From Pannonibacter phragmitetus DSM 14782 (GTDB lineage Bacteria; Pseudomonadota; Alphaproteobacteria; Rhizobiales; Stappiaceae): a stretch of DNA of 64,000 nt. The DNA lies in contig NZ_KB908218.1 of NCBI RefSeq assembly GCF_000382365.1, positions 186,001 to 250,000 of the forward strand, given 5' to 3'. This document shows positions 1 through 64,000 of this stretch, in pieces; within the stretch, counting starts at the first letter, position 1, and the number at the start of each line of letters is the position of its first letter. The translations under genes were made by a program, and so were the position numbers. The notes under the pieces are model-generated. The model saw only the letters and a program-made list of their open reading frames with translations. It had not been told where the DNA came from and did no database searches.

Positions 1-285
1 GTCTTCCAGCCAGAGGGTGTTGACGGCGCCCATGGCTTTGGCAGCAGGGTCCAGCCAGTCGCAAAGCCCGGCCACCAGCTCCTTGTGCGGCACGGTGACA
101 TTGGCGCCGGTGAGGCCTGCGGCGGCAAGATCCCGGTAGAAGGCTTCAGCCCCTTCAGGCTCGACGCCCACCCGGATATACTCCCCCTCAAGCCCGTGCT
201 TCTTCAGCCAGTAGCCGTGAACGAGGGGCGAGCGGGAATGGGTGACAGGCCAGCCGGTGATGGCGGCGCGGCGGATGGCAGTCAT
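1..285 (-). CDS. aroE: Shikimate dehydrogenase, N-terminal part (runs off window)
   Basis: Reduces 3-dehydroshikimate to shikimate with NADPH in the chorismate pathway, in the cytoplasm. The first 95 residues are present; the C-terminal NADP-binding part lies beyond base 1. The substrate-binding motif HSRSPLVH is at residues 16-23, NVTVPHKE with the catalytic lysine at 62-69, and GAVNTL near 85-90, all canonical AroE. The ATG at 283-285 overlaps the maf stop by 4 bp, so it is translationally coupled to maf. The order PPDK regulator-maf-aroE leading away from the origin matches what I recall for Caulobacter. The family assignment is firm; only completeness is unknown. Confidence 0.95.
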   Translation of the reverse strand, partial: MTAIRRAAITGWPVTHSRSPLVHGYWLKKHGLEGEYIRVGVEPEGAEAFYRDLAAAGLTGANVTVPHKELVAGLCDWLDPAAKAMGAVNTLWLED

Positions 286-875
286 GGATGGATTTCTCCC
301 TTCTCCCGCAGGAATCCAAGAAGGGGCAGCAGCGGCAGCCCGAGAATGGTGAAATAATCGCCCTCGATCCGCTCGAACAGGCGGATGCCAAGGCCCTCCA
401 GCTGATAGCAGCCGACGCTCGACAGGGCCGCAGACCCGGCCATCGCCAGATAGGCATCAAGCTCCGCAGCGCTCAAGGCGCGCATCTGCAGGCGGGCGGT
501 GGAGATATGGCTCCAGAGCACCTCGCCACCTTTCGCCACAACCACGGACGAATGCAGCTCGTGCGTCTTTCCGGCGAGCAGCGCCAGCTGGGCGCGGGCG
601 GCGGCAAGATCAGCGGGTTTGGTGAAGCGGGTGGAGCCGAGCCCCAGCACCTGATCGGCACCGATCACCAGATCACCGGGGCGGCGCAGCGCCACATCCA
701 GCGCCTTGGCCTTGCCAAGAACAAGGGCGATTTCCTGCGGTTCGGCACCGGCCTCCAGCAGCGGGCGCTCGATCTCGCGCTCGTCCACGCCTGCCGGATC
801 GACGGCAAAATCAAGCCCGGCATTGCGCAGAAGTGTCGCGCGGATGCTGCTGCCGCTGGCCAGAACAAGGGTCAT
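282..875 (-). CDS. maf: Maf-family nucleoside triphosphate pyrophosphatase
   Basis: Maf proteins hydrolyse non-canonical or surplus nucleoside triphosphates (dTTP/UTP or modified bases) to monophosphates; the substrate of this one cannot be told from sequence. The N-terminal signature ASGSSIRATLLRNAG is at residues 5-19 and the acidic GADQV motif at 72-76. The length of 197 aa is normal. The start at 875 is chosen because GGAGG lies 10 bases upstream; an upstream in-frame extension to 956 lacks family similarity. It overlaps aroE by 4 bp and lies 133 bp downstream of the PPDK regulator, probably in one leftward transcript. Confidence 0.93.
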   Translation of the reverse strand: MTLVLASGSSIRATLLRNAGLDFAVDPAGVDEREIERPLLEAGAEPQEIALVLGKAKALDVALRRPGDLVIGADQVLGLGSTRFTKPADLAAARAQLALLAGKTHELHSSVVVAKGGEVLWSHISTARLQMRALSAAELDAYLAMAGSAALSSVGCYQLEGLGIRLFERIEGDYFTILGLPLLPLLGFLREKGEIHP

Positions 876-1008
876 ATGGGGAATTCCTCCAGGCTTTCCG
901 TCTTGATCTTGGAGTTTGTCAGGGAGAAGTGGGCACCGGTTTTCCCGAAAAGACAAACGAAAACAAAGAAACCAGCATCACTCAGGCTCGAATTGATCCT
1001 GACTGACG

Positions 1009-1857
1009 CTAGAAGCCGCCAGCTTCCCGGGCAGTCTGACGATGGCCCCGGAACAGCTCCATGATCTCGGCTGCAGTCTCTTCAATGGAGCGGCGCGTCA
1101 CATCAATCAAGGGCCAGCCCTGTTCGACGCAAAGCCGGCGGGTCGCGGCAATCTCGCGGGCAATCTCCCGCCGGTCCACATAGGTGTCACCGTAGCCATC
1201 GGCATTCAGGGACAAAACCCGGTTCTGGCGGATCTGCTGGATACGCTCCGGCGAAGCGATAAGGCCGACGACCAGCGGATAGCGGAGGCCGAGAAGCTGG
1301 TCAGGCAGGGGAATGCCGGGAACAATCGGCACGTTGGCGCATTTGATTCCACGGTTGGCGAGATAGATGCAGGTGGGTGTCTTGGAAGTGCGCGAAATGC
1401 CGACAAGGACGATATCGGCCTCTTCCAGCTTTCCGGCGATCTGCCCGTCGTCATGCATCATGGTGTAGTTCAGCGCGTCGATCCGCTTGAAATATTCCGC
1501 ATCCAGCGCGTGCTGGCCGCCAATGCGGCGGGTCAGCGGCACATTGAGATAGGCCTGGAAGACGGCAAAGACCGGGTCGAGAATGTTGACGAAAGGCACG
1601 CCGATTTCGCGGCAGAACCGTTCCAGACGGCCGGAAATCTCCGGATCGACGAGGGTGTAGAGCACGATCCCCGGCGCAGACTCGATCTGAGCCGTCACCC
1701 GGTCCAGCTGCTTGTGGCTGCGCACCAGCGGATAGAGATGCTCGATGGACTGCACATCGTCATACTGGACCGTCGCCGCCCGGGCGACTGTCATCAGCGT
1801 TTCGCCAGTCGAATCGGACACGAGATGGAGGTGAAAGTAGTGTGTCGACTTTCCCAC
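1009..1857 (-). CDS. PPDK regulatory kinase/phosphorylase (DUF299)
   Basis: Bifunctional ADP-dependent serine/threonine kinase and inorganic-phosphate-dependent pyrophosphorylase; in other bacteria members control pyruvate phosphate dikinase or PEP synthetase. The 282-aa length is typical. The N-terminal VSDSTGET motif is at residues 13-20 and the P-loop-like GISRTSKT at 153-160, followed by [10 protein letters not shown]. No PPDK or PEP synthetase gene lies in the window, so the partner is unknown here. It diverges from hemE across the proposed replication origin, as in Caulobacter where a DUF299 gene is the first gene beside the origin. The family call is certain; the partner is inferred. 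Confidence 0.93.
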
Positions 1858-1945
1858 AACAAAACCTCACCGCTGTTGACGGGCGGGGACAAGTCACCCT
1901 TGTGGCCCCTGGAAGCCAAAACTTATGCCCGCTGGCTCTATCTTC

Positions 1946-1960
1946 TTAACAGAGCGTAAA
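1946..1960. promoter_or_regulatory. CtrA-like site (7 of 8) near origin
   Basis: TTAA, seven bases, TAAA: one mismatch from the CtrA full-site consensus TTAA-N7-TTAA. It lies about 90 bp upstream of the DUF299 start, on the left side of the proposed origin, so it could act on either the promoter or the origin. Confidence 0.45.
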
Positions 1961-1996
1961 TTTCCGGCAACCGGCGCCGAAACGGTTTCCCGCACA

Positions 1997-2005
1997 TGTG
2001 GATTA
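1997..2005 (-). other. DnaA-box-like 9-mer
   Basis: On the minus strand it reads TAATCCACA, 8 of 9 bases of the DnaA consensus TTATCCACA. It is part of the cluster in the proposed origin. Confidence 0.55.
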
Positions 2006-2032
2006 ACATGGGCCTGACTCGTTGCTGACAGG

Positions 2033-2041
2033 TTATCCACT
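2033..2041 (+). other. DnaA-box-like 9-mer
   Basis: Reads TTATCCACT, 8 of 9 bases of the DnaA consensus with only the last base different. It lies 14 bp before the perfect CtrA box. Confidence 0.6.
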
Positions 2042-2054
2042 CATGCCCAATTCC

Positions 2055-2069
2055 TTAAGAGATCCTTAA
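2055..2069. promoter_or_regulatory. Perfect CtrA-type box inside the proposed origin
   Basis: TTAAGAGATCCTTAA matches TTAA-N7-TTAA exactly. It is flanked by the inverted repeat CATGCCCA (2042-2049) and TGGGCATG (2074-2081), so box and flanks form a symmetric 40-bp module. CtrA binding to such boxes blocks initiation in Caulobacter; the same role here is inferred. Confidence 0.65.
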
Positions 2070-2183
2070 AAAATGGGCATGTCTCTGATTTCATTCAGGT
2101 AACAGGTTCCGTACAATTTTAATAAAATCTGTTGTCCAGAAACTGCGGCGTTTTCTCCCGGCGCGAAAATGAGCTGAACCGAT

Positions 2184-2192
2184 TGTGGACAA
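2184..2192 (-). other. DnaA-box-like 9-mer
   Basis: On the minus strand it reads TTGTCCACA, 8 of 9 bases of the DnaA consensus. A weaker 7-of-9 match, TAATCCACT, follows at 2206-2214. Confidence 0.55.
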
Positions 2193-2290
2193 CGAATGAT
2201 CCCGGTAATCCACTCACAAGAATAAGAAACAGATTCAAATCAATCAGAGACTCCCTTTATAGGGGCCTGCCTGGGATAAAGGACAAAGCC

Positions 2291-3319
2291 ATGAAGTCAT
2301 CCGACCGTGCCGTCATGAGGGTGCTCGCAGGCGAACGCCTGTGGCCGCCTCCCATCTGGATGATGCGGCAGGCTGGACGCTATCTGCCGGAGTACCGGGA
2401 GGTCAGGGCGAAGGCGAAGAACTTCCTCGATTTCTGCTACAATCCGGATCTGGCAACCGAAGTCACGCTTCAGCCGATCCGCCGCTATGGCTTTGATGCA
2501 TCGATCCTGTTCTCGGACATCTTCGTTGTTCCCGATGCCATCGGCTATCCGGTTCGCTTTGAAGAGGGACGTGGTCCTGTGCTTGAGCCCTTGAGCGAAG
2601 CGATCCTTGATAAGCTGGACCAGTCACGGGCAGACAAGCACCTCGATCCGGTCATTGAGACCGTAACGCGGCTGCGCCGCGAGCTCCCTGAGGAGACAAC
2701 GCTTCTCGGCTTCTGCGGTGCCCCATGGACCGTTGCGTGCTATTCTGTCGCCGGACATACGACGCAGGACCAGACGGCAGCCCGTGTGGGTGCCTATCGC
2801 AATCCTGCCCTGATGCAGCGGTTCATCGATCAGCTGGTGACCGCCTCGATCCGCTATCTGATCCGCCAGCTCGATGCCGGCGCCGATGCGGTGCAGATCT
2901 TTGACACCTGGGCCGGGGTTCTGGATGAGGAAGGCTTCCGCAGGTGGTCTATCGAGCCCACCAGAGCGATTGTCGAGGGTGTGAAGGGTGCCCGCCCCGG
3001 CGCACGCATCATCGGCTTCCCGAAGGCCTCCTCGGCCCGTCTGGAGGCATATGTGGCCGGCACGGGCGTGGATGCGGTCGGCCTGGACTGGACCGCACCC
3101 GATCATGTGGCGCAGGCGATCCAGAAAAAGGTCCCGGTGCAGGGCAATCTGGACCCGATGCGGCTGGTGGCCGGCGGGGCCGCGCTTGATGAGGGCATCA
3201 CCCATGTTCTGAAGGCGCTGGGGCAGGGGCCGCTGATCTTCAATCTCGGCCATGGCGTAACACCTGAAACCGATCCGGCGCATGTGGCACGGATGGTTAA
3301 ACGCGTCCGTCAGGGCTGA
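2291..3319 (+). CDS. hemE: Uroporphyrinogen decarboxylase
   Basis: Decarboxylates the four acetate side chains of uroporphyrinogen III to give coproporphyrinogen III in haem synthesis. The 342-aa length is standard. The signature [11 protein letters not shown] is at residues 26-36, the catalytic aspartate is in LFSDIFVV (Asp76), and NLGHGV with the conserved histidine is near 318-323. The start at 2291 follows an AAGGA ribosome site; a reading-frame extension upstream to 2132 would run through the origin and has no family similarity. hemJ follows 10 bp later, so the two haem genes are probably cotranscribed. Position next to the origin is typical for alphaproteobacteria. Confidence 0.97.
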
Positions 3320-3329
3320 GGAGGATAAA

Positions 3330-3758
3330 ATGGATCTCTATCTCTGGCTCAAGTCGCTGCATGTCATCTCGATCATCGCCTGGATGGCCGGGATGCTCTA
3401 TCTGCCGCGGCTCTTCGTCTATCACTGCAGCGCCGAACCGGGCTCAGCCCAGTCGGAAACCTTCAAGGTCATGGAACGCCGGCTGCTGAAGGCGATCATC
3501 AACCCGGCGATGATCGCGTCCTGGATCTTCGGCCTGTGGCTTGCCTATGAAATCAATGCCTTCAGGGATGGCTGGTTCCATGCGAAGCTGACGCTGGTTC
3601 TGCTGATGAGCGGTGCGCATGGATATCTGGCAGGACGGGTGAAGGTATTCGCGCGCGACGAAAACACAAAGCCTGCGAAGTTCTACCGGATCCTCAATGA
3701 AGTGCCGACGGTTCTGATGATCCTTATCGTCATTCTTGTGATTGGTAAGCCATTCTGA
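3330..3758 (+). CDS. hemJ: Protoporphyrinogen oxidase HemJ
   Basis: Membrane enzyme that oxidises protoporphyrinogen IX to protoporphyrin IX, the penultimate haem step, in bacteria lacking HemG/HemY. It is 142 aa with about four hydrophobic segments. The conserved haem-ligand histidine is His11 in the N-terminal LWLKSLHVISIIAW segment, and the YLPRLFVYH and AKLTLVLLMSGAHGYL motifs typical of UPF0093 are visible. The start at 3330 has GAGGAGGA immediately upstream, and the gene follows hemE by 10 bp. A strong intrinsic terminator follows. The family call is firm. Confidence 0.95.
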   Translation: MDLYLWLKSLHVISIIAWMAGMLYLPRLFVYHCSAEPGSAQSETFKVMERRLLKAIINPAMIASWIFGLWLAYEINAFRDGWFHAKLTLVLLMSGAHGYLAGRVKVFARDENTKPAKFYRILNEVPTVLMILIVILVIGKPF

Positions 3759-3804
3759 TATGTCCGCGCCGTTCTGACGCAGCGGATACAATCGATTTGA
3801 CCGG

Positions 3805-3842
3805 CCCCGCGAGAACAGAAGGCTCTTGCGGGGTTTCGTTTT
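3805..3842 (+). terminator. Intrinsic terminator after hemE-hemJ
   Basis: CCCCGCGAGA (3805-3814) pairs with TCTTGCGGGG (3824-3833), one G-T wobble, followed by a T-rich run to 3842. Confidence 0.8.
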
Positions 3843-3950
3843 AAGAGTTATGGTCCGCGTCAACTTCACGTAAGGTGCGCCGAGGCTCAAATCCCGGATA
3901 CACCACTGCCGAAGCAAAGCCGGTTATCCCCTCGACCGGTCTTCCGTGAC

Positions 3951-4020
3951 AGCTTCCACTTCTGTTTCCGTTTTCCCATTCCAGAACCAGAAGCGTCTTT
4001 TCACATACCCACCCTCCAAC
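3951..4020 (+). promoter_or_regulatory. C-rich, G-poor rho leader, rut-like
   Basis: By hand count this 70-nt stretch directly upstream of rho has 27 C and only 7 G, with many YC dinucleotides and little obvious secondary structure. That is the composition of Rho utilisation sites. E. coli rho is autoregulated by Rho-dependent attenuation in its leader, so the same feedback is plausible here. No experiment supports it. Confidence 0.45.
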
Positions 4021-4038
4021 AGAGATTGATCCCTATTG

Positions 4039-5304
4039 ATGCGGGAAATGAAACTCAAAGACCTCAAAGAGAAGACACCCACCGAGCTGCTGGCCTTCGC
4101 CGAAGAGCTCGAAGTCGAGAACGCCAGCACAATGCGCAAGCAGGAGCTGATGTTCGCCATCCTCAAGCGGCTTGCAGCCCAGGATGTTGAGATCATCGGC
4201 GAAGGTGTTGTTGAAGTACTCCAGGACGGCTTCGGTTTTCTCCGTTCGCCCGACGCAAATTATCTGCCGGGCCCCGACGACATTTATGTTTCCCCCTCGC
4301 AGATCCGGCGCTTCTCGCTTCGCACCGGCGATACGGTCGAAGGCCAGATCCGCAGCCCCAAAGAGGGCGAGCGCTATTTCGCGCTTCTCAAGGTCAACAC
4401 GATCAATTTTGAAGATCCGGAAAAGACCCGCCACAAGGTGCATTTCGACAATCTGACGCCGCTCTATCCCGACGAGCGCTTCAAGATGGAAGTCGCCGAC
4501 GCGGCCACCAAGGATCTTTCTTCCCGCATCATCGATCTCGTGGCACCGCTCGGCAAGGGCCAGCGCGCCCTGATCACCGCGCCGCCGCGCACCGGCAAGA
4601 CGGTGTTCCTGCAGAACATCGCCAAGTCCATCACCACGAACCACCCCGAGTGCTATCTCATTGTTCTCCTGATCGATGAGCGTCCCGAAGAAGTGACGGA
4701 CATGCAGCGCACCGTGAAGGGTGAAGTGGTGTCCTCCACCTTCGACGAACCGGCCGTCCGCCACGTGCAGGTGGCGGAAATGGTCATCGAGAAGGCCAAG
4801 CGCCTGGTGGAACATGGCCGTGACGTGGTCATCCTGCTCGATTCCATCACCCGCCTTGGCCGCGCCTACAACACCGTCGTGCCGTCTTCCGGCAAGGTGC
4901 TGACCGGTGGTGTGGACGCCAACGCCCTGCAGCGCCCGAAGCGTTTCTTCGGTGCAGCGCGTAACATCGAAGAGGGCGGTTCGCTCACCATCATCGCCAC
5001 CGCGCTGATCGACACTGGCAGCCGCATGGACGAAGTGATCTTCGAAGAGTTCAAGGGCACGGGTAACTCCGAAATCATCCTGGACCGCAAGATCTCCGAC
5101 AAGCGCGTTTACCCGGCCATCGACATCCAGCGGTCCGGGACCCGCAAGGAAGAGCTGCTCGTGCCGCCGGAGCGTCTCAAGAAGACCTTCGTCCTGCGCC
5201 GCATTCTCAACCCGATGGGCACGGTCGATGCGGTCGAGTTCCTGCTCGACAAGCTGAAGCAGACCAAGTCGAACGACGATTTCTTCGACAGCATGAACAC
5301 CTGA
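4039..5304 (+). CDS. rho: Transcription termination factor Rho
   Basis: Hexameric RNA-dependent ATPase/helicase that releases transcripts. It is 421 aa, the usual length. The N-terminal Rho_N helical domain covers about residues 1-45; the RNA-binding cold-shock-like domain follows, with GFGFLRS at 64-70. Walker A (PPRTGKT) is at 182-188 and Walker B (ILLDS) at 265-269. I chose ATG 4039; TTG 4036 and ATG 4048 are alternatives, and no strong ribosome site discriminates. The gene has its own long pyrimidine-rich leader and ends at a strong intrinsic terminator, so it is probably monocistronic. Confidence 0.97.
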
Positions 5305-5330
5305 TCCGATTCGGATACGGTTCATTCAAC

Positions 5331-5358
5331 CCCCGGCTGGCAACGGCCGGGGTTTTTT
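5331..5358 (+). terminator. Intrinsic terminator of rho
   Basis: CCCCGGC (5331-5337), 8-nt loop, GCCGGGG (5346-5352), then six T residues. Located 27 bp after the rho stop. Confidence 0.9.
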
Positions 5359-5412
5359 GTTTGAGCCTATGGATTCGGTTTCGTATCAATCAGTTTCGGG
5401 AAGGAGACAGCC

Positions 5413-5988
5413 ATGATCATCGAAACGGAACGGCTGGTGCTGCGGCCCTGGCGGGATGAGGATCTTGAACCCTTTGCCGCGCTCTGCGGTGACCCGCAGG
5501 TCATGCGCTATTTCTTGAAACCGCTGACGCTGGAGGAAACCGCAGCCCTGATCGGCCGTGCGAGGGAAAAGGAAGCCGAAGATGGCTTCTGCTTCCGGCC
5601 GGTGGAGCGGAAGGAGGATGGCGCTTTCCTCGGCATGGTTGGGCTGTCGCGCCCGCAGTTTCCAGCGCTGGTGCCGTTCATGCCGTGCGTCGAGATCGGC
5701 TGGCGTCTCGCCCGGTACGCATGGGGGGAGGGCTATGCCAGCGAGGCGGCGGGAGGCTGGCTTCGATTCGGATTTGAAACGCTTCAGCTGAATGAGATCG
5801 TGGCCTTCACCACCGTGACGAATACGCCATCGCGCAAGGTGATGGAGCGGCTGGGCATGAGCCATGATCCGGCTGATGACTTTGATCATCCGTCCGTACC
5901 AGAGGACCATCCGCTTCTGCGGCATGTGCTCTACCGGCTTTCACGGGAGAACTGGAAGGCCGGTAGAGCGGAACGTGTTTCACGTTGA
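5413..5988 (+). CDS. GNAT N-acetyltransferase, RimJ/RimL type
   Basis: Acetyl-CoA-dependent N-acetyltransferase of the RimJ/RimL (Acetyltransf_3) branch; the acceptor is unknown. The start of the protein has the family pattern ETERLVLRPWRDEDLEPF, and the mid-protein segment WRLARYAWGEGYASEA is the acetyl-CoA-binding motif A equivalent. It has 191 aa. The ribosome site AAGGAGA precedes the ATG. It stands between rho and mnmE, not overlapping either. Its stop codon falls inside a half parS site, and a near-perfect parS site begins at the stop codon, so its 3-prime end is constrained by segregation signals. Confidence 0.85.
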   Translation: MIIETERLVLRPWRDEDLEPFAALCGDPQVMRYFLKPLTLEETAALIGRAREKEAEDGFCFRPVERKEDGAFLGMVGLSRPQFPALVPFMPCVEIGWRLARYAWGEGYASEAAGGWLRFGFETLQLNEIVAFTTVTNTPSRKVMERLGMSHDPADDFDHPSVPEDHPLLRHVLYRLSRENWKAGRAERVSR

Positions 5989-6001
5989 TTCACGTGAAAC
6001 A
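5986..6001. other. parS-like ParB site (15 of 16)
   Basis: TGATTCACGTGAAACA, one mismatch from the 16-bp parS palindrome TGTTTCACGTGAAACA. A perfect left half site, TGTTTCACGT, abuts it at 5976-5985. The site overlaps the stop codon of the GNAT gene. Confidence 0.8.
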
Positions 6002-6310
6002 TGCCGGGGAATATCCGGAGGAAATGAATCGGGTCCGTATTGAAGCATGTCCCTTTCTCTCCGGAGATCAACTTATCTCCGCGCCGTCCGGCCTTGTGCC
6101 GGGACCTGTCAGGGTCGTTGTGACTGCACAGGTCCCGGATCTCCGCTTCGCTCCCGTCCGGGACGGCGCGGTGGGTGGATCGCCTTTGTGGCTCATATTG
6201 CACGCCTCATTTGAATCGGATGCGGATTGACTGGGTGCTTCCCCCTTTGCAGGGAAGGGCGAAGCAGGTATGGGCCTTGGCATGGATTTTCAGCTGCCAA
6301 GGCTTACCTC
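5989..6310. other. Intergenic region GNAT-mnmE
   Basis: 322 bp without a supportable gene. It holds the end of the parS-like site and a 93-bp nested palindrome (listed separately). I see no clear promoter for mnmE. Confidence 0.6.
6079..6171. repeat. Nested palindromic intergenic element
   Basis: Two concentric inverted repeats: outer arms CCGCGCCGTCC (6079-6089) and GGACGGCGCGG (6161-6171); inner arms CCGGGACCTGT (6099-6109) and ACAGGTCCCGG (6128-6138). All pairs are perfect. It resembles the palindromic intergenic repeats common in Rhizobiales genomes. There is no second copy in the window, so repeat status is inferred. Confidence 0.6.
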
Positions 6311-7663
6311 ATGCAGGATACCATCTTTGCCCTTTCCAGCGGTGCGCTCCCTTCCGGCGTTGCCGTGATCCGGTTGAGCGGCCCGTCAGCCTTTGATGCT
6401 CTTGGCTCTCTGAGCAGCCCCATGCCGCAGCCGCGTCAGGCAGCGCTGAGGGTGCTGCGGGACCCGCAGACACAGGAGCCGCTGGATCAGGCGCTGGTGC
6501 TGACCTTTCCCGGTCCGGCCAGCTTCACCGGTGAGGATGTTGCCGAGCTTCAATGCCACGGGGGCCGTGCAGTGGTGGCAGCCGTCCTGAAGGCACTGAC
6601 AGACCTTCCCGGCATGCGGCCTGCCGAACCCGGTGAGTTCACCCGCCGTGCTTTCGAGAAGGGCAGGCTGGATCTCACCGAGGTGGAAGGCCTTGCCGAT
6701 CTCATCGCCGCAGAGACCGAGGCGCAGCGGCGGCAGGCGTTCCGGCAGATGGATGGAGCGCTGGGGCGACTCTATGAGGGCTGGCGCAAGCGGCTCGTTC
6801 ATATGCGGGCGATGATCGAAGCAGACTTCGATTTTGCCGATGAAGAGGATGTGCCGGGCAGTGTGGCAGACACGGTTTGGGGTGAGGCTGCAGTCCTGAG
6901 GGGCGAAGTGGCAGAGCATTTGAATCGGTCCCGTTCCGGTGAGCGGCTGCGCGATGGTCTGCTGGTGGTCCTGATGGGGGCGCCGAATGCCGGCAAGTCC
7001 AGTCTCCTGAATGCCATCGCCGGACGGGAGGTGGCCATCGTCACTGAGGAAGCCGGTACGACACGGGATGTCATCGAGGTGCATCTCGACCTTGATGGCT
7101 ACCCGGTGACGCTGGCTGACACGGCTGGCCTGCGCAGCGGGGCAGGGCGGGTGGAGCAGGAGGGCATCCGCCGGGCAACAGAGAAGGGCCGCGTGGCAGA
7201 CTTGATCCTCTGGGCGGTCGAACCGGGCGGTCCTCTGCCGGGAGATGAAGAGCAAGGGCTGCCGGAGGCGATCCGCACTGAATCGGTTCCGGTCTGGATC
7301 GTCTCCACCAAGGCCGATCTTGAGACTCCTGCGAAACGAGACTCCTCCGGAACGATGCAGGAATTTCCTGTGTCTGTCACCAAAGGCACCGGCCTTGATG
7401 ACCTGTTCAAGGCTCTCGGACGTTTTGCTTCTGATACGTTCGGAAGCGGTGAGGCGGCACTCGCGACCCGCGAGCGGCACAGGCATTATCTCACTGACTG
7501 CCTGGCCGCCCTGCATGATGCGGTAAGCCGGGATCATCTTCCGGCCGAACTCCGGGCTGAAGACCTGCGCCGGGCCGCTGATGCGCTGGGGCGGATCACC
7601 GGCCGGATCAATGTGGAAGATCTGCTGGATGTGATTTTCCGGGAATTCTGCATCGGTAAGTGA
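6311..7663 (+). CDS. mnmE: tRNA modification GTPase MnmE
   Basis: With MnmG it installs the aminomethyl-type modification on wobble uridine 34 of certain tRNAs. It has 450 aa. The N-terminal folate-binding domain begins IFALSSG; the embedded G domain shows Walker A GAPNAGKS at 223-230, GTTRD at 249-253 and DTAG at 270-273; the protein ends in the invariant FCIGK whose cysteine is catalytic. ATG 6311 is chosen because homology starts there. Its partner mnmG is 347 bp downstream, separated by the parS cluster rather than directly cotranscribed. Confidence 0.96.
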   Translation: MQDTIFALSSGALPSGVAVIRLSGPSAFDALGSLSSPMPQPRQAALRVLRDPQTQEPLDQALVLTFPGPASFTGEDVAELQCHGGRAVVAAVLKALTDLPGMRPAEPGEFTRRAFEKGRLDLTEVEGLADLIAAETEAQRRQAFRQMDGALGRLYEGWRKRLVHMRAMIEADFDFADEEDVPGSVADTVWGEAAVLRGEVAEHLNRSRSGERLRDGLLVVLMGAPNAGKSSLLNAIAGREVAIVTEEAGTTRDVIEVHLDLDGYPVTLADTAGLRSGAGRVEQEGIRRATEKGRVADLILWAVEPGGPLPGDEEQGLPEAIRTESVPVWIVSTKADLETPAKRDSSGTMQEFPVSVTKGTGLDDLFKALGRFASDTFGSGEAALATRERHRHYLTDCLAALHDAVSRDHLPAELRAEDLRRAADALGRITGRINVEDLLDVIFREFCIGK

Positions 7664-7670
7664 CGTGAAG

Positions 7671-7686
7671 TGTTTCACGTGAATCC
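7671..7686. other. parS-like site (14 of 16)
   Basis: TGTTTCACGTGAATCC: perfect left half and core CACGTG, two mismatches at the right end. Confidence 0.75.
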
Positions 7687-7719
7687 GGTTCGGCTCCGGT
7701 TTCGATGAGTGGATCTGCC

Positions 7720-7735
7720 TGTTTCACGTGAATCA
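7720..7735. other. parS-like site (15 of 16)
   Basis: TGTTTCACGTGAATCA: one mismatch, the A to T in the right half that recurs in the neighbouring sites. Confidence 0.8.
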
Positions 7736-7762
7736 TCTCTGTACCGGAATGTGCCTTGCGGG

Positions 7763-7778
7763 TGTTTCACGTGAATCA
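7763..7778. other. parS-like site (15 of 16)
   Basis: TGTTTCACGTGAATCA, identical to the site at 7720-7735. Confidence 0.8.
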
Positions 7779-7796
7779 TATCTGAGCCGTGATGGA

Positions 7797-7812
7797 TGTT
7801 TCACGTGAATCC
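7797..7812. other. parS-like site (14 of 16)
   Basis: TGTTTCACGTGAATCC, identical to the site at 7671-7686. Confidence 0.75.
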
Positions 7813-7830
7813 GCTCCGGTCTCGCAGGCG

Positions 7831-7846
7831 TGATTCACGTGAAATA
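7831..7846. other. parS-like site (14 of 16)
   Basis: TGATTCACGTGAAATA, core intact, mismatches at positions 3 and 15. Confidence 0.7.
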
Positions 7847-7849
7847 GCT

Positions 7850-7879
7850 TTGACCCCTGACGGGTGATTTCCGTATAAG
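7850..7879 (+). promoter_or_regulatory. Candidate sigma-70-type promoter for mnmG
   Basis: TTGACC (7850-7855) and TATAAG (7874-7879) with an 18-bp spacer, 131 bp before the mnmG start and 3 bp after the last parS-like site. ParB spreading could affect it. Motif-based only. Confidence 0.4.
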
Positions 7880-8010
7880 GAAGCCAGTTTGGCCGGTTTG
7901 TTTTCTGGTGACTCCTTGTGAGGGGTCCCGGGTGCCGGCCGTGATTTTCTTTTGTCTGGTGATCGACGCAGGCGGGTGCAGTCATGTGCCCGTCCGGGAT
8001 CGGGATTTGA

Positions 8011-9891
8011 ATGGCGATGGATCAGTCTCTGACCTTTGATGTGGTGGTGATCGGTGGCGGGCATGCAGGCTGTGAGGCGGCTGCGGCTGCGGCGCGCATG
8101 GGTGCGCGCACGGCGCTGGTGACACACAAGTTCGAAACCATTGGTGTCATGTCCTGTAACCCGGCGATTGGCGGTCTCGGCAAGGGGCATCTTGTCCGAG
8201 AAATTGACGCGCTGGATGGTCTGATGGGACGGGTTGCCGACAGGGCAGGGATCCAGTTCCGGCTGCTGAACCGGCGCAAGGGGCCTGCGGTGCGAGGCCC
8301 TCGGGCTCAGGCGGACCGCAAGCTCTACCGGGCGGCGATGCAGGAAGAGATCCGGGCGATCCCGAACCTGACGGTCGTTGAAGGTGAGGCGCATGGCCTC
8401 GAGACTGCGGATGGCCGTGTCTCGGCAGTGACGCTGGCGAATGGCCGCCGGATCGTTTGTGGTGCTGTGGTGCTGACGACCGGCACCTTCCTGCGCGGGC
8501 TCATTCATATCGGTGACCGCAAGATCCCGGCGGGCCGGGTGGGCGAGCAACCCGCGATGGGTCTTTCCGCTTCACTGGAAGCCATCGGCTTTGCGCTCGG
8601 CCGCCTGAAGACAGGTACGCCCGCACGGCTTGATGGCCGCACCATTGACTGGACGCAGCTGGAAGAACAGCCGGGTGATGACGAGCCGGTGCCTTTCTCG
8701 ACGCTGACAACGGCGATCACCACGCCGCAGGTGCCATGCCATATCACCCGCACTACGGAAGAGACGCATCGCATCATCCGCGAGAACCTGCACCGCTCTG
8801 CCATGTACTCTGGCGAGATCAAGGGCAGGGGGCCGCGTTACTGCCCGTCCATCGAGGACAAGATTGTCCGCTTCGGTGACCGGGACGGGCATCAGATTTT
8901 CCTGGAGCCGGAAGGGCTGGATGATCACACGATCTATCCGAACGGCATTTCCACCTCGCTGCCGGAAGATGCCCAGCATGCCTTCCTGCGGACGATCCCC
9001 GGTCTGGAAAAGGTCGAGGTGCTGCAGATTGGCTATGCCATCGAATATGATCACGTCGATCCGCGCGAGCTGAAGACCACGCTGGAGGCCAAGCGCTGCA
9101 AGGGGCTGTTCCTGGCCGGTCAGATCAATGGCACCACCGGCTATGAAGAGGCGGGGGCACAAGGCTTGCTCGCCGGTCTCAATGCTGCGCTTGTGGCATC
9201 GGGTGGCTCGCGCGATTTCGTGGTGGACCGGGGGCAGGGCTATATCGGCGTGATGGTCGATGATCTCGTCACCCGTGGCATCACGGAGCCCTACCGCATG
9301 TTTACCTCGCGGGCGGAGTACCGTCTGTCGCTGCGTGCCGACAATGCGGACCAGCGGCTGACACCGGCAGGTCTGGATCTGGGCTGCATCGGCAGTGACC
9401 GGCGTGAGGCTTTTGATGCAAAGCTTGCCAAGCTGGAAGCTGCCCGTGTGCTGATGCAGGGGCTGACCGTAACCCCGTCGCAGGCGGCAAAACATGGTTT
9501 GCCGGTCAATCAGGACGGGGTGCGCCGCAGTGCCTTCGATCTGCTGGCCTATCCGGACATGACCATCGACCGGCTCTTCGGTGTTTGGCCGGAGCTGGCA
9601 GGCGTCGAGCCTGCCATCGCCGAGCAGGTGGCGACGGACGCGCTCTACTCGGTCTATCTCGACCGGCAGGCTTCTGACATTGCCGCCCTGCGCCGGGATG
9701 AGGCGCTGGCCATTCCGCAGGACTTTGATTTCTCCGCGCTCGCCGGTCTGTCGAATGAAGTCCGGCAGAAGCTGGAACTGGTACGGCCCGGTACAATGGG
9801 GCAGGCGGCGCGCATGGATGGCATGACGCCTGCCGCGCTGACGCTGCTTCTGTCTCAAGTGAAGCGGCATGAACGCCGCGGCGCCGCCTGA
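8011..9891 (+). CDS. mnmG: tRNA uridine-34 modification enzyme MnmG (GidA)
   Basis: FAD-dependent partner of MnmE in carboxymethylaminomethyl modification of tRNA wobble uridine. It is 626 aa, full length. The FAD-binding GGGHAG is at residues 15-20, and the conserved [13 protein letters not shown] and [13 protein letters not shown] motifs are clear. The C-terminal GidA-associated helical domain is present. The start is ATG 8011; ATG 8017 is an in-frame alternative. rsmG begins 13 bp after the stop, giving the classical gidAB pair followed by parAB. Confidence 0.97.
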
Positions 9892-9904
9892 AGGACCTGT
9901 GGAT

Positions 9905-10591
9905 ATGGCTGTGAAGAACCTGAGGGATGGCCCCCAGATCCTGCAAGAGTTTCTGTCTGTTTCACGTGAAACTGAGGAGAGGCTGAAGATCTATGTGGAT
10001 CTTGTGCTGCGCTGGCAGCCGGCCCAGAACCTGATTGCGCCTTCGACCATTCCGGAGATCTGGCGGCGGCACGTGGCGGACAGTCTGCAGCCGCATCTGT
10101 GCCGGCCGCAGGCGAAGCGCTGGGTGGACCTCGGCAGCGGGGCAGGCTTCCCCGGTATCGTCACGGCCATCCTTCTGGCCGATGTGCCGGAGGCCCATGT
10201 CTATTTCGTCGAGAGCAATCAGCGCAAGGCAGCCTTCCTGCGCACGGCGCTGCGCGAGACCGGCTCGAAGGGCACGGTGATGCCGGAGCGGATCGAATCG
10301 GTGGCGCAACAATGGCCTCATGGCAAGGTGGATGCAGTGTCCGCCCGGGCGCTGGCTTCTCTGGCTGAGCTTCTGGACTATTCCCATCCCTTCCTCGCAG
10401 AGGGAGCTGTGGCTGTTTTCCACAAAGGGCGCGATTTTCAGCGGGAGATTGATGAAGCGTCTCACGCCTGGAGTTTTGATCTGGTAGAACGGACTAGTCT
10501 CATTGATCCTGAGAGCCGCATGCTGACCCTCTCCAGCGTGTCGCCCCGATCCAACGAGGCCGGTTCCATCAAGGAAGGATCCCATAGATGA
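9905..10591 (+). CDS. rsmG: 16S rRNA guanine-527 N7-methyltransferase
   Basis: Methylates N7 of G527 in 16S rRNA using S-adenosylmethionine. The SAM motif LGSGAGFPG is at residues 76-84. Start 9905 is preferred because AAGGA lies 9 bases upstream and homology begins there; an upstream ATG at 9869 would overlap mnmG by 23 bp. The N-terminal SVSRET peptide is encoded by a parS-like sequence (9958-9973), as in other alphaproteobacterial gidB genes. The stop overlaps the parA start by 4 bp, so the two are translationally coupled. The length of 228 aa is normal. Confidence 0.95.
   Translation: MAVKNLRDGPQILQEFLSVSRETEERLKIYVDLVLRWQPAQNLIAPSTIPEIWRRHVADSLQPHLCRPQAKRWVDLGSGAGFPGIVTAILLADVPEAHVYFVESNQRKAAFLRTALRETGSKGTVMPERIESVAQQWPHGKVDAVSARALASLAELLDYSHPFLAEGAVAVFHKGRDFQREIDEASHAWSFDLVERTSLIDPESRMLTLSSVSPRSNEAGSIKEGSHR
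9958..9973. other. parS-like site inside rsmG (15 of 16)
   Basis: TGTTTCACGTGAAACT, one mismatch at the last base and the longest uninterrupted match in the window. It is coding sequence for rsmG and lies about 0.6 kb before parA. Confidence 0.85.
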
Positions 10592-11412
10592 GCAGGCTTC
10601 CTGAATTGCCGCGCGTGCTGGCTTTGGCCAATCAGAAGGGCGGTGTGGGCAAGACCACGACTGCCATCAATCTCGGCACTGCGCTGGCAGCCATCGGCGA
10701 ACGCGTTCTGGTGATCGATCTCGATCCGCAGGGCAACGCCTCCACCGGCCTTGGCATTGACCGCCGCGACCGTAACCTGTCGACCTATGACGTGCTCTGC
10801 GGCGATTGCTCGCTGGAAGAGGCTGTGAAGGAAACGGCCGTGCCGCGCCTCTGGGTGGCGCCATCTACGATGGACCTTCTCGGCCTCGAGCTGGAAATCG
10901 CCTCCAGCGCCGACCGGGCCTACCGGCTGCGCAAGGCGATTGAGCGCTTTGCCACATCGGCGCTGTTTGCGGAGCTGAAGTTCACCTACGTGCTGGTGGA
11001 CTGCCCGCCGTCGCTGAACCTGCTGACGATCAACGCCCTGTCGGCGTCGCACTCCATTCTGGTGCCGCTGCAGTGCGAGTTCTTCGCGCTGGAAGGTCTG
11101 TCGCAGCTGCTGTCCACGGTGGAGCAGGTGCGCAATGCGCTGAACAACGAGCTGACCATCCATGGCATCGTCCTGACCATGTATGACAGCCGCAATAACC
11201 TCTCCAGCCAGGTGGTGGCGGATGTACGCGAGACGATGGGCGATGCGGTTTATGAAACGATCATCCCGCGCAACGTGCGTATCTCGGAAGCCCCGTCCTA
11301 TGGCAAGCCCGCGCTGCTCTATGATCTGAAATGCGCGGGCAGCCAGGCCTATCTGCGGCTGGCGTCCGAGATCATCCAGCGCGAGCGGGAACTGCGGAAA
11401 GTGGCCGCCTGA
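10588..11412 (+). CDS. parA: Chromosome partitioning ATPase ParA
   Basis: Deviant-Walker ATPase that binds DNA non-specifically and moves ParB-parS complexes to segregate origins. It has 274 aa. The Walker A' sequence KGGVGKTT is at residues 17-24 and DLDPQGN at 44-50. It lacks the N-terminal helix-turn-helix of plasmid ParA, so it is the chromosomal type. It overlaps rsmG by 4 bp; parB follows after 114 bp. With the adjacent parS sites and origin this is the chromosomal segregation locus. Confidence 0.97.
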   Translation: MSRLPELPRVLALANQKGGVGKTTTAINLGTALAAIGERVLVIDLDPQGNASTGLGIDRRDRNLSTYDVLCGDCSLEEAVKETAVPRLWVAPSTMDLLGLELEIASSADRAYRLRKAIERFATSALFAELKFTYVLVDCPPSLNLLTINALSASHSILVPLQCEFFALEGLSQLLSTVEQVRNALNNELTIHGIVLTMYDSRNNLSSQVVADVRETMGDAVYETIIPRNVRISEAPSYGKPALLYDLKCAGSQAYLRLASEIIQRERELRKVAA

Positions 11413-11526
11413 GGCTGATGACGGCACGGGCAGTGCAATTTTCATGGAACGCGGCGCTACGCTCCGGTGAGGGCAGGGCCCGCGTTCTTTCATTCGTATG
11501 AAGAGACGCGCAAGCGGAGAAGACCA

Positions 11527-12450
11527 ATGGCGGAAGAAGGCGGACGCAACAAGCGGCTGGGACGCGGGCTGGCAGCCCTGATCGGTGATGCAGGCATTAC
11601 CACGGCTGCAGAACCGTCGGCACAGAGCGCGGACAGGGCGCCGCCGCGGGACTCGCGCAAAGTGCCGGTCGAGTTTCTGGAGCCGAACCCCCGCAATCCG
11701 CGCAAGACCTTTGCCGAGAAGGATCTGACGGAGCTGACCGACTCCATCCGGGAGAAGGGCATCATCCAGCCGATCCTCGTGCGCCCGGCCGCCGGCAAGC
11801 CGAACCATTTCGAGATCATCGCCGGTGAGCGCCGCTGGCGGGCGGCGCAGCGTGCGGGCCTGCATGAGGTGCCGGTGATTATCCGCGACATCACCGATCA
11901 GGAAGCGCTGGAACTGGCGATCATCGAGAACGTGCAGCGCGCCGATCTCAACCCGATCGAAGAAGCTCTGGGCTACGAGCAGCTGACGGCCGAATTCAAC
12001 TACAGCCAGGGCGAGCTTGCCAAGCTGATCGGCAAGAGCCGCAGCCACGTGGCCAACACCCTGCGCCTGTTGAAGCTGCCCAATGCGGTGAAGGATTATC
12101 TGTCCGAAGGCCTGATCACCGCAGGTCACGCCCGGGCACTGATCACGCTGGAAGATCCGTCGGCGTTGGCGGAGCTGATCGTGGAGAAGGGCCTGTCCGT
12201 GCGCGATGCTGAGAAGCTGGCGCAGGACCCGGAAATCCTCTCCAAGCTCTCCGGCCCCAAGGACCCGGTAACCCGCGCAGAAAAGGACGCAGACACCCGT
12301 GCCCTGGAAAAGCGCCTGACCGATACGCTGGGCCTCAAGGTCGCCATTGGCCACAAGCCGGGCAAGGATACGGGCGAGCTGAAGATCAAATACGCCTCGC
12401 TGGAGCAGCTCGACGAGCTGTGCCGCAAGCTGGGTATCGAGACACGTTAA
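11527..12450 (+). CDS. parB: Chromosome partitioning protein ParB
   Basis: CTP-dependent DNA clamp that loads at parS and spreads. It has 307 aa. The basic ParA-interacting peptide NKRLGRGLAALIGD is at the N terminus; the CTP-binding GERRWRAAQR is at 100-109; ENVQRADLNP is at 134-143; the parS-recognition helix-turn-helix is about 161-182; the C-terminal dimerisation region is present. The start at 11527 follows GGAGAAGA; the reading frame open from 11467 has no similarity upstream. It is followed by a 16-bp palindrome and an intrinsic terminator. Confidence 0.97.
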   Translation: MAEEGGRNKRLGRGLAALIGDAGITTAAEPSAQSADRAPPRDSRKVPVEFLEPNPRNPRKTFAEKDLTELTDSIREKGIIQPILVRPAAGKPNHFEIIAGERRWRAAQRAGLHEVPVIIRDITDQEALELAIIENVQRADLNPIEEALGYEQLTAEFNYSQGELAKLIGKSRSHVANTLRLLKLPNAVKDYLSEGLITAGHARALITLEDPSALAELIVEKGLSVRDAEKLAQDPEILSKLSGPKDPVTRAEKDADTRALEKRLTDTLGLKVAIGHKPGKDTGELKIKYASLEQLDELCRKLGIETR

Positions 12451-12451
12451 T

Positions 12452-12488
12452 ACCAACTCTCGATGAGCTTGACTCATCGAGAGTTGGT
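12452..12488. repeat. Perfect 16-bp inverted repeat after parB
   Basis: ACCAACTCTCGATGAG (12452-12467), loop CTTGA, then its exact reverse complement (12473-12488). No T run follows, and a separate normal terminator lies 95 bp downstream, so it is probably a palindromic intergenic element or an mRNA-stabilising hairpin rather than a terminator. Confidence 0.7.
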
Positions 12489-12582
12489 CAAGCCCGTGCG
12501 GCGCTTGAGCATTTTCAAGGCGTAATGCGTTAGCATCTCAGCGCCTTGGCGTTAATAAGCGTTAACGAAATCGAATCGGAAG

Positions 12583-12612
12583 CGGTCCGGATGTAAATCC
12601 GGGCCGTTTTTT
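12583..12612 (+). terminator. Intrinsic terminator of the parAB transcript
   Basis: CGGTCCGGAT (12583-12592), GTAA loop, ATCCGGGCCG (12597-12606), one wobble pair, six T residues. Confidence 0.85.
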
Positions 12613-12625
12613 ATTTCGGGGAAGA

Positions 12626-13669
12626 TCAGCGGCGGGAGGCGCTGCGGGCGCGGGCGACGCGGGCGAGGGTCAGCAGCGTTTCGGACAGGACCGGCATGCC
12701 GATCCGGTCATTCAGGCGGGCGGTGCGCATCGTTTCGGCAAGCCGTGTCATGGCCCGTTCCAGATCGGGCGCAGCCCAGATGGACAGCTGCCGGGTGAGG
12801 GCAGCCTTGCGCTTGAAGAACACCGGCGGCTTGACGTTTTCGATGATGGTGGCAGCTTGTCCGCCGGAATCCACGTCTGCCCGCAGCCGGTGCAGCCACT
12901 GGAAATGGCCGAGCACCTGACCGGCGATGACGGAGGCATTGCTGCCCGCCGCCTCCAGCCGTTCAAGGCCGTGATCAAGGGCGGCAAGGTCGCCGCCTGC
13001 AGCCGCATCAATCAGCTCCGAAAGCTCGAAGGACGAGGCATCGCCGATGATGGCTTCGATGTCGTCCGTCTCGATGCGGCCCTTGCCGAGAGCATAGAGG
13101 CACAGCTTGCGCAGCTCGCCCCGGCTGGCCATCCGGTCGCCGCCCAGAAGCCCGTGCAGGCTTTGGCGCGCCTCCCGGCTGATGGTGAGCCCGGCAAGGC
13201 GGGTTTCCTCGTCTATGAGCGCTTCCAGGTCACGGGCAGTGTCGGCATAGCAGGGAATGGCAACAGCGCGCTTGTCGGCCTCGAAAAGCTTGCGCAGGCC
13301 CGTTCCTTTCTTCAGGTCTCCGGCTTCGATGACGACGACAGCCGGGCAGTCCGTGAGGGCAAGAACAGGCGTGACGGCCGGCGACAGGTTCTTGCCGCCG
13401 CCATCCTTGACCCAGATGGTGCGTTTGCCGCCGAAGAGGGGAATGGTCAGCGCCTCGTCGATCAGACGATTCGGGTCTGAAACGATGTCACCGGCATCGA
13501 TCTTGGCGAGGCTGAAGGGATCGTTGTTGCCGTCGCTGACGGCGGCCACAAGGGCCTGGGCCCGTTCGGACACCAGGCCCGTGTCAGGGCCATAGACAAG
13601 GATCGCGTGGACGCTGGCCGGAGGCTTGGCGACAAACCTGTCAATGTCACCGGCTTTGAGCGCGACCAC
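12626..13669 (-). CDS. holA: DNA polymerase III delta subunit
   Basis: Clamp-loader subunit that opens the beta sliding clamp. It is 347 aa with the HolA pattern: N-terminal segment AILVYGPDTGLVSERAQAL, then the central SELIDAAAGGD and the C-terminal collar helices. The start is GTG 13669, with AAGGA located in the end of lptE, 12 bp after the lptE stop. It is the last gene of the leftward leuS-lptE-holA operon and converges on parB. The sequence is divergent, as HolA usually is, but the context is diagnostic. Confidence 0.9.
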   Translation of the reverse strand: MVALKAGDIDRFVAKPPASVHAILVYGPDTGLVSERAQALVAAVSDGNNDPFSLAKIDAGDIVSDPNRLIDEALTIPLFGGKRTIWVKDGGGKNLSPAVTPVLALTDCPAVVVIEAGDLKKGTGLRKLFEADKRAVAIPCYADTARDLEALIDEETRLAGLTISREARQSLHGLLGGDRMASRGELRKLCLYALGKGRIETDDIEAIIGDASSFELSELIDAAAGGDLAALDHGLERLEAAGSNASVIAGQVLGHFQWLHRLRADVDSGGQAATIIENVKPPVFFKRKAALTRQLSIWAAPDLERAMTRLAETMRTARLNDRIGMPVLSETLLTLARVARARSASRR

Positions 13670-13681
13670 GGAAACCTGTCC

Positions 13682-14245
13682 TTACTTGCGCGTGGCGAAG
13701 TAGCCGGCGATGCGGGCAGTCATGTCCTGCGCTACTTCCTTCGCGGCGCGCTCTTCCGCATCGCGCTGCGCACGGATGTTGGCGAAGCGCTGATTGGAGA
13801 AGTCATAGGACGCAGTGGCAAAGGACTTGCCTGTCATCAGCGTACGATTTGTTGCCTTGTCGTAAAGCACGAAAGTGACATTCATCGTCATGGACAGGGC
13901 AGCGGGAACATCGGCCAGCTGTTCGATACCGACCGTGCTGGTGGATGCGTTGCCAACCATTTCCAGCCGGTAGGACTTGGTGGCGGAAGGATTGCCGCGT
14001 TCAAAGTTGAACATCAGCTCCGTCAGCAGAACCCGGCGTGTTGTCTGCGTCATCGTATCGATCGGCCGGATCTCGATGGCAGCCAGCTCGCTCTGGACGG
14101 AAGATGCCGTTGAGGCATCACCGGGAGTGAGGCTGCCATAGAGCGGGCGCACCTGGCAGCCGCCCAGAAGGGCGGCGCCGGCAACGAGCAGGGCAAGGGT
14201 CAGTTTGGTGCCGCGAGTGCGGCCAGAGGCGTTAGGCAACGACAT
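13682..14245 (-). CDS. lptE: LPS-assembly lipoprotein LptE
   Basis: Outer-membrane lipoprotein that plugs LptD and helps insert lipopolysaccharide. It has 187 aa. The signal peptide is followed by lipobox LLGGC with the lipidated cysteine at residue 30, then VRPLYG, typical of the alphaproteobacterial LptE. The ATG overlaps the 3-prime end of leuS by 14 bp, a coupled arrangement seen widely in the group. The assignment rests on lipobox, size and the leuS-lptE-holA order. Confidence 0.88.
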
Positions 14246-16838
14246 TCACGATCCTTTGCGGCACCACGATGATCTTGCGGGGCGGGCGCCCTTCGAGCGC
14301 CTTCTGGACGAAATCCTGGGCGAGAGTAGCTGCTTCGACCGCCTCGTTGGAAGCGTCTCGTGCAACGGTGATCTCGCCCTTCTTCTTGCCGTTGATCTGG
14401 ATCGGCAGGACGATGCTGTCTTCGACGAGCAGGCTTTCGTCCACGGCCGGCCAGCTGGCTTCGGCAACAAGGCCTGTGTGGCCCAGCTCCTTCCAGCATT
14501 CCTCTGCCAGATGCGGCATCATCGGGGCCATCATCATCACGAGGCATTCGGCTGCTTCGCGCGCTGACCAGGATACGTCCTCGAAGGTCAGGCCGCCATG
14601 CACCGTCTTGCCGATCTGGTTGACCAGCTCATAGATGCGGGCAACGGCGCGGTTGAAGGACAGGGTCTCGATGTCCTTCGACACGGCTGCCAGCGTCTTG
14701 TGCGTGGCGCGGCGCAGTTCCAGTGCGCCATCGCTGAACTCCGGTGCCGTGCTGCTGCGGGCCGGGGTGGCGGCGATTTCGCCCACGAGGCGCCAGACGC
14801 GCTGGACGAAGCGCCAGGCACCCTGAACACCCTCTTCGGTCCAGATCACGTCACGCTCGGGGGGGGAATCCGACAGCATGAACCAGCGGGCCGTATCGGC
14901 GCCGTAGGTCTCGATGATGTCGGTCGGGTCCACCGTGTTCTTCTTCGACTTCGACATCTTTTCGATGGAGCCGATGGTGACCGGAGCACCGGTGGCAATT
15001 TCCACGGCGCTGCGCTCAGTGCCTTCCACAAAGCTGATTTCAGCCGGGCTCAGCCACTTGCCGTCTGCGCTCTTGTAGGTCTCGTGCGTCACCATGCCTT
15101 GCGTGAAGAGGCCCTTGAACGGCTCCTTCAGATCGAGCGCGCCGACCTTCTGCATCGCGCGGGTGAAGAAGCGCGAATAGAGCAGGTGCAGGATCGCATG
15201 CTCGATGCCGCCGATATACTGGTCCACCGGCAGCCAGCCGTTGGCAGCAACCGGATCGGTCGGCTGATCGCACTGCGGGGCGGTGAAGCGGGCGAAATAC
15301 CAGGAGCTGTCCACGAAGGTGTCCATGGTGTCGGTTTCGCGCCGGGCCGGCTTGCCGCATTTCGGGCAGCTGCAGTCACGCCAGGTGGGGTGGCGGTCCA
15401 GCGGGTTGCCCGGCTTGTCGAAATTGATGTCGTCCGGCAGCTTGACCGGCAGGTTCGCATCGTTCTCCGGCACCACGCCGCAGTCATCGCAGTGGATCAC
15501 CGGGATCGGGCAGCCCCAGTAGCGCTGGCGCGAGATTCCCCAGTCGCGCAGGCGGTAGTTCACCTGACGGGCGGCCTGAGGCGCGCCATCGATCTGGATG
15601 GCTTCCAGCTTCTTCGCCACCGTGTCCTTGGCGTCCGCAATGCTGAGGCCGTCGAGGAAGCCGGAGTTGAAGATGGTGCCGTCATCCGTATAGGCCACAT
15701 CGGCGACGGTGAAGCTGGCCGCATCCGCATCCTTCGGCAGCACCACGGGGCGCACCGGCAGGCCGTATTTGCGGGCAAAGTCGAGGTCGCGCTGATCGTG
15801 GGCCGGGCAGGCGAAGATGGCGCCGGTGCCGTAGTCCATGAGGATGAAGTTGGCGATATAGACCGGCAGCTCGATGGAGGCATCCAGCGGATGCTTCACG
15901 CGCAGGCCCGTGTCGATGCCTTTCTTCTCCGCTGTTTCGATGGCTTCTGCCGAAGTGCCGATGCGGCGGCATTCCTCGACGAAGGCGGCGATCTGCGGAT
16001 TGGTTTCAGCCAGCTTTGCCGAAACCGGATGATCCGGCGACAGGCCCATGAAGGACGCGCCGAACAGGGTGTCCGGACGGGTGGTGAAGATCTCGAGGGT
16101 CTTGTCACCGGTCGGAGCCGGGGTGGTGAACTCGAAGCGGACGCGCAGGCCTTCCGACTTGCCGATCCAGTTCTTCTGCATCAGCCGCACCTTTTCCGGC
16201 CAGCGGTCGAGCGTGTCGATCGCTTCCAGCAGATCCTCGGAATAATCGGTGATCTTGAAGAACCACTGGGTCAGTTCGCGCTGCTCGACCAGGGCGCCGG
16301 AGCGCCAGCCGCGGCCGTCGATCACCTGCTCGTTGGCCAGCACGGTCATGTCGACCGGGTCCCAGTTGACCTTGGACTTCTTGCGGTAGACGAGGCCGGC
16401 CTCGAGGAACTTCAGGAACAGGCGTTGCTGCTGGGTGTAATATTCCACGTCGCAGGTGGCGAACTCGCGGCTCCAGTCCAGCGACAGGCCCATGATCTTG
16501 AGCTGGCCGCGCATGAAGGCGATATTTTCGTAGGTCCAGTCCTTGGGATGGACGTTGTTCTGCATGGCGGCGTTTTCGGCCGGCATGCCGAAGGCGTCCC
16601 AGCCCATCGGATGCAGAACGTTGAAGCCTCTGGCGCGCTTGTAGCGGGCCACCACGTCGCCCATGGCATAGTTGCGCACATGGCCCATGTGAATGCGGCC
16701 GGACGGATAGGGGAACATCTCCAGCACGTAGTATTTCTCGCGCGGATCGTCGTTGGACGTCTTGAACACGTCCTTCTCATCCCAGAGCTTCTGCCAGCGC
16801 GCTTCCACTTCGCGCGCGTTATAGCGTTCCGTTGCCAT
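14232..16838 (-). CDS. leuS: Leucyl-tRNA synthetase
   Basis: Charges tRNA-Leu. It is 868 aa, class I. The HIGH-type motif is HMGH at residues 50-53 within [21 protein letters not shown] is at 627-631; the CP1 editing domain lies between, with the characteristic TTRPDT segment. The start is ATG 16838; the TTG one codon upstream is less likely. The ribosome site is weak (GGCGGA). Its leader carries a string of four GC hairpins (16861-16976), which may regulate it. It is the first gene of the leuS-lptE-holA operon. Confidence 0.97.
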
Positions 16839-17167
16839 CAATTCCGCCGTTTCAACCCCTGCGCCTCAGGGCGCATGAACCAAGACCCCGCGCGCGGTGA
16901 GCGCGCAAACCGTAAATTCACGCGCGGGAGAGCGCGCAAACCAGATGTCTGCGCGCCGGGAGGCGGCGCACAAACCAAAAACATGTCTGCGGGACTGTCA
17001 CCAGAAATTCCCTCATGGGTCAACACGGTTGGCAGCAAAAGCGGCTTATTTCGCTGGCGCGCCGGGCCATGGCCGGGCTCAACTCTTGAAACCGGCCTTG
17101 CCCGCGCCCTATACCATGGCCGGATTGGCATTCTTCGGCCCGTTTCCCTTGCGATCAGGATCATGAC
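16839..17167. repeat. leuS leader with four tandem GC hairpins
   Basis: Gap between divergent leuS and yggS. Reading leftward, short GC hairpins are each preceded by GGTTTG or GGTTCAT. Arms in plus coordinates: GCGCC/GGCGC (16861-16874), GCGCGC/GCGCGC (16890-16906), GCGCG/CGCGC (16922-16937) and GCGCC/GGCGC (16953-16969). The repeat period is 30-38 bp. The rest of the gap to 17167 shows nothing I can name. Confidence 0.6.
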
Positions 17168-17836
17168 ATGGCTCACAGCGCCGTCACCCAGCTCAACGAT
17201 GTGCTCTCCGGTATCCGCGAGGCGGAGGCCGCGCATGGCCGGGAGGCAGGCAGCGTCTGCCTGGTGGCCGTGTCCAAGACCTTCGAGGCGGAAGATATCC
17301 GCCCGGTGCTCGACGCGGGCCAGCGCATCTTCGGCGAAAACCGGGTGCAGGAAGCCATGGGCAAGTGGCCGCAGCTGCGGACGGAGTATCCCGGCATCGA
17401 ACTGCATCTCATTGGTCCGCTGCAGTCCAACAAGGCGAAGGAGGCGGTTGCCACCTTCGACGTGATCCACACCATCGACCGGGAGAAGATTGCCCGGGCG
17501 CTGAAAGCCGAAATGACGGCACAGGGCAGGGACATGCCATGCTTCATTCAGGTCAACACCGGGGAAGAGCCGCAGAAGGCCGGCATCGCGCCGAAGGAGA
17601 CGGATGACTTCATTCGCCTGTGCCGGGAAGAGATCGGCCTGAACGTGACTGGCCTGATGTGCATCCCGCCCGTGGATGAGGCGCCCGGCCCGCATTTCGC
17701 GCTGCTGGAAAAGATCGCCCGCCGCAATGGGTTGACGCAGCTTTCCATGGGTATGTCGTCAGACTACGAGATTGCCGTCTCCTTCGGCGCCACCCATGTT
17801 CGCGTTGGTTCGGCCATCTTTGGAGGCAGAGGTTGA
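17168..17836 (+). CDS. YggS-family PLP homeostasis protein
   Basis: Non-catalytic pyridoxal-phosphate carrier (COG0325, YggS/PROSC family) that controls free PLP. It is 222 aa with an alanine-racemase-like barrel. The PLP lysine is Lys37 in VAVSKTF, and GENRVQEA follows about 20 residues later, then LIGPLQSNK and GLMCIPP. It diverges from leuS; acs follows after 177 bp. The family call is firm; the precise physiological role is known only in general terms. Confidence 0.93.
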   Translation: MAHSAVTQLNDVLSGIREAEAAHGREAGSVCLVAVSKTFEAEDIRPVLDAGQRIFGENRVQEAMGKWPQLRTEYPGIELHLIGPLQSNKAKEAVATFDVIHTIDREKIARALKAEMTAQGRDMPCFIQVNTGEEPQKAGIAPKETDDFIRLCREEIGLNVTGLMCIPPVDEAPGPHFALLEKIARRNGLTQLSMGMSSDYEIAVSFGATHVRVGSAIFGGRG

Positions 17837-18013
17837 ACGGATCCTGCCGCAGCAATCCCGGCATTATGTAGCAGTTTCGATGCAAGTCACGGCAGACTCT
17901 ACGAAAGTTCGAGCGATCCCGTATAGACCTGCCTGCATCCCGGCAGCATAATGCACGCGGAATGCGGGCTGCCGCCAAGAGCATGCCCGCCTGTTTCATC
18001 CTGGGAGGAAGGC

Positions 18014-19951
18014 ATGTCGGATAACGTTTTTCCGGTTCCGGCCGAAGTCGCATCACGTGCGCTCGCCGATAACGCCAAGTATCTGGAAATGTACCGGAAA
18101 TCGGTTGATGACCCTGCAGGCTTCTGGGGGGAGCATGGCAAGCGCATCGACTGGATCAAGCCCTTCAGCAAGGTCAAGAACACCTCGTATGACCCGCACA
18201 ATGTCTCGATCAAATGGTTCGAGGACGGCACGCTGAACGTTTCGGCCAACTGCATCGACCGGCATCTGGAGACGCGTGGCGATCAGCCGGCGATCATCTG
18301 GGAAGGCGATGATCCGGCGGACCACAAGATCATCACCTACAGGGACCTGCACCGCGAGGTCTGCACCTTCGCCAATGTGCTGCTGGCCCATGGGGTGAAG
18401 AAGGGCGACCGGGTGACCATCTATCTGCCGATGATCCCGGAAGCGGCCTATGCGATGCTGGCCTGCGCCCGCATCGGTGCCGTTCACTCCATCGTCTTCG
18501 GCGGTTTCTCGCCGGACAGCCTTGCGCAGCGCATTGCGGACTGCAAGTCCACCTGCCTGATCACGGCCGACGAGGGCCTGCGCGGCGGGCGCACCGTGCC
18601 GCTGAAGCTCAATGCCGACAAGGCCGCCGACAAGGCACCTGTCGAGACGATGATCGTGGTGAAGCGCACCGGCGGCGCCATCGCCATGACCGGGGGCCGC
18701 GATGTCTGGTATCACGAGGAAGCGGCGAAGGTTTCTGCCGAAAACACTCCGGCGGAGATGAACGCGGAAGATCCGCTGTTCATCCTCTACACCTCAGGCT
18801 CCACCGGCAGCCCCAAGGGTGTGCTGCACACCAGCGGCGGCTATCTCGTCTATGCCTCGATGACGCATCAGTATGTCTTCGACTATCACGAGGGGGACAT
18901 CTACTGGTGCACGGCGGATGTGGGCTGGGTCACTGGCCACAGCTACATCGTCTATGGGCCGCTGGCGAATGGCGCGACGACGCTGATGTTCGAGGGCATT
19001 CCGTCCTATCCAAACGCAGGCCGCTTCTGGGACGTGGTGGACAAGCACAAGGTCAATATCTTCTACACCGCGCCGACGGCGATCCGCTCGCTGATGGGGG
19101 CAGGGGACGAGCATGTCACCCGCACCTCGCGCCAGAGCCTGCGCCTGCTGGGTTCGGTCGGCGAGCCGATCAATCCGGAAGCCTGGATGTGGTATCATAA
19201 CGTGGTCGGGGACAAGCGCTGCCCGATCGTCGACACCTGGTGGCAGACGGAAACCGGCGGCATTCTCATCACGCCGCTGCCGGGCGCAACGGCGCTGAAG
19301 CCGGGTTCGGCGACGCTGCCTTTCTTCGGCGTGCAGCCGGCGGTGGTGGATGCGGAAGGCAACATTCTGGATGGGGCGACTGAGGGCAATCTCGTCATCC
19401 TCGACAGCTGGCCCGGCCAGATGCGCACGGTCTATGGTGACCATGAGCGTTTCGTCCAGACCTACTTCTCCACCTACAAGGGCATGTATTTCACCGGTGA
19501 CGGCTGCCGCCGCGATGCGGATGGCTATTACTGGATTACGGGGCGCGTCGATGACGTGATCAACGTCTCCGGCCACCGCATGGGTACGGCCGAGGTGGAA
19601 AGCGCGCTGGTGGCCCATCCCAAGGTCTCTGAGGCGGCTGTCGTCGGTTATCCGCACGACATCAAGGGGCAGGGCATCTATGCCTATGTCACGCTGATGG
19701 CTGGCGAGGAGCCCAGCGAGGCGCTGCGCAAGGAACTGGTGGCGCATGTGCGCAAGGAAATCGGCCCGATTGCCTCGCCCGATCTCATTCAGTTTGCCCC
19801 CGGCCTGCCGAAGACCCGCTCCGGCAAGATCATGCGCCGCATCCTGCGCAAGATCGCCGAGGACAGCTTCGAGAACCTGGGCGACACCTCCACTCTCGCC
19901 GATCCTGCGGTGGTGGATGACCTGATCGAGAACCGCCAGAACCGGGCCTGA
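18014..19951 (+). CDS. acs: Acetyl-CoA synthetase (AMP-forming)
   Basis: Activates acetate to acetyl-CoA through acetyl-AMP. It is 645 aa. The AMP-binding P-loop [11 protein letters not shown] is near residues 259-269; WWQTETGG is the adenylation motif A5; the catalytic, acetylatable lysine is Lys605 in SGKIMRR. The start at 18014 has GGGAGGAA immediately upstream; the frame open from 17951 lacks similarity. A strong terminator follows directly, and the gene appears monocistronic. Confidence 0.97.
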
Positions 19952-19990
19952 TCCTCTCCAGTGGACTCGTCCCTACCATGAAAGCATCAA

Positions 19991-20018
19991 GGGCCCGCAC
20001 CGCGGGCCCTTTCTCTTT
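19991..20018 (+). terminator. Intrinsic terminator of acs
   Basis: GGGCCCGC (19991-19998), 3-nt loop, GCGGGCCC (20002-20009), followed by a T/C run. It is located between convergent acs and the tadG-like gene. Confidence 0.85.
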
Positions 20019-20046
20019 ACCCCTGCCAATTCCGGCGGGTTGGGAT

Positions 20047-21498
20047 TCACCTGGACAGGTAGATCGACTGGATCTGGCGCGCGATATTGGAGAAGGCGTT
20101 GATCAGGGTATTGCTGTCTGTGGCCTTGAAATAGGTGGTTGCCTCGCTGGTGGCGCAGTATTTCATCAGCCTTTCGGAGGACGGCAGTGAGCCGGATGTA
20201 TTCTGGAAAAGAACCGTGTAGATCGTGATGTTCTTTGCCTTCATCGCATCACAGAATCTTCTCGCCCGGACAGCTGGAGGATCATTGTAATTTGCGTCTA
20301 TGTAATACTGTCCGAGCCAATATTGTTTCGCGTTCCGGCTGCAACCGTCCCTGAGTGTTTCATAGAGCCAGTAGTAAGAGCCATTCGGGCGCCTGTCGTG
20401 GTAGCTCCAGCCCTGATAGGTTCCATTCCAGGAGTTATACTGTGATCTTGTCCGGCAGACATCTCTTGTCAGCACTGTCTTGTCATAGAAATCGTTGAAG
20501 TCGCCATCCGTCATGATGAGCGCGATTTTCTTGACCTTGTTTCTGCCATAAGCGGTGGGGGCGCTGGCGGATGGCCAGAGGTTCGACCAGTTTGGCGACA
20601 GTGTGTACCAGCCCCAGGCGATGCCAGTCTGGCCCGCGGTGCCGCCGCTGGCGATCAGATTCCTGATGGCAGACTTCAGATTGTTCGTCGAACTGGTCAG
20701 GGGCATGAGGGGTGATCCGGAGGAACAGGCATTGGAGCCACCGCCGAAAAACTCTGAGTTCGTGCCGTTATAATTATAGGCTGCATCGGTAAATTGCTCG
20801 GGGCCCATACGCTCCGTCACGCAATTTGCTCCAAGAGCGGCCCCATTGGTGACGGCTCTTGCATCGCTGCCGAGGTTGACACCCTGGCTGTAGGGAACAA
20901 GTGCGATGCGAACCTTTGATGCGGAATTGCTGTTTTGATCTGCCAGAAGGATGTCGACGACACTGTTGGCTGCTGACTTCAGTGCGTCCATGTCGCCCGA
21001 CATGGAGCCTGTCACGTCGAGGATCAGTGACAGTTCCACGTCGAACTTCGAGTAGGTCGATTGCGATGACGAACGCACCGGTATCGTTTCTGGGCCAATG
21101 CCGCCAATCGAGACGAAGTAGGTGTTGACCGTCCCTGTGACATTGGCGGTGATGATGCCCTCGGCCGGATTGAGCGTGTAGGTCAGATTTGCCAGCTGGA
21201 CGTTGTCCACGCCTGTCGATGTCAGGTTGGCGTTGAATGCAGACTCCAGCGCGGATTTGATCTGGCTGTCTGTGAGAACGGTGGTCGAAAGCTGACGTGC
21301 AACACTCAGGACTGCGGCATCCAGCGCATTGGTTACCGCGCTGCGAACCATGATGGCGCGGCCATAATCAGCGCCTGAGCCGGCGATGACGATCATGATG
21401 ACAATCAGGAAGGCCGCCAGGGGCAGGATGGAGCCGTCATTCTTCCGGCCGAACTGGCTCATCTTCCGCAGAAGCTGGCGGATCCTGGATCTGCACAT
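20047..21498 (-). CDS. TadG-like pilus protein with von Willebrand A domain
   Basis: TadE/TadG-type N terminus: basic residues 1-20, then a hydrophobic stretch (about 24-42) followed by SGADYGRA, as in Tad/Flp pilus minor pseudopilins. From about residue 150 a von Willebrand A domain begins, with a MIDAS motif DVTGSMS at 161-167 and MTDGDFND near 328. It has 483 aa. No other tad or flp gene is in the window, so it is an orphan. The coding sequence is visibly less GC-rich than its neighbours and rich in Asn, Ser and Tyr, which may mean transfer or surface adaptation. A CtrA-like box lies about 100 bp upstream. The role is inferred. Confidence 0.85.
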   Translation of the reverse strand: MCRSRIRQLLRKMSQFGRKNDGSILPLAAFLIVIMIVIAGSGADYGRAIMVRSAVTNALDAAVLSVARQLSTTVLTDSQIKSALESAFNANLTSTGVDNVQLANLTYTLNPAEGIITANVTGTVNTYFVSIGGIGPETIPVRSSSQSTYSKFDVELSLILDVTGSMSGDMDALKSAANSVVDILLADQNSNSASKVRIALVPYSQGVNLGSDARAVTNGAALGANCVTERMGPEQFTDAAYNYNGTNSEFFGGGSNACSSGSPLMPLTSSTNNLKSAIRNLIASGGTAGQTGIAWGWYTLSPNWSNLWPSASAPTAYGRNKVKKIALIMTDGDFNDFYDKTVLTRDVCRTRSQYNSWNGTYQGWSYHDRRPNGSYYWLYETLRDGCSRNAKQYWLGQYYIDANYNDPPAVRARRFCDAMKAKNITIYTVLFQNTSGSLPSSERLMKYCATSEATTYFKATDSNTLINAFSNIARQIQSIYLSR

Positions 21499-21594
21499 GG
21501 GTGAACTCCAAAGTTTTTCTGGAGTTCATATTCATCAGAAACTGTTGCGCAACACTAAAATTGTAGTCAATTCAGATCGAAAATCGAACCTTGG

Positions 21595-21609
21595 TTTACG
21601 AGGGTTTAA
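21595..21609. promoter_or_regulatory. CtrA-like box (7 of 8) upstream of the tadG-like gene
   Basis: TTTA, seven bases, TTAA: one mismatch from TTAA-N7-TTAA, 97 bp before the tadG-like start. CtrA controls pilus genes in Caulobacter, so the placement is suggestive. Confidence 0.45.
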
Positions 21610-21639
21610 GCAGTTTGCGCAGTGGCGGTTATTATCTGT

Positions 21640-22218
21640 TTACGGTTCGAGCTCCGTATCCCAGTACAGGAAGTCAAGCCAGCTTTCGTGCAGATAATTG
21701 GGCGGAAAACCGCGGCCGTTGTTGTGCAGGTCCTGGATGGAGGGCCGGAACGGCATGTGCATCGGCCACATGTCCAGCTGCTCGCAGGACTTGTTCGACT
21801 TGCGCAGATTGCAGGGGGAGCAGGCGGTGATCACGTTTTCCCAGGTGGTCTGGCCGCCCCGGCAGCGCGGGATCAGGTGATCGAAGGTCAGATCCTCGCG
21901 GGAGCCGCAATACTGACACTGGAATCTGTCGCGCAGGAAAACGTTGAAGCGGGTGAAGGCCGGGTAGCGCGACGGTTTGACGAAGGTCTTGAGGGAGACC
22001 ACGCTGGGTAATCGGAACTCGAAACTCGGACTTCGAACCGTGGTCTCGTATTCCGAGACGATGTTCACCCGGTCGAGGAACACAGCCTTGATGGTGTCCT
22101 GCCACGACCAGAGCGACAGGGGATAATAACTTAAGGGCCTGTAGTCCGCATTCAGCACCAAGGCCGGATGGGCGCCCGATGGTACGGCTATCGTCACCTT
22201 CGGCTCCTTGTCTCTCAA
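21640..22218 (-). CDS. HNH endonuclease family protein
   Basis: A 192-aa HNH nuclease of a type widespread as a single chromosomal gene in alphaproteobacteria. The N terminus contains LVLNADYRPLSYYPLSLWSW; the HNH core has zinc cysteines C101/C104 (CQYC) and C133/C136 (CSPC), the catalytic DH at 113-114, and asparagines at 128 and 137. No restriction, CRISPR or phage genes surround it, so it is probably a housekeeping or DNA-repair nuclease. Substrate and role are unknown to me. Confidence 0.88.
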   Translation of the reverse strand: MRDKEPKVTIAVPSGAHPALVLNADYRPLSYYPLSLWSWQDTIKAVFLDRVNIVSEYETTVRSPSFEFRLPSVVSLKTFVKPSRYPAFTRFNVFLRDRFQCQYCGSREDLTFDHLIPRCRGGQTTWENVITACSPCNLRKSNKSCEQLDMWPMHMPFRPSIQDLHNNGRGFPPNYLHESWLDFLYWDTELEP

Positions 22219-22425
22219 GGTACCGGCACCGCAGACCCGATGCCGGGTTCTACCTCTACATGCGAGACATATAGTAGTGCCGGTGTGACACTCTTGTGAA
22301 GCCTGTAAAAGTGCCGCAGTGCCGAAGATGGAGATGCGGCCTTACTGTGCCCCATCTGGCCGTCAACTCTCTGAAATCAAAAAGACTTCGCGGGTCAAGG
22401 GTGAAGCCGGGAAAGGATTTCGGCC

Positions 22426-22456
22426 AAAAGAAAACGGGCGCCGCGAGGGGCGCCCG
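22426..22456 (-). terminator. Intrinsic terminator of leuC
   Basis: Reading leftward: CGGGCGCC, 6-nt loop, GGCGCCCG, then TTTTCTTTT (22434 down to 22426). It lies 26 bp after the leuC stop. Confidence 0.85.
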
Positions 22457-22481
22457 TCCACATGTTCCGGTGCTGTCCGAA

Positions 22482-23894
22482 TCAGGGCTTCTGCCACTCG
22501 CGGATATCGACGAAGTGGCCCGCAATGGCTGCTGCTGCGGCCATGGCCGGGGAGACCAGATGGGTGCGGCCCTTGAACCCCTGGCGGCCTTCGAAGTTGC
22601 GGTTCGAGGTCGAGGCGCAGCGCTCGCCCGGCTGCAGCTTGTCGGCGTTCATGGCAAGGCACATGGAGCAGCCCGGCTCACGCCATTCGAAACCGGCTGC
22701 CTTGAACACCTTGTCGAGGCCTTCGGCTTCCGCCTGTTCCTTCACGAGGCCGGAGCCCGGAACCACCATGGCCTTGACGCCGTCCTTCACCTTGCCGTTG
22801 CCGATCATGGCAGCGGCAGCGCGCAGATCCTCGATGCGGCCGTTGGTGCAGGAGCCGATGAAGACGACATCGACAGGGATGCCGGTCATCTTCGTGCCCG
22901 GCGTCAGGCCCATGTACTCCAGCGCACGCCACTTGGACTTGCGGGTGTTCTCGTCGGCGATGTCGTCCGGGTTCGGCACGACGCCGGTCACGGAGATCAC
23001 GTCCTCGGGGGAGGAGCCCCAGGTGACGATGGGCGGCAGGTTGGCTGCATCCAGCTTCACCACCTTGTCGAAATGCGCGCCTTCGTCGGTATGCAGCGTC
23101 TTCCAGTAGGAAATCGCACGCTCCAGTGCTTCGCCCTTCGGAGACTTCGGGCGGCCCTGGATATAGGCGAAGGTGGTTTCATCCGGCGCGATCAGGCCGG
23201 CACGGGCGCCGCCTTCGATCGACATGTTGCAGATGGTCATGCGGCCTTCCATGGACAGCGAGCGGATGGCTTCGCCCGCATATTCCATGACATAGCCGGT
23301 GCCGCCGGCGGTGCCGATCTCGCCGATGATGGCGAGAATGATGTCCTTGGCGGTGACGCCTTCCGGCAGCTTGCCGTCCACCTGGACGAGCATGTTCTTG
23401 GCCTTCTTCTGGATCAGCGTCTGGGTGGCCAGAACGTGTTCCACTTCGGAAGTGCCGATGCCGTGGGCCAGCGCACCGAAAGCGCCGTGGGTGGAGGTGT
23501 GGCTGTCGCCGCAGACGATGGTCATGCCGGGCAGGGTGAAGCCCTGCTCGGGGCCGACGATGTGAACGACGCCCTGGCGGTGATCCAACTCGCTGTAATA
23601 TTCGATGCCGAATTCAGCCGCGTTGTCTGCCAGCGTCTGCACCTGGAGCGCGGACTCCGGATCATCGATGCCCTGGCTGCGGTCGGTCGTCGGCACGTTG
23701 TGATCGACGACGGCCAGCGTCTTCTCCGGACGGCGCACCTTGCGTCCCGTCATGCGCAGGCCTTCGAACGCCTGCGGGCTCGTCACTTCGTGGACGAGAT
23801 GGCGGTCGATGTAGAGCAGGCAGGTGCCGTCTTCCTGGGTGTCGACCACATGGTCATCCCAGATCTTGTCGTAGAGCGTTCTCGGCTTGGTCAT
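22482..23894 (-). CDS. leuC: 3-isopropylmalate dehydratase large subunit
   Basis: 4Fe-4S aconitase-family enzyme that isomerises 2- to 3-isopropylmalate in leucine synthesis. It has 470 aa. The cluster cysteines are visible in GSCTNG (about residue 349) and CSMC (about 409 and 412); [15 protein letters not shown] is the substrate motif. AGGAGA precedes the ATG at 23894. The small subunit gene leuD is not adjacent, as is usual in Rhizobiales, so the partner must be elsewhere. It is monocistronic with a strong terminator. Confidence 0.97.
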
Positions 23895-24100
23895 CGGGGT
23901 GTCTCCTGAAACCGGGCGGGGCCTTGATCATCCGCCGTGGCGGTTCTGCCCCTTGTCCCTTGCACGGATTGGCCGTTTCCAGCCTGTTCCGGTCTTGCCT
24001 CTTCAATGCCCCGAAGCATCATGGGGGTCAATATGCTTCGCAGTCCGCCACTCTTGAGCTTTGTTCAAGTGGCGCTGCGCCGTGGGGCTTGCAAGCTGGC
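23895..24100. promoter_or_regulatory. leuC upstream region with inverted repeat
   Basis: It holds the perfect 8-bp inverted repeat CGAAGCAT (24012-24019) and ATGCTTCG (24033-24040), 120-145 bp before leuC. It could be an operator or part of a leader structure. I see no leucine-rich leader peptide. Confidence 0.3.
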
Positions 24101-24130
24101 AAAAAGAAAGGCGGCCCGAAGACCGCCTTT
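24101..24130 (-). terminator. Intrinsic terminator of the ffh-rplS block
   Basis: Reading leftward: AAAGGCGG, 8-nt loop, CCGCCTTT, then a T-rich tract (24109 down to 24101). It lies just after rplS. Confidence 0.85.
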
Positions 24131-24156
24131 CGAAAATCTGCGATGCAGCGCCGTTC

Positions 24157-24648
24157 TTATTCGGCGGAAGCAGCGGCAGCAGCGGCTGCAGCAGCAGCGG
24201 CCTCGGCGGCAGCAGCCTTCTCGGCAGCAGCAGCGGCCTTGGCAGCAACGACTTCAGCGCGGGCTTCTTCGTTGAGGCGCTTGGCGCGGACGTTGGTGGC
24301 CTCGACGATACGGGCCGACTTGCCGCGGCGGTCGCGCAGGTAGTAGAGCTTGGCGCGGCGGACCTTGCCGCGGCGGACGACTTCAACGCCTTCGATCATC
24401 GGCGAGCAGGCCGGGAACACGCGCTCCACGCCTTCACCGTAGGAGATCTTGCGCACGGTGAAGCTCTCGTTGATGCCGCCGCCGGAACGGGCGATGCAGA
24501 CACCTTCGTAAGCCTGGGTACGGGTACGGCTGCCTTCGGTCACCTTGACGTTGACCTTGATGGTGTCGCCCGGCGAGAATTCGGGGAGCTTGCGGACGGC
24601 TTCGATCTTTGCCTTTTCTTCCGCGTTCAGCTGTTCGATCAGGTTCAT
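24157..24648 (-). CDS. rplS: 50S ribosomal protein L19
   Basis: Ribosomal protein at the 30S-50S interface. The canonical L19 body occupies residues 1-125 ([36 protein letters not shown]). The 163-aa length is long because of an alanine-rich C-terminal tail of about 30 residues, almost only A, E and K. It is the last gene of the ffh-chorismate mutase-rpsP-rimM-trmD-rplS block, 225 bp after trmD, so it may have its own promoter. A terminator follows. Confidence 0.97.
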
Positions 24649-24873
24649 GGCATATTTCCCTTGTCAGTTTTCAAAGACAGCCAGAGCGTCCAGCCCACGT
24701 GAAGTGGAAAGGACGGGTTCACCGTCTTCGGGCCATGTTGGAGATACCCGGCTGTCCGCAGGATCGCGCAAAAGCAATGCGCGGCGCACAGAACCGGCCA
24801 CAACGGCTGGCTCCTTACAGGAAGACCGCCGCCTTGTCATGCGGAATCTGGAAAAACCGGCCGAAAAGCTGAG

Positions 24874-25572
24874 TCAGTCCTTCGCCTGATGGGCTGCCCA
24901 GAGATCCGGCCGCCGCTCCTGCGTCAGCCGCTCGGCTTCTGCCTTGCGCCATTCGTTGATCTTGCGGTGGTTGCCCGAAGTCAGCACTTCGGGAATGGTC
25001 ATGCCTTCGAATTCGGCCGGCCTTGTGTAGTGCGGGTGTTCCAGAAGTCCGGTTTCGAAGCTTTCGGTTTCGCCGCTCTCCTGATTGCCCATCACGCCCG
25101 GCAAAAGCCGCACGATGGCATCCAGCACGGTGATGGCGGCAATCTCGCCGCCGGAGAGGATGTAGTCGCCGATGGACACTTCCTCGAGCTGGCGTGCGTC
25201 GATCACCCTCTGATCAATGCCCTCGAACCGGCCGCAGATGATGATGGCGCCCGGACCGCCTGCCAGCTCGCGCACCCTGTCTTGCGTCAGCGGCTTGCCG
25301 CGCGGGCTCATCAGCAGGCGCGGGCGGGTGTCGCCGGGCAGGGTGGCGGCATCAATGGCTGCGGCCAGAATGTCTGCCCGCAGCACCATGCCGGCCCCGC
25401 CGCCGGCCGGCGTGTCATCGACGGAGCGGTGCTTGTCCGTGGCGTGATCGCGGATCTGCCGGGCTTCCAGCGACCAGGTGCCTTCCTTCAGCGCCCGTCC
25501 CGACAGGCTGACGCCGAGGGGGCCGGGAAACATCTCCGGGTAGAGGGTCAGCACGGTCGCGGCAAAGCTCAT
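24874..25572 (-). CDS. trmD: tRNA guanine-37 N1-methyltransferase
   Basis: SPOUT-fold enzyme that makes m1G37 in tRNAs and prevents frameshifting. It is 232 aa from the chosen start 25572, preceded by AGGAA; the nine residues available upstream look non-homologous. The knot-region motifs [24 protein letters not shown] and [10 protein letters not shown] are clear. It reads leftward, between rplS and a divergent VanZ-like gene, and is separated from rimM by that gene, an unusual interruption of the usual rimM-trmD adjacency. Confidence 0.96.
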
Positions 25573-25764
25573 CGCGGTTTCCTGTTCTGCGGGGCGCAAT
25601 TCCTGCGGCTGCTATGCGATGAAATGCCCGGCTTTGCAACGGTGGCACTCTTTCCCGCTTTCCGGCAAGGGAGTGTCAACCATGCCCGCAGGTTTGTGCT
25701 GACGGGCAAGCTGGCCTTAACACCTGCCGCCCGAGACTGGGGCTCTCAAGACCGGAGTTGACCC

Positions 25765-26259
25765 TTGCCCCGCATCCGTTTCGCCCTGCCGCATGTCATT
25801 GCCTATTATGTGGACCGGGACTACATCGACATTTCGCTCAGTCGCGTGCTGCCTCTGGCGGCCTTGTGCCTGTTCGGACTGCTGACCGGGGTGATCTTCA
25901 ATCATGGCCTGCAGCACCCTTATGACAAGATGCTGCATGTCGGATTCTTCGGCTTGCTGACGCTTTCGATCCACGCGTTCTTCTGCTGCCGGCTGCGAAT
26001 TTCGGCAATCTCATCGCTGGCGCTGGGCTTCACTGGCGAATGGGTGCAGATGTTTATTCCCGGCCGCGATGCGTCGCTGCTGGATGCGGTGGCCAATGGG
26101 ACCGGCGTGGTGCTGGTCGTTGCCGCCATCGCCCTGTGGCGGATGGAAAGCCGGAAGATCGACGCAGAAAGGCAATCAGGAGAAACGGCAGGCTTCGGAG
26201 AGCTTCAGCCCATCCGGTTGTCATCATCCCCGTCGTCGCGCGGTGTCTCGGACAGGTAA
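25765..26259 (+). CDS. VanZ-like membrane protein
   Basis: A 164-aa protein with about four hydrophobic segments and the VanZ-family pattern DKMLHVGFFGLLTLS followed by GFTGEWVQMFIPGRDASLLDAVANGTG. VanZ relatives are small membrane proteins of unclear function. The TTG start at 25765 is chosen because GGAG lies 7 bases upstream; no ATG is available near the N terminus. It is inserted in opposite orientation between trmD and rimM, and its 3-prime end overlaps the rimM 3-prime end by 55 bp, a sizeable convergent overlap. Function is not predictable. Confidence 0.8.
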   Translation: MPRIRFALPHVIAYYVDRDYIDISLSRVLPLAALCLFGLLTGVIFNHGLQHPYDKMLHVGFFGLLTLSIHAFFCCRLRISAISSLALGFTGEWVQMFIPGRDASLLDAVANGTGVVLVVAAIALWRMESRKIDAERQSGETAGFGELQPIRLSSSPSSRGVSDR

Positions 26260-26762
26260 CCGTCCGGAATGGCGGTGACGACACGGCGATCGGCCATGCT
26301 GACTTCGGGCACGAAATCCCGTGTGAAGGGAATGTAGAAGGAACGGCCTCTGGCGGGGCGCAGTTCCAGAAGGTCACCGGCGCCGAAATTCTGAACCATC
26401 ACCACCTTGCCGACGGGGTTTCCGTCCGCATCCACGGCATCCATGCCGATCAGGTCCGAATGGTAGAACTCGTCTTCTTCCGTCTCTGGTAGACGGTCGC
26501 GCGGGATGTAGAGTTCCAGCCCGTTGAGGGCTTCGGCCGCGTTGCGGTCGCCAATCTCCTTGAATTTGGTGACGACGACGGTTTTTTGCACGCGGGCTTT
26601 GGAAACGGTGAAGCGGCGGGAGCCGTCAGCGGTTTCCAGAACGCCATAATCCGTGAAGGAGAGCGGGTCATCGCCAAAGGGCTTGACCCGCACTTCCCCG
26701 CGAATGCCGTGGGCAGCGCCAATGACGGCCATCAGGACCTTGTTTTCAGAAGCTTTCGTCAT
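26205..26762 (-). CDS. rimM: 16S rRNA processing protein RimM
   Basis: Assists maturation of the 30S head, binding S19. It has 185 aa. The N-terminal RimM domain starts AVIGAAHGIRGEVRVKPF; the C-terminal PRC-barrel-like domain contains EFYHSDLIGMDAVD and YIPFTRDFVPEVSM. It lies 58 bp after rpsP. The C terminus has an acidic tail, and the last 55 bp overlap the converging VanZ-like gene. Confidence 0.95.
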   Translation of the reverse strand: MTKASENKVLMAVIGAAHGIRGEVRVKPFGDDPLSFTDYGVLETADGSRRFTVSKARVQKTVVVTKFKEIGDRNAAEALNGLELYIPRDRLPETEEDEFYHSDLIGMDAVDADGNPVGKVVMVQNFGAGDLLELRPARGRSFYIPFTRDFVPEVSMADRRVVTAIPDGYLSETPRDDGDDDNRMG

Positions 26763-26820
26763 TGCCGGGCTTCCTGTGTCCCAAGGCTGATGTCACGCAT
26801 GGCGCTGCCCGCAGTTTGCA

Positions 26821-27192
26821 TTACTCGGAAGCTTCTGCTGCAGCAGCTGCTGCTTCTTCGGCCTTCTTCTTGGCAGCAGCGGCCTTCTCGGCAGCCTTCT
26901 TGCCCATCTCGGCCTTCTTCGGGTTGCTGCGGGCTTCGCGCTTCATGAGGCCGGCTTCGTCCAGGAAGCGGGCGACACGGTCGGTCGGCGTTGCGCCGTT
27001 GGCGAGCCAATGCTTGACGCGGTCGATGTCGAGAACGACGCGCTCTGCGGAATCCTTGGAAACCATCGGGTTGTAGGAGCCGACCTTCTCGATGAAGCGG
27101 CCGTCACGCGGAGCGCGGACGTCAGCAACGACGATGCGGTAGTAAGGACGCTTCTTGGCGCCACCACGGGCGAGACGGATTTTCGTAGCCAT
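26821..27192 (-). CDS. rpsP: 30S ribosomal protein S16
   Basis: Small-subunit assembly protein. The N-terminal 80 residues are classical S16 ([32 protein letters not shown]). The 123-aa length includes a lysine/alanine-rich C-terminal extension comparable to that of L19 in the same block. GGAGAAA precedes the ATG. It lies 18 bp after the chorismate mutase gene, thus in the same transcript. Confidence 0.97.
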
Positions 27193-27210
27193 TTGAGTTT
27201 CTCCAGTTGT

Positions 27211-27549
27211 TCAGTTGCCGTTCGAGGCGGCAATGGCTTCGTGATGCCGGATGACTTCCTTGACGATGAACGCCAGGAATTTCTCGGCAAAGTCAGGATC
27301 GAGGTTGGCATCGGCAGCAAGGCGCCGCAGCCGCTCGATCTGAATCTGTTCGCGCGCCGGATCAGCGGCCGGCAGCGCATGAGTGGCCTTGAGGTGGCCG
27401 ACCTTCTGGGTGCACTTGAAGCGCTCGGCCAGCATATGAACCAGCGCCGCATCAATGTTGTCGATCGAGGCGCGCAGGGCACGCAGTTCGGCCAGTGCGG
27501 CGCTTTCCCCGAGCTGGGTGTCAGCGGCGGTCTTCTTCAGATCGTTCAT
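27211..27549 (-). CDS. Chorismate mutase, AroQ type
   Basis: Converts chorismate to prephenate for Phe/Tyr synthesis. It is 112 aa, all-helical, with LRALRASIDNIDAALVHMLAER at the N terminus and AREQIQIERLRRLA in the middle, the usual AroQ pattern of basic active-site residues. The ATG overlaps the ffh stop by 4 bp and rpsP follows 18 bp later. Placing an aromatic amino-acid gene between ffh and rpsP is found in Rhizobiales; the reason is unknown. It has no signal peptide, so it is cytoplasmic. Confidence 0.92.
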   Translation of the reverse strand: MNDLKKTAADTQLGESAALAELRALRASIDNIDAALVHMLAERFKCTQKVGHLKATHALPAADPAREQIQIERLRRLAADANLDPDFAEKFLAFIVKEVIRHHEAIAASNGN

Positions 27550-29126
27550 CGCTTCTTGCCCTTTCCTCCAAGGCCGGGGAAACCGCCCATGCCGCCCAGA
27601 CCACCAAGACCGGGAAGCTTCGGCAGGCCGCCGAGGCCGCCCATGCCGGGAGGCAGTCCACCCGGAAGGCCACCAGCGCCGCCATCGGGCAGACCCTTCA
27701 GCAGGTCACCGGCGCCTGGGATCTTGCCGCTCTTGGCCAGTTCTTCGAGCTGTTTCGGATCGATGTTGGGCATGCCGCCGGCCATGCTGCCGCCGAGTGC
27801 GCCCATCATCTTGCCGAGCATGCCCTTGTTCTTGCCCATCATTTTCATGACGTCGGCCATCTGGCGGTGCATCTTCAGCAGCTTGTTGACCTCGGCCACA
27901 TCCACGCCGGACCCGGACGCGATGCGCTTCTTGCGGCTGGCCTTCAGGATGTCGGGCTTGCGCCGCTCCACCGGGGTCATGGACTGGATGATGGCGATCT
28001 GGCGCTTGAACATGCGCTCGTCGATATTCGCCGCATCCATCTGCTTCTTGAATTTCGAAATGCCGGGAAGCATGCTCATCATGCCCGACATTCCGCCGAG
28101 CTTTTCCATCTGGCGCAGCTGATCGGCCAGATCTTCAAGATCGAAGGTGCCCTTCTGCAGCTTGGCCGCCATCTTCGCGGCCTTTTCCGCATCGATGGCT
28201 TCGGCAGCCTTTTCCACCAGCGAGACAATGTCGCCCATGCCGAGAATGCGGTCGGCGATGCGGCGGGGATGGAAATCCTCCAGAGCGTCCGACTTTTCGC
28301 CCGTGCCGATCAGCTTCACCGGCTTGCCGGTGACGGCGCGCATGGACAGGGCTGCACCACCGCGGCCGTCGCCGTCCATACGGGTCAGCACGATGCCGGT
28401 GATGCCGACGCGCTCGTCAAAGCTGGTGGCAAGGTTCACCGCATCCTGACCGGTGAGGGAGTCGGCGACCAGCAGGATTTCATGCGGATTGGCTGCGGCC
28501 TTGACCTCGGCCATCTCCAGCATCAGCGATTCATCGATGTGAATGCGGCCGGCGGTGTCGAGCATCACCACATCATAGCCGCCGAGGCGGGCGGCCTGAA
28601 TGGCGCGGCGGGCAATCTCGACCGGGCCCTGACCGGCAACGATCGGCAGCGTATCGACGCTGTTCTGCTCGCCGAGAACCTTCAGCTGCTCCTGTGCCGC
28701 CGGGCGGCGGGTGTCGAGCGAGGCCATCAGCACCTTGCGCTTGTCGCGCAGGGTCAGGCGGCGGGCGATCTTGGCGGTTGTCGTCGTCTTGCCCGAGCCC
28801 TGCAGGCCGACCATCATGATGGCGACGGGGGCGGGGGCGTTGATGTCGATCGGATCGGCGTCGGAGCCGAGCATTTCCACGAGCTGATCGTGGACGATCT
28901 TGATGACCATCTGGCCCGGCGTGATCGACTTGACCACATCGGCGCCGACGGCACGGCTGCGCACCTTGTCGGTGAAGGAGCGGACCACGGGGAGGGCAAC
29001 GTCGGCCTCGATCAGCGCGCGGCGGACCTCACGCATGGCCTCGTTGACATCGGCCTCCGACAGCGCACCACGGCCGGTGAGCTTGTCGAGAATGCCACTG
29101 AGGCGCTCCGACAGACTTTCAAACAT
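27546..29126 (-). CDS. ffh: Signal recognition particle protein Ffh
   Basis: GTPase that binds signal sequences and 4.5S RNA to target membrane proteins to FtsY. It has 526 aa. The N domain covers about residues 1-90, the P-loop GLQGSGKTT is at 107-115, DTAGR follows in the G domain, and the methionine-rich M domain covers roughly 330-455. The C terminus is a long Gly/Pro/Leu-rich tail of about 60 residues. The 4.5S RNA gene was not found in the window. First gene of the leftward ribosome/SRP block. Confidence 0.97.
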   Translation of the reverse strand: MFESLSERLSGILDKLTGRGALSEADVNEAMREVRRALIEADVALPVVRSFTDKVRSRAVGADVVKSITPGQMVIKIVHDQLVEMLGSDADPIDINAPAPVAIMMVGLQGSGKTTTTAKIARRLTLRDKRKVLMASLDTRRPAAQEQLKVLGEQNSVDTLPIVAGQGPVEIARRAIQAARLGGYDVVMLDTAGRIHIDESLMLEMAEVKAAANPHEILLVADSLTGQDAVNLATSFDERVGITGIVLTRMDGDGRGGAALSMRAVTGKPVKLIGTGEKSDALEDFHPRRIADRILGMGDIVSLVEKAAEAIDAEKAAKMAAKLQKGTFDLEDLADQLRQMEKLGGMSGMMSMLPGISKFKKQMDAANIDERMFKRQIAIIQSMTPVERRKPDILKASRKKRIASGSGVDVAEVNKLLKMHRQMADVMKMMGKNKGMLGKMMGALGGSMAGGMPNIDPKQLEELAKSGKIPGAGDLLKGLPDGGAGGLPGGLPPGMGGLGGLPKLPGLGGLGGMGGFPGLGGKGKKR

Positions 29127-29492
29127 GGCGCTCGTCCTTTCGTGTTGCGGTCCGGCCCCCGGCGCTCGTGCCGGTGCCCCTCCATCTAAGGTGCCGCTGT
29201 TCCGATCTCCAGCCTTGAGCCAAGGAAACCTTGCGCAAAGCAGTTTGACACCCGGGGGCGCATCGCGCTGCCGGGTGTTGACCTCCGGGCGCTCTTTATA
29301 CCTTTGCGGGTCCCGGTCGGCTGATCATGTCTGGCGTCACTTTCGTGAAGTGCGCCGGACATACAGCGGAAACCGGCAGGGAGTCAAGGAAAGCCGGGCA
29401 CGGGCGCGAATTTCCGCACGCCCCGGACTTGATGTTCTTTATCTGTTCCTGTTAGAGGCGTAAGGTCCGGACAGTTCCAACGGGAGGCAATC
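29127..29492. other. Divergent intergenic region ffh / VOC gene
   Basis: 366 bp with no gene. It contains the inverted repeat ACACCCGG (29248-29255) and CCGGGTGT (29271-29278), and an imperfect hairpin at 29329-29360 (GTCTGGCG ... CGCCGGAC with paired CACTT/AAGTG inside). Promoters for ffh and the VOC gene presumably lie here, but I cannot place them with confidence. It was checked for 4.5S RNA core sequence, which is absent. Confidence 0.5.
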
Positions 29493-29876
29493 ATGAATTT
29501 CTACATCACCCTCGGTACACGTGACCTTGCTGCTTCCATCGCCTTTTATGATGCGGTTCTGGCAACGGTTGGCTGGGCTTCCCATGCGCAGTTTCCCGGC
29601 TGGCAGGGATATTCGAAGGATGGCAAGGGCGAAGGGGTCACCGTATGGATCTGCGAGCCCTTCAACGGGGAACCGGCTTCGGCGGGCAATGGCACGATGG
29701 CCGCTTTTCCCGCAGCCTCGCCGCAGGAGGCCGATGCCTTCTACGCTGCTGCAATGGCGCATGGAGGCGTGGATGAGGGAGCAGCCGGTCCGCGCCCGCA
29801 TTACGGGCCAGACTGGTATGCAGCCTATCTGCGTGATCCCTCCGGCAACAAGATTGCCGCCGTCTTCAACGGCTGA
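29493..29876 (+). CDS. VOC (glyoxalase/dioxygenase superfamily) protein
   Basis: A 127-aa single-domain vicinal-oxygen-chelate protein: it starts FYITLGTRDLAASIAFYDAVL and ends YAAYLRDPSGNKIAAVFNG, both standard VOC repeats. This group includes lactoylglutathione-lyase-like and antibiotic-resistance-like proteins of unknown substrate. A GGGAGG ribosome site precedes the ATG. It stands alone between ffh and trkH. No function beyond the fold can be given. Confidence 0.85.
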   Translation: MNFYITLGTRDLAASIAFYDAVLATVGWASHAQFPGWQGYSKDGKGEGVTVWICEPFNGEPASAGNGTMAAFPAASPQEADAFYAAAMAHGGVDEGAAGPRPHYGPDWYAAYLRDPSGNKIAAVFNG

Positions 29877-30075
29877 AGCAGGAGGGCAGGCTGACCCGCA
29901 CACCGGTCTCCGCACAGGTCTTGCAGCGGGCAAGGCTTGAAATCGCCGCCGGAACAGGGAACATGCGCGTCAGGCATGGGGAAGGGCACAACTTCCCCTG
30001 CTGGTCCGCTGGCCTGTCCGGTCAGTCATTCAGGGCCTGTCATGGTTCGTGGTGACTGCCGGCGAAAGAGACACG

Positions 30076-31518
30076 ATGGATTTTCGCGCTGTAATCCTGC
30101 CGATTGGCCGACTGCTGATCATCGTTGCCCTGTTCATGATCCCGCCCGCGATTGCCGATCTGATCGAAGGCAATCCGGACTGGATCGTTTTTGCGACTTC
30201 GGCCACCATTCTGGTGTGCATCGGCGCACTGATATCGGCGGCGCTGGACCGGCAGGAATTCAAGTTCCGGCCGCGCGAAACCTTCATTTTCGTCAATGCG
30301 GCCTGGCTTGCCTTCAGTTTTGCCGGGGCCATCCCGCTCTATGCCAGCGGCATTGGCCTGACCATGGCAGAGGCATTCTTTGAAGCGGCCTCAGGCCTGA
30401 CGACGACCGGTTCCACGGTCATCACCGGCCTCGACAACATGCCGCCCGGCATCCTGCTCTGGCGCAGCCTGCTGCAATGGATCGGTGGCATCGGTATCGT
30501 CGTGATCGGCATATGGCTGCTGCCGGGCCTCAGGGTCGGTGGCTCGCAGCTCTTCGCCATCGAATCATCGGAAAAGACCAGCAAGCCCTATGGCCGGATC
30601 GAGCCATTCATTCTGCGGCTGCTGTCGCTCTATCTTCTGCTGACCGTCTTTTGCGGGCTGCTCTATTATCTTGCCGGCATGTCGGCCTTCAACGCGCTGA
30701 CACACGCACTGACAACGGTGTCTACCGGCGGCTTTTCCACGTCCGACAGTTCGATGGCACAGTTCAACAGTCTGACGATCCTCTGGATTTCCATCGTCTT
30801 CATGACCCTGTCTAGCCTGCCGTTTCTCTATCTCATCAAGCTTGCGGAACGGCGCGAGTCACCTCATCCCCAGCAGGTGCGCTTCTTCCTTCTACTGATC
30901 CTGGCGGTGAGTTTTGTGCTCTTTATCGGTGTCCGTGACCGGGTCGACGCTGAGCCCTTTGCGCTTTTCACCCATGCCATGTTCAACGTCGTCTCGGTGG
31001 TCACCACCACGGGCTATGCCAGCACCGATTATCTTCTCTGGGGCAATTTCGCCATCGTGCTGTTCTTCCTGCTGACCTTCGTCGGCGGCTGCTCGGGCTC
31101 CACCTCGGGCGGGTTTAAGATCTTCCGGATCCAGATCCTGCTCAGCTCGATCCGCGCCCTGCTGAAACGCGCGGTGCATCCGCACCGCATCATCGAGCCG
31201 CGGTTTTCCGGTGCGCCGGTCAGTCCCAGCGTCATGGAAGGCGTCTTCGTCTTTTCCATTCTCTATGCGGGCACATTCGGTGTCTTCGCGGTCATTTACA
31301 CCATGATCGGCCTCGACCTTGAAACCGCCATCAGCGCCTCGATCACGGCGCAGGCGAATGTGGGCCCCGGCATCGGGCCGCTGATCGGCCCGTCCGGCAC
31401 CTTCAGCCAGCTGCCCGACAGTGCCAAATGGCTGCTCGGCTTCCAGATGATCCTGGGCCGGCTGGAACTCATCGGCGGGCTGCTGGTGTTCAGCCCGGAT
31501 TTCTGGCGCGAGACCTGA
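30076..31518 (+). CDS. trkH: Trk potassium uptake protein TrkH
   Basis: Inner-membrane K+ translocating subunit with four M1-P-M2 repeats. It has 480 aa. The selectivity-filter loops are visible as TTTGS (109-113), TTVSTGGFS (about 213), VTTTGYAS and AQANVGPG. The start at 30076 (MDFRAV) is preferred over an in-frame GTG nine codons upstream because the hydrophobic N terminus matches TrkH. The cytoplasmic regulator trkA is not adjacent. It converges on the urease cluster. Confidence 0.94.
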   Translation: MDFRAVILPIGRLLIIVALFMIPPAIADLIEGNPDWIVFATSATILVCIGALISAALDRQEFKFRPRETFIFVNAAWLAFSFAGAIPLYASGIGLTMAEAFFEAASGLTTTGSTVITGLDNMPPGILLWRSLLQWIGGIGIVVIGIWLLPGLRVGGSQLFAIESSEKTSKPYGRIEPFILRLLSLYLLLTVFCGLLYYLAGMSAFNALTHALTTVSTGGFSTSDSSMAQFNSLTILWISIVFMTLSSLPFLYLIKLAERRESPHPQQVRFFLLLILAVSFVLFIGVRDRVDAEPFALFTHAMFNVVSVVTTTGYASTDYLLWGNFAIVLFFLLTFVGGCSGSTSGGFKIFRIQILLSSIRALLKRAVHPHRIIEPRFSGAPVSPSVMEGVFVFSILYAGTFGVFAVIYTMIGLDLETAISASITAQANVGPGIGPLIGPSGTFSQLPDSAKWLLGFQMILGRLELIGGLLVFSPDFWRET

Positions 31519-31541
31519 TCCCGCGCCAGCCGGGTCTGATA

Positions 31542-31547
<6 letters not shown>
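31513..31547. terminator. Possible bidirectional terminator trkH / ureG
   Basis: ACCTGAT (31513-31519) pairs with ATCAGGT (31541-31547), with an inner CCCG/CGGG pair. The T run is short, so strength is doubtful. It overlaps both stop codon regions. Confidence 0.35.
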
Positions 31548-32158
<611 letters not shown>

Positions 32159-32162
<4 letters not shown>

Positions 32163-32920
32163 GTGCGGAACAGCCTCGTGTACTGGGTTTCGTGACGCAT
32201 GGACGCAATGTCCGCGAGGAAGGTGCAGCTGCCAAGCCCCTCGATCCCGCTGGCGGCGGCGGTCTGCGCCGTCTCCAGCACTTCGGGCATCAGGGCTGCC
32301 AGCACGCGCTGGCCATCGGTCTGGCCAAGGGGCACGGCGCGCACCGCGGCGGAAATGATGTTGGCGGCAAAGGCGTGGAGATAGGCCCCAAGGCCTGCAT
32401 CCAGCGGCACGCCGGATGCGGCGAGCGCAAGCCCGGCGGCAACCGGATAGGGCCATGGCTCCGCCGCTGCGCCGTCCTGTGCCAGATCCTGGAACAGGGT
32501 TGCGGCCGGGGCAGCGTCCGGCTGGCCGCCGCCCCAGGCATTGCGGACAGTTGTCAGAAAGGCGGTGCCTTGGGCGCTTGTCTCCACATACCGCTCGCGC
32601 GAGGGGCACAGGGCCAGGCCAAGGGCAGCCAGCTCGCGCAGGTGAGCCGCATCGCCTGCCATTGCGGCGCGCCAGCTCTCCGCCAGCAGGATACCATCCG
32701 TCCGGCCGGAACCATGACGCAGAACGCTGCAAAGCCAGAGGCGCAGGCTTGCGGCATCTTTCACGCCGCCATCCTCGATCACCTGCTCCAGCCCGTGGCT
32801 GTAGGTGAAAGCCCCCACCGGAAAGGCCGGTGAGAAGAAGGCCTGCATGCGGTAAAGCTCTGCCAGCCCCATCGCCGGCAGGGGTGTTTCACATGAATCA
32901 GGGTGGACTTCAGCGCTCAA
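32159..32920 (-). CDS. ureF: Urease accessory protein UreF
   Basis: Scaffold and GTPase-regulating protein of the urease activation complex. It has 253 aa, all helical; the family motif [19 protein letters not shown] is near residues 27-45. The TTG at 32920 overlaps the ureE stop by 4 bp and is favoured by coupling; an ATG at 32872 would remove 16 residues and is the alternative. The first codons contain a parS-like sequence with a mutated core. Coupled to ureG by another 4-bp overlap. Confidence 0.93.
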
Positions 32921-33555
32921 CGGCCGTGCCCGCCACCAGAACTGTGATCATGCTCATGGGAATGCGAGTGGTCATGAGCATGAGAATGCCCATGAGCATG
33001 ACTGTGCGAGTGCGCATGAGAATGACTGTGTGAGTGGCTGTGCGAATGCCCATGCCCGTCATGAGAGTGCCCGCCATGAGAATGGCCATGCCCATGATCA
33101 TGCCCGTGCGTGCGGCCCTGGCCATAGGCGCCGCCTTCCGGGTCGAAGGGCGCCATCGCATGGGTGAGGGTGCCGCCGAGGCGGACCACCATGTCCTCGA
33201 TCACGTGGTCATGCAGGATGCGCAAGGTTCCGTCCATCAGCTGTGTCGGCAGATGGCGGTTGCCCAGATGCCAGGCGATCCGCATCAATGCGGCCGGTGA
33301 GGGCGCGGTGATGTCGGTCACAGCCTCCGGCGCCGCCTGAACCTTGATGATCCGGCCATCCTCCAGCTGCAGCCCGTCGCCATGACGCAGCCAGACGGCT
33401 TCGGGAAGATCCAGCAGGAAACTGGTGCCGCCATCCGTTGTCAGCAGCGCCCGGCGCCGGTGCCGGTCTTCGCCGCCGAGGGTGATGGTGTCCAGCGACC
33501 AGTCCGGCCAGGTGCCGGCCGGGCGGACGAGACCTGCGCGCAAGGGCGTGCTCAT
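32917..33555 (-). CDS. ureE: Urease nickel metallochaperone UreE, His-rich tail
   Basis: Nickel-storing chaperone. The UreE N- and C-domains occupy about residues 1-145 (AWHLGNRHLPTQ is the peptide-binding/metal region). The last 65 residues are a tail of alternating His with Gly, Ser, Ala and Asp, about 28 histidines by hand count, much longer than many homologues and encoded by a tandem hexanucleotide-like pattern. The start at 33555 overlaps the GST gene stop by 4 bp. Tail length may vary between strains by slippage (inference). Confidence 0.93.
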   Translation of the reverse strand: MSTPLRAGLVRPAGTWPDWSLDTITLGGEDRHRRRALLTTDGGTSFLLDLPEAVWLRHGDGLQLEDGRIIKVQAAPEAVTDITAPSPAALMRIAWHLGNRHLPTQLMDGTLRILHDHVIEDMVVRLGGTLTHAMAPFDPEGGAYGQGRTHGHDHGHGHSHGGHSHDGHGHSHSHSHSHSHAHSHSHAHGHSHAHDHSHSHEHDHSSGGGHGR

Positions 33556-34163
33556 GTCTGAGCGCCCGCAATGCGCTTGCCGGCGGCCTTGAAGGCGGGG
33601 CGGCTCGTGGTCCGTTTCACATAGTCCGCAATCGGACCTTCCTTCGGGACGCCGAATTCGGGGATGCTTGAACCCCACATCAGGCAGTTGGTGATGATGA
33701 TGTCCGCGACGGTGAAAGTGTCACCCATCACGTAAGTCTTTGAACCCAGCCGCTTGGCGAGAACGTCCAGTGCCTTCGCAAGCTCCACCTTGCAGGACCG
33801 CATGACTTCGGGAACGCCGACGTTCTCAGGGTGGATCGACGTGTTCTTGAAGCTGGTCCAGAGCGGGCCTTCGATGTCGTCCAGACAGAACATGGTGAAG
33901 CTGTCCTGGATGGCGCGGTCAATGGTCCCGGCCTTGAAGGTGCAGCCGCCGTGCTTGTCCGCAAGGTAGTGCAGAATGGCGGTGCTGTCGGCCAGGGCCA
34001 CATCTCCGTCCATCAGCACAGGGATCTTGCCCGCCTGATTGACCGCCAGCACTTCAGGCGTGTGCGGCTTTGCCGAAAGGGTTTCGTAGGACTGGCCAAG
34101 CTCTTCCAGAAGCCAGTAGATGCGGCTGGCACGGCTCTGCGGTACGCCAATGACCTTGTACAT
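33552..34163 (-). CDS. Glutathione S-transferase-like protein in the urease operon
   Basis: A 203-aa GST-fold protein. The thioredoxin-like N-domain includes IYWLLEELGQSYE and the cis-proline/glutathione segment GKIPVLMDGDVALADSTAI; the C-terminal helical domain has the capping motif TVADIII. AGGAGGAAA before ATG 34163 is a strong ribosome site. It lies 48 bp after ureC and overlaps ureE by 4 bp, so it is inside the urease transcript. GSTs are not known urease accessory factors. It may protect nickel-thiol chemistry, or be a passenger (inference). Confidence 0.88.
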   Translation of the reverse strand: MYKVIGVPQSRASRIYWLLEELGQSYETLSAKPHTPEVLAVNQAGKIPVLMDGDVALADSTAILHYLADKHGGCTFKAGTIDRAIQDSFTMFCLDDIEGPLWTSFKNTSIHPENVGVPEVMRSCKVELAKALDVLAKRLGSKTYVMGDTFTVADIIITNCLMWGSSIPEFGVPKEGPIADYVKRTTSRPAFKAAGKRIAGAQT

Positions 34164-34211
34164 TCCGGTTTCCTCCTGCGGCGCGTTTCCTTGCGCGCTC
34201 AACTTCTTATT

Positions 34212-35924
34212 TTAGAAAAGGAAATAACGCTGCGCCATCGGTAGAACCTCTGCCGGCTCGCAGGTCAGCAGCTCGCCATCCGCCCGCACTTCATAGGTTT
34301 CCGGATGCACCTCCACATGGGGCAGGGCGCTGTTGTGGATCATCGAGCGCTTGGAAATGCCGCCGCGCGTGTTCTTCACCGGCAGGACAAGACTGTCCAG
34401 CTCAAGCCGGTCCTTGATGCCATGGTCATGTGCAGCCTTCGAGACGAAGGTGACGCGGCTTGCCGTCATCGCCTTGCCGAAGGCGCCGAACATGGGCCGG
34501 TAATGCACCGGTTGAGGTGTCGGGATCGAGGCGTTGGGATCGCCCATGGGGGCTGCAGCAATGGTGCCAAGCTTCAGGATCATGTCGGGCTTGACGCCGA
34601 AGAAGGCAGGCGACCAGAGCACGAGATCGGCCAGCTTGCCGACCTCGACCGAGCCGATATGCTCGTCCAGCCCGTGGGCGATGGCCGGGTTGATCGTCAC
34701 CTTGGCGATGTAGCGCTTGACGCGCATGTTGTCGTTTTCGCCGGTTTCCTCGGGCAAACGGCCGCGCTGCACCCGCATCTTGTGGGCCGTCTGGAAGGTG
34801 CGGATCAGGATTTCGCCGACGCGGCCCATGGCCTGGCTGTCGGAGGAGATGATCGACATGGCCCCCATGTCATGCAGGATGTCCTCTGCCGCAATGGTTT
34901 CGCGCCGGATGCGGCTCTCGGCGAAGGCCACGTCTTCCGGGATCGACGGGTCGAGGTGGTGGCACACCATCAGCATGTCGAGATGCTCGTCGATGGTGTT
35001 TTTCGTATAAGGCCGGGTGGGGTTGGTGGAGGAGGGGATGACATTTGCCTCGCCCACCACCTTGATGATGTCCGGTGCATGGCCGCCACCTGCGCCTTCC
35101 GTGTGGAAGGCATGGATGGTGCGGCCCTTGAAGGCGGCTTTTGTGTTCTCCACGAAACCGCTTTCGTTCAGCGTGTCCGTGTGGATCATCACCTGTACGT
35201 CGTATTCGTCTGCCACGGACAGGCAGGTGTCGATCGCCGCCGGTGTGGTGCCCCAGTCCTCATGCAGCTTGAGGGCGCAGGCGCCCGCCAGAATCTGTTC
35301 CTCAAGGGCAGCGGGCAGCGAGGCGTTGCCCTTGCCCGCAAAGGCAAGGTTCATCGGGAAGCTGTCGGCGGCCTGCAGCATCCGCGCCAGATGCCAGGGG
35401 CCGGGGGTGCAGGTGGTGGCGTTGGTGCCGGTGGCCGGTCCCGTACCGCCGCCCAGCATGGTGGTGACGCCGGACATGAGCGCCTCGTCGATCTGCTGCG
35501 GGCAGATGTAGTGAATGTGAACGTCGAGCGCGCCAGCGGTGAGAATACGCCCCTCTCCGGCGATCACTTCCGTTCCGGGGCCCACAATGATCGTGACGCC
35601 TGGCTGTACATCCGGGTTGCCGGCCTTGCCGATGCCTGCGATCCGCCCGTCCTTCAGGCCCACGTCGGCTTTCACGATGCCCCAGTGGTCGATGATCAGC
35701 ACATTGGTGATCACCGTATCCACCGCACCGGCAGAGCGGGGATGCTGCGACTGGCCCATGCCGTCACGGATCACCTTGCCGCCGCCGAATTTCACCTCCT
35801 CACCATAGATGGTGAAGTCCTTCTCCACCTCGATGATCAGATCCGTGTCGGCCAGGCGCAGGCGGTCGCCGGTGGTGGGGCCGAACATGTCCGCATAGGC
35901 GGCGCGGGGCATCTTGAAGGACAT
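34212..35924 (-). CDS. ureC: Urease alpha subunit
   Basis: Catalytic subunit that hydrolyses urea to ammonia and carbamate. It has 570 aa. Nickel ligands are visible: His136 and His138 (HIHYICPQQ), carbamylated Lys219 (ALKLHEDWG), His248, His274 and Asp362 (SSDSQAMGR). The flap Cys321-His322 lies in MVCHHLDP. All essential residues are intact. It follows ureB by 64 bp and precedes the GST-like gene. Confidence 0.98.
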
Positions 35925-35988
35925 GGGAGAACCTCGAAAATCACGTGTGAAAACAGGGCGTCAGGGACAGGCGCAGCGTTTCGGGCTG

Positions 35989-36294
35989 TCAGAGCGGTCC
36001 CATGACCTTCTGGTTGAAGCCATAGATGGTGCGGTCCCCCGTGAAGGGCACCAGCCGCACCTTGCGGGTCTGGCCCGGCTCGAAACGCACGGCGGTGCCT
36101 GCCGGAATATCCAGCCGCTGGCCGCGTGCCGCCTCCCGGTCAAAGGCCAGCGCCGGATTGGTTTCGGCAAAATGATAGTGGCTGCCCACCTGCACGGGCC
36201 GGTCGCCGGTGTTGGCGACTTCCAGCTCGGTCACCGGCGCCCCGGCATTCAGCTCGATCTTGCCATCAGCGGGAAAAATCTCTCCAGGGATCAT
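35989..36294 (-). CDS. ureB: Urease beta subunit
   Basis: Structural subunit, 101 aa, standard size. It begins [15 protein letters not shown] and has [15 protein letters not shown] in the middle, diagnostic for UreB. Start 36294 has AAGGAGATGAAACG directly upstream, a strong site; the frame extends to 36336 without similarity. It is separated from ureA by about 280 bp carrying a pair of inverted repeats, whereas ureAB are usually tightly linked. Confidence 0.97.
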
Positions 36295-36358
36295 CGTTTC
36301 ATCTCCTTGTGGCCTTCGTGCGGGCCTGACAGCCAAACTCCAAAAACACTGCAGCGCC

Positions 36359-36408
36359 CCTCTCCCCCCTTGAGGGGGAGATGTCTGCGTCAGCAGACAG
36401 AGGGGGGT
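36359..36408 (+). repeat. 50-bp structured intergenic repeat, copy 1
   Basis: It begins CCTCTCCCCCCTTGAGGGGG and ends AGAGGGGGGT. An internal stem is GTCTGC-GTCA-GCAGAC. It is the same as copy 2 (inverted) except in that stem, where both arms change together. It resembles CTCTCCCCC-type repeats I recall from Rhizobiales genomes. Confidence 0.75.
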
Positions 36409-36456
36409 GGCAGCGCCTCAACACGGCACGCCTCTTGTATGTTCTGAGTGGCCCAG

Positions 36457-36506
36457 ACCCCCCTCTGCCCCCTGCCGGGGGCATCTCCCCCTCAAGGGGG
36501 GAGAGG
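36457..36506 (-). repeat. 50-bp structured intergenic repeat, copy 2 (inverted)
   Basis: On the minus strand it begins and ends as copy 1 does, but the internal stem is GCCCCC-GGCA-GGGGGC. The paired replacement preserves base pairing, suggesting that RNA or cruciform structure is conserved. Confidence 0.75.
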
Positions 36507-36574
36507 ACCGGGTGCCGGACCCAGCGCAGGGGCTGAACAGTCCAGTCTCAGAAAAAAGCCTGCCCATGCTGCCC

Positions 36575-36877
36575 TTAGCGGATCGGCTGGTGGACGGTGA
36601 CGAGCTTGGTGCCATCGGGGAAGGTGGCTTCCACCTGCACGTCATGGATCATTTCGGCAATGCCCGGCATCACCTGGTCGCGGGTGAGAACATGAGCGCC
36701 TGCCTCCATCAGTTCGGCCACGGTGCGCCCGTCGCGGGCGCCTTCGACGACGAAATCGCTGATGAGGGCGATGGCTTCGGGATGGTTCAGCTTCACGCCT
36801 CGCTCCAGCCGCCGCCGGGCCACCATGGCGGCCATGGAAATCAGCAGCTTGTCCTTTTCGCGCGGGGTCAGGTTCAC
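36575..36877 (-). CDS. ureA: Urease gamma subunit
   Basis: Smallest urease subunit, 100 aa. It starts [19 protein letters not shown] and has [21 protein letters not shown], diagnostic. The start is GTG 36877 with GGAGG upstream. It lies 31 bp after ureD. In Rhizobiales ureD-ureA-ureB-ureC is the normal order; here only the ureA-ureB spacing is unusual. Confidence 0.97.
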
Positions 36878-36908
36878 GTGGGTCCTCCGTTATGTGGCCC
36901 TGGTCTGC

Positions 36909-37799
36909 TCAGCAGGACCAGAGGCGGGGCAGGGGGGCCTGCCGGCAGGTTTCAAGAAAGGTGATGAGGCCATCGCGCAGGCTGCGGCTGTCGGCACTGA
37001 CGAAACGGGCCACAAGCTGGCCGTTCCAGGCGCTGACACCGCCGCGCAAGGGGCCGCCCTCGGGGGTGATCTGCTCCAGACACTGGCGCGCGCGGGCAAG
37101 GCCGCTTTCCGCATCGGGTCCGCAATCGATGAAAGTGGCAAAGGCGCAGCCGCCGCCAGCGGTGGCAATGCCGTCCAGCATCTGCGTGTCCGGCCCGATG
37201 GCGAGATTGTCGGCAAAGGCAAGCCGCCCATTGCGCCAGATCCGCCACTGGTCGCGGAAGGAAAGGGTCTTCACGCTCTCGCCCATCGCCTTGCGGCCAA
37301 GCACCACCATCTCAAGGCCGGTGAAGCGGGCCGATCCTTCAAGCCGCACCTCCATCTTGCGGGAGAGCGCGCTGGCCTCGAAGAGGATCAGCTCCTGCGG
37401 CAGCCATTCCAGATGCGCGCCGTCCTCTGCCGAAAGGCTGTTCAGCACTTCGCCGGTACCGCCGGAGCTGCGATAGGCGCGCTCGGCAGTCTGCGAGGTG
37501 AGGATGGCGCGGGTTCCGGCGGCGAGGTGCCCGGTGTAACTGAGGCGGTCGCCGCCGGTAATTCCGCCTGAGGTGTTCAGCAGCACAGCCAGCGGCACGC
37601 CGTCGTAAACCTTCGGCAGGCGGATTTTGGCGGAGCCGGATTGATAAAGGCCCTCCAGCCGGGTCTGGCCATCACGCAGGGCAAAGGACACGCGCGCCGT
37701 GCCACGGGCGCGCTGCATCACGGGCCGGGTGCTGCCCCCGCCGCCTGCTCCGCCTCCCTCGATGCCCGTTTCCGCCCGCATGCTGACCGTGTTCTCCAT
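36909..37799 (-). CDS. ureD: Urease accessory protein UreD
   Basis: Accessory protein that binds apo-urease and carries nickel from UreFG. It has 296 aa. The family motif LNTSGGITGGDRL is near residues 73-85, followed by TSQTAERAYRS. The N-terminal 30 residues are Gly-rich and poorly conserved, so the true start may be internal. It is the first gene of the leftward urease cluster. No urea transporter (urt) genes follow upstream in this window. Confidence 0.92.
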   Translation of the reverse strand: MENTVSMRAETGIEGGGAGGGGSTRPVMQRARGTARVSFALRDGQTRLEGLYQSGSAKIRLPKVYDGVPLAVLLNTSGGITGGDRLSYTGHLAAGTRAILTSQTAERAYRSSGGTGEVLNSLSAEDGAHLEWLPQELILFEASALSRKMEVRLEGSARFTGLEMVVLGRKAMGESVKTLSFRDQWRIWRNGRLAFADNLAIGPDTQMLDGIATAGGGCAFATFIDCGPDAESGLARARQCLEQITPEGGPLRGGVSAWNGQLVARFVSADSRSLRDGLITFLETCRQAPLPRLWSC

Positions 37800-38128
37800 C
37801 CCCGCGCCCTTCAGGGCGTTTGCTGATCTTGTGCCGGGAGCGCGGTGTTGCGCAAGCGTGTTCCCGGAAGCCGACTCCGGCTCCGAGGGGAGATACTAGC
37901 AAAGCCGGGGCCATGTGCCTGCGCCTTGTGCGCCCGTGCCTATGATGTTTGGACTTGATCTCAAAATGTGCAAAAATCAGGCAAATGCCCAGAACGCATG
38001 CAATCCAGTTGCTCACGGCCTTTCACATCCCCGTGCCGGGGCTTTGCATTCCTTAACCTTGATCGGGTATGGAGAAATGGGGGCTGCGTTCCGGGGCTGA
38101 TCCGGGGCATTCGGATGACGAGGGTGTC
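37800..38128. other. Divergent intergenic region ureD / D,D-carboxypeptidase
   Basis: 329 bp in which both transcripts presumably start. I see no clear NtrC/sigma-54 site, no terminator and no repeat. If the upstream ATG at 38069 is used by the carboxypeptidase, the region is 60 bp shorter. Confidence 0.4.
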
Positions 38129-39517
38129 GTGTTTTCGCGATTGATTGACAAGCGCCTGCTGGGCCTTGCTGCCATTTCCGGCTGGCTGTCCCTGTGCGGG
38201 CTGGCCGTTCCTGCCAAAGCGGACATTGGTCCCTATCTGGTGATCGATGCAGCCACGGGCACCGTGCTGGAAGAGCATGAGGCGACCCGGCCCTGGTATC
38301 CGGCTTCGCTCACCAAGATGATGACGGCCTATGTCACGCTCAAGACCTTACGCGAGGGGCGGCTGCAGCTGGACAGTCCGGTCACCCAGTCGGCCAATTC
38401 CCTCGCCCAGCCGCCCAGCAAGATGGGCTTCAAGGTGGGCACGCAGCTGACGCTGGAAACGGCGCTGACCATGCTGATGGTCAAGTCTGCCAATGATCTG
38501 GCCGTGGCGATTGGCGAGACCGTTGGCGGCACCGAAGAGAATTTCATTGCGATGATGAATGCGGAAGCGCGCCGCCTCGGCATGCGCAGCACCCATTTCG
38601 TCAATCCGCATGGGCTTCCCGACAACCGGCAGGTTTCCTCCGCTGCCGATCTGGCGATCCTGGCGATGGCGCTGAAGCGGGAGTTTCCTGATGCGCACAA
38701 GTATTACCGCCATCCGGGCCTGAAGTTCGGCAAGCAGACGCTGCGCTCTGCCAACCGCGAGTTCCTGCAGCGTGTGGCCGGCGCCGACGGGCTGAAGACC
38801 GGTTACATCTGCAATTCGGGCTATAATGTTGCTGCCTCTGCCACGCGCAACGGCCGCACCGTCATTGCCGTCGTGCTGGGCGCGGGTTCCGGGCTGGAGC
38901 GCACGGCCTTCACCCGTGAGGTGATCGACCGCGGTTTCCGCCTTGGCGGGCGTGGCCAGCATGTCTCCACCCTGCCGCCGAGCGGCGCAGGGCTTCCGGC
39001 GGATGGCTATTGCAAGCGCAACCCGAAGCTCGGACCGGAACAGATTCTGGCCCGCTACGACATCCGCCAAGCTGCGGGCAAGACACGCTCTGCAGTTATG
39101 TTCCAGTCTACGGGCGAGGGCCGTCCGGTGATTGCGGTTCCGGCAGGGGATGCGGAACCGGGGGAAGAGGGCGCGGAATTTTCGTCCAAATCCGGCAAGG
39201 TTGACTGGAACATGATCCTCGACCGCACGGTCGGCACCGAGCTGGTGGCCTATGCGCCCATCACCGTGCGCACGGGCCTCGCACCGGGCTCTGTCCCTGC
39301 TGCTGCGGCCATGGTCCCCGCTGCGGCAGCTGCCGCCACGGTTGCCGCTGAGCTGCCCTCCGTCCGTCTTCCTGCGTCCAAGCCGCTGGATCTCAGGCCT
39401 TCCGTGGTTGTCCCGGGCGCGGCACAGGGTGCGGCCCAGACCACCCCGGCCTTTGGCTCCCTCTTCAACGGCAATGTGCCGGCTTCCGCCGTCCCCAGAG
39501 CCAAGAGCGGCAACTGA
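38129..39517 (+). CDS. Periplasmic D-alanyl-D-alanine carboxypeptidase
   Basis: Low-molecular-weight penicillin-binding protein of the DacA/S11 family that trims the terminal D-Ala of peptidoglycan. The GTG start at 38129 is chosen because it gives a proper signal peptide (cleavage after about residue 31, VPAKA); ATG 38069 would add 20 hydrophilic residues. Active-site motifs: PASLTK (Ser60, Lys63), SAN (120-122) and KTG (near 224). It has 462 aa with an Ala/Pro-rich C-terminal region and no obvious amphipathic anchor. It is followed after 27 bp by a CobW-type gene. Confidence 0.92.
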   Translation: MFSRLIDKRLLGLAAISGWLSLCGLAVPAKADIGPYLVIDAATGTVLEEHEATRPWYPASLTKMMTAYVTLKTLREGRLQLDSPVTQSANSLAQPPSKMGFKVGTQLTLETALTMLMVKSANDLAVAIGETVGGTEENFIAMMNAEARRLGMRSTHFVNPHGLPDNRQVSSAADLAILAMALKREFPDAHKYYRHPGLKFGKQTLRSANREFLQRVAGADGLKTGYICNSGYNVAASATRNGRTVIAVVLGAGSGLERTAFTREVIDRGFRLGGRGQHVSTLPPSGAGLPADGYCKRNPKLGPEQILARYDIRQAAGKTRSAVMFQSTGEGRPVIAVPAGDAEPGEEGAEFSSKSGKVDWNMILDRTVGTELVAYAPITVRTGLAPGSVPAAAAMVPAAAAAATVAAELPSVRLPASKPLDLRPSVVVPGAAQGAAQTTPAFGSLFNGNVPASAVPRAKSGN

Positions 39518-39544
39518 CGCAGAGCTGCGCGAAGGATATTCAAG

Positions 39545-40747
39545 ATGACCGAAGCTCAGGATGGTGCTGCACAGCCGCAGCGCGGCCCGAAGCCGCCCAT
39601 TCCCCTGTCCATCATCACGGGCTTTCTGGGGGCGGGCAAGACGACGCTGCTGAACCGCATCCTCAAGGATCCGGCGATGGCGGATACGGCGGTCATCATC
39701 AACGAGTTCGGGGATGTCGGGCTTGACCACCTTCTGGTGGACCAGTCGAGCGAGGGCATTCTGGAGCTTTCCTCCGGCTGCCTGTGCTGCACCATCCGGG
39801 GGGACCTGATCAATACGCTGGAAGACCTGCTGCGCCGTCTGGACAACGGCCGCATGGAGCGTCTGGCGCGGGTGGTCATCGAAACGACCGGTCTTGCCGA
39901 CCCGGCGCCCATCCTGCACACGGTGATGCTGCATCCCTATCTGATGCTGCGCTACCGGCTGGACAGCGTTGTGACGCTGGTGGATGCGGTCAACGGTTCT
40001 GCGACGCTTGATGCCCATCAGGAGGCTGTGCGTCAGGCTGCCGTTGCCGACCGGCTGGTGCTGACCAAGACCGATCTGCTGGAAGGCGATGCGGGAGCTG
40101 CAACCCTTGACGCCCTGACCGCACGGCTGAAGGCGCTCAATCCCGGTGCGCAGCTTCTCAACGGGCAGAAGGGCGAGGCCGATGCCGCGCATCTGTTCAA
40201 TGCCGGGCTCTATGATCCGTCCACCAAGATCCCCGATGTGGCGCGCTGGCTGAATGCGGAGGCCTATGAAGCTCACGGGCATCACCATCACGGGCATGAT
40301 CATGCCCATGGCCATCATCATGATCATCACCACGATCATGGGCACCATCATCACGATGTGAACCGTCACGACGACAAGATCCGCGCCTTCACCCTGACCG
40401 CGAACCGTCCGGTACCGGCCTCGGCGCTGGAAATGTTCCTTGATCTGCTGCGCTCCGCCCATGGGCCGAAGCTGCTGCGGGTGAAGGGCATCATCCAGAT
40501 CGCCGAAGATCCGGCCCGGCCCGTGGTCATTCACGGGGTGCAGCATGTGTTCCACCCGCCAGTCACGCTGGCGGGCTGGCCGGATGGCGACCGGCGCACG
40601 CGGCTGGTCTTCATCACCTACGACCTGGCCGAGGGCTTCGTCCGCCGCCTGTTCGATGCCTTCACCGGCGCCATGGTCAGCGACACGCCGGACGCTCAGG
40701 CGATGATGGACAATCCTCTGGCCATCTCCGGCTTCAAGCCGGGATGA
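39545..40747 (+). CDS. CobW-type G3E GTPase, probable metallochaperone
   Basis: G3E-family P-loop GTPase (CobW/ZNG1/YeiR group). It has 400 aa. P-loop GFLGAGKT is at 26-33, the metal-binding CLCC motif at 79-82, LTKTDL provides nucleotide specificity, and a His-rich stretch of about 20 histidines lies near residues 240-275, before the CobW C-terminal domain. Such proteins deliver Zn or other metals. It lies 27 bp after the D,D-carboxypeptidase, thus one operon, and 2 kb from the urease cluster. Cobalt, zinc and nickel are all possible; no Zur box was recognised. Confidence 0.88.
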   Translation: MTEAQDGAAQPQRGPKPPIPLSIITGFLGAGKTTLLNRILKDPAMADTAVIINEFGDVGLDHLLVDQSSEGILELSSGCLCCTIRGDLINTLEDLLRRLDNGRMERLARVVIETTGLADPAPILHTVMLHPYLMLRYRLDSVVTLVDAVNGSATLDAHQEAVRQAAVADRLVLTKTDLLEGDAGAATLDALTARLKALNPGAQLLNGQKGEADAAHLFNAGLYDPSTKIPDVARWLNAEAYEAHGHHHHGHDHAHGHHHDHHHDHGHHHHDVNRHDDKIRAFTLTANRPVPASALEMFLDLLRSAHGPKLLRVKGIIQIAEDPARPVVIHGVQHVFHPPVTLAGWPDGDRRTRLVFITYDLAEGFVRRLFDAFTGAMVSDTPDAQAMMDNPLAISGFKPG

Positions 40748-40751
40748 GGTT

Positions 40752-41615
40752 TCAGCTGCGTTTCAGCCGGATCAGGCCTTCCTGGGCGGTTGAGGCGATG
40801 AGGTGGCCGCTGCGGTCATAAAGCAGGCCCCGGTTCATGCCGCGCCCGCCGGAGGAGGAGGGGGCGTCGGTGGCGTAGAGCAGCCAGTCATCGGCCCGGA
40901 ACGGCCGGTGGAACCACATGGAATGGTCGAGGCTGGCGGCCTGGATCTGCGGGCTGAACACCGACTTGCCATGGGGAAAGAGCGAGGTATCCAGCAGCGT
41001 CATGTCCGAGGCATAGGCCAGAACGCACTGGTGGATGCGGGTTTCGTCGGGCAAGGGGCTGGTGGCGCGCACCCAGACATATTGCTGCGGCGCCAGCTTC
41101 TTCTCGCTGAAATAGTGGGTGAGATCGACAGGGCGCAGTTCGATCGGGCGTTCCCGCTCCCAGTAGCGGCGCACGTTCTCCGGTGCCACCTTCAGAAACT
41201 TCTCCTTCAGGTCCTGCTCGCTCGGCAGATCTTCCGGCATCGGCACGTCCGGCATGCCGGTCTGATGCTCAAGCCCGTCCTCCAGCGTCTGGAAGGAGGC
41301 GGACATGGAGAAGATCGCCTGTCCGTGCTGGATCGCCACAACGCGGCGCGTGGTGAAGCTGCCGCCGTCGCGGATGCGGTCCACGTCATAGATGATCGGC
41401 ACCGCCGGATCGCCGGGCCGCAGGAAATAGCCGTGCAGAGAATGGATGTGCCGCTCTTCCACCACGGTGCGCGAGGCGGCGACGAGCGCCTGGCCGATCA
41501 CCTGTCCGCCATAGACCCGCTGCCAGCCCGCCTGGGGGCTGCGGCCACGGAACAGGTTGTGTTCCAGCTGTTCGAGGTCAAGAATGGACAAAAGTGAGTT
41601 GATGGCCGTGTTCAT
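40752..41615 (-). CDS. tesB: Acyl-CoA thioesterase II
   Basis: Double-hotdog TesB thioesterase that hydrolyses medium- and long-chain acyl-CoA. It has 287 aa. Conserved segments: NLFRGRSPQAGWQRVYGGQV at the N terminus, the HSLHGYFLRPGDP motif, and SLDHSMWFHRPFRADDWLLY in the second hotdog. The start at 41615 matches the family; the open frame upstream has no similarity. It converges on the CobW gene with only 4 bp between stops and diverges from the UbiH-like gene. Confidence 0.93.
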   Translation of the reverse strand: MNTAINSLLSILDLEQLEHNLFRGRSPQAGWQRVYGGQVIGQALVAASRTVVEERHIHSLHGYFLRPGDPAVPIIYDVDRIRDGGSFTTRRVVAIQHGQAIFSMSASFQTLEDGLEHQTGMPDVPMPEDLPSEQDLKEKFLKVAPENVRRYWERERPIELRPVDLTHYFSEKKLAPQQYVWVRATSPLPDETRIHQCVLAYASDMTLLDTSLFPHGKSVFSPQIQAASLDHSMWFHRPFRADDWLLYATDAPSSSGGRGMNRGLLYDRSGHLIASTAQEGLIRLKRS

Positions 41616-41800
41616 TGCCGCATTCCTTGCTAAATGAGCGCATGGGGCTAAATGAGTGCATGGGATGCACCCGTGGCGCACCGTCCGTGAATGCCTGATT
41701 GGACGCGGTGTCCGGTCCGTGTCAATGCTGACCAAAGGGAAGACAGCCCGGAATTGTTGCGCAGCGCTTGCGAAACGGCCGGGCGATGAAGGAGATGAAG

Positions 41801-43063
41801 ATGCGCGAGTCCCAAGCCGCTGACAGTCCTGCTCAGGAGAGTGCGGCCGATGTGGTGATCGCCGGCGGCGGATACGTCGGCCTGTCCCTCGCCCTTGCGC
41901 TCAAGCAGGCGGATCCGTCGATGGAAGTGGCCGTCGTCGACCCCAAGCCCATGGACAGTCTTGCCAGGGATCCGCGCGCGTCCGCCATCGCTGCGGCTGC
42001 TTGCCGCATGCTGGACCAGCTTGGCATCTGGGATGAGATTCGCGCCACCGCCCAGCCGATCAACGAGATGATCGTCACCGACAGCAAGCTGCGCGACACG
42101 GTGCGTCCGGTGTTCCTGACCTTTGCGGGCGAGACCGGCAGCGCCCAGGGTGACGAGCCCTTCGCGCACATGATCCCGAACGGTGCGATGCTGCCGGCGC
42201 TTTACAAGGCGGCGCTGGCGCTGGGCGTGCGGTTCCATGCGCCCGATACGGCGCGCGATTTCCATCAGGCGGGCGATCATGTCAGAGTGGCGCTGGCCGG
42301 CGGCGGGCGCATCAGGGCCAAGCTGCTGGTGGCAGCCGACGGGGTGCGCTCGCGCCTGCGCGATCTGGCGGGCATCCGCACGGTGCACTGGTCCTACGGC
42401 CAGTCGGGCATCGTCACCACGGTGAAGCACGAGCGTCCGCACAATGGCCGCGCGGAAGAACATTTCCTGCCGGCCGGACCTTTCGCCATCCTGCCGCTGC
42501 CGGGCAACCGCTCGTCGCTGGTCTGGACGGAGCGCACGGGCGATGCGGACCGGCTGGTGCGCGCCGATGATTTCACCTTCGAGCTGGAGCTGGAGCGCCG
42601 CTTTGGCCACCACCTCGGCAAGCTGGAGCTGGACGGCCCGCGCCATGCCTATCCGCTGGGCTTGACGCTGGCGCGTGATTTCGTCCGCCCGCGCATTGCC
42701 CTTGCGGGCGATGCTGCCCATGGCATCCACCCGATTGCCGGGCAGGGCCTCAATCTCGGCTTCAAGGACGTTGCGGCGCTGGCGGAAGTCATCGTCGAGG
42801 CCCGGCGTCTGGGGCAGGATATCGGCGGTCTCGACGTGCTGGAGCGCTATCAGCGCTGGCGCCGGTTCGACACGTTCCAGATGGGCGTTGTCACCGATGT
42901 GCTGAACCGGCTGTTCTCCAACGATCTTGATGTGGTGCGCGGCATCCGGGACTTTGGCCTCGGTCTGGTGGACCGGCTGCCGAAGCTCAAGGGCATGTTC
43001 ATCCGCGAGGCCGCCGGTTTTGCCGGGCCTGCGCCCCGGTTGCTGACCGGCGAAGCGATCTGA
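41801..43063 (+). CDS. Ubiquinone-biosynthesis FAD monooxygenase (UbiH/UbiF/COQ6 family)
   Basis: Ring hydroxylase of ubiquinone synthesis. It has 420 aa. The FAD-binding GGGYVGLSLALAL is at about 22-34; the middle DG motif is VAADGVRSRLRD; the second FAD motif, GDAAHGIHPIAGQGLNLG, begins near residue 303. The start at 41801 has AAGGAG upstream, better than the TTG or ATG codons at 41768-41795. Which ring carbon it hydroxylates cannot be read from sequence, as alphaproteobacterial UbiH/UbiL/UbiM specificity varies. Confidence 0.9.
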   Translation: MRESQAADSPAQESAADVVIAGGGYVGLSLALALKQADPSMEVAVVDPKPMDSLARDPRASAIAAAACRMLDQLGIWDEIRATAQPINEMIVTDSKLRDTVRPVFLTFAGETGSAQGDEPFAHMIPNGAMLPALYKAALALGVRFHAPDTARDFHQAGDHVRVALAGGGRIRAKLLVAADGVRSRLRDLAGIRTVHWSYGQSGIVTTVKHERPHNGRAEEHFLPAGPFAILPLPGNRSSLVWTERTGDADRLVRADDFTFELELERRFGHHLGKLELDGPRHAYPLGLTLARDFVRPRIALAGDAAHGIHPIAGQGLNLGFKDVAALAEVIVEARRLGQDIGGLDVLERYQRWRRFDTFQMGVVTDVLNRLFSNDLDVVRGIRDFGLGLVDRLPKLKGMFIREAAGFAGPAPRLLTGEAI

Positions 43064-43099
43064 GCGGGCATCAGGGATAACTGGGCATCTGGGGGGAAG

Positions 43100-43978
43100 A
43101 TGACGGCAACAGTGTCTGCCGGTGCCGAAGCTGGCCCGCGCACCATCCTGATCACGGGCTGCTCCAGCGGCATTGGCGCAGCCTCTGCCCGGCTGCTGCG
43201 GGGGCGCAACTGGCGGGTTTTTCCGGCCGCGCGCAAGCCGGAGGACGTGGAAGCCCTGGCCGCACAAGGCTTTGAGGCGGTGCTCATTGATTATGAGCGG
43301 CCCGAAACCATTCATGCCGGGCTGGAAAGCGTGCTGGCGAAAACCGGCGGGCGGCTTGATGCGCTGTTCAACAACGGCGCCTATGCCGTGCCCTGCGCGG
43401 TGGAGGATCTCCCCGTCGATGCCTTGCGGGCGCTGTTTCAGGCGAATTTTTTCGGCTGGCACGATCTGACGCGGCAGGTCATTCCGGTGATGCGCGCCCA
43501 GGGGGCAGGGCGCATCGTGCAATGCTCGTCCATCCTCGGTTTCATCGCCATGAAATACCGGGGCGCCTATACGGCATCCAAATTCGCGCTTGAAGCCTAT
43601 TCCGACACGCTGCGGCAGGAGCTGCACGGCACGGGCATCCATGTCAGCCTGATCGAGCCGGGGCCGATTGACACGCGCTTTACCGAAAATGCGCTGGCAA
43701 ACTTCCATCACTGGATCGGCAAGGAAGGCATGATGGCCTCGCCCCACCGGGCCACCTATGAGCGGCGGCTGAAGCGGATGGAAAACGGTGAGCCGGGCCC
43801 CTGGAAACTTCCGCCGGAGTCCGTGGTTGAGAAGCTGGTGCATGCCATCGAGGCGAGCCAGCCCAGGGCACGCTACCGGGTGACCAAGCCCACCATCTGG
43901 ATGAACATCGCCCGCCGGTTCCTGACCACGCGCGCCCTCGACAGGGTGCTGATGAAGGCGGCGGACGGGGAAGAGTGA
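43100..43978 (+). CDS. Short-chain dehydrogenase/reductase
   Basis: A 292-aa classical SDR. The nucleotide-binding TGxxxGxG appears as GCSSGIG at 20-26; NNGAY is the NNAG equivalent; catalytic Ser is in IVQCSSILG, Tyr157 and Lys161 in YTASK. The motif EPGPIDT follows. The residue after the first strand (ARKPED) suggests NADP preference. The substrate is unknown. It lies 36 bp after the UbiH-like gene, probably cotranscribed. Confidence 0.88.
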   Translation: MTATVSAGAEAGPRTILITGCSSGIGAASARLLRGRNWRVFPAARKPEDVEALAAQGFEAVLIDYERPETIHAGLESVLAKTGGRLDALFNNGAYAVPCAVEDLPVDALRALFQANFFGWHDLTRQVIPVMRAQGAGRIVQCSSILGFIAMKYRGAYTASKFALEAYSDTLRQELHGTGIHVSLIEPGPIDTRFTENALANFHHWIGKEGMMASPHRATYERRLKRMENGEPGPWKLPPESVVEKLVHAIEASQPRARYRVTKPTIWMNIARRFLTTRALDRVLMKAADGEE

Positions 43979-44055
43979 GATCATCCCCCTTGCGCAGGTC
44001 TGCGTAAACGGGGCAAAGCGGCGGCGGGCATCCTGCCGCCTGAGGGGTACAGGAA

Positions 44056-44253
44056 ATGGGCAGTTTCTTTTATTATCTGGTTCCCGTGGCCGTTGGCGCG
44101 GTGGCAGTTGTGCTGCTGCTCGGGCTCTGGAACATGATGCGCGGCGGTTCGTCCAACCGCTCGCAACAGCTGATGCGCTGGCGCGTCGGCCTGCAGTTTC
44201 TCGCTATCGTCATCATCATGGCAGCGCTCTATTTTCTGGGGCCCAAGCCCTGA
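44056..44253 (+). CDS. Small twin-transmembrane HIG1-domain-like protein
   Basis: A 65-aa protein with two hydrophobic segments (about 4-25 and 46-62) joined by a basic loop NMMRGGSSNRSQQLMRWRV. This topology and the RWRVGLQF motif match the twin-TM/HIG1 family proteins found in alphaproteobacteria, related to respiratory supercomplex factors. It lies upstream of the cobalamin adenosyltransferase and ETF genes, a conserved neighbourhood. A role in cytochrome oxidase association is inference. Confidence 0.8.
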   Translation: MGSFFYYLVPVAVGAVAVVLLLGLWNMMRGGSSNRSQQLMRWRVGLQFLAIVIIMAALYFLGPKP

Positions 44254-44305
44254 CGCGCGCCTGACGCGCGTCTTAAAGACATGAGCGCCCGGGAGGCATT
44301 GCAGC

Positions 44306-44881
44306 ATGGTTGTTCTGAACAAGATCTACACGAAGACCGGTGATGACGGCACGACGGCGCTGGGCTCGGGCGAGCGGCGGCCCAAGTACGACCTGCGCAT
44401 CGAGGCCTATGGCACGGTGGATGAAACCAATTCGGTGGTTGGCCTCGTCCGTCTCGCGCTTGCGGGTGCGGATGCTGAGGTGGATGCCATCCTCGGCCGC
44501 ATCCAGAATGACCTGTTCGACCTTGGCGCCGATCTGGCGACGCCGGAAACGGACAAGGATCTGGGCTACGAGCCCCTGCGGATCACCGATGCGCAGGTGA
44601 CCGCACTGGAAAATGCCATTGATCTTCTGAATGCGGATCTGAAGCCGCTGCGCTCTTTTGTCCTGCCGGGCGGCACGCCGGCGGCCACCTATCTGCATCT
44701 GGCCCGCACCGTCTCGCGCCGGGCCGAACGGCTGATGGTGCATCTGGCGGCGGAAGAGCGAATCAACCCGGCGGCCACGCGCTATATGAACCGTTTGTCC
44801 GACTTCTTTTTTGTCGCGTCCCGGTATCTGAATGACAAGGGCGCAGGCGACGTGCTCTGGGTGCCCGGCAAGAACCGGTAA
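44306..44881 (+). CDS. Cob(I)alamin adenosyltransferase, PduO type
   Basis: Makes adenosylcobalamin from cob(I)alamin and ATP. It has 191 aa. The ATP-binding N terminus YTKTGDDGTTALGSG is at 8-22; the conserved EAYGTVDETNS and LPGGTPAATYLHLARTVSRR-type motifs with active-site Arg and Glu are present. It supports B12-dependent enzymes such as methylmalonyl-CoA mutase, none of which lies in the window. 27 bp precede the rhomboid gene. Confidence 0.94.
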   Translation: MVVLNKIYTKTGDDGTTALGSGERRPKYDLRIEAYGTVDETNSVVGLVRLALAGADAEVDAILGRIQNDLFDLGADLATPETDKDLGYEPLRITDAQVTALENAIDLLNADLKPLRSFVLPGGTPAATYLHLARTVSRRAERLMVHLAAEERINPAATRYMNRLSDFFFVASRYLNDKGAGDVLWVPGKNR

Positions 44882-44908
44882 TACACAATAGGGATCAGGC
44901 AGAGCCGG

Positions 44909-45604
44909 ATGTTCTTTCCCCTCTACGACCATAACCCCCTGCGCCACGTGCTGAAGCCCGTGGTCACGTGGTCGCTGATCCTCGCCAATGTGCTGGTCTA
45001 TCTGCTCATTCAAGGTGGAGGCCTTGGCGATGCGGCCATTGCCAGCGCCTATTCCTATGGTCTCATCCCGTCCGTGTTCTTCGACATGAAGGATCTGGCA
45101 CCGGAGCTGACCGTCCTGCCCGCCAAGGTGTCACTCGTCAGCTATGCCTTCCTGCATGCCGACGTCATGCATCTGGCGGGGAACATGCTGTTCCTCTGGG
45201 TCTTCGGCGACAATGTCGAGGATGCCATGGGGCATGTGAAGTTCCTTGCCTTCTATCTCCTGTGCGCGGCGGCAGGCGGGCTTGCCTTCGCGCTGCTGGA
45301 TCCGGCTTCGGATGTGCCGCTGATTGGCGCGTCCGGTGCGGTCTCGGGCATTGTTTCGGCCTATCTCATGCTGCATCCACGGGTGCGGGTCTGGGTGCTG
45401 TTCATGGGGCGCATCCCCCTACGCCTGCCGGCCCTGTGGCTGCTGGGTGGATGGATCATCGTGCAGATCGCCAATCTGTTCCTGTTCCAGAAGAGCCAGG
45501 TCGCCTGGGTGGCCCATGCCGGAGGCATTATGGCCGGTGCCGTTCTTGTGCTGGTGATGCGCCGTCCGGGCGTGAGATTGTTCGACCGGGATATGAGGAC
45601 CTGA
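44909..45604 (+). CDS. Rhomboid-family intramembrane serine protease
   Basis: A 231-aa polytopic membrane protein. Catalytic Ser142 is in GASGAVSG and His203 in VAHAGG; the conserved HLAGNMLFLWVFGDNVED loop (about 88-105) is also present, so the active site is complete. The substrate is unknown. It sits between the cobalamin adenosyltransferase and etfB, an arrangement common in Rhizobiales, though no functional link is established. Confidence 0.93.
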   Translation: MFFPLYDHNPLRHVLKPVVTWSLILANVLVYLLIQGGGLGDAAIASAYSYGLIPSVFFDMKDLAPELTVLPAKVSLVSYAFLHADVMHLAGNMLFLWVFGDNVEDAMGHVKFLAFYLLCAAAGGLAFALLDPASDVPLIGASGAVSGIVSAYLMLHPRVRVWVLFMGRIPLRLPALWLLGGWIIVQIANLFLFQKSQVAWVAHAGGIMAGAVLVLVMRRPGVRLFDRDMRT

Positions 45605-45675
45605 AGCGGATGAGCTCTGCCCAAGCCTTTGCGTTGCAGCAAGAACTGGGCGGACCTTCCGTAGCGCCATCGTTG

Positions 45676-45694
45676 ACACCCGGCGTCCGGGTGT
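45676..45694. repeat. Short palindrome upstream of etfB
   Basis: ACACCCGG-CGT-CCGGGTGT, a perfect 8-bp inverted repeat 125 bp before etfB. The same arms occur with wider spacing at 29248-29278. It could be an operator or a hairpin. Confidence 0.4.
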
Positions 45695-45818
45695 TTACCG
45701 TCGCGCGCCGAATGCAAGTATTGGCTGAAACCCGCCATTTTCTTCGCGGGATGTTAAGCCGGCTCGACCTGTTGACGCAGTGCGGCAAAAAAGCCGCCGA
45801 AGCGGGAGGATAAGACCC

Positions 45819-46568
45819 ATGAAAATCCTTGTGCCCGTAAAGCGGGTGATCGACTACAACGTCAAGGTTCGCGTGAAGCCGGATGGTTCCGGCGTCGAGC
45901 TGGCCAATGTGAAGATGTCGATGAACCCCTTCGACGAGATTTCCGTTGAAGAGGCCCTGCGCCTCAAGGAAGCTGGCAAGGCGACGGAAGTGGTGGTGGT
46001 GTCCATCGGGCCGGCTCAGGCGACTGAGACCCTGCGCACCGCGCTGGCCATGGGCGCCGACCGCGGCATTCTGGTGAAGACCGACGCCACGGTGGAGCCG
46101 CTGGCCGTTGCCAAGATCCTCAAGAAGGTCGTGGAAGCCGAAGAGCCGGGTCTCGTGATCCTCGGCAAGCAGGCCATCGACGATGACTGCAACCAGACCG
46201 GCCAGATGCTGGCGGCGCTGCTCGGCTGGGGCCAGGGCACCTTTGCATCCAAGGTCAGCGTTGGTGACGGCAGCGTGGACGTGACCCGTGAAGTGGACGG
46301 CGGCCTGCAGACCGTGTCGCTGAAGCTTCCGGCCATCGTCACCACGGACCTGCGCCTCAACGAGCCGCGCTATGCGTCCCTGCCGAACATCATGAAGGCG
46401 AAGAAGAAGCCGATCGACGAAAAGACCCCGGAAGACTTCGGTGTTGACGTCGCTCCGCGCCTGACCGTGCTGAAGACGGTTGAGCCGGCGTCCCGCCAGG
46501 CTGGCGTGAAGGTTGGCTCGGTGTCCGAGCTCGTGTCCAAGCTGAAGAACGAGGCCGGCGTCCTCTGA
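45819..46568 (+). CDS. etfB: Electron transfer flavoprotein beta subunit
   Basis: With EtfA it carries electrons from acyl-CoA dehydrogenases to ETF-ubiquinone oxidoreductase. It is 249 aa: it starts [13 protein letters not shown], contains the [15 protein letters not shown] motif, and ends with the AMP-binding region [20 protein letters not shown]. The start at 45819 follows GGGAGGA; the open frame upstream to 45780 is not homologous. etfA follows after 27 bp. Confidence 0.97.
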
Positions 46569-46595
46569 GGACCCGTCACAGGAGGATAAACACCC

Positions 46596-47534
46596 ATGAC
46601 GACACTTCTTGTGGCTGAACACGCCAATGGCGCCCTGAACGACGCAACCGGCAAGGCCCTGACCGCTGCAGTGAAGCTCGGCGGTGATGTGCATGTGCTG
46701 GTGGCCGGTGAGGGCGCCCGCTCTGCTGCCGAGGCTGCGGCCAAGCTCGCAGGCGTTGCCAAAGTTCTGGTGGCTGAAGGCGGCGCCGTCGCCCATCAGC
46801 TGGCCGAACCGGTGGCAGACCTGATCGTTTCGCTGGCCGGTGGCTATGACGCCATCGTTGCCGCCTCCACCGCCAGCGGCAAGAACATCCTGCCGCGCGT
46901 TGCAGCCCTGCTCGACGTGATGCAGATCTCTGACGTCACCGCCGTGATCGACGGCGAGACCTTCGAGCGCCCGATCTATGCCGGCAACGCCATCCAGACC
47001 GTCAAGTCGGGCGATGCCAAGAAGGTGATCACCGTGCGCACCGCCTCCTTCGCCGCTGCAGGCGAGGGCGGTTCGGCGGCCATCGAGGATGTGGCAGCTC
47101 CTGCGGACGGCGGCCTCTCCAGCTTCGCCGGCGAGGAACTGTCCCGCTCTGACCGTCCGGAACTGGCTTCGGCCAAGATCATCATCTCGGGCGGCCGTGC
47201 GCTGGGCTCTTCGGAGAAGTTCCAGGAAGTCATCATGCCGGTGGCGGATGCGCTGGGCGCGGCTGTCGGTGCCTCGCGCGCTGCGGTCGATGCGGGCTAT
47301 GCTCCGAACGACTGGCAGGTTGGCCAGACTGGCAAGGTGGTTGCCCCGCAGCTCTACATCGCCTGCGGCATCTCCGGCGCCATCCAGCATCTGGCCGGCA
47401 TGAAGGACTCCAAGGTCATCGTCGCCATCAACAAGGACGAGGAGGCCCCGATCTTCCAGGTGGCGGACTACGGCCTTGTCGGCGATCTTTTCGAAATCCT
47501 GCCGCAGCTGAAGGCGGAACTCGAAAAGGCCTGA
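46596..47534 (+). CDS. etfA: Electron transfer flavoprotein alpha subunit
   Basis: FAD-binding subunit, 312 aa. It starts [13 protein letters not shown]; the FAD domain carries [12 protein letters not shown] (about 199-210), [22 protein letters not shown] and [14 protein letters not shown], all diagnostic. AGGAGGA precedes the ATG. It is in one operon with etfB; a hairpin follows, so the next gene may be separately transcribed. Confidence 0.97.
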
Positions 47535-47548
47535 TGGCACATCAAAAG

Positions 47549-47590
47549 GTTCAGGCTGCTGCGGACCTCCCGGCAGCCTGAACTGCTTTT
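47549..47590 (+). terminator. Probable terminator of etfBA
   Basis: GTTCAGGCTGC (47549-47559) and GCAGCCTGAAC (47573-47583) form a perfect 11-bp stem, followed by TGCTTTT. The T run is short. Confidence 0.6.
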
Positions 47591-47718
47591 GAAGGGGCAG
47601 GCAGAAGGAATGATCCGGTTTTATGGCCGTGGTCCTTGCCCGAAGCGGTGAACCTTGTAAAGAATAGCGCGGTTTGCGTGCATATACGGCACAGCCTGCA
47701 ACAGGATCGGATGAGACG

Positions 47719-48600
47719 ATGGTGGTCGAGATCAAGAAAGTCGGTGTGATCGGTTCGGGCCAGATGGGCAGCGGAATTGCCCATGTCTGCGCCGTGGCCG
47801 GATATCAGGTCTATCTGAACGACCTGTCCCGCGACCGGATCGAATCCGGTCTGGCGTCGATCAACGGCAACATGGCCCGTCAGGTGTCCAAGGGCCAGAT
47901 TTCCGAGGAAGACCGTTCCGCAGCTCTCGACCGGCTGCATGGCGCGGAAAACCTCGACATGCTGGCCGATGTGGACCTTGTCATCGAGTCTGCCATCGAG
48001 AACGAGCAGGTCAAGCGCAAGATCTTCTCCCAGCTCTGCCCGGTGCTGAAGCCCGAAGCGATGCTGGCGACCAACACCTCGTCCATCTCCATCACCCGTC
48101 TTGCTGCCACGACCGACCGGCCGGAGCGCTTCATCGGCATTCACTTCATGAACCCGGTTCCGATCATGGAGCTGGTGGAGCTGGTGCGCGGCATTGCCAC
48201 CGAAGACGAGACCTTCGAGGCCGCCAAGGGCTTCGTCGCCCGTCTCGGCAAGACCATTGCCGTGGCCGAGGATTTCCCGGCCTTCATGGTCAACCGCATC
48301 CTGCTGCCGATGATCAACGAAGCCATCTATACGCTCTATGAGGGTGTCGGCTCGGTGGAATCCATCGATACGGCCATGCGCCTTGGCGCCAACCATCCGA
48401 TGGGCCCGCTGCAGCTGGCGGATTTCATCGGCCTCGACACCTGCCTGTCCATCATGCAGGTGCTCTATGAGGGGCTCGCCGACAGCAAGTACCGCCCGTG
48501 CCCGCTGCTGGTGAAATATGTCGAGGCTGGCTGGCTTGGCCGCAAGACGCGCCGCGGCTTCTACGACTATCGCGGCGAAACGCCGGTTCCGACCCGCTGA
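47719..48600 (+). CDS. 3-hydroxybutyryl-CoA dehydrogenase
   Basis: NAD(P)-dependent oxidation of 3-hydroxyacyl-CoA, used in fatty-acid or polyhydroxybutyrate turnover. It has 293 aa. Rossmann motif GSGQMGSG is at 12-19; the catalytic His-Glu pair lies in GIHFMNPVPIMELVE; the C-terminal domain ends LGRKTRRGFYDY. The start at 47719 is by homology; the ribosome site is weak. It lies next to etfBA and an acyl-CoA ligase, consistent with beta-oxidation. The in vivo direction is unknown. Confidence 0.95.
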   Translation: MVVEIKKVGVIGSGQMGSGIAHVCAVAGYQVYLNDLSRDRIESGLASINGNMARQVSKGQISEEDRSAALDRLHGAENLDMLADVDLVIESAIENEQVKRKIFSQLCPVLKPEAMLATNTSSISITRLAATTDRPERFIGIHFMNPVPIMELVELVRGIATEDETFEAAKGFVARLGKTIAVAEDFPAFMVNRILLPMINEAIYTLYEGVGSVESIDTAMRLGANHPMGPLQLADFIGLDTCLSIMQVLYEGLADSKYRPCPLLVKYVEAGWLGRKTRRGFYDYRGETPVPTR

Positions 48601-48607
48601 CGGCGGC

Positions 48608-50101
48608 ATGAACCTCGCCCGCTACTGCCTCACCCGCGCTGCGCCCGATCCGGGCGCGGTGGCGCTGGAGGTGGTGGGGCCGGGCGGGGCGCTGCTGGAA
48701 CGCTGGAGCTACGGCGATCTCACCGCAAGCGTGCTGTCTGTTGCAGGCGGGCTTGCGGGCGAAGGCTTGATGTGGGGCGACCGCATCCTCCTGCGCATCG
48801 GCCATTCCAGCGATTTTCCGCTTTTCTTCTTTGGTGCCATTGCCGCCGGTTTCGTGCCGGTGCCCAGCTCCGCGCTGCTGACCGGGCCGGAATGCGACAT
48901 GCTTATGGCTGATAGCGGGGCGGTGGCCGTCATTCATGACGGGAAAACGCCGCTGCCGCAGCCGCGTGATGGGGTGCGCTTCATCGGGCCGGAGGGCATT
49001 GCAGCGCTCAAGAGCGCGCCGCAGGGCAGCTTTGCGGCCACGCAGCGCGATGATCCGGCCTTCATCGTCTATACCTCCGGCACCAGTGGCCGCCCGAAGG
49101 GCGTGCTGCACGCACAGCGCACCGCCTCTGGGCGCCGTCCCATGGATCAGGGGTGGTACGGCATTTCGTCCTCTGACAGGCTGCTGCATGCAGGCGCCTT
49201 CAACTGGACCTACACGCTCGGCGTTGGCCTGATGGACCCCTGGGCCAATGGCGCGACCAGCATTGTCTATGATGGTCCACGCGATCCGCATGTCTGGCCG
49301 GACCTGCTGGAGGCCACAGGTGCAACGCTGTTTGCGGCGGTGCCTAGTCTTTACCGGCGGATCCTGAAATACGGTGATGTTGAGCCGCACCGTTTCCCGC
49401 GCCTGCGTCATGGGTTGACTGCAGGTGAGGCCTTGCCCGCAGCATTGCATGAGGAGTGGGCCCGCCGCAGCGGCAGGCCGCTTTATGAAGCGCTGGGCAT
49501 GAGCGAGATTTCCACCTACGTCTCCAGCGGCCCGCAGGTGCCCACGCGCCCCGGCAGCCCCGGCAAGCCGCAGGCCGGACGTTCCATCGCCATTCTGCCG
49601 GAGGAGGGCGGCGATACGCCGTTGCCCCTTGGCGAAACGGGTCTTCTGGCCGTCTCGCGTGAGGATCCGGGTCTGATGCTGGGCTACTGGCAGCGGCCGC
49701 AGGATACGGCAGAGGTGATGCGCGGCAGCTGGTTCCTGACCGGCGACCGTGCCCGTCAGGATGCGGAGGGCTATCTGTGGTACGAGGGCCGCGCTGACGA
49801 TGTGATGAATGCCTTCGGTTATCGCGTTGCGCCGGAAGAGGTGGAACGCGTCATTGCCAGCCATCCGGACGTGGCGGATGTGGCGGTGACGGCGGTGCCC
49901 TCGGCCAATGGCATCAGCCTTGTCACCGCCTTTCTTGTGCCCCGTGAGGGCGCAGCGCTGGATGCCGATGCTGTTGCTGCCTTCGCTGCGGAGAGGCTGG
50001 CGGAATACAAGCGGCCCAAGGTCTACCGCCTTGTTCCGGATCTGCCGCGCACGCCTTCCGGAAAGCTGCAGCGCAAGGCTCTGTGGCGGGAACCATCCTG
50101 A
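48608..50101 (+). CDS. AMP-forming acyl-CoA/benzoate-CoA-ligase-like synthetase
   Basis: ANL-superfamily ligase, 497 aa. P-loop YTSGTSGRPKGV is near 154-165; the A5 motif is EALGMSEIS; the C-terminal catalytic lysine is Lys486 in PSGKLQRKAL. The overall pattern (benzoate-CoA-ligase-like, with RADDVMNAFGYRVAPEEVE) indicates a medium- or aromatic-acid ligase; the substrate is not predictable. The start is 7 bp after the hydroxybutyryl-CoA dehydrogenase stop, so one transcript. Confidence 0.9.
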   Translation: MNLARYCLTRAAPDPGAVALEVVGPGGALLERWSYGDLTASVLSVAGGLAGEGLMWGDRILLRIGHSSDFPLFFFGAIAAGFVPVPSSALLTGPECDMLMADSGAVAVIHDGKTPLPQPRDGVRFIGPEGIAALKSAPQGSFAATQRDDPAFIVYTSGTSGRPKGVLHAQRTASGRRPMDQGWYGISSSDRLLHAGAFNWTYTLGVGLMDPWANGATSIVYDGPRDPHVWPDLLEATGATLFAAVPSLYRRILKYGDVEPHRFPRLRHGLTAGEALPAALHEEWARRSGRPLYEALGMSEISTYVSSGPQVPTRPGSPGKPQAGRSIAILPEEGGDTPLPLGETGLLAVSREDPGLMLGYWQRPQDTAEVMRGSWFLTGDRARQDAEGYLWYEGRADDVMNAFGYRVAPEEVERVIASHPDVADVAVTAVPSANGISLVTAFLVPREGAALDADAVAAFAAERLAEYKRPKVYRLVPDLPRTPSGKLQRKALWREPS

Positions 50102-50107
50102 GAGATG

Positions 50108-50122
50108 TTAACGGCAGATTAA
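50108..50122. promoter_or_regulatory. Perfect CtrA box before the first small protein gene
   Basis: TTAACGGCAGATTAA is an exact TTAA-N7-TTAA, 42 bp before the ATG at 50165 and only 7 bp after the ligase stop. Position and sequence fit direct CtrA control of the small gene. Confidence 0.65.
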
Positions 50123-50164
50123 CCTTCTTGCCGCACACTGGATACCATCAGGAAAGGTAGATCC

Positions 50165-50365
50165 ATGAGCAGCGCATCCATCGCAGCCGCGCTTGTCGGG
50201 GCAACACAGGCCCAGACCCAGCAGCAGCTTCAGGCCAAGATGCTGAAGATGTCCATGCAGCCGGATCAGTCCATTGTGGCCATGCTGGATCAGGCGGCTT
50301 CCTCCGGTTCCGGATCTTCGCCGCTTGCCGCAGGTACCGGCGGGCTTGTCGACGTTACCGTCTGA
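50165..50365 (+). CDS. Small YjfB-like putative motility protein
   Basis: A 66-aa protein. The N-terminal helix ASIAAALVGATQAQTQQQLQ and the following KMLKMSMQPDQSIVAML resemble the YjfB putative-motility family; the tail ends in G-G-L-V-D-V-T-V. The ribosome site AGGAAAGG precedes the ATG. It is predicted soluble, without signal peptide or cysteine. A perfect CtrA box lies 42 bp upstream and a possible terminator follows. The family match is by eye; the biochemical role is unknown. It shares its C-terminal pattern with the next two small genes. Confidence 0.7.
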   Translation: MSSASIAAALVGATQAQTQQQLQAKMLKMSMQPDQSIVAMLDQAASSGSGSSPLAAGTGGLVDVTV

Positions 50366-50403
50366 CCACCTCCAGAAACGTCCCGCTCAAGCCCTCCCGC
50401 CCT

Positions 50404-50437
50404 GGCCAAAGCCCGTCCGGGCTGGAGCTTTTTGGCC
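50404..50437 (+). terminator. Possible terminator after the 66-aa gene
   Basis: GGCCAAA (50404-50410) can pair with TTTGGCC (50431-50437) around an inner AGCCCG/CGGGCT stem, with a T5 run inside the right arm. The inner loop is tight, so this is uncertain. Confidence 0.4.
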
Positions 50438-50521
50438 GTTTACCAAGTTTTCCTCTGATAAAATCAACTGGCGGGAATCAGGGTAGTGATTCCGTAATAT
50501 TTGGCCTCTTTGATTTTATGG

Positions 50522-50536
50522 TTAATCAATAGTTAA
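50522..50536. promoter_or_regulatory. Perfect CtrA box in the AT-rich region
   Basis: TTAATCAATAGTTAA is an exact TTAA-N7-TTAA, 195 bp before the ATG at 50731. The AT-rich context raises the chance of a random match, so it is weaker evidence than the box at 50108. Confidence 0.55.
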
Positions 50537-50730
50537 GGCCTTATTTGTGCCCCTCTGATTTTATTGGGTTATTTCTATACTAACCTAGCGTAATTAGACT
50601 TTTTAATAAAATTTTAGATAATTTGCCTGATTCGTTGTAATGTTTGCTTTGGGTCTGTGGCCTATCTTATCCTCCGTGGCATTCCAGCAATCTTGCCGTT
50701 CGCCGGCAGATGCTCACGATGGAGGTGCAC

Positions 50731-50976
50731 ATGGCGGAGATCGAAAGCTACCGCGGTGTTCCAGCCTCTGCGCTGAGAGAGGAGCAAAACCTCTCGGAAC
50801 GCCGCACTGAACGGTTCGAGGAATTCAACGCAAGGCGCAGCGCCATGCTGGCCGAAGCGGTGAACCGCGAAGCGAACAGTAAGGCGAACCGCGCAGAGCA
50901 ATTGAGTGAAGATGCCGATCGCATCGCGCGCCGTGCCGTTACCGGTATGGGAAAACGCATCGATGTGACGGTCTGA
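50731..50976 (+). CDS. Small charged helical protein, C-terminal IDVTV
   Basis: An 81-aa protein. Residues about 15-70 are highly charged (Arg, Glu) and predicted helical, probably coiled coil; the tail is G-K-R-I-D-V-T-V. GGAGG 6 bp before ATG 50731 makes this start clear; a longer frame from 50644 is unlikely. It has no membrane segment or signal. It forms a pair with the next gene, 57 bp away. I do not recognise a family beyond the shared tail. Function unknown. Confidence 0.65.
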   Translation: MAEIESYRGVPASALREEQNLSERRTERFEEFNARRSAMLAEAVNREANSKANRAEQLSEDADRIARRAVTGMGKRIDVTV

Positions 50977-51033
50977 TCCCGGCATTCTCCGGGCTCCGGC
51001 TGGCGCAGGCATCAACTGGAAAGGGCTTGAGTT

Positions 51034-51258
51034 ATGGTTGCAATTTCCGGAACTGCATCGGCTGATCTCGCTGCGTCGGGCGTGCGTCCTGACTATTCCG
51101 CCAGGGCTGCGCAGGATACTGCCCGGGTTGAGCGTCAGGCCTCGGAACGCCAGACGGAAGAGCGCCGCGAGACCGTGCAGGAGACGTCCCGCCAGGAAGA
51201 ACAGCGCGAAAGCCGCAAGATTCCTGGTCTCGGCAATGCGGTGGACATCACCGCCTGA
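51034..51258 (+). CDS. Small charged protein, C-terminal VDITA
   Basis: A 74-aa protein. The N terminus is small and polar; residues about 30-62 are almost entirely Glu, Arg, Gln and Ser (a charged helix), and the end is G-L-G-N-A-V-D-I-T-A. GGAAAGGG precedes the ATG. Same orientation as, and probably cotranscribed with, the 81-aa gene; a strong terminator follows. Family unknown to me. The G-x-x-V-D-I tail recalls YjfB-type proteins. Confidence 0.65.
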   Translation: MVAISGTASADLAASGVRPDYSARAAQDTARVERQASERQTEERRETVQETSRQEEQRESRKIPGLGNAVDITA

Positions 51259-51287
51259 CGGTGGACGGCTTCACCAGCAGAACCATG

Positions 51288-51315
51288 GCCCCGCTCCGGC
51301 GGGGCTTTGTTTTTT
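51288..51315 (+). terminator. Intrinsic terminator after the small-protein genes
   Basis: GCCCCGC (51288-51294), TCCG loop, GCGGGGC (51299-51305), then TTTGTTTTTT. Confidence 0.88.
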
Positions 51316-51387
51316 GCAGGGCTGTGTTTTTTGCGGGGCTGGCGGTGATGAAGGGCGGGGTTGTTTCCGCAACCATCCGCCGCCCGC

Positions 51388-52062
51388 CTAACCTGCCGTC
51401 TTGCCCGGTGCCTTTGCCCGTGCCGCATCAATCAGCTGCAGCGCGTCCTCATGGTCCCATTCGGCCGGGCCATACATGGTGCCGATCTCGCAGCCGTCGG
51501 GTCCGGCAAGGATCGTTGTCGGCAGGCCGGTGGCGCGGGCCTTGCTGCGCAGGTCCTGGAACACGGCGTTCGACGCATCCGAGTAGTAGGTCAGCGAAGC
51601 AACGCCGATTTCGTCAAGGAAGGCCTTGGGTTTTTCCGGCCCGCCCCGGTCGAGGTTCACCGTGACCACCGCGAAGTCATCGCCATTGCGCGCCTGAGCC
51701 AGCCGGTCCAGCGCGGGCATTTCCTTGCGGCAGGGGGCGCACCAGGTGGCCCAGAGGTTCAGCAGGACCGTCTTGCCGGTGAACTGTGCGATGCTCACGT
51801 CCTCCCCGTTCGGCCCCTTGAACTTCAGATCGCGCAGATCAAGAGGCTTCTGGGCGGGCAGGAAGGCGGCCACATCGCCCTTGGCAAAGGGCTTGGCCGC
51901 AGAGGCTGCCGCCATCGAGGCCTGGCAGCTTTTCCCTGCGCTTGTGTTGCCACCGGGGCTGCCAATCACGTATACCGCCGCAATGGCTGAAAGCAGACCG
52001 GCCGCAGCGACCGCAACCAGCGGGCGCCTGTAACCGGAGCGGGTCTGTCTTGTCGGCTTCAT
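51388..52062 (-). CDS. tlpA: Membrane-anchored thioredoxin-like protein TlpA
   Basis: Periplasmic disulfide reductase known from Bradyrhizobium japonicum, needed there for cytochrome aa3 (CuA site) assembly. It has 224 aa. The N-terminal anchor covers about 14-35, a conserved cysteine sits near residue 46, the active site WCAPC is at 107-111, and the later Cys-containing [15 protein letters not shown] segment matches TlpA. The start at 52062 is preferred over a GTG at 52086. It diverges from argH, the usual arrangement in Rhizobiales. Confidence 0.92.
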
Positions 52063-52117
52063 GTCTTCTTCACCTGGCAAGGGCACCTCTCCGGGGCGTC
52101 TATCAAGAGGCAGTCAT

Positions 52118-53503
52118 ATGAGCAACCGCATGTGGGGCGGCCGTTTCGCCGAAGGCCCGGACGCGATCATGGAAGAGATCAACGCGTCCATCGGCTTCGA
52201 TCAGAAGCTATACAGGCAGGATATAGAGGGTTCCAAGGCCCATGTCCGCATGCTGGCCGCGCAGCAGATTGTCGCGGGCGAGGATGCCGAAAAGATCGTT
52301 CACGGTCTCGACACGATCCTGTCAGAGATCGAGACGGGCAAATTCACCTTCTCCCGCGCCCTTGAAGACATTCACATGAACATCGAGGCGCGCCTTGCCG
52401 AGCTGATCGGTGCGCCGGCCGGACGCCTGCACACCGCCCGCTCGCGCAATGACCAGGTGGCGACCGATTTCCGCCTGTGGGTGCGCGATACGCTGGATAC
52501 GCTCGATGGCCAGCTGGCCGAGCTGCTGGTGGCGCTGGCCGAAAAGGCCGAGACCCATGCCGCCGACGTGATGCCGGGCTTCACCCATCTCCAGTCGGCT
52601 CAGCCGGTCACTTTCGGCCACCACATGATGGCCTATGTGGAGATGTTTGCCCGCGACCGCAGCCGCTTTGCCGATGCGCGCAAGCGCATGAACGAATCCC
52701 CGCTGGGCTCTGCCGCGCTCGCCGGCACGTCCTTCCCGATCGACCGCGAAGCAACCGCGAAGGCGCTTGGCTTCGACCGGCCGATGGCCAATTCGCTCGA
52801 CGGCGTGTCCGACCGCGACTTCGTCATCGAGGCGCTTTCTGCTGCCTCCATCTGCTCGATGCACCTGTCGCGCTTTGCCGAGGAAATCGTGCTGTGGTGT
52901 TCGGCCCAGTTCGGCTTCATCAAGCTGTCGGACAAGTTCTCGACCGGCTCCTCGATCATGCCGCAGAAAAAGAACCCGGATGCAGCCGAACTGGTGCGCG
53001 CCAAGACGGGCCGGATCTACGGCGGCATGATGGCGCTGCTGGTGATGATGAAGGGCCTGCCGCTCGCCTATTCCAAGGACATGCAGGAAGACAAGGAGCA
53101 GGCTTTCGACGCCCTGCCGTCCCTGTCGCTGGCACTTGCCGCCATGACCGGCATGGTGCGGGACATGGAGCCGCAGGTGAAGCGCCTGAAGAAGGCCGCA
53201 GGCTCCGGCTATTCCACCGCAACGGATCTGGCCGACTGGCTGGTGCGCGTGCTTGGCATGCCTTTCCGCGATGCCCACCACGTCACCGGCAAGATCGTCG
53301 GCTATGCGGTTGCCGAAAGCGTTGAGCTTGAAAAGGTGCCGCTGGCCGTGATGCAGGAAATCGAGCCGCGCATCACCCGCGAGATCTATTCCGTGCTGAC
53401 CGTCGACAAGTCGGTGAAGAGCCGCACCAGCTACGGCGGCACGGCTCCGGCCAATGTGCGCAAGCAGGCCCGCCGCTGGCTGAAGCAGCTGGCCAAGGGC
53501 TGA
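52118..53503 (+). CDS. argH: Argininosuccinate lyase
   Basis: Last step of arginine synthesis, releasing fumarate. It has 461 aa, of the fumarase/aspartase superfamily. It begins [26 protein letters not shown] is the substrate motif, and the flexible catalytic-serine loop [12 protein letters not shown] is near residue 279. AGAGG precedes the ATG; the open frame upstream to 52061 is not homologous. It is followed by a tiny lipoprotein and lysA. Confidence 0.97.
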
Positions 53504-53631
53504 GGAACCAGTGCGGGCGCCTGTCGCTTGCGGTCTGGGCGCCCGCACTTGCATCCGGCGCGGGGCTTGCCGCGCGCGGGAAGGCGTGCGACGACATCGC
53601 ACCTGAGACGTTTCATGCAACGAGGTCCGAC

Positions 53632-53787
53632 ATGCTGAAGAACCGGCGCTTTCTGACTGCTGCCACCTGCATTCTCTGCCTTGGTCTGGCCGTTTCGGCC
53701 TGTGGCCGCCGCGGCTCCCTTGAAAAGCCGCGTCCTGCGGCCGCTGTCGAGGTCATGCCGCATCTGGCCGCCGCTCAGCTGGCCTGA
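53632..53787 (+). CDS. lptM: Small LptM-like lipoprotein
   Basis: A 51-aa protein with a typical lipoprotein signal peptide: basic start MLKNRR, hydrophobic core, lipobox VSAC with the lipidated cysteine at residue 24, followed by G-R-R-G-S-L-E-K-P, the CGxxGxLxxP signature of LptM (YifL), which helps mature the LptD outer-membrane translocon. Location between argH and lysA is the conserved position of this gene in alphaproteobacteria. It is small enough to be missed by automatic calling. The ribosome site is weak. Confidence 0.82.
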   Translation: MLKNRRFLTAATCILCLGLAVSACGRRGSLEKPRPAAAVEVMPHLAAAQLA

Positions 53788-53859
53788 TCTGCAAGCTCGA
53801 TCGACAGCCTGATGCTTCTGCCGTGAGGGCGTGCTGCCTGCGGTGTTCCGGGATTTGCC

Positions 53860-55125
53860 ATGCATCATTTCGAGATGAAAAACGGCGTTCTCCATGCGGA
53901 GGACGTCAGCCTCGCGGCCATGGCGGAAGCGGTAGGCACGCCGTTCTATTGCTATTCGGCGGCAACGCTGGAGCGCCACTACCGTGTGTTTGCGCAGGCG
54001 CTGCAAGGCATTCCGTCCCTGGTCTGCTTCGCGGTGAAGGCCAATTCCAATCTCGCTGTGCTGCGCACGCTGGCCCGGCTTGGCGCAGGCATGGATGTGG
54101 TTTCGGAAGGCGAAGCCCGCCGGGCGCTGGCCGCAGGCACGCCGCCGGAGCGCATCATGTTCTCCGGCGTCGGCAAGACCGAAGCCGAGCATGCCTTTGG
54201 CCTTGAGCAGGGCATCTTCTGCTTCAACGTGGAATCCGAGCCGGAGCTGATCCAGCTCTCGCGTGTGGCGCAAGCGCTGGGCAAGACGGCGCGGGTGTCG
54301 TTGCGCATCAATCCGGATGTGGACGCCCGCACCCATGCCAAGATCTCCACCGGCAAGTCGGAGAACAAGTTCGGCATTCCCTGGAAGCGCGCCCGCGAGG
54401 CCTATGCGGTGGCCGCGCGCCTGCCGGGCATCAAGGTCAGCGGCATCGACATGCATATCGGCTCGCAGATCACCGAGCTGGAGCCTTTCGATGCAGCTTT
54501 CTCAAGGCTTGGCGAGCTTGTGGCGCAGCTACGCTCCGACGGGCATGAGATTGATCACGTCGATCTTGGTGGCGGCCTGGGTGTGCCCTATGTGTTTGAT
54601 AACACCCCGCCGCCGCACCCGGACGACTATGCTGCTGTCGTGCGCAAACATGTGGAGCGGCTGGACTGTCAGGTGATCTTCGAGCCCGGCCGCCTGATTG
54701 CGGGCAATGCCGGCATTCTGGTCACCCGCGTCATCTATGTGAAGAAGGGCGAGGACAAGTCCTTCGTCATCGTTGATGCGGCCATGAACGATCTGATCCG
54801 GCCGACGCTGTATGATGCCTGGCACGAGGTTGGACCGGTGGTGGAACCGGCCGCTGACAGCGGGCGAATCATTGCCGATGTGGTGGGTCCGGTCTGCGAA
54901 ACGGGCGACTATCTCGCTCTTGGCCGTGATCTGCCGGAGGTGAAGGCCGGGGACCTGCTGGCGGTTTATACCGCCGGTGCCTACGGCGCGACACAATCCT
55001 CCAGCTACAATACCCGCCTTCTTGTGCCCGAAGTGCTTGTGAATGGCTCGCAATATGCCGTGATCCGTCCGCGCGCGTCCTATGAGGACCTGCTGGGACT
55101 GGACAGGATGCCGGACTGGCTTTGA
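53860..55125 (+). CDS. lysA: Diaminopimelate decarboxylase
   Basis: PLP enzyme converting meso-diaminopimelate to lysine. It is 421 aa, alanine-racemase fold type III. PLP lysine Lys60 is in CFAVKANSN; DMHIGSQ and EPGRLIAGNAG bind phosphate and substrate; the C-terminal CETGDYLALGRDL and YTAGAYG are conserved. The start is ATG 53860. It is downstream of argH and the lipoprotein gene, with 123 bp before the TIGR02302 gene. Confidence 0.97.
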   Translation: MHHFEMKNGVLHAEDVSLAAMAEAVGTPFYCYSAATLERHYRVFAQALQGIPSLVCFAVKANSNLAVLRTLARLGAGMDVVSEGEARRALAAGTPPERIMFSGVGKTEAEHAFGLEQGIFCFNVESEPELIQLSRVAQALGKTARVSLRINPDVDARTHAKISTGKSENKFGIPWKRAREAYAVAARLPGIKVSGIDMHIGSQITELEPFDAAFSRLGELVAQLRSDGHEIDHVDLGGGLGVPYVFDNTPPPHPDDYAAVVRKHVERLDCQVIFEPGRLIAGNAGILVTRVIYVKKGEDKSFVIVDAAMNDLIRPTLYDAWHEVGPVVEPAADSGRIIADVVGPVCETGDYLALGRDLPEVKAGDLLAVYTAGAYGATQSSSYNTRLLVPEVLVNGSQYAVIRPRASYEDLLGLDRMPDWL

Positions 55126-55248
55126 CGCGGGCAGGACGATCACGGCGGATTTGATCGCCCTTGATCACCGGGGCGGGTTGCCGCCGGGCCCGCTTTGCCC
55201 CACTCTAGGTCATTGCGGGGTTGAGGGCTGAACGCGGAGAGATACGGT

Positions 55249-57870
55249 TTGGCGGAACAGGGCCCAGTTGAGCGTGCTTTTCCATCCGGGCAGGAGATTG
55301 CCGTGACGGACAGTGACAGGCTGTCTCTTCCGCAGGATCTGACGCGGGCGGCGGTGGACAAGCGGCTCAAGGCCGTGGTCTGGCGCAGCCGCGTTGCGCT
55401 GTTCTGGGAACGGCTCTGGCCTGCACTCTATCTGCCCTTCATCATTCTTGCCCTGTTTGCCGGTCTCTCGCTGGTCGGGACCTGGCTTGTCGTGCCGGTC
55501 TGGCTGCGGCTTGTGCTGGTGGCTGCGCTGGCGGGGGCGTTTCTCTGGTCGCTGCGCCCGCTTCCCGGCTTGCGCTGGCCCCGCCGGCAGGAGGCTCTGC
55601 ACCGGGTGGAGCTGGTCAGCGGCCATTCCCACCGGCCCCTGACGGCCATCGAGGATGACCTGCCGCCCGGCAGTGCCAGCCCGGAAACGCTGGCCCTGTG
55701 GGAGATGCACAAGCGCCGCATGGCCGAAGCGCTGCGTTCCATGCGGTCCGGCCTTGCTCACCCGGAAGCCTTCCGCCGTGATCCCTATGCGCTGCGCGTG
55801 GTTGCCCTGATGCTGCTGGTGACCGGATTTGCGGTCACACAGGACGGCACGAGACTGAACCGGCTTGGCTCGGCCTTTACCTCGCCTTTGGACTTGCAGG
55901 AGGTTGCAAGCCGCATCGACGCTTGGGTGACGCCGCCGCTCTACACGGCCCGCGCGCCCATCTATCTGACCGGGGAGAGCGCTGCCCTGCGCGATCCTTC
56001 CGTGCCGCTGAAGGTTCCGGCCGGCAGCGTGCTGACCCTGCGGGCGCAGGGCACGTCCGGCCTTGCCATTTACAAGGATGGCGAGCCGGCCACTCCGGCG
56101 CAGGAGGAAGAGGCCGGGGCTGCGCAGAGCACCGGTGTTGAAGAGCAGCGCCTGACGCTTTCCGAAAGCGGTTCCTATGCGCTGCAGCAGGGCGGCGCCG
56201 TCATTGCCGCCTGGCCGTTTGACGTTCAGCCGGATCTGCCCCCCACCATCCGCCTGCTGGATGATCCGGAAGCCCAGCTCAGCGGTGCGCTGAAGCTCAG
56301 CTATCTGGCGCAGGACGACTACCGGGTGACCGGCGCAGAGGCACAGATCGAGCCCGCGCCGAAAGCGTCCGATAGCAATGAAGAACCGCGCCCGCTGGTC
56401 GAGGCGCCGCAGTTTCCCCTTTCCGTTCCGCCGCAGGCCCCCGGCTCGGCCAAGCCCGGCGAAACGATCCGCGATCTGACGTCTCATCCCTGGGCGGGTT
56501 CCGAGGTTCTGCTGACCCTGATTGCCCGCGATGAGGCGGGGCAGACGGGCACGTCGGAACCGATGGTCTTCACCTTGCCGCAGCGCCGCTTTTCCAAGCC
56601 GCTGGCCAAGGCCGTGGTGGAGCAGCGCCGGGATCTGGCGCTGGATGCCAACTCCCAGCTGCGGGTGATCGATGCTTTCGATGCGCTGCTGCTGGCGCCC
56701 GAGGCCTTTGACGTTGAGCCGCGCGTGCATCTGGGCCTTGCCTTCGCCTACCGCAATCTGGTGGCCGCCCGCAGCGACGAGCAGCTGAAGGAGCTGCTGC
56801 CGCTTCTTTGGGATCTGGCGCTGTCCATCGAAGATGGCGACCTCTCCATGGCCGAGCGGGCCCTGCGCGACGCGCAGGAGGCTTTGCGCAAGGCGCTGGA
56901 AGAGGGGGCATCCGACGAAGAGATTGCCCGTCTGACGCAGGAGCTGCGGCAGGCCTTGCAGGAATACATGCAGGCGCTGACCGAACAGCTGCGCCAGAAC
57001 CCGCAGGCCATGCAGCCGTTTAATCCCAATCAGCAGAGCCTGAGCACGCGCGATCTCGATGAGATGCTGAACCGGATCGAGGAGCTGGCACGCAGCGGCT
57101 CGCGCGATGCAGCCCGCGACCTTCTGGCGCAGATGCAGCGGATGATGGAGAACCTGCAGACGGGCCGCCCGCAGATGGCGCCTGATGGCCTCACCAACGA
57201 AATGATGGAGATGCTGAATCAGCTTGGCCAGATGATCCAGCGCCAGCAGGAGCTGATGGACCAGACCCACCGCTTCAACCAGCAGCAACCGCAGCAGGGC
57301 CAGAACGGTCAGAACGGCGAGCAGCAGCAGGGCGAAGGGGATCAGCAGGGCGGCCAGAATGGCGGGCAGGGCCAGCAGATGACCGAAGAGCAGCTGCGCA
57401 ACCTGCTCGATCAGCTGCAGCAGGGCCAGGGCGATCTGGCCCAGCAGCTGCAGCAGCTGATGGAGCAGATGGAGCGCAACGGCCTGTCGCAGAACGAGGG
57501 GCTGGGCGAGGCGGGCGACGCCATGGGACAGGCCCAGCGGTCTCTCGGGCAGGGGCAGGGCGATCAGGCGGTCGGCCAGCAGGGCGATGCCCTCGATGCA
57601 TTGCGCCGCGGCGCCCAGCAGCTGGGCGAGCAGATGATGGGCATGGGCGAAGGGCAGGGCATGAGCCAGCGTTCGCCTATGGATACGGACCCGCTTGGCC
57701 GTCCGCGCCGCAATCAGGGGCCGGATCTTGGCAGTCAGGTGAAGGTGCCGGACGAGATCGACGTGCAGCGCGCGCGCCGGATCCTGGAAGAACTGCGCCG
57801 CCGCTTCTCCGACCCGGCCCGGCCGAGGCTGGAACTCGACTATCTGGAGCGGCTGCTGCGCAGCTATTGA
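55249..57870 (+). CDS. TIGR02302-family membrane protein
   Basis: An 873-aa protein of a family nearly restricted to alphaproteobacteria (DUF4175). About residues 60-110 hold two close membrane segments and a third lies near 180; the rest is periplasmic or soluble. The region about 660-760 is extremely rich in Gln, Gly and Asn and continues into coiled-coil-like Gln/Met helices. The start is TTG 55249 with GGAGAG upstream; a GTG at 55303 is an alternative. It follows lysA, as in other Rhizobiales. Function unknown. Confidence 0.85.
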   Translation: MAEQGPVERAFPSGQEIAVTDSDRLSLPQDLTRAAVDKRLKAVVWRSRVALFWERLWPALYLPFIILALFAGLSLVGTWLVVPVWLRLVLVAALAGAFLWSLRPLPGLRWPRRQEALHRVELVSGHSHRPLTAIEDDLPPGSASPETLALWEMHKRRMAEALRSMRSGLAHPEAFRRDPYALRVVALMLLVTGFAVTQDGTRLNRLGSAFTSPLDLQEVASRIDAWVTPPLYTARAPIYLTGESAALRDPSVPLKVPAGSVLTLRAQGTSGLAIYKDGEPATPAQEEEAGAAQSTGVEEQRLTLSESGSYALQQGGAVIAAWPFDVQPDLPPTIRLLDDPEAQLSGALKLSYLAQDDYRVTGAEAQIEPAPKASDSNEEPRPLVEAPQFPLSVPPQAPGSAKPGETIRDLTSHPWAGSEVLLTLIARDEAGQTGTSEPMVFTLPQRRFSKPLAKAVVEQRRDLALDANSQLRVIDAFDALLLAPEAFDVEPRVHLGLAFAYRNLVAARSDEQLKELLPLLWDLALSIEDGDLSMAERALRDAQEALRKALEEGASDEEIARLTQELRQALQEYMQALTEQLRQNPQAMQPFNPNQQSLSTRDLDEMLNRIEELARSGSRDAARDLLAQMQRMMENLQTGRPQMAPDGLTNEMMEMLNQLGQMIQRQQELMDQTHRFNQQQPQQGQNGQNGEQQQGEGDQQGGQNGGQGQQMTEEQLRNLLDQLQQGQGDLAQQLQQLMEQMERNGLSQNEGLGEAGDAMGQAQRSLGQGQGDQAVGQQGDALDALRRGAQQLGEQMMGMGEGQGMSQRSPMDTDPLGRPRRNQGPDLGSQVKVPDEIDVQRARRILEELRRRFSDPARPRLELDYLERLLRSY

Positions 57871-57920
57871 CGGGTGCCGGGGGGTGGTGGATTTGCACCC
57901 CGGTTGTTCAGCCCGGTTCC

Positions 57921-58808
57921 TCAGCCTGCAGCGCGTTTGAAGATCATGTCCTTTGCCGCGATGACCGCGCCGATGGTGATCAGAATGCAGGCTGCGCCGA
58001 CGATCCAGGTGAAGGTGCCGAAGCCGAAGGCGATGAGCAGCAGCGTGGAGAGGAGCGGGGCCGAATAGGCGGCCGCCCCCAGAACCTGAATGTCGCCGCG
58101 CTTGACGCCGATATCCCAGGTGAAGAAGGCAAGGCCGACCGGCAGCAGGCCAAGCGCCACGACGCTGGCCCATTCCACCGTGCCGGACGGCCAGACGGTG
58201 TCTTCCAGCACCAGATGGCAGACAGCCGAAAGCAGCGCCGTCATCAGGCAGAAGCCGGCCACAGCTTCCGTCGGTACCTCGCCCATGCGGCGGGAGAGCA
58301 CCGAATAGGTGGACCAGAACAGGGAAGAGGCGACCGCCGCGCCATAACCAAGGGCAAAGGCGGGATCAAGGCTGAGGCCCTCTCCCTTGCTGACCAGCAG
58401 CGCCGCGCCGCCAAGGCCGAGCACGGTCCCCAGGACGTGATGCAGCTTCAGCTTCTCGCCCGGCAGCAGGGCGGAAAACACCACGATCAGCAGCGGCCAG
58501 GTGTAGTTGATGAGATTGGCATCGACCGGTGGCGCGTTGCGGATCGCGGTGAAATAGAAGAAGTGAAAGCCGAACAGCCCCACAGTGCCGAAGGCCCAGA
58601 CCTTCAGCGGCTGGCGCAGGGCGGACAGTTTACCGCGAAAGGCGAGCCACAGGCAGGCGAGAAGACCCGACAGACCGAAGCAGAGCGCATTGAGCAGGAA
58701 CGGCGGCACCGCGCCGGACCCGGCACCGAAGACGCCAAGAGTGGCCCACATGAGCACGGCCGTGAGGCCAATGAGTGTGGCGCGGAAGCGGGCGGCTTGG
58801 TCGGTCAT
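57921..58808 (-). CDS. EamA/DMT-family membrane transporter
   Basis: A 295-aa drug/metabolite transporter with about ten hydrophobic segments in two EamA repeats. Conserved LINYTWPLLIVVFSALLPGEKL in the first repeat is the usual signature of YddG-like exporters. The start at 58808 (MTDQAARFR) is chosen because hydrophobicity starts there and AGGA is close; the open frame upstream is not homologous. It is leftward, converging on the TIGR02302 gene. Substrate unknown; amino-acid export is plausible. Confidence 0.88.
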   Translation of the reverse strand: MTDQAARFRATLIGLTAVLMWATLGVFGAGSGAVPPFLLNALCFGLSGLLACLWLAFRGKLSALRQPLKVWAFGTVGLFGFHFFYFTAIRNAPPVDANLINYTWPLLIVVFSALLPGEKLKLHHVLGTVLGLGGAALLVSKGEGLSLDPAFALGYGAAVASSLFWSTYSVLSRRMGEVPTEAVAGFCLMTALLSAVCHLVLEDTVWPSGTVEWASVVALGLLPVGLAFFTWDIGVKRGDIQVLGAAAYSAPLLSTLLLIAFGFGTFTWIVGAACILITIGAVIAAKDMIFKRAAG

Positions 58809-59039
58809 GGCATCCTGAGGAAATGGTGCGGCGGGTCTGGCCATGACAGAAATGCATAGTCCTTGAGGTGGCGCAAGGACAGGCATGCCTCATCTGCGTG
58901 CATTGTGCAGCTGTAACAGCTTTAGCAAGGCTCAAGCGCCCATGGGCTGGTTATGCCGCCTCATCAGGTGCTTGATCGTCCCGCCGGTTCGGGACATGTT
59001 GCGCATGTAACGATGATCCGATCCATAGCGGAGACCGAA

Positions 59040-59501
59040 TTGACCAAGCTCGACATCAAGGCTCTTGGCCCCGACGATGCCCTGCACCTTGCGCCCCTGA
59101 TTGCTGAAAATGCCCAGGCCCTCAAGCGCGGCGCCCCGCGCCGTCCGGACCAGTTCTATGCCGAACGCATTCTGGGTGACCGCTCCGCCGAAGTGATCGG
59201 CGCCTTCGTGGACGGGCAGCTCGTCGGTTTTGCGGTCTTCTTCGATCTGCCGGAACTGATCACGGGCCTGCGCTCCGGCCAGATGGACCACATCTACGTG
59301 CGCCCGGAATTCCGCCAGAAGGGTATTGCCCGCAAGATGATCCAGGCTCTTGTCACCGAGGGCCAGAGCCGCGGCTGGCTGCAACTGCGCTGGATCGTGC
59401 CGAGCAAGAACGCCCCGGCACTGGCGCTCTATGACCAGATCGCCGAACCCGATCACCACAAGAGCTACATCATCCCCATTGACCGGCTGGCTTCGGCCTG
59501 A
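59040..59501 (+). CDS. GNAT-family N-acetyltransferase
   Basis: A 153-aa acetyltransferase: motif A is MDHIYVRPEFRQKGIARKMI, and the C-terminal segment SKNAPALALYDQIAEPDHHKSY closes the fold. The TTG at 59040 is chosen because GGAGA lies 6 bases upstream; ATG codons at 59013 and 58953 in the same frame lack a ribosome site. Substrate unknown. It diverges from the DMT gene. Confidence 0.85.
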   Translation: MTKLDIKALGPDDALHLAPLIAENAQALKRGAPRRPDQFYAERILGDRSAEVIGAFVDGQLVGFAVFFDLPELITGLRSGQMDHIYVRPEFRQKGIARKMIQALVTEGQSRGWLQLRWIVPSKNAPALALYDQIAEPDHHKSYIIPIDRLASA

Positions 59502-59762
59502 CGCAGCTTGCGGCGAAGCGCCCCGGGTGTTGCATGCCAGATCCGGGGCAGCGTTGCCGAAGTTTGGCCGGAGATTAGCCCCAGACGCGCTTGCCCCTCC
59601 CTTTTTTTCGTCATGCCATGACTTGATCATGGCATCCATTCCCTTTCCGCACGTCAGCGCAGAAGCCAGATGACAGGCATCGGCATGGATGCCATGGGCG
59701 GAGCCATGGCATGACGAATGCGGTGGGGTCTGACGCGGTCAAAGCGACCGGAGGTTTCCCCC
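59502..59762. other. Intergenic region GNAT / DUF2125
   Basis: 261 bp between convergent genes, occupied mainly by a 112-bp inverted-repeat element (listed separately). No gene or clear terminator was seen. Confidence 0.5.
59607..59718. repeat. 112-bp inverted-repeat intergenic element
   Basis: Outer arms of 14 bp (59607-59620 TTCGTCATGCCATG with 59705-59718) and inner arms of 12 bp (59628-59639 CATGGCATCCAT with 59685-59696) match exactly; the 7-8 bases between them differ. The 45-bp loop is unique. It has MITE-like symmetry but no transposase and no proven target duplication. Confidence 0.65.
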
Positions 59763-60788
59763 TCAATACACCGGGTCGATCTGCGCGAAGGGCAGGATGC
59801 CGATGCGGGCGGAGCCGTTGGTGAGCTGCACCTTTGCTTCCACCGCAGCCTTTCCATCCACCTGCGTTGCCTTGCCGAAGCTGATGACTGCACCCTGCAG
59901 CGCTTCGGGGAAGCCGGAATCGGACGGGAAGAAGGGCGCAAGAACGGCCTTGATGCCATCGGGTTCCACCGCTGTCAGCGGCAGCTCCCCGGACAGGGTG
60001 CCGTTGGTTTCCAGCCGGATCTGACCGGTGGTGCTGAGGCGGGTGCCTCCGGAGTTGAGCTCCAGCGAGGTCACCGTCAGAGCCGGACGCCCGTCCGTGC
60101 TGGCAAAAAGGGTCTGCGGCACGGTGCCGGACAGCAGCGGCGCGCCGCCGGAAATCTGGCCGATGAAGCTGCCGTCACCGGGCTGGTCCTCCGCCGCCAC
60201 CTTCAGGCCCTTGAAGCTGACGGCCAGATCCAGATCGTCCGGCTGTGCCGGGTTGGGCCGCAGGTGCAATTCGCCGCCCGCCAGAGACACTTCACCTGCA
60301 TCGGGGTTCTCGGACGCAAAGAAACGGGGTGCCGCGATCACTGCATCCAGCTGGCGCAGGCTTGTGCCGCTGAAGCGCAGGCTGGCACGCAGGCTCTCCC
60401 AGGCGCCTTCCTGGATCGGGCCGTCGCCGGGCGCAAAGGAAGCCATCGGGCTGTCCGCCTCGATGATCATGTGCTGCGGATTATAGGCGAGCGCGACAGC
60501 GCGCAGCTCGGCGACACTGACGAAATGGCCCACCGGCGTGCGCAGGGCAAAGTCCTTGCAGGTCAGCTCGAACCGGAACGGATAACCGCCAAGGCCGCGC
60601 TCGCTGCAGGCAATCTCGAAGCCCATGGCCGCTGCATTCTGCAAGGTGGCATCAATCTGGCTGTTGACGAAGCTGCGGGCCGCAACCCATGCCGCGCTCC
60701 ATCCGCCGGCCACAAGCATCACGGCTCCGGCGAGATAGATGAACTTGCGGCTGGAGGATTTGCGCGGCGCGGAAGTCGTTTCGGTCAT
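59763..60788 (-). CDS. DUF2125 protein
   Basis: A 341-aa protein with an N-terminal membrane anchor (about residues 17-35) after a basic stretch RKSSSRK, the rest predicted periplasmic beta-rich. The pattern SERGLGGYPFRFELTC and repeated FEL/GxL segments match DUF2125, an alphaproteobacterial family of unknown function. AGAGGACAG precedes ATG 60788. It diverges from ChaC. Related in layout to AsmA-like outer-membrane biogenesis proteins, but that is only a suggestion. Confidence 0.85.
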   Translation of the reverse strand: MTETTSAPRKSSSRKFIYLAGAVMLVAGGWSAAWVAARSFVNSQIDATLQNAAAMGFEIACSERGLGGYPFRFELTCKDFALRTPVGHFVSVAELRAVALAYNPQHMIIEADSPMASFAPGDGPIQEGAWESLRASLRFSGTSLRQLDAVIAAPRFFASENPDAGEVSLAGGELHLRPNPAQPDDLDLAVSFKGLKVAAEDQPGDGSFIGQISGGAPLLSGTVPQTLFASTDGRPALTVTSLELNSGGTRLSTTGQIRLETNGTLSGELPLTAVEPDGIKAVLAPFFPSDSGFPEALQGAVISFGKATQVDGKAAVEAKVQLTNGSARIGILPFAQIDPVY

Positions 60789-60891
60789 GTCTGTCCTCTG
60801 GTGCCGCAGTCCACTTGCTGCACGGCCATTGAAACTTGCCCGGCGCATTGCTAAGTGCGCGGCTCAGGCGAAACAAGGTATCGTGACCGAT

Positions 60892-61407
60892 ATGGGCGAT
60901 TTGTGGGTTTTTGGCTACGGCTCTCTCATCTGGAAGCCCGGTTTCCCGTTCGAGGAGAAGCGTCCGGCGCTGCTGCACGGTGCCCACCGCTCGCTCTGCG
61001 TCTATTCCTGGGTGCACAGGGGCACGCCGGAGCGGCCCGGCCTCGTCTTCGGGCTGGACCGGGGCGGCGCCTGCCGGGGCATGGCCTTCCGCGTCCGGGA
61101 ACAGGACCGGGACGGCACGATCGAATATCTGCGCGCCCGCGAACAGGCGACCATGGTCTATCTGGAAGCCCTGCGCCCGGTCCGCTTTGCCGATGGCACC
61201 AATGCCACTGCACTCACCTATCTAGTTGACCGGCAGCACCCGCAATATGCGGGCGTGCTGCCGCTGGAGCGTCAGCTGGAGCTGGTGGAAGGGGCTGTGG
61301 GCCAGTCCGGCGCCAATCCGGAATATGTGCTGAACACGGCGAGCCATCTGGAAGAGCTGGGCATCCATGATGCCCGCGTCTCCTGGCTGGCCCAGCGGCT
61401 GAAGTAA
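60892..61407 (+). CDS. Gamma-glutamylcyclotransferase, ChaC type
   Basis: Degrades glutathione to 5-oxoproline and Cys-Gly. It has 171 aa. The YGSLIW substrate loop is at 9-14, and the catalytic glutamate is within YLRAREQ. The ATG at 60892 is favoured; a GTG three codons upstream is close to AAGG and possible. Complete active site. It stands between DUF2125 and the PlsC-like gene, converging on the latter with a 31-bp gap. Confidence 0.9.
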   Translation: MGDLWVFGYGSLIWKPGFPFEEKRPALLHGAHRSLCVYSWVHRGTPERPGLVFGLDRGGACRGMAFRVREQDRDGTIEYLRAREQATMVYLEALRPVRFADGTNATALTYLVDRQHPQYAGVLPLERQLELVEGAVGQSGANPEYVLNTASHLEELGIHDARVSWLAQRLK

Positions 61408-61438
61408 ATGTCCTGAGCCAGACGGGGCTTCCCCCTGA

Positions 61439-62206
61439 TCAGGCCCCGCGCGGCGCAATGCCAGCCAGCACCGGAGACGGGCGCTGCGCCTGCCGGGCTT
61501 CCTCGATCAGCCGGTCTGAAGCAGCTTCGATCTGCCCGGTCATGGTCTCGAAGAAGACTGCAGACTCTAGCCCCGGCTCGATGACGGGCAGGAACTCCAC
61601 CACCACCGTGCCCGGATGGATCAGAAAGCCCTTGCGCGGCCAGTAAAGCCCTGCATTGAGCGCCACCGGCAGCACCGGGCAGGCCAGATCCCGGTAGAGA
61701 TGGGAAATGCCGTATTTGTAGGACGGTTCGGCACCGGCCGGACGGCGCGTGCCTTCCGGGAAGATGAGGATCTGGCGGCCTTCGCCAATCGCCTCGCGCG
61801 CCGCTGCCATCATGGCGGCGAGTGCCGCAGAGCGCTTGCCCCGGTTGATGGGGATCTGCTTCATCTTGGCCGTGTACCAGCCGAAGATCGGGATCCAGCG
61901 CAGCTCGCGCTTCAGAATGTAGGTCGGGTCCGGAAAGAACGGGATGAGAGCGAAGGTTTCCCAGGCGGACTGATGCTTGGATGCCACCAGAAAGCCGCCC
62001 TGCGGGATGTTCTCAACGCCCCGGTACTCCACCTTGAGCCCGGCGATCCAGCGCAGCAGCGCCAGATTGACCTTCGCCCAGACTGGCACCACCACCCAGG
62101 CGATCCGGCGCGGGGCCAGAAAGACGAAGGGGCTGTAGACCACCATCTGGACCAGTGTCAGCAGATAGAAGGCAATCTGGAAGAGAAGCGAGCGCAGATA
62201 GATCAT
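61439..62206 (-). CDS. plsC: 1-acylglycerol-3-phosphate acyltransferase (PlsC family)
   Basis: Membrane acyltransferase that makes phosphatidic acid. It has 255 aa with N-terminal hydrophobic segments. The catalytic motif is KHQSAWE (77-83), H-X4-E in place of the usual H-X4-D, and FPEGTR is at 149-154; GKRSAAL and the later PVLPVAL motifs are present. The glutamate variant occurs in an alphaproteobacterial subgroup. It lies 72 bp from the next upstream gene (YdcF-like), same direction. Confidence 0.9.
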   Translation of the reverse strand: MIYLRSLLFQIAFYLLTLVQMVVYSPFVFLAPRRIAWVVVPVWAKVNLALLRWIAGLKVEYRGVENIPQGGFLVASKHQSAWETFALIPFFPDPTYILKRELRWIPIFGWYTAKMKQIPINRGKRSAALAAMMAAAREAIGEGRQILIFPEGTRRPAGAEPSYKYGISHLYRDLACPVLPVALNAGLYWPRKGFLIHPGTVVVEFLPVIEPGLESAVFFETMTGQIEAASDRLIEEARQAQRPSPVLAGIAPRGA

Positions 62207-62278
62207 CAGGAAACCGGACTGGAGACAGGAACGGGCTGGAAGCCGGGCAGACTGAGCGGTGCGGCCGGGTTCAGGCCC

Positions 62279-63103
62279 TCAGCCCGCAGCCGAGACACCC
62301 AGCGTGCTCACCCGCAGCCGCGCGAGGGTATACTTCACAAATTCCCTCAGGAGAAGCCGTAAGGTCCGCGGCTCCGCGTACCATCGCTCCACATTGAAGT
62401 CGCCCGCGAACACCGGATAGGGAATGACCACCAGATCCGGCATGACTGCGTTCAGCTCCATCTCGGCACGCGGCATGTGATAGGCGCTGGTGACGAGCAT
62501 GAGCGAGGCATAGCCGTTCGTCTTGGCCCAGATGGCGGCCTCTGTAGCATTGCCAATGGTGTTGAGGGCCTTTTTGTCGAGGTCGATGCAGCAGTTGAAG
62601 AGGTCCCGTTCGGCCTCCGTGCGCAGCCGCAGCTGGCGTGCGGTGGTGGCCGGATAGACGCCGGAGATGAGCAGGCGCTGGGCGCGGCCCTGCTGCAGAA
62701 GCTGGACGGCGGTCTCGATCCGCTCCTGGCCGCCGGTCAGCACCACGATGGCATCGGCGCGCGGGTCTTCCGGCTGATCGATGGTGACGACATCGACGGT
62801 GAAGCGGATGAAGGATATGAGCAGCCACAGACACACGAGCGCTGCTGCAATCCCCAGTGCCTTCAGCGCCAGCCTGCGCTTGTAGCCCCGGCGGCGCGGC
62901 GGCAGAGCCTGCGGCACGGGTTCTGGCTGCTGCTCTGCCTGTTCCCCTGCCGGCTGTCCTGCTTCTGGCGCAAGGGTCTGATCTGGCTCGTGACTTGTCC
63001 GTTCCCCAGCCGCAGCCAGCAAAGCCTTAGCCCGCACACGGTCCTCCGGGGCCGGTGCAGGGGCGGCGGCATCAGGCTGTTTGTCCGAAGGCGCAGGTTT
63101 CAT
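62279..63103 (-). CDS. YdcF-like membrane protein (DUF218)
   Basis: A 274-aa protein: a low-complexity Ala/Pro/Glu N terminus of about 65 residues, a basic stretch, one membrane segment (about 83-102), then a DUF218 domain containing ADAIVVLTGGQERI, RLLISGV and a central NTIGNATEAAIWA. DUF218/SanA-like proteins bind nucleotides or affect envelope; exact function unknown. The start is 63103, with a TTG at 63124 as alternative. It probably forms an operon with ftsX and the PlsC gene. Confidence 0.85.
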   Translation of the reverse strand: MKPAPSDKQPDAAAPAPAPEDRVRAKALLAAAGERTSHEPDQTLAPEAGQPAGEQAEQQPEPVPQALPPRRRGYKRRLALKALGIAAALVCLWLLISFIRFTVDVVTIDQPEDPRADAIVVLTGGQERIETAVQLLQQGRAQRLLISGVYPATTARQLRLRTEAERDLFNCCIDLDKKALNTIGNATEAAIWAKTNGYASLMLVTSAYHMPRAEMELNAVMPDLVVIPYPVFAGDFNVERWYAEPRTLRLLLREFVKYTLARLRVSTLGVSAAG

Positions 63104-63153
63104 CGTGCGAAGATTATAGACCAATTCCGCTGTTTCTTGGATGGATGTTGCAG

Positions 63154-64000
63154 CTAGTCGATTTTGGCAAGGTGGGATTTGACCGCAAGGCCGGAAGTCA
63201 GCGCCGTCAGCACGGCGACGATGAAGACAATGCCGACCACTCCGAAGTAGCCCGGTGTGCCGACTGCCACGGAGCCGAACAGCGCCGACATCTGGTCAGC
63301 ACCGGCCATGCCGGACGTTTGCCGGGTGAAGACTTCCAGCAGAATGAAGCAGAAGGAAGCGGCAAGCCCGCCGGCTATTCCTCCCTTGAGACCCAGCACA
63401 AGGAAGTGGCGCTGGAACTCGCGGGCAATGAAGCCGTCACTTGCACCGACGAAATGCAGCACGGACACAACGTCGCGGTTTCCGGCCATGGCCGCACGGG
63501 TGGCGAAGATCACGCTGAGCACCATGGAAAACAGCACCAGCGCCAGGATTCCGAAGCCCCCGGCCACCACAGCCCCGGCCATGGCGGCAAGGCGGGAGGT
63601 CCAGATGCTGTGATCATCAAGGCTGGCGCCGCGCACGTTCTGTTCGATCGACTGCTTCAGCGCCGGAAGATCCAGCTCCTGCGGATTGCTGACCGTCACT
63701 TGGATCAGGCGCGGCACGGGCAGCGTTTCGAGGTCAAGGCCGGCGCCGAGCCAGGGCTGCAGCAGCTGGCGGGTTTCCTCATCCGACAGCGCGCGCACCG
63801 TGCCGATGCCGGGAAACTCCTGCGTCAGCGCCACGGCCTTGTCGATCTCGCGCAGCATGTCGACCCCGTCGGCGGGGCGGATCTGCACGGTCACCTCCCG
63901 CACGAGGTCATTGCTCCAGTCATTCGCCGCTTCCCATACGACAGAGACGGAGCCGACGGTGAGGCAGGCCAGAAAACTCATGATGGCGACGACGAGCGTC
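63154..64000 (-). CDS. ftsX: Cell-division ABC permease FtsX, 5-prime end missing
   Basis: Permease of the FtsEX complex that activates septal peptidoglycan hydrolases. About 282 residues are in the window; the frame is open to the right edge, so the N terminus (and ftsE, expected upstream) lies outside. The visible part shows the periplasmic domain with LVREVTVQIRP, then the helices with VVSVLHFVGASDGFIAREFQRHF and a C-terminal LTALTSGLAVKSHL. Family assignment by these motifs. The YdcF-like gene follows. Confidence 0.92.
   Translation of the reverse strand, partial: TLVVAIMSFLACLTVGSVSVVWEAANDWSNDLVREVTVQIRPADGVDMLREIDKAVALTQEFPGIGTVRALSDEETRQLLQPWLGAGLDLETLPVPRLIQVTVSNPQELDLPALKQSIEQNVRGASLDDHSIWTSRLAAMAGAVVAGGFGILALVLFSMVLSVIFATRAAMAGNRDVVSVLHFVGASDGFIAREFQRHFLVLGLKGGIAGGLAASFCFILLEVFTRQTSGMAGADQMSALFGSVAVGTPGYFGVVGIVFIVAVLTALTSGLAVKSHLAKID

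Follow-up and report, generated by a model that had tools for sequence, protein, structure and literature searches.

Three neighbouring small proteins with a common C-terminal tail in Pannonibacter and its relatives

The gene trio and its chromosomal slot

The 64-kb stretch of DNA analysed here (the window) contains three small genes on the + strand, designated hereafter as p1, p2 and p3. The p1 gene (50165..50365) encodes a polypeptide of 66 amino acids which, judged by its profile match, is a divergent member of the YjfB family (PF14070). The genes p2 (50731..50976) and p3 (51034..51258), both likewise on the + strand, encode polypeptides of 81 and 74 amino acids of no known family. Searches with p2 and p3 against Pfam and NCBIfam returned weak names only (E 0.03 to 0.07, far under the cut-offs), there was no match in PHROGs, and neither body matched YjfB in Pfam up to E 1. 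In a plasmid search at E 0.01, p3 and one gammaproteobacterial-type YjfB were both without a match.

The p2 reading frame extends upstream, giving 110 amino acids from a TTG at 50644. The methionine at 50731 is preceded by GGAGGT and is aligned in 49 of 49 p2 sequences, an agreement that is partly circular as starts were chosen by length. Approximate dN/dS values against genome G008 were 0.10 for p1, 0.33 for p2 and 0.16 for p3, from which all three look like real genes. Terminator-like hairpins followed by T-rich tails, recognised by consensus match only, are located 3' of p1 (50410..50433, +) and 3' of p3 (51287..51316, +). Based on these hairpins and the gap of 57 nt between p2 and p3, the trio may be expressed as two transcripts, p1 and p2-p3.

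The trio occupies a slot that runs from an acyl-CoA ligase gene to tlpA–argH. Profile searches identified the window flanks as ETF alpha, HBD (3-hydroxybutyryl-CoA dehydrogenase), AMP-binding acyl-CoA ligase, TlpA, ArgH and LysA, and homologs of these were found in the 50 other p3 loci (TlpA and ArgH in 50 each, ETF alpha, HBD and LysA in 48 each, the ligase in 44). The distance from the end of p3 to TlpA was 16–384 nt in 49 loci and 1839 nt in L088. The locus is thus surrounded by metabolic genes, not flagellar ones; an inspection of the neighbourhood, which the preliminary description had proposed in connection with motility, found no flagellar genes beside the trio.

A pattern derived from the p3 alignment, including part of the tail described below, identified 32 named loci, the closest being from Pannonibacter indicus at 95%; the remainder were mostly from Roseibium, Labrenzia, Pannonibacter and Stappia, with some other alphaproteobacteria. 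Among 87 genomes of one taxonomic family, which we take to be Stappiaceae, p3 was present in 51 and p2 in 46 (E 0.001), and the YjfB profile gave matches in 44 (E 0.05).

A tail shared by proteins with unrelated bodies

The translated sequences end GGLVDVTV in p1 (50339..50362, +), GKRIDVTV in p2 (50950..50973, +) and GNAVDITA in p3 (51232..51255, +). Among the 512 ORFs of at least 40 amino acids in the window, the pattern G..[VI]D[VI]T[VA]$ fits these three only, confirming the C-terminal motif reported in the preliminary description, and no further ORF fits a relaxed form. The chance of such a tail, estimated from residue frequencies, is about 6e-7 per protein. A scan of the whole genome with the looser pattern NTNGAYRTNNNNGYNTRA, in which genes with TAG stops were left out, gave 16 matches (control, 5+9). 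Three of the 16 were p1–p3, six belonged to one contig-end repeat ending TLDMVA, and the other seven either had no Gly at -8 or did not end an ORF. The relaxed tail was found in two of 8419 other ORFs (35–400 amino acids) of the 51 regions compared, both being copies of a single ORF from related genomes.

These 51 regions comprise the window locus and the loci of the 50 other p3 genomes. Since the search that selected the genomes used full-length p3 with its tail, a p3 without its tail could escape; within the regions, p1–p3 were located by models begun from queries minus their last ten residues. By body, p1 was located in 49 of 51 loci (absent from L079 and L112), p2 in 49 (absent from L093 and L112) and p3 in all 51, giving 149 proteins. 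The strict form G..[VIL]D[VI][TS][VAIL] was present in 43/49 p1, 37/49 p2 and 51/51 p3 sequences. All 149 proteins have G at -8, D or N at -4, one of V, I, L or M at -3 and A, V, I or L at -1, and the tail is always strictly C-terminal. The glycine at -10, found in 147/149, is part of the motif; N replaces the D at -4 in 9/149, and I or L also occurs as the terminal residue in p2. The pattern proposed initially therefore holds but is slightly narrow: it omits the glycine at -10, excludes N in place of D and does not cover the L, I or other residues found at its variable positions. Absence of the tail from orthologs or from most homologs, which the preliminary description had named as speaking against its proposal, was looked for and not found, in genomes selected with whole p3.

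Sequence identity was calculated after removal of near-duplicates (26 p1, 33 p2 and 29 p3 sequences). Plain identity in the last eight columns was no higher than in the body for p1 (0.58 and 0.58), little higher for p2 (0.52 vs 0.45) and clearly higher only for p3 (0.80 vs 0.56). At identical tail residues, pairs of sequences shared the codon in 0.52 (p1), 0.37 (p2) and 0.55 (p3) of cases, compared with 0.42, 0.42 and 0.43 in the respective bodies, so that tail codon identity is somewhat above that of the body for p1 and p3. Since codons are common in only 0.37–0.55 of pairs where the residues are identical, the constraint acts on the protein. With its key positions kept in 149/149 proteins, its bodies unrelated and its synonymous codons varying, the tail appears to be under selection, and the preliminary description's remarks on differing codons and on selection for the tail are borne out.

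Genomes lacking p3 showed what else may occupy the slot. It carries YjfB-like tail proteins in genus g7 (L229, L230, L256–L258), and also in g3 (L227, L228) and in G002 (L249). In g2 (L246, L253) a p3-like protein ending GVGQTLDISV or GVGERVDISV lies ahead of TlpA, with a different left flank, and in L226, from another taxonomic family, a protein ending GVGNVVDISA is encoded in the ligase–ArgH interval. A tail protein was found in 64/87 family genomes, including 51 with p3, two of g3, three of g2 and eight of g7 (slot position read in all of g7 except G074, G078 and G080). None was detected in the other 23, including 16/16 of g5, where the slot itself lay outside the search. The tail is kept in one slot among relatives while the small proteins there differ, its consensus in the trio and slot relatives being G-[LMVI]-G-x-x-[VIL]-[DN]-[VI]-[TS]-[VA]-COOH.

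The tail also occurs away from the slot. A scan of the 87 genomes yielded 108 matches to pattern VTNGAYATHWSNGYNTGA and 21 to the control, and of 20 selected off-locus matches 12 end an ORF with Gly at -8 and eight do not. Nine of the 12 are small proteins (L246, L249, L251, L253, L256–L259, L262). L251:3018-3197 encodes a small protein of G002 ending GTGNKLDISV that is separate from the slot gene of the same genome in L249. A small acidic tail protein (EGPGPDxxNDHDxDD) was seen at L262:3037-3216, where it adjoins recF, and at L259:2922-3101, in a recF-like/gyrB interval; its distribution is patchy (4/87 family genomes), and its gene has a perfect CtrA-type box in L262 and none in L259. Longer ORFs of 181 and 156 amino acids in L248 and L250 (G001 and G002), putative genes, end GSVLDISV and GHVLDISV, and a 27-amino-acid ORF in L264 carries the tail with Gly at -8. 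Further afield, the p1 profile matched in 9/367 genomes of the class. Two adjacent, different tail proteins were seen in each of G738 and G856, both of one other family (L272, L273, L279), one protein ending GTGNAVDISA or GTGKAVDVSV and the other GTGKIVDKSV; no tail ORF was seen in L278.

Comparison of whole profiles with hhalign gave 88–92% probability for each pair of p1, p2 and p3, in alignments anchored on the tail. Without the last 12 residues the values for the three pairs dropped to 0.4, 1.3 and 2.5%, those against p1 being 0.4% for p2 and 1.3% for p3. The bodies are unrelated in sequence, as the preliminary description had indicated in noting that the rest of the three proteins differs. 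AlphaFold2 models, both of low confidence, suggest two helices for p1 (mean pLDDT 60) and one long helix for p3 (mean pLDDT 66), with the tail unstructured in each. These data bear on the view that p1–p3 are very old duplicates whose bodies have diverged past recognition, the tail being the best-kept part of one family. All three are small and are encoded side by side in one slot, the alignment of p1 with p3 spans 57 columns when it includes the tail, and the g2 slot protein resembles a diverged p3. However, the bodies alone reach no more than the 0.4–2.5% given above, the predicted architectures of p1 and p3 appear to differ, and the small acidic recF/gyrB protein points to the tail on an unrelated protein. 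Common descent of this kind, which we regard as unlikely, would moreover concern the origin of the proteins and still need a reason for retention of the tail.

YjfB, flagella and CtrA-type boxes

The match of p1 to PF14070 (YjfB_motility; E 0.0012) covers positions 1–56 of the 57 in the profile, with a score of 19.3 bits that does not reach the cut-off of 27 bits; matches above the cut-off were obtained in 6/87 family genomes. The resemblance to YjfB proposed earlier is thus upheld by a nearly full-length match and by the presence of the tail in 49/49 p1 sequences, although its score remains below the cut-off. At E 0.001, a limit that misses the window p1 itself, PF14070 gave 44 matches in 41 of 398 phylum genomes. 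Of the 34 Pseudomonadota YjfB inspected among these, 32 end G..[VILF][DN][VILMTA].[AV]. L213 (GAQVDEYA) and L234 (GQVVDRRV) keep the G, the hydrophobic residue at -5, the D and a last A or V, the hydrophobic residue at -3 being absent; another YjfB, in L208, ends GRNLNVVA. In a set of 28 wider YjfB tails, which leaves out L213 and L214 (GTQVNTFA), N stands in place of D in 21.

FliM was found in 40/41 YjfB genomes compared with 278/398 in the phylum sample (hypergeometric 3e-6, relatedness ignored). The YjfB genome without FliM, G598, is 68% complete, and the weak match in G458 (7.5e-5) is counted among the 40. Within the family FliM is universal (87/87), which makes a presence-absence comparison uninformative on motility there; moreover, with a tail protein found in 64 of the 87, flagella there do not need it. 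The co-occurrence with flagellar genes that the preliminary description had proposed to examine is accordingly seen among YjfB genomes and says nothing within the family. Ten neighbour proteins in eight YjfB loci of other phylum members included none that was flagellar (two were without a family). One study assigns YjfB, which it calls small and uncharacterised, to a sub-module that also comprises sigma28, FapA and FlgV (PMC11607428). FapA was considered here as a candidate partner.

These tails can be compared with type I secretion signals, in which an ABC exporter reads the C-terminal end. Type I substrates are described as carrying motifs at the extreme C terminus in which hydrophobic residues come after an Asp, or a terminal Ala after Ser/Thr, and in one report a single added residue impaired secretion, although the motif was not essential in work cited there (PMC2642768). 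The tail partly resembles such an end in its D, T or S and A or V, and in being always terminal. However, glycines at -8 and -10 are foreign to a type I signal, GGxGxD repeats are absent from the p1–p3 sequences as inspected by eye, and the slot is without exporter genes, its neighbours being the acyl-CoA ligase gene, tlpA and argH. The N for D in most of the wider YjfB tails also speaks against this function, which would leave the tie between YjfB and FliM unexplained, and we consider it very unlikely.

The trio contains sequences matching the binding consensus of the cell-cycle regulator CtrA, TTAA-N7-TTAA, whose usual place is given as -35 in the available part of the source (PMC11264516). 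The window has three copies of the consensus, where 0.01 would be expected. A perfect box before p1, TTAACGGCAGATTAA (50108..50122, +), ends 42 nt ahead of the start codon, and a second, TTAATCAATAGTTAA (50522..50536, +), is a sequence match in the p1–p2 interval. The 250 nt upstream of each gene were searched in 49 p1, 49 p2 and 51 p3 loci. For p1, 38/49 loci have a perfect box, 36–54 nt from the start with one at 119 nt, and the remaining 11 have a one-mismatch box at 24–48 nt. For p2, perfect boxes were found in 2/49 (the window and G008 only) and one-mismatch boxes in 8/49, and neither kind was found at the 51 p3 loci. A scan for sigma-70 promoters gave one site against 0.8 expected and was disregarded. 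In many g6 loci (L089, L101, L120 and others) a TTTACCTTTGAATTCAG-like stretch recurs about 50–65 nt ahead of the p2 gene and may be a separate promoter.

Among the slot YjfB genes of g7, all five examined (L229, L230, L256–L258) have a perfect box, as has the YjfB gene of L235 from another family in the class. The box of L227 has one mismatch and those of L228 and L249 have two. Four tail genes from other parts of the order (L226, L231–L233) are without a perfect box, as are L246 and L253 (g2) and nine distinct tail ORFs in seven class-level genomes, two of these ORFs having a one-mismatch box. Upstream of the p3-like small gene of L246 and L253 (about 2631–2893) a repeated TCACGTTCTGATAC-like motif was seen.

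From the box, we infer that the trio module is probably under CtrA control. In another alphaproteobacterium motility is CtrA-dependent, while the flagellar genes tested there were without clear boxes, according to the part of that study available (PMC3692519). The link to motility suggested in the preliminary description is therefore supported indirectly, by the FliM association and the CtrA-type box, and not by the locus, which lies among metabolic genes.

Timed synthesis coupled to proteolysis is common in alphaproteobacteria, and the tail might accordingly be a degradation signal, of ClpXP type or read by a PDZ-protease, giving CtrA-timed proteins a short life. The exact C-terminal place, the end in A or V (in p2 also I or L) and the CtrA-type promoter at p1 would suit such a signal. 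However, the G-x-G, the D/N and the alternating hydrophobic residues exceed, to our knowledge, the short C-degrons, and YjfB proteins from other classes, where CtrA-type boxes are absent, retain a similar tail. We consider a degradation signal quite unlikely.

A possible docking peptide

A tail that is strictly terminal, alternates in hydrophobicity and is carried by unrelated bodies has the features of a peptide that docks on one receptor, and the CtrA-type box and the tie between YjfB and FliM suggest the flagellar or polar machinery as its place. Our tentative preference, which comes near to an even chance, is that the proteins are motility-linked adaptors, CtrA-timed and docking by one C-terminal peptide onto a common putative partner, a possibility that the preliminary description had also named. 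In such a scheme CtrA, acting at the box near -35, would activate p1 at the time when flagella and poles form; a flexible linker would present the tail, which, with its alternating hydrophobic residues, could pair with a single common receptor in the manner of a beta-strand, its free carboxylate taking part. The putative receptor would belong to the flagellar or polar machinery and the differing bodies would be the cargo recruited.

A wider reading, possible though rather doubtful, is that the tail represents a C-terminal recruitment code used by several unrelated small-protein families for one conserved flagellar or polar receptor, while the bodies turn over in the slot. The code would take the form G-x-G-x-x-[VIL]-[DN]-[VIT]-x-[AV]-COOH here and G-x-x-[VIL]-[DN]-[VIT]-x-[AV]-COOH in YjfB at large, and its slot part would extend to Pannonibacter, Roseibium and relatives, mostly with a CtrA-type box.

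A known peptide of this type is the NWETF pentapeptide of chemoreceptors, a C-terminal docking peptide with a known partner. Both it and the proposed adaptors rely on a short peptide at the extreme C terminus to recruit one partner to several proteins; however, its sequence is unlike the trio tail, and the receptor of the trio is putative. Members of PF14070 have the same tail at the same place as p1, whose gene differs in having a CtrA-type box and in standing beside two proteins with the shared tail and other bodies. FlgV/BB0268, of the sub-module mentioned above, is likewise small and flagellum-linked, but it differs in having a pair of transmembrane helices and an end peptide described as hydrophobic and containing a basic residue, and no common tail is claimed for FlgV and YjfB in the part of the source available (PMC11607428).

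The YjfB family to which p1 belongs is known but uncharacterised. As far as literature searches reach, p2, p3 and their having a tail in common with p1 are new; titles and abstract starts of open-licence papers on YjfB, CtrA, small proteins and C-terminal motifs described no such tail or trio. Many flagellated bacteria have YjfB, a 'putative motility protein' still to be characterised, and the shared tail and the CtrA-type promoter make its role directly testable. If a common receptor exists, the tail would amount to a bacterial targeting code not described before.

CtrA-type boxes were also seen away from the trio. The 51 regions together contain 59 perfect boxes in 934,729 bases. Ten boxes from beyond 15 kb were inspected; for two the sequence was too short to tell or differed, and eight (L080, L081, L099, L105, L113, L122, L125, L126; about 17.5–17.8 kb of the oriented region) are directly ahead of an ORF starting VIRFENVGLRYGMG that is ftsE-like by eye. 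The third perfect box in the window, TTAAGAGATCCTTAA (2055-2069), precedes hemE (2132-3319, identified by TIGR01464) and lies near a TTATCCACTC stretch. The Caulobacter hemE promoter carries CtrA sites, as stated in the available part of the source (PMC11264516), and the region of this box and TTATCCACTC could possibly be a replication origin.
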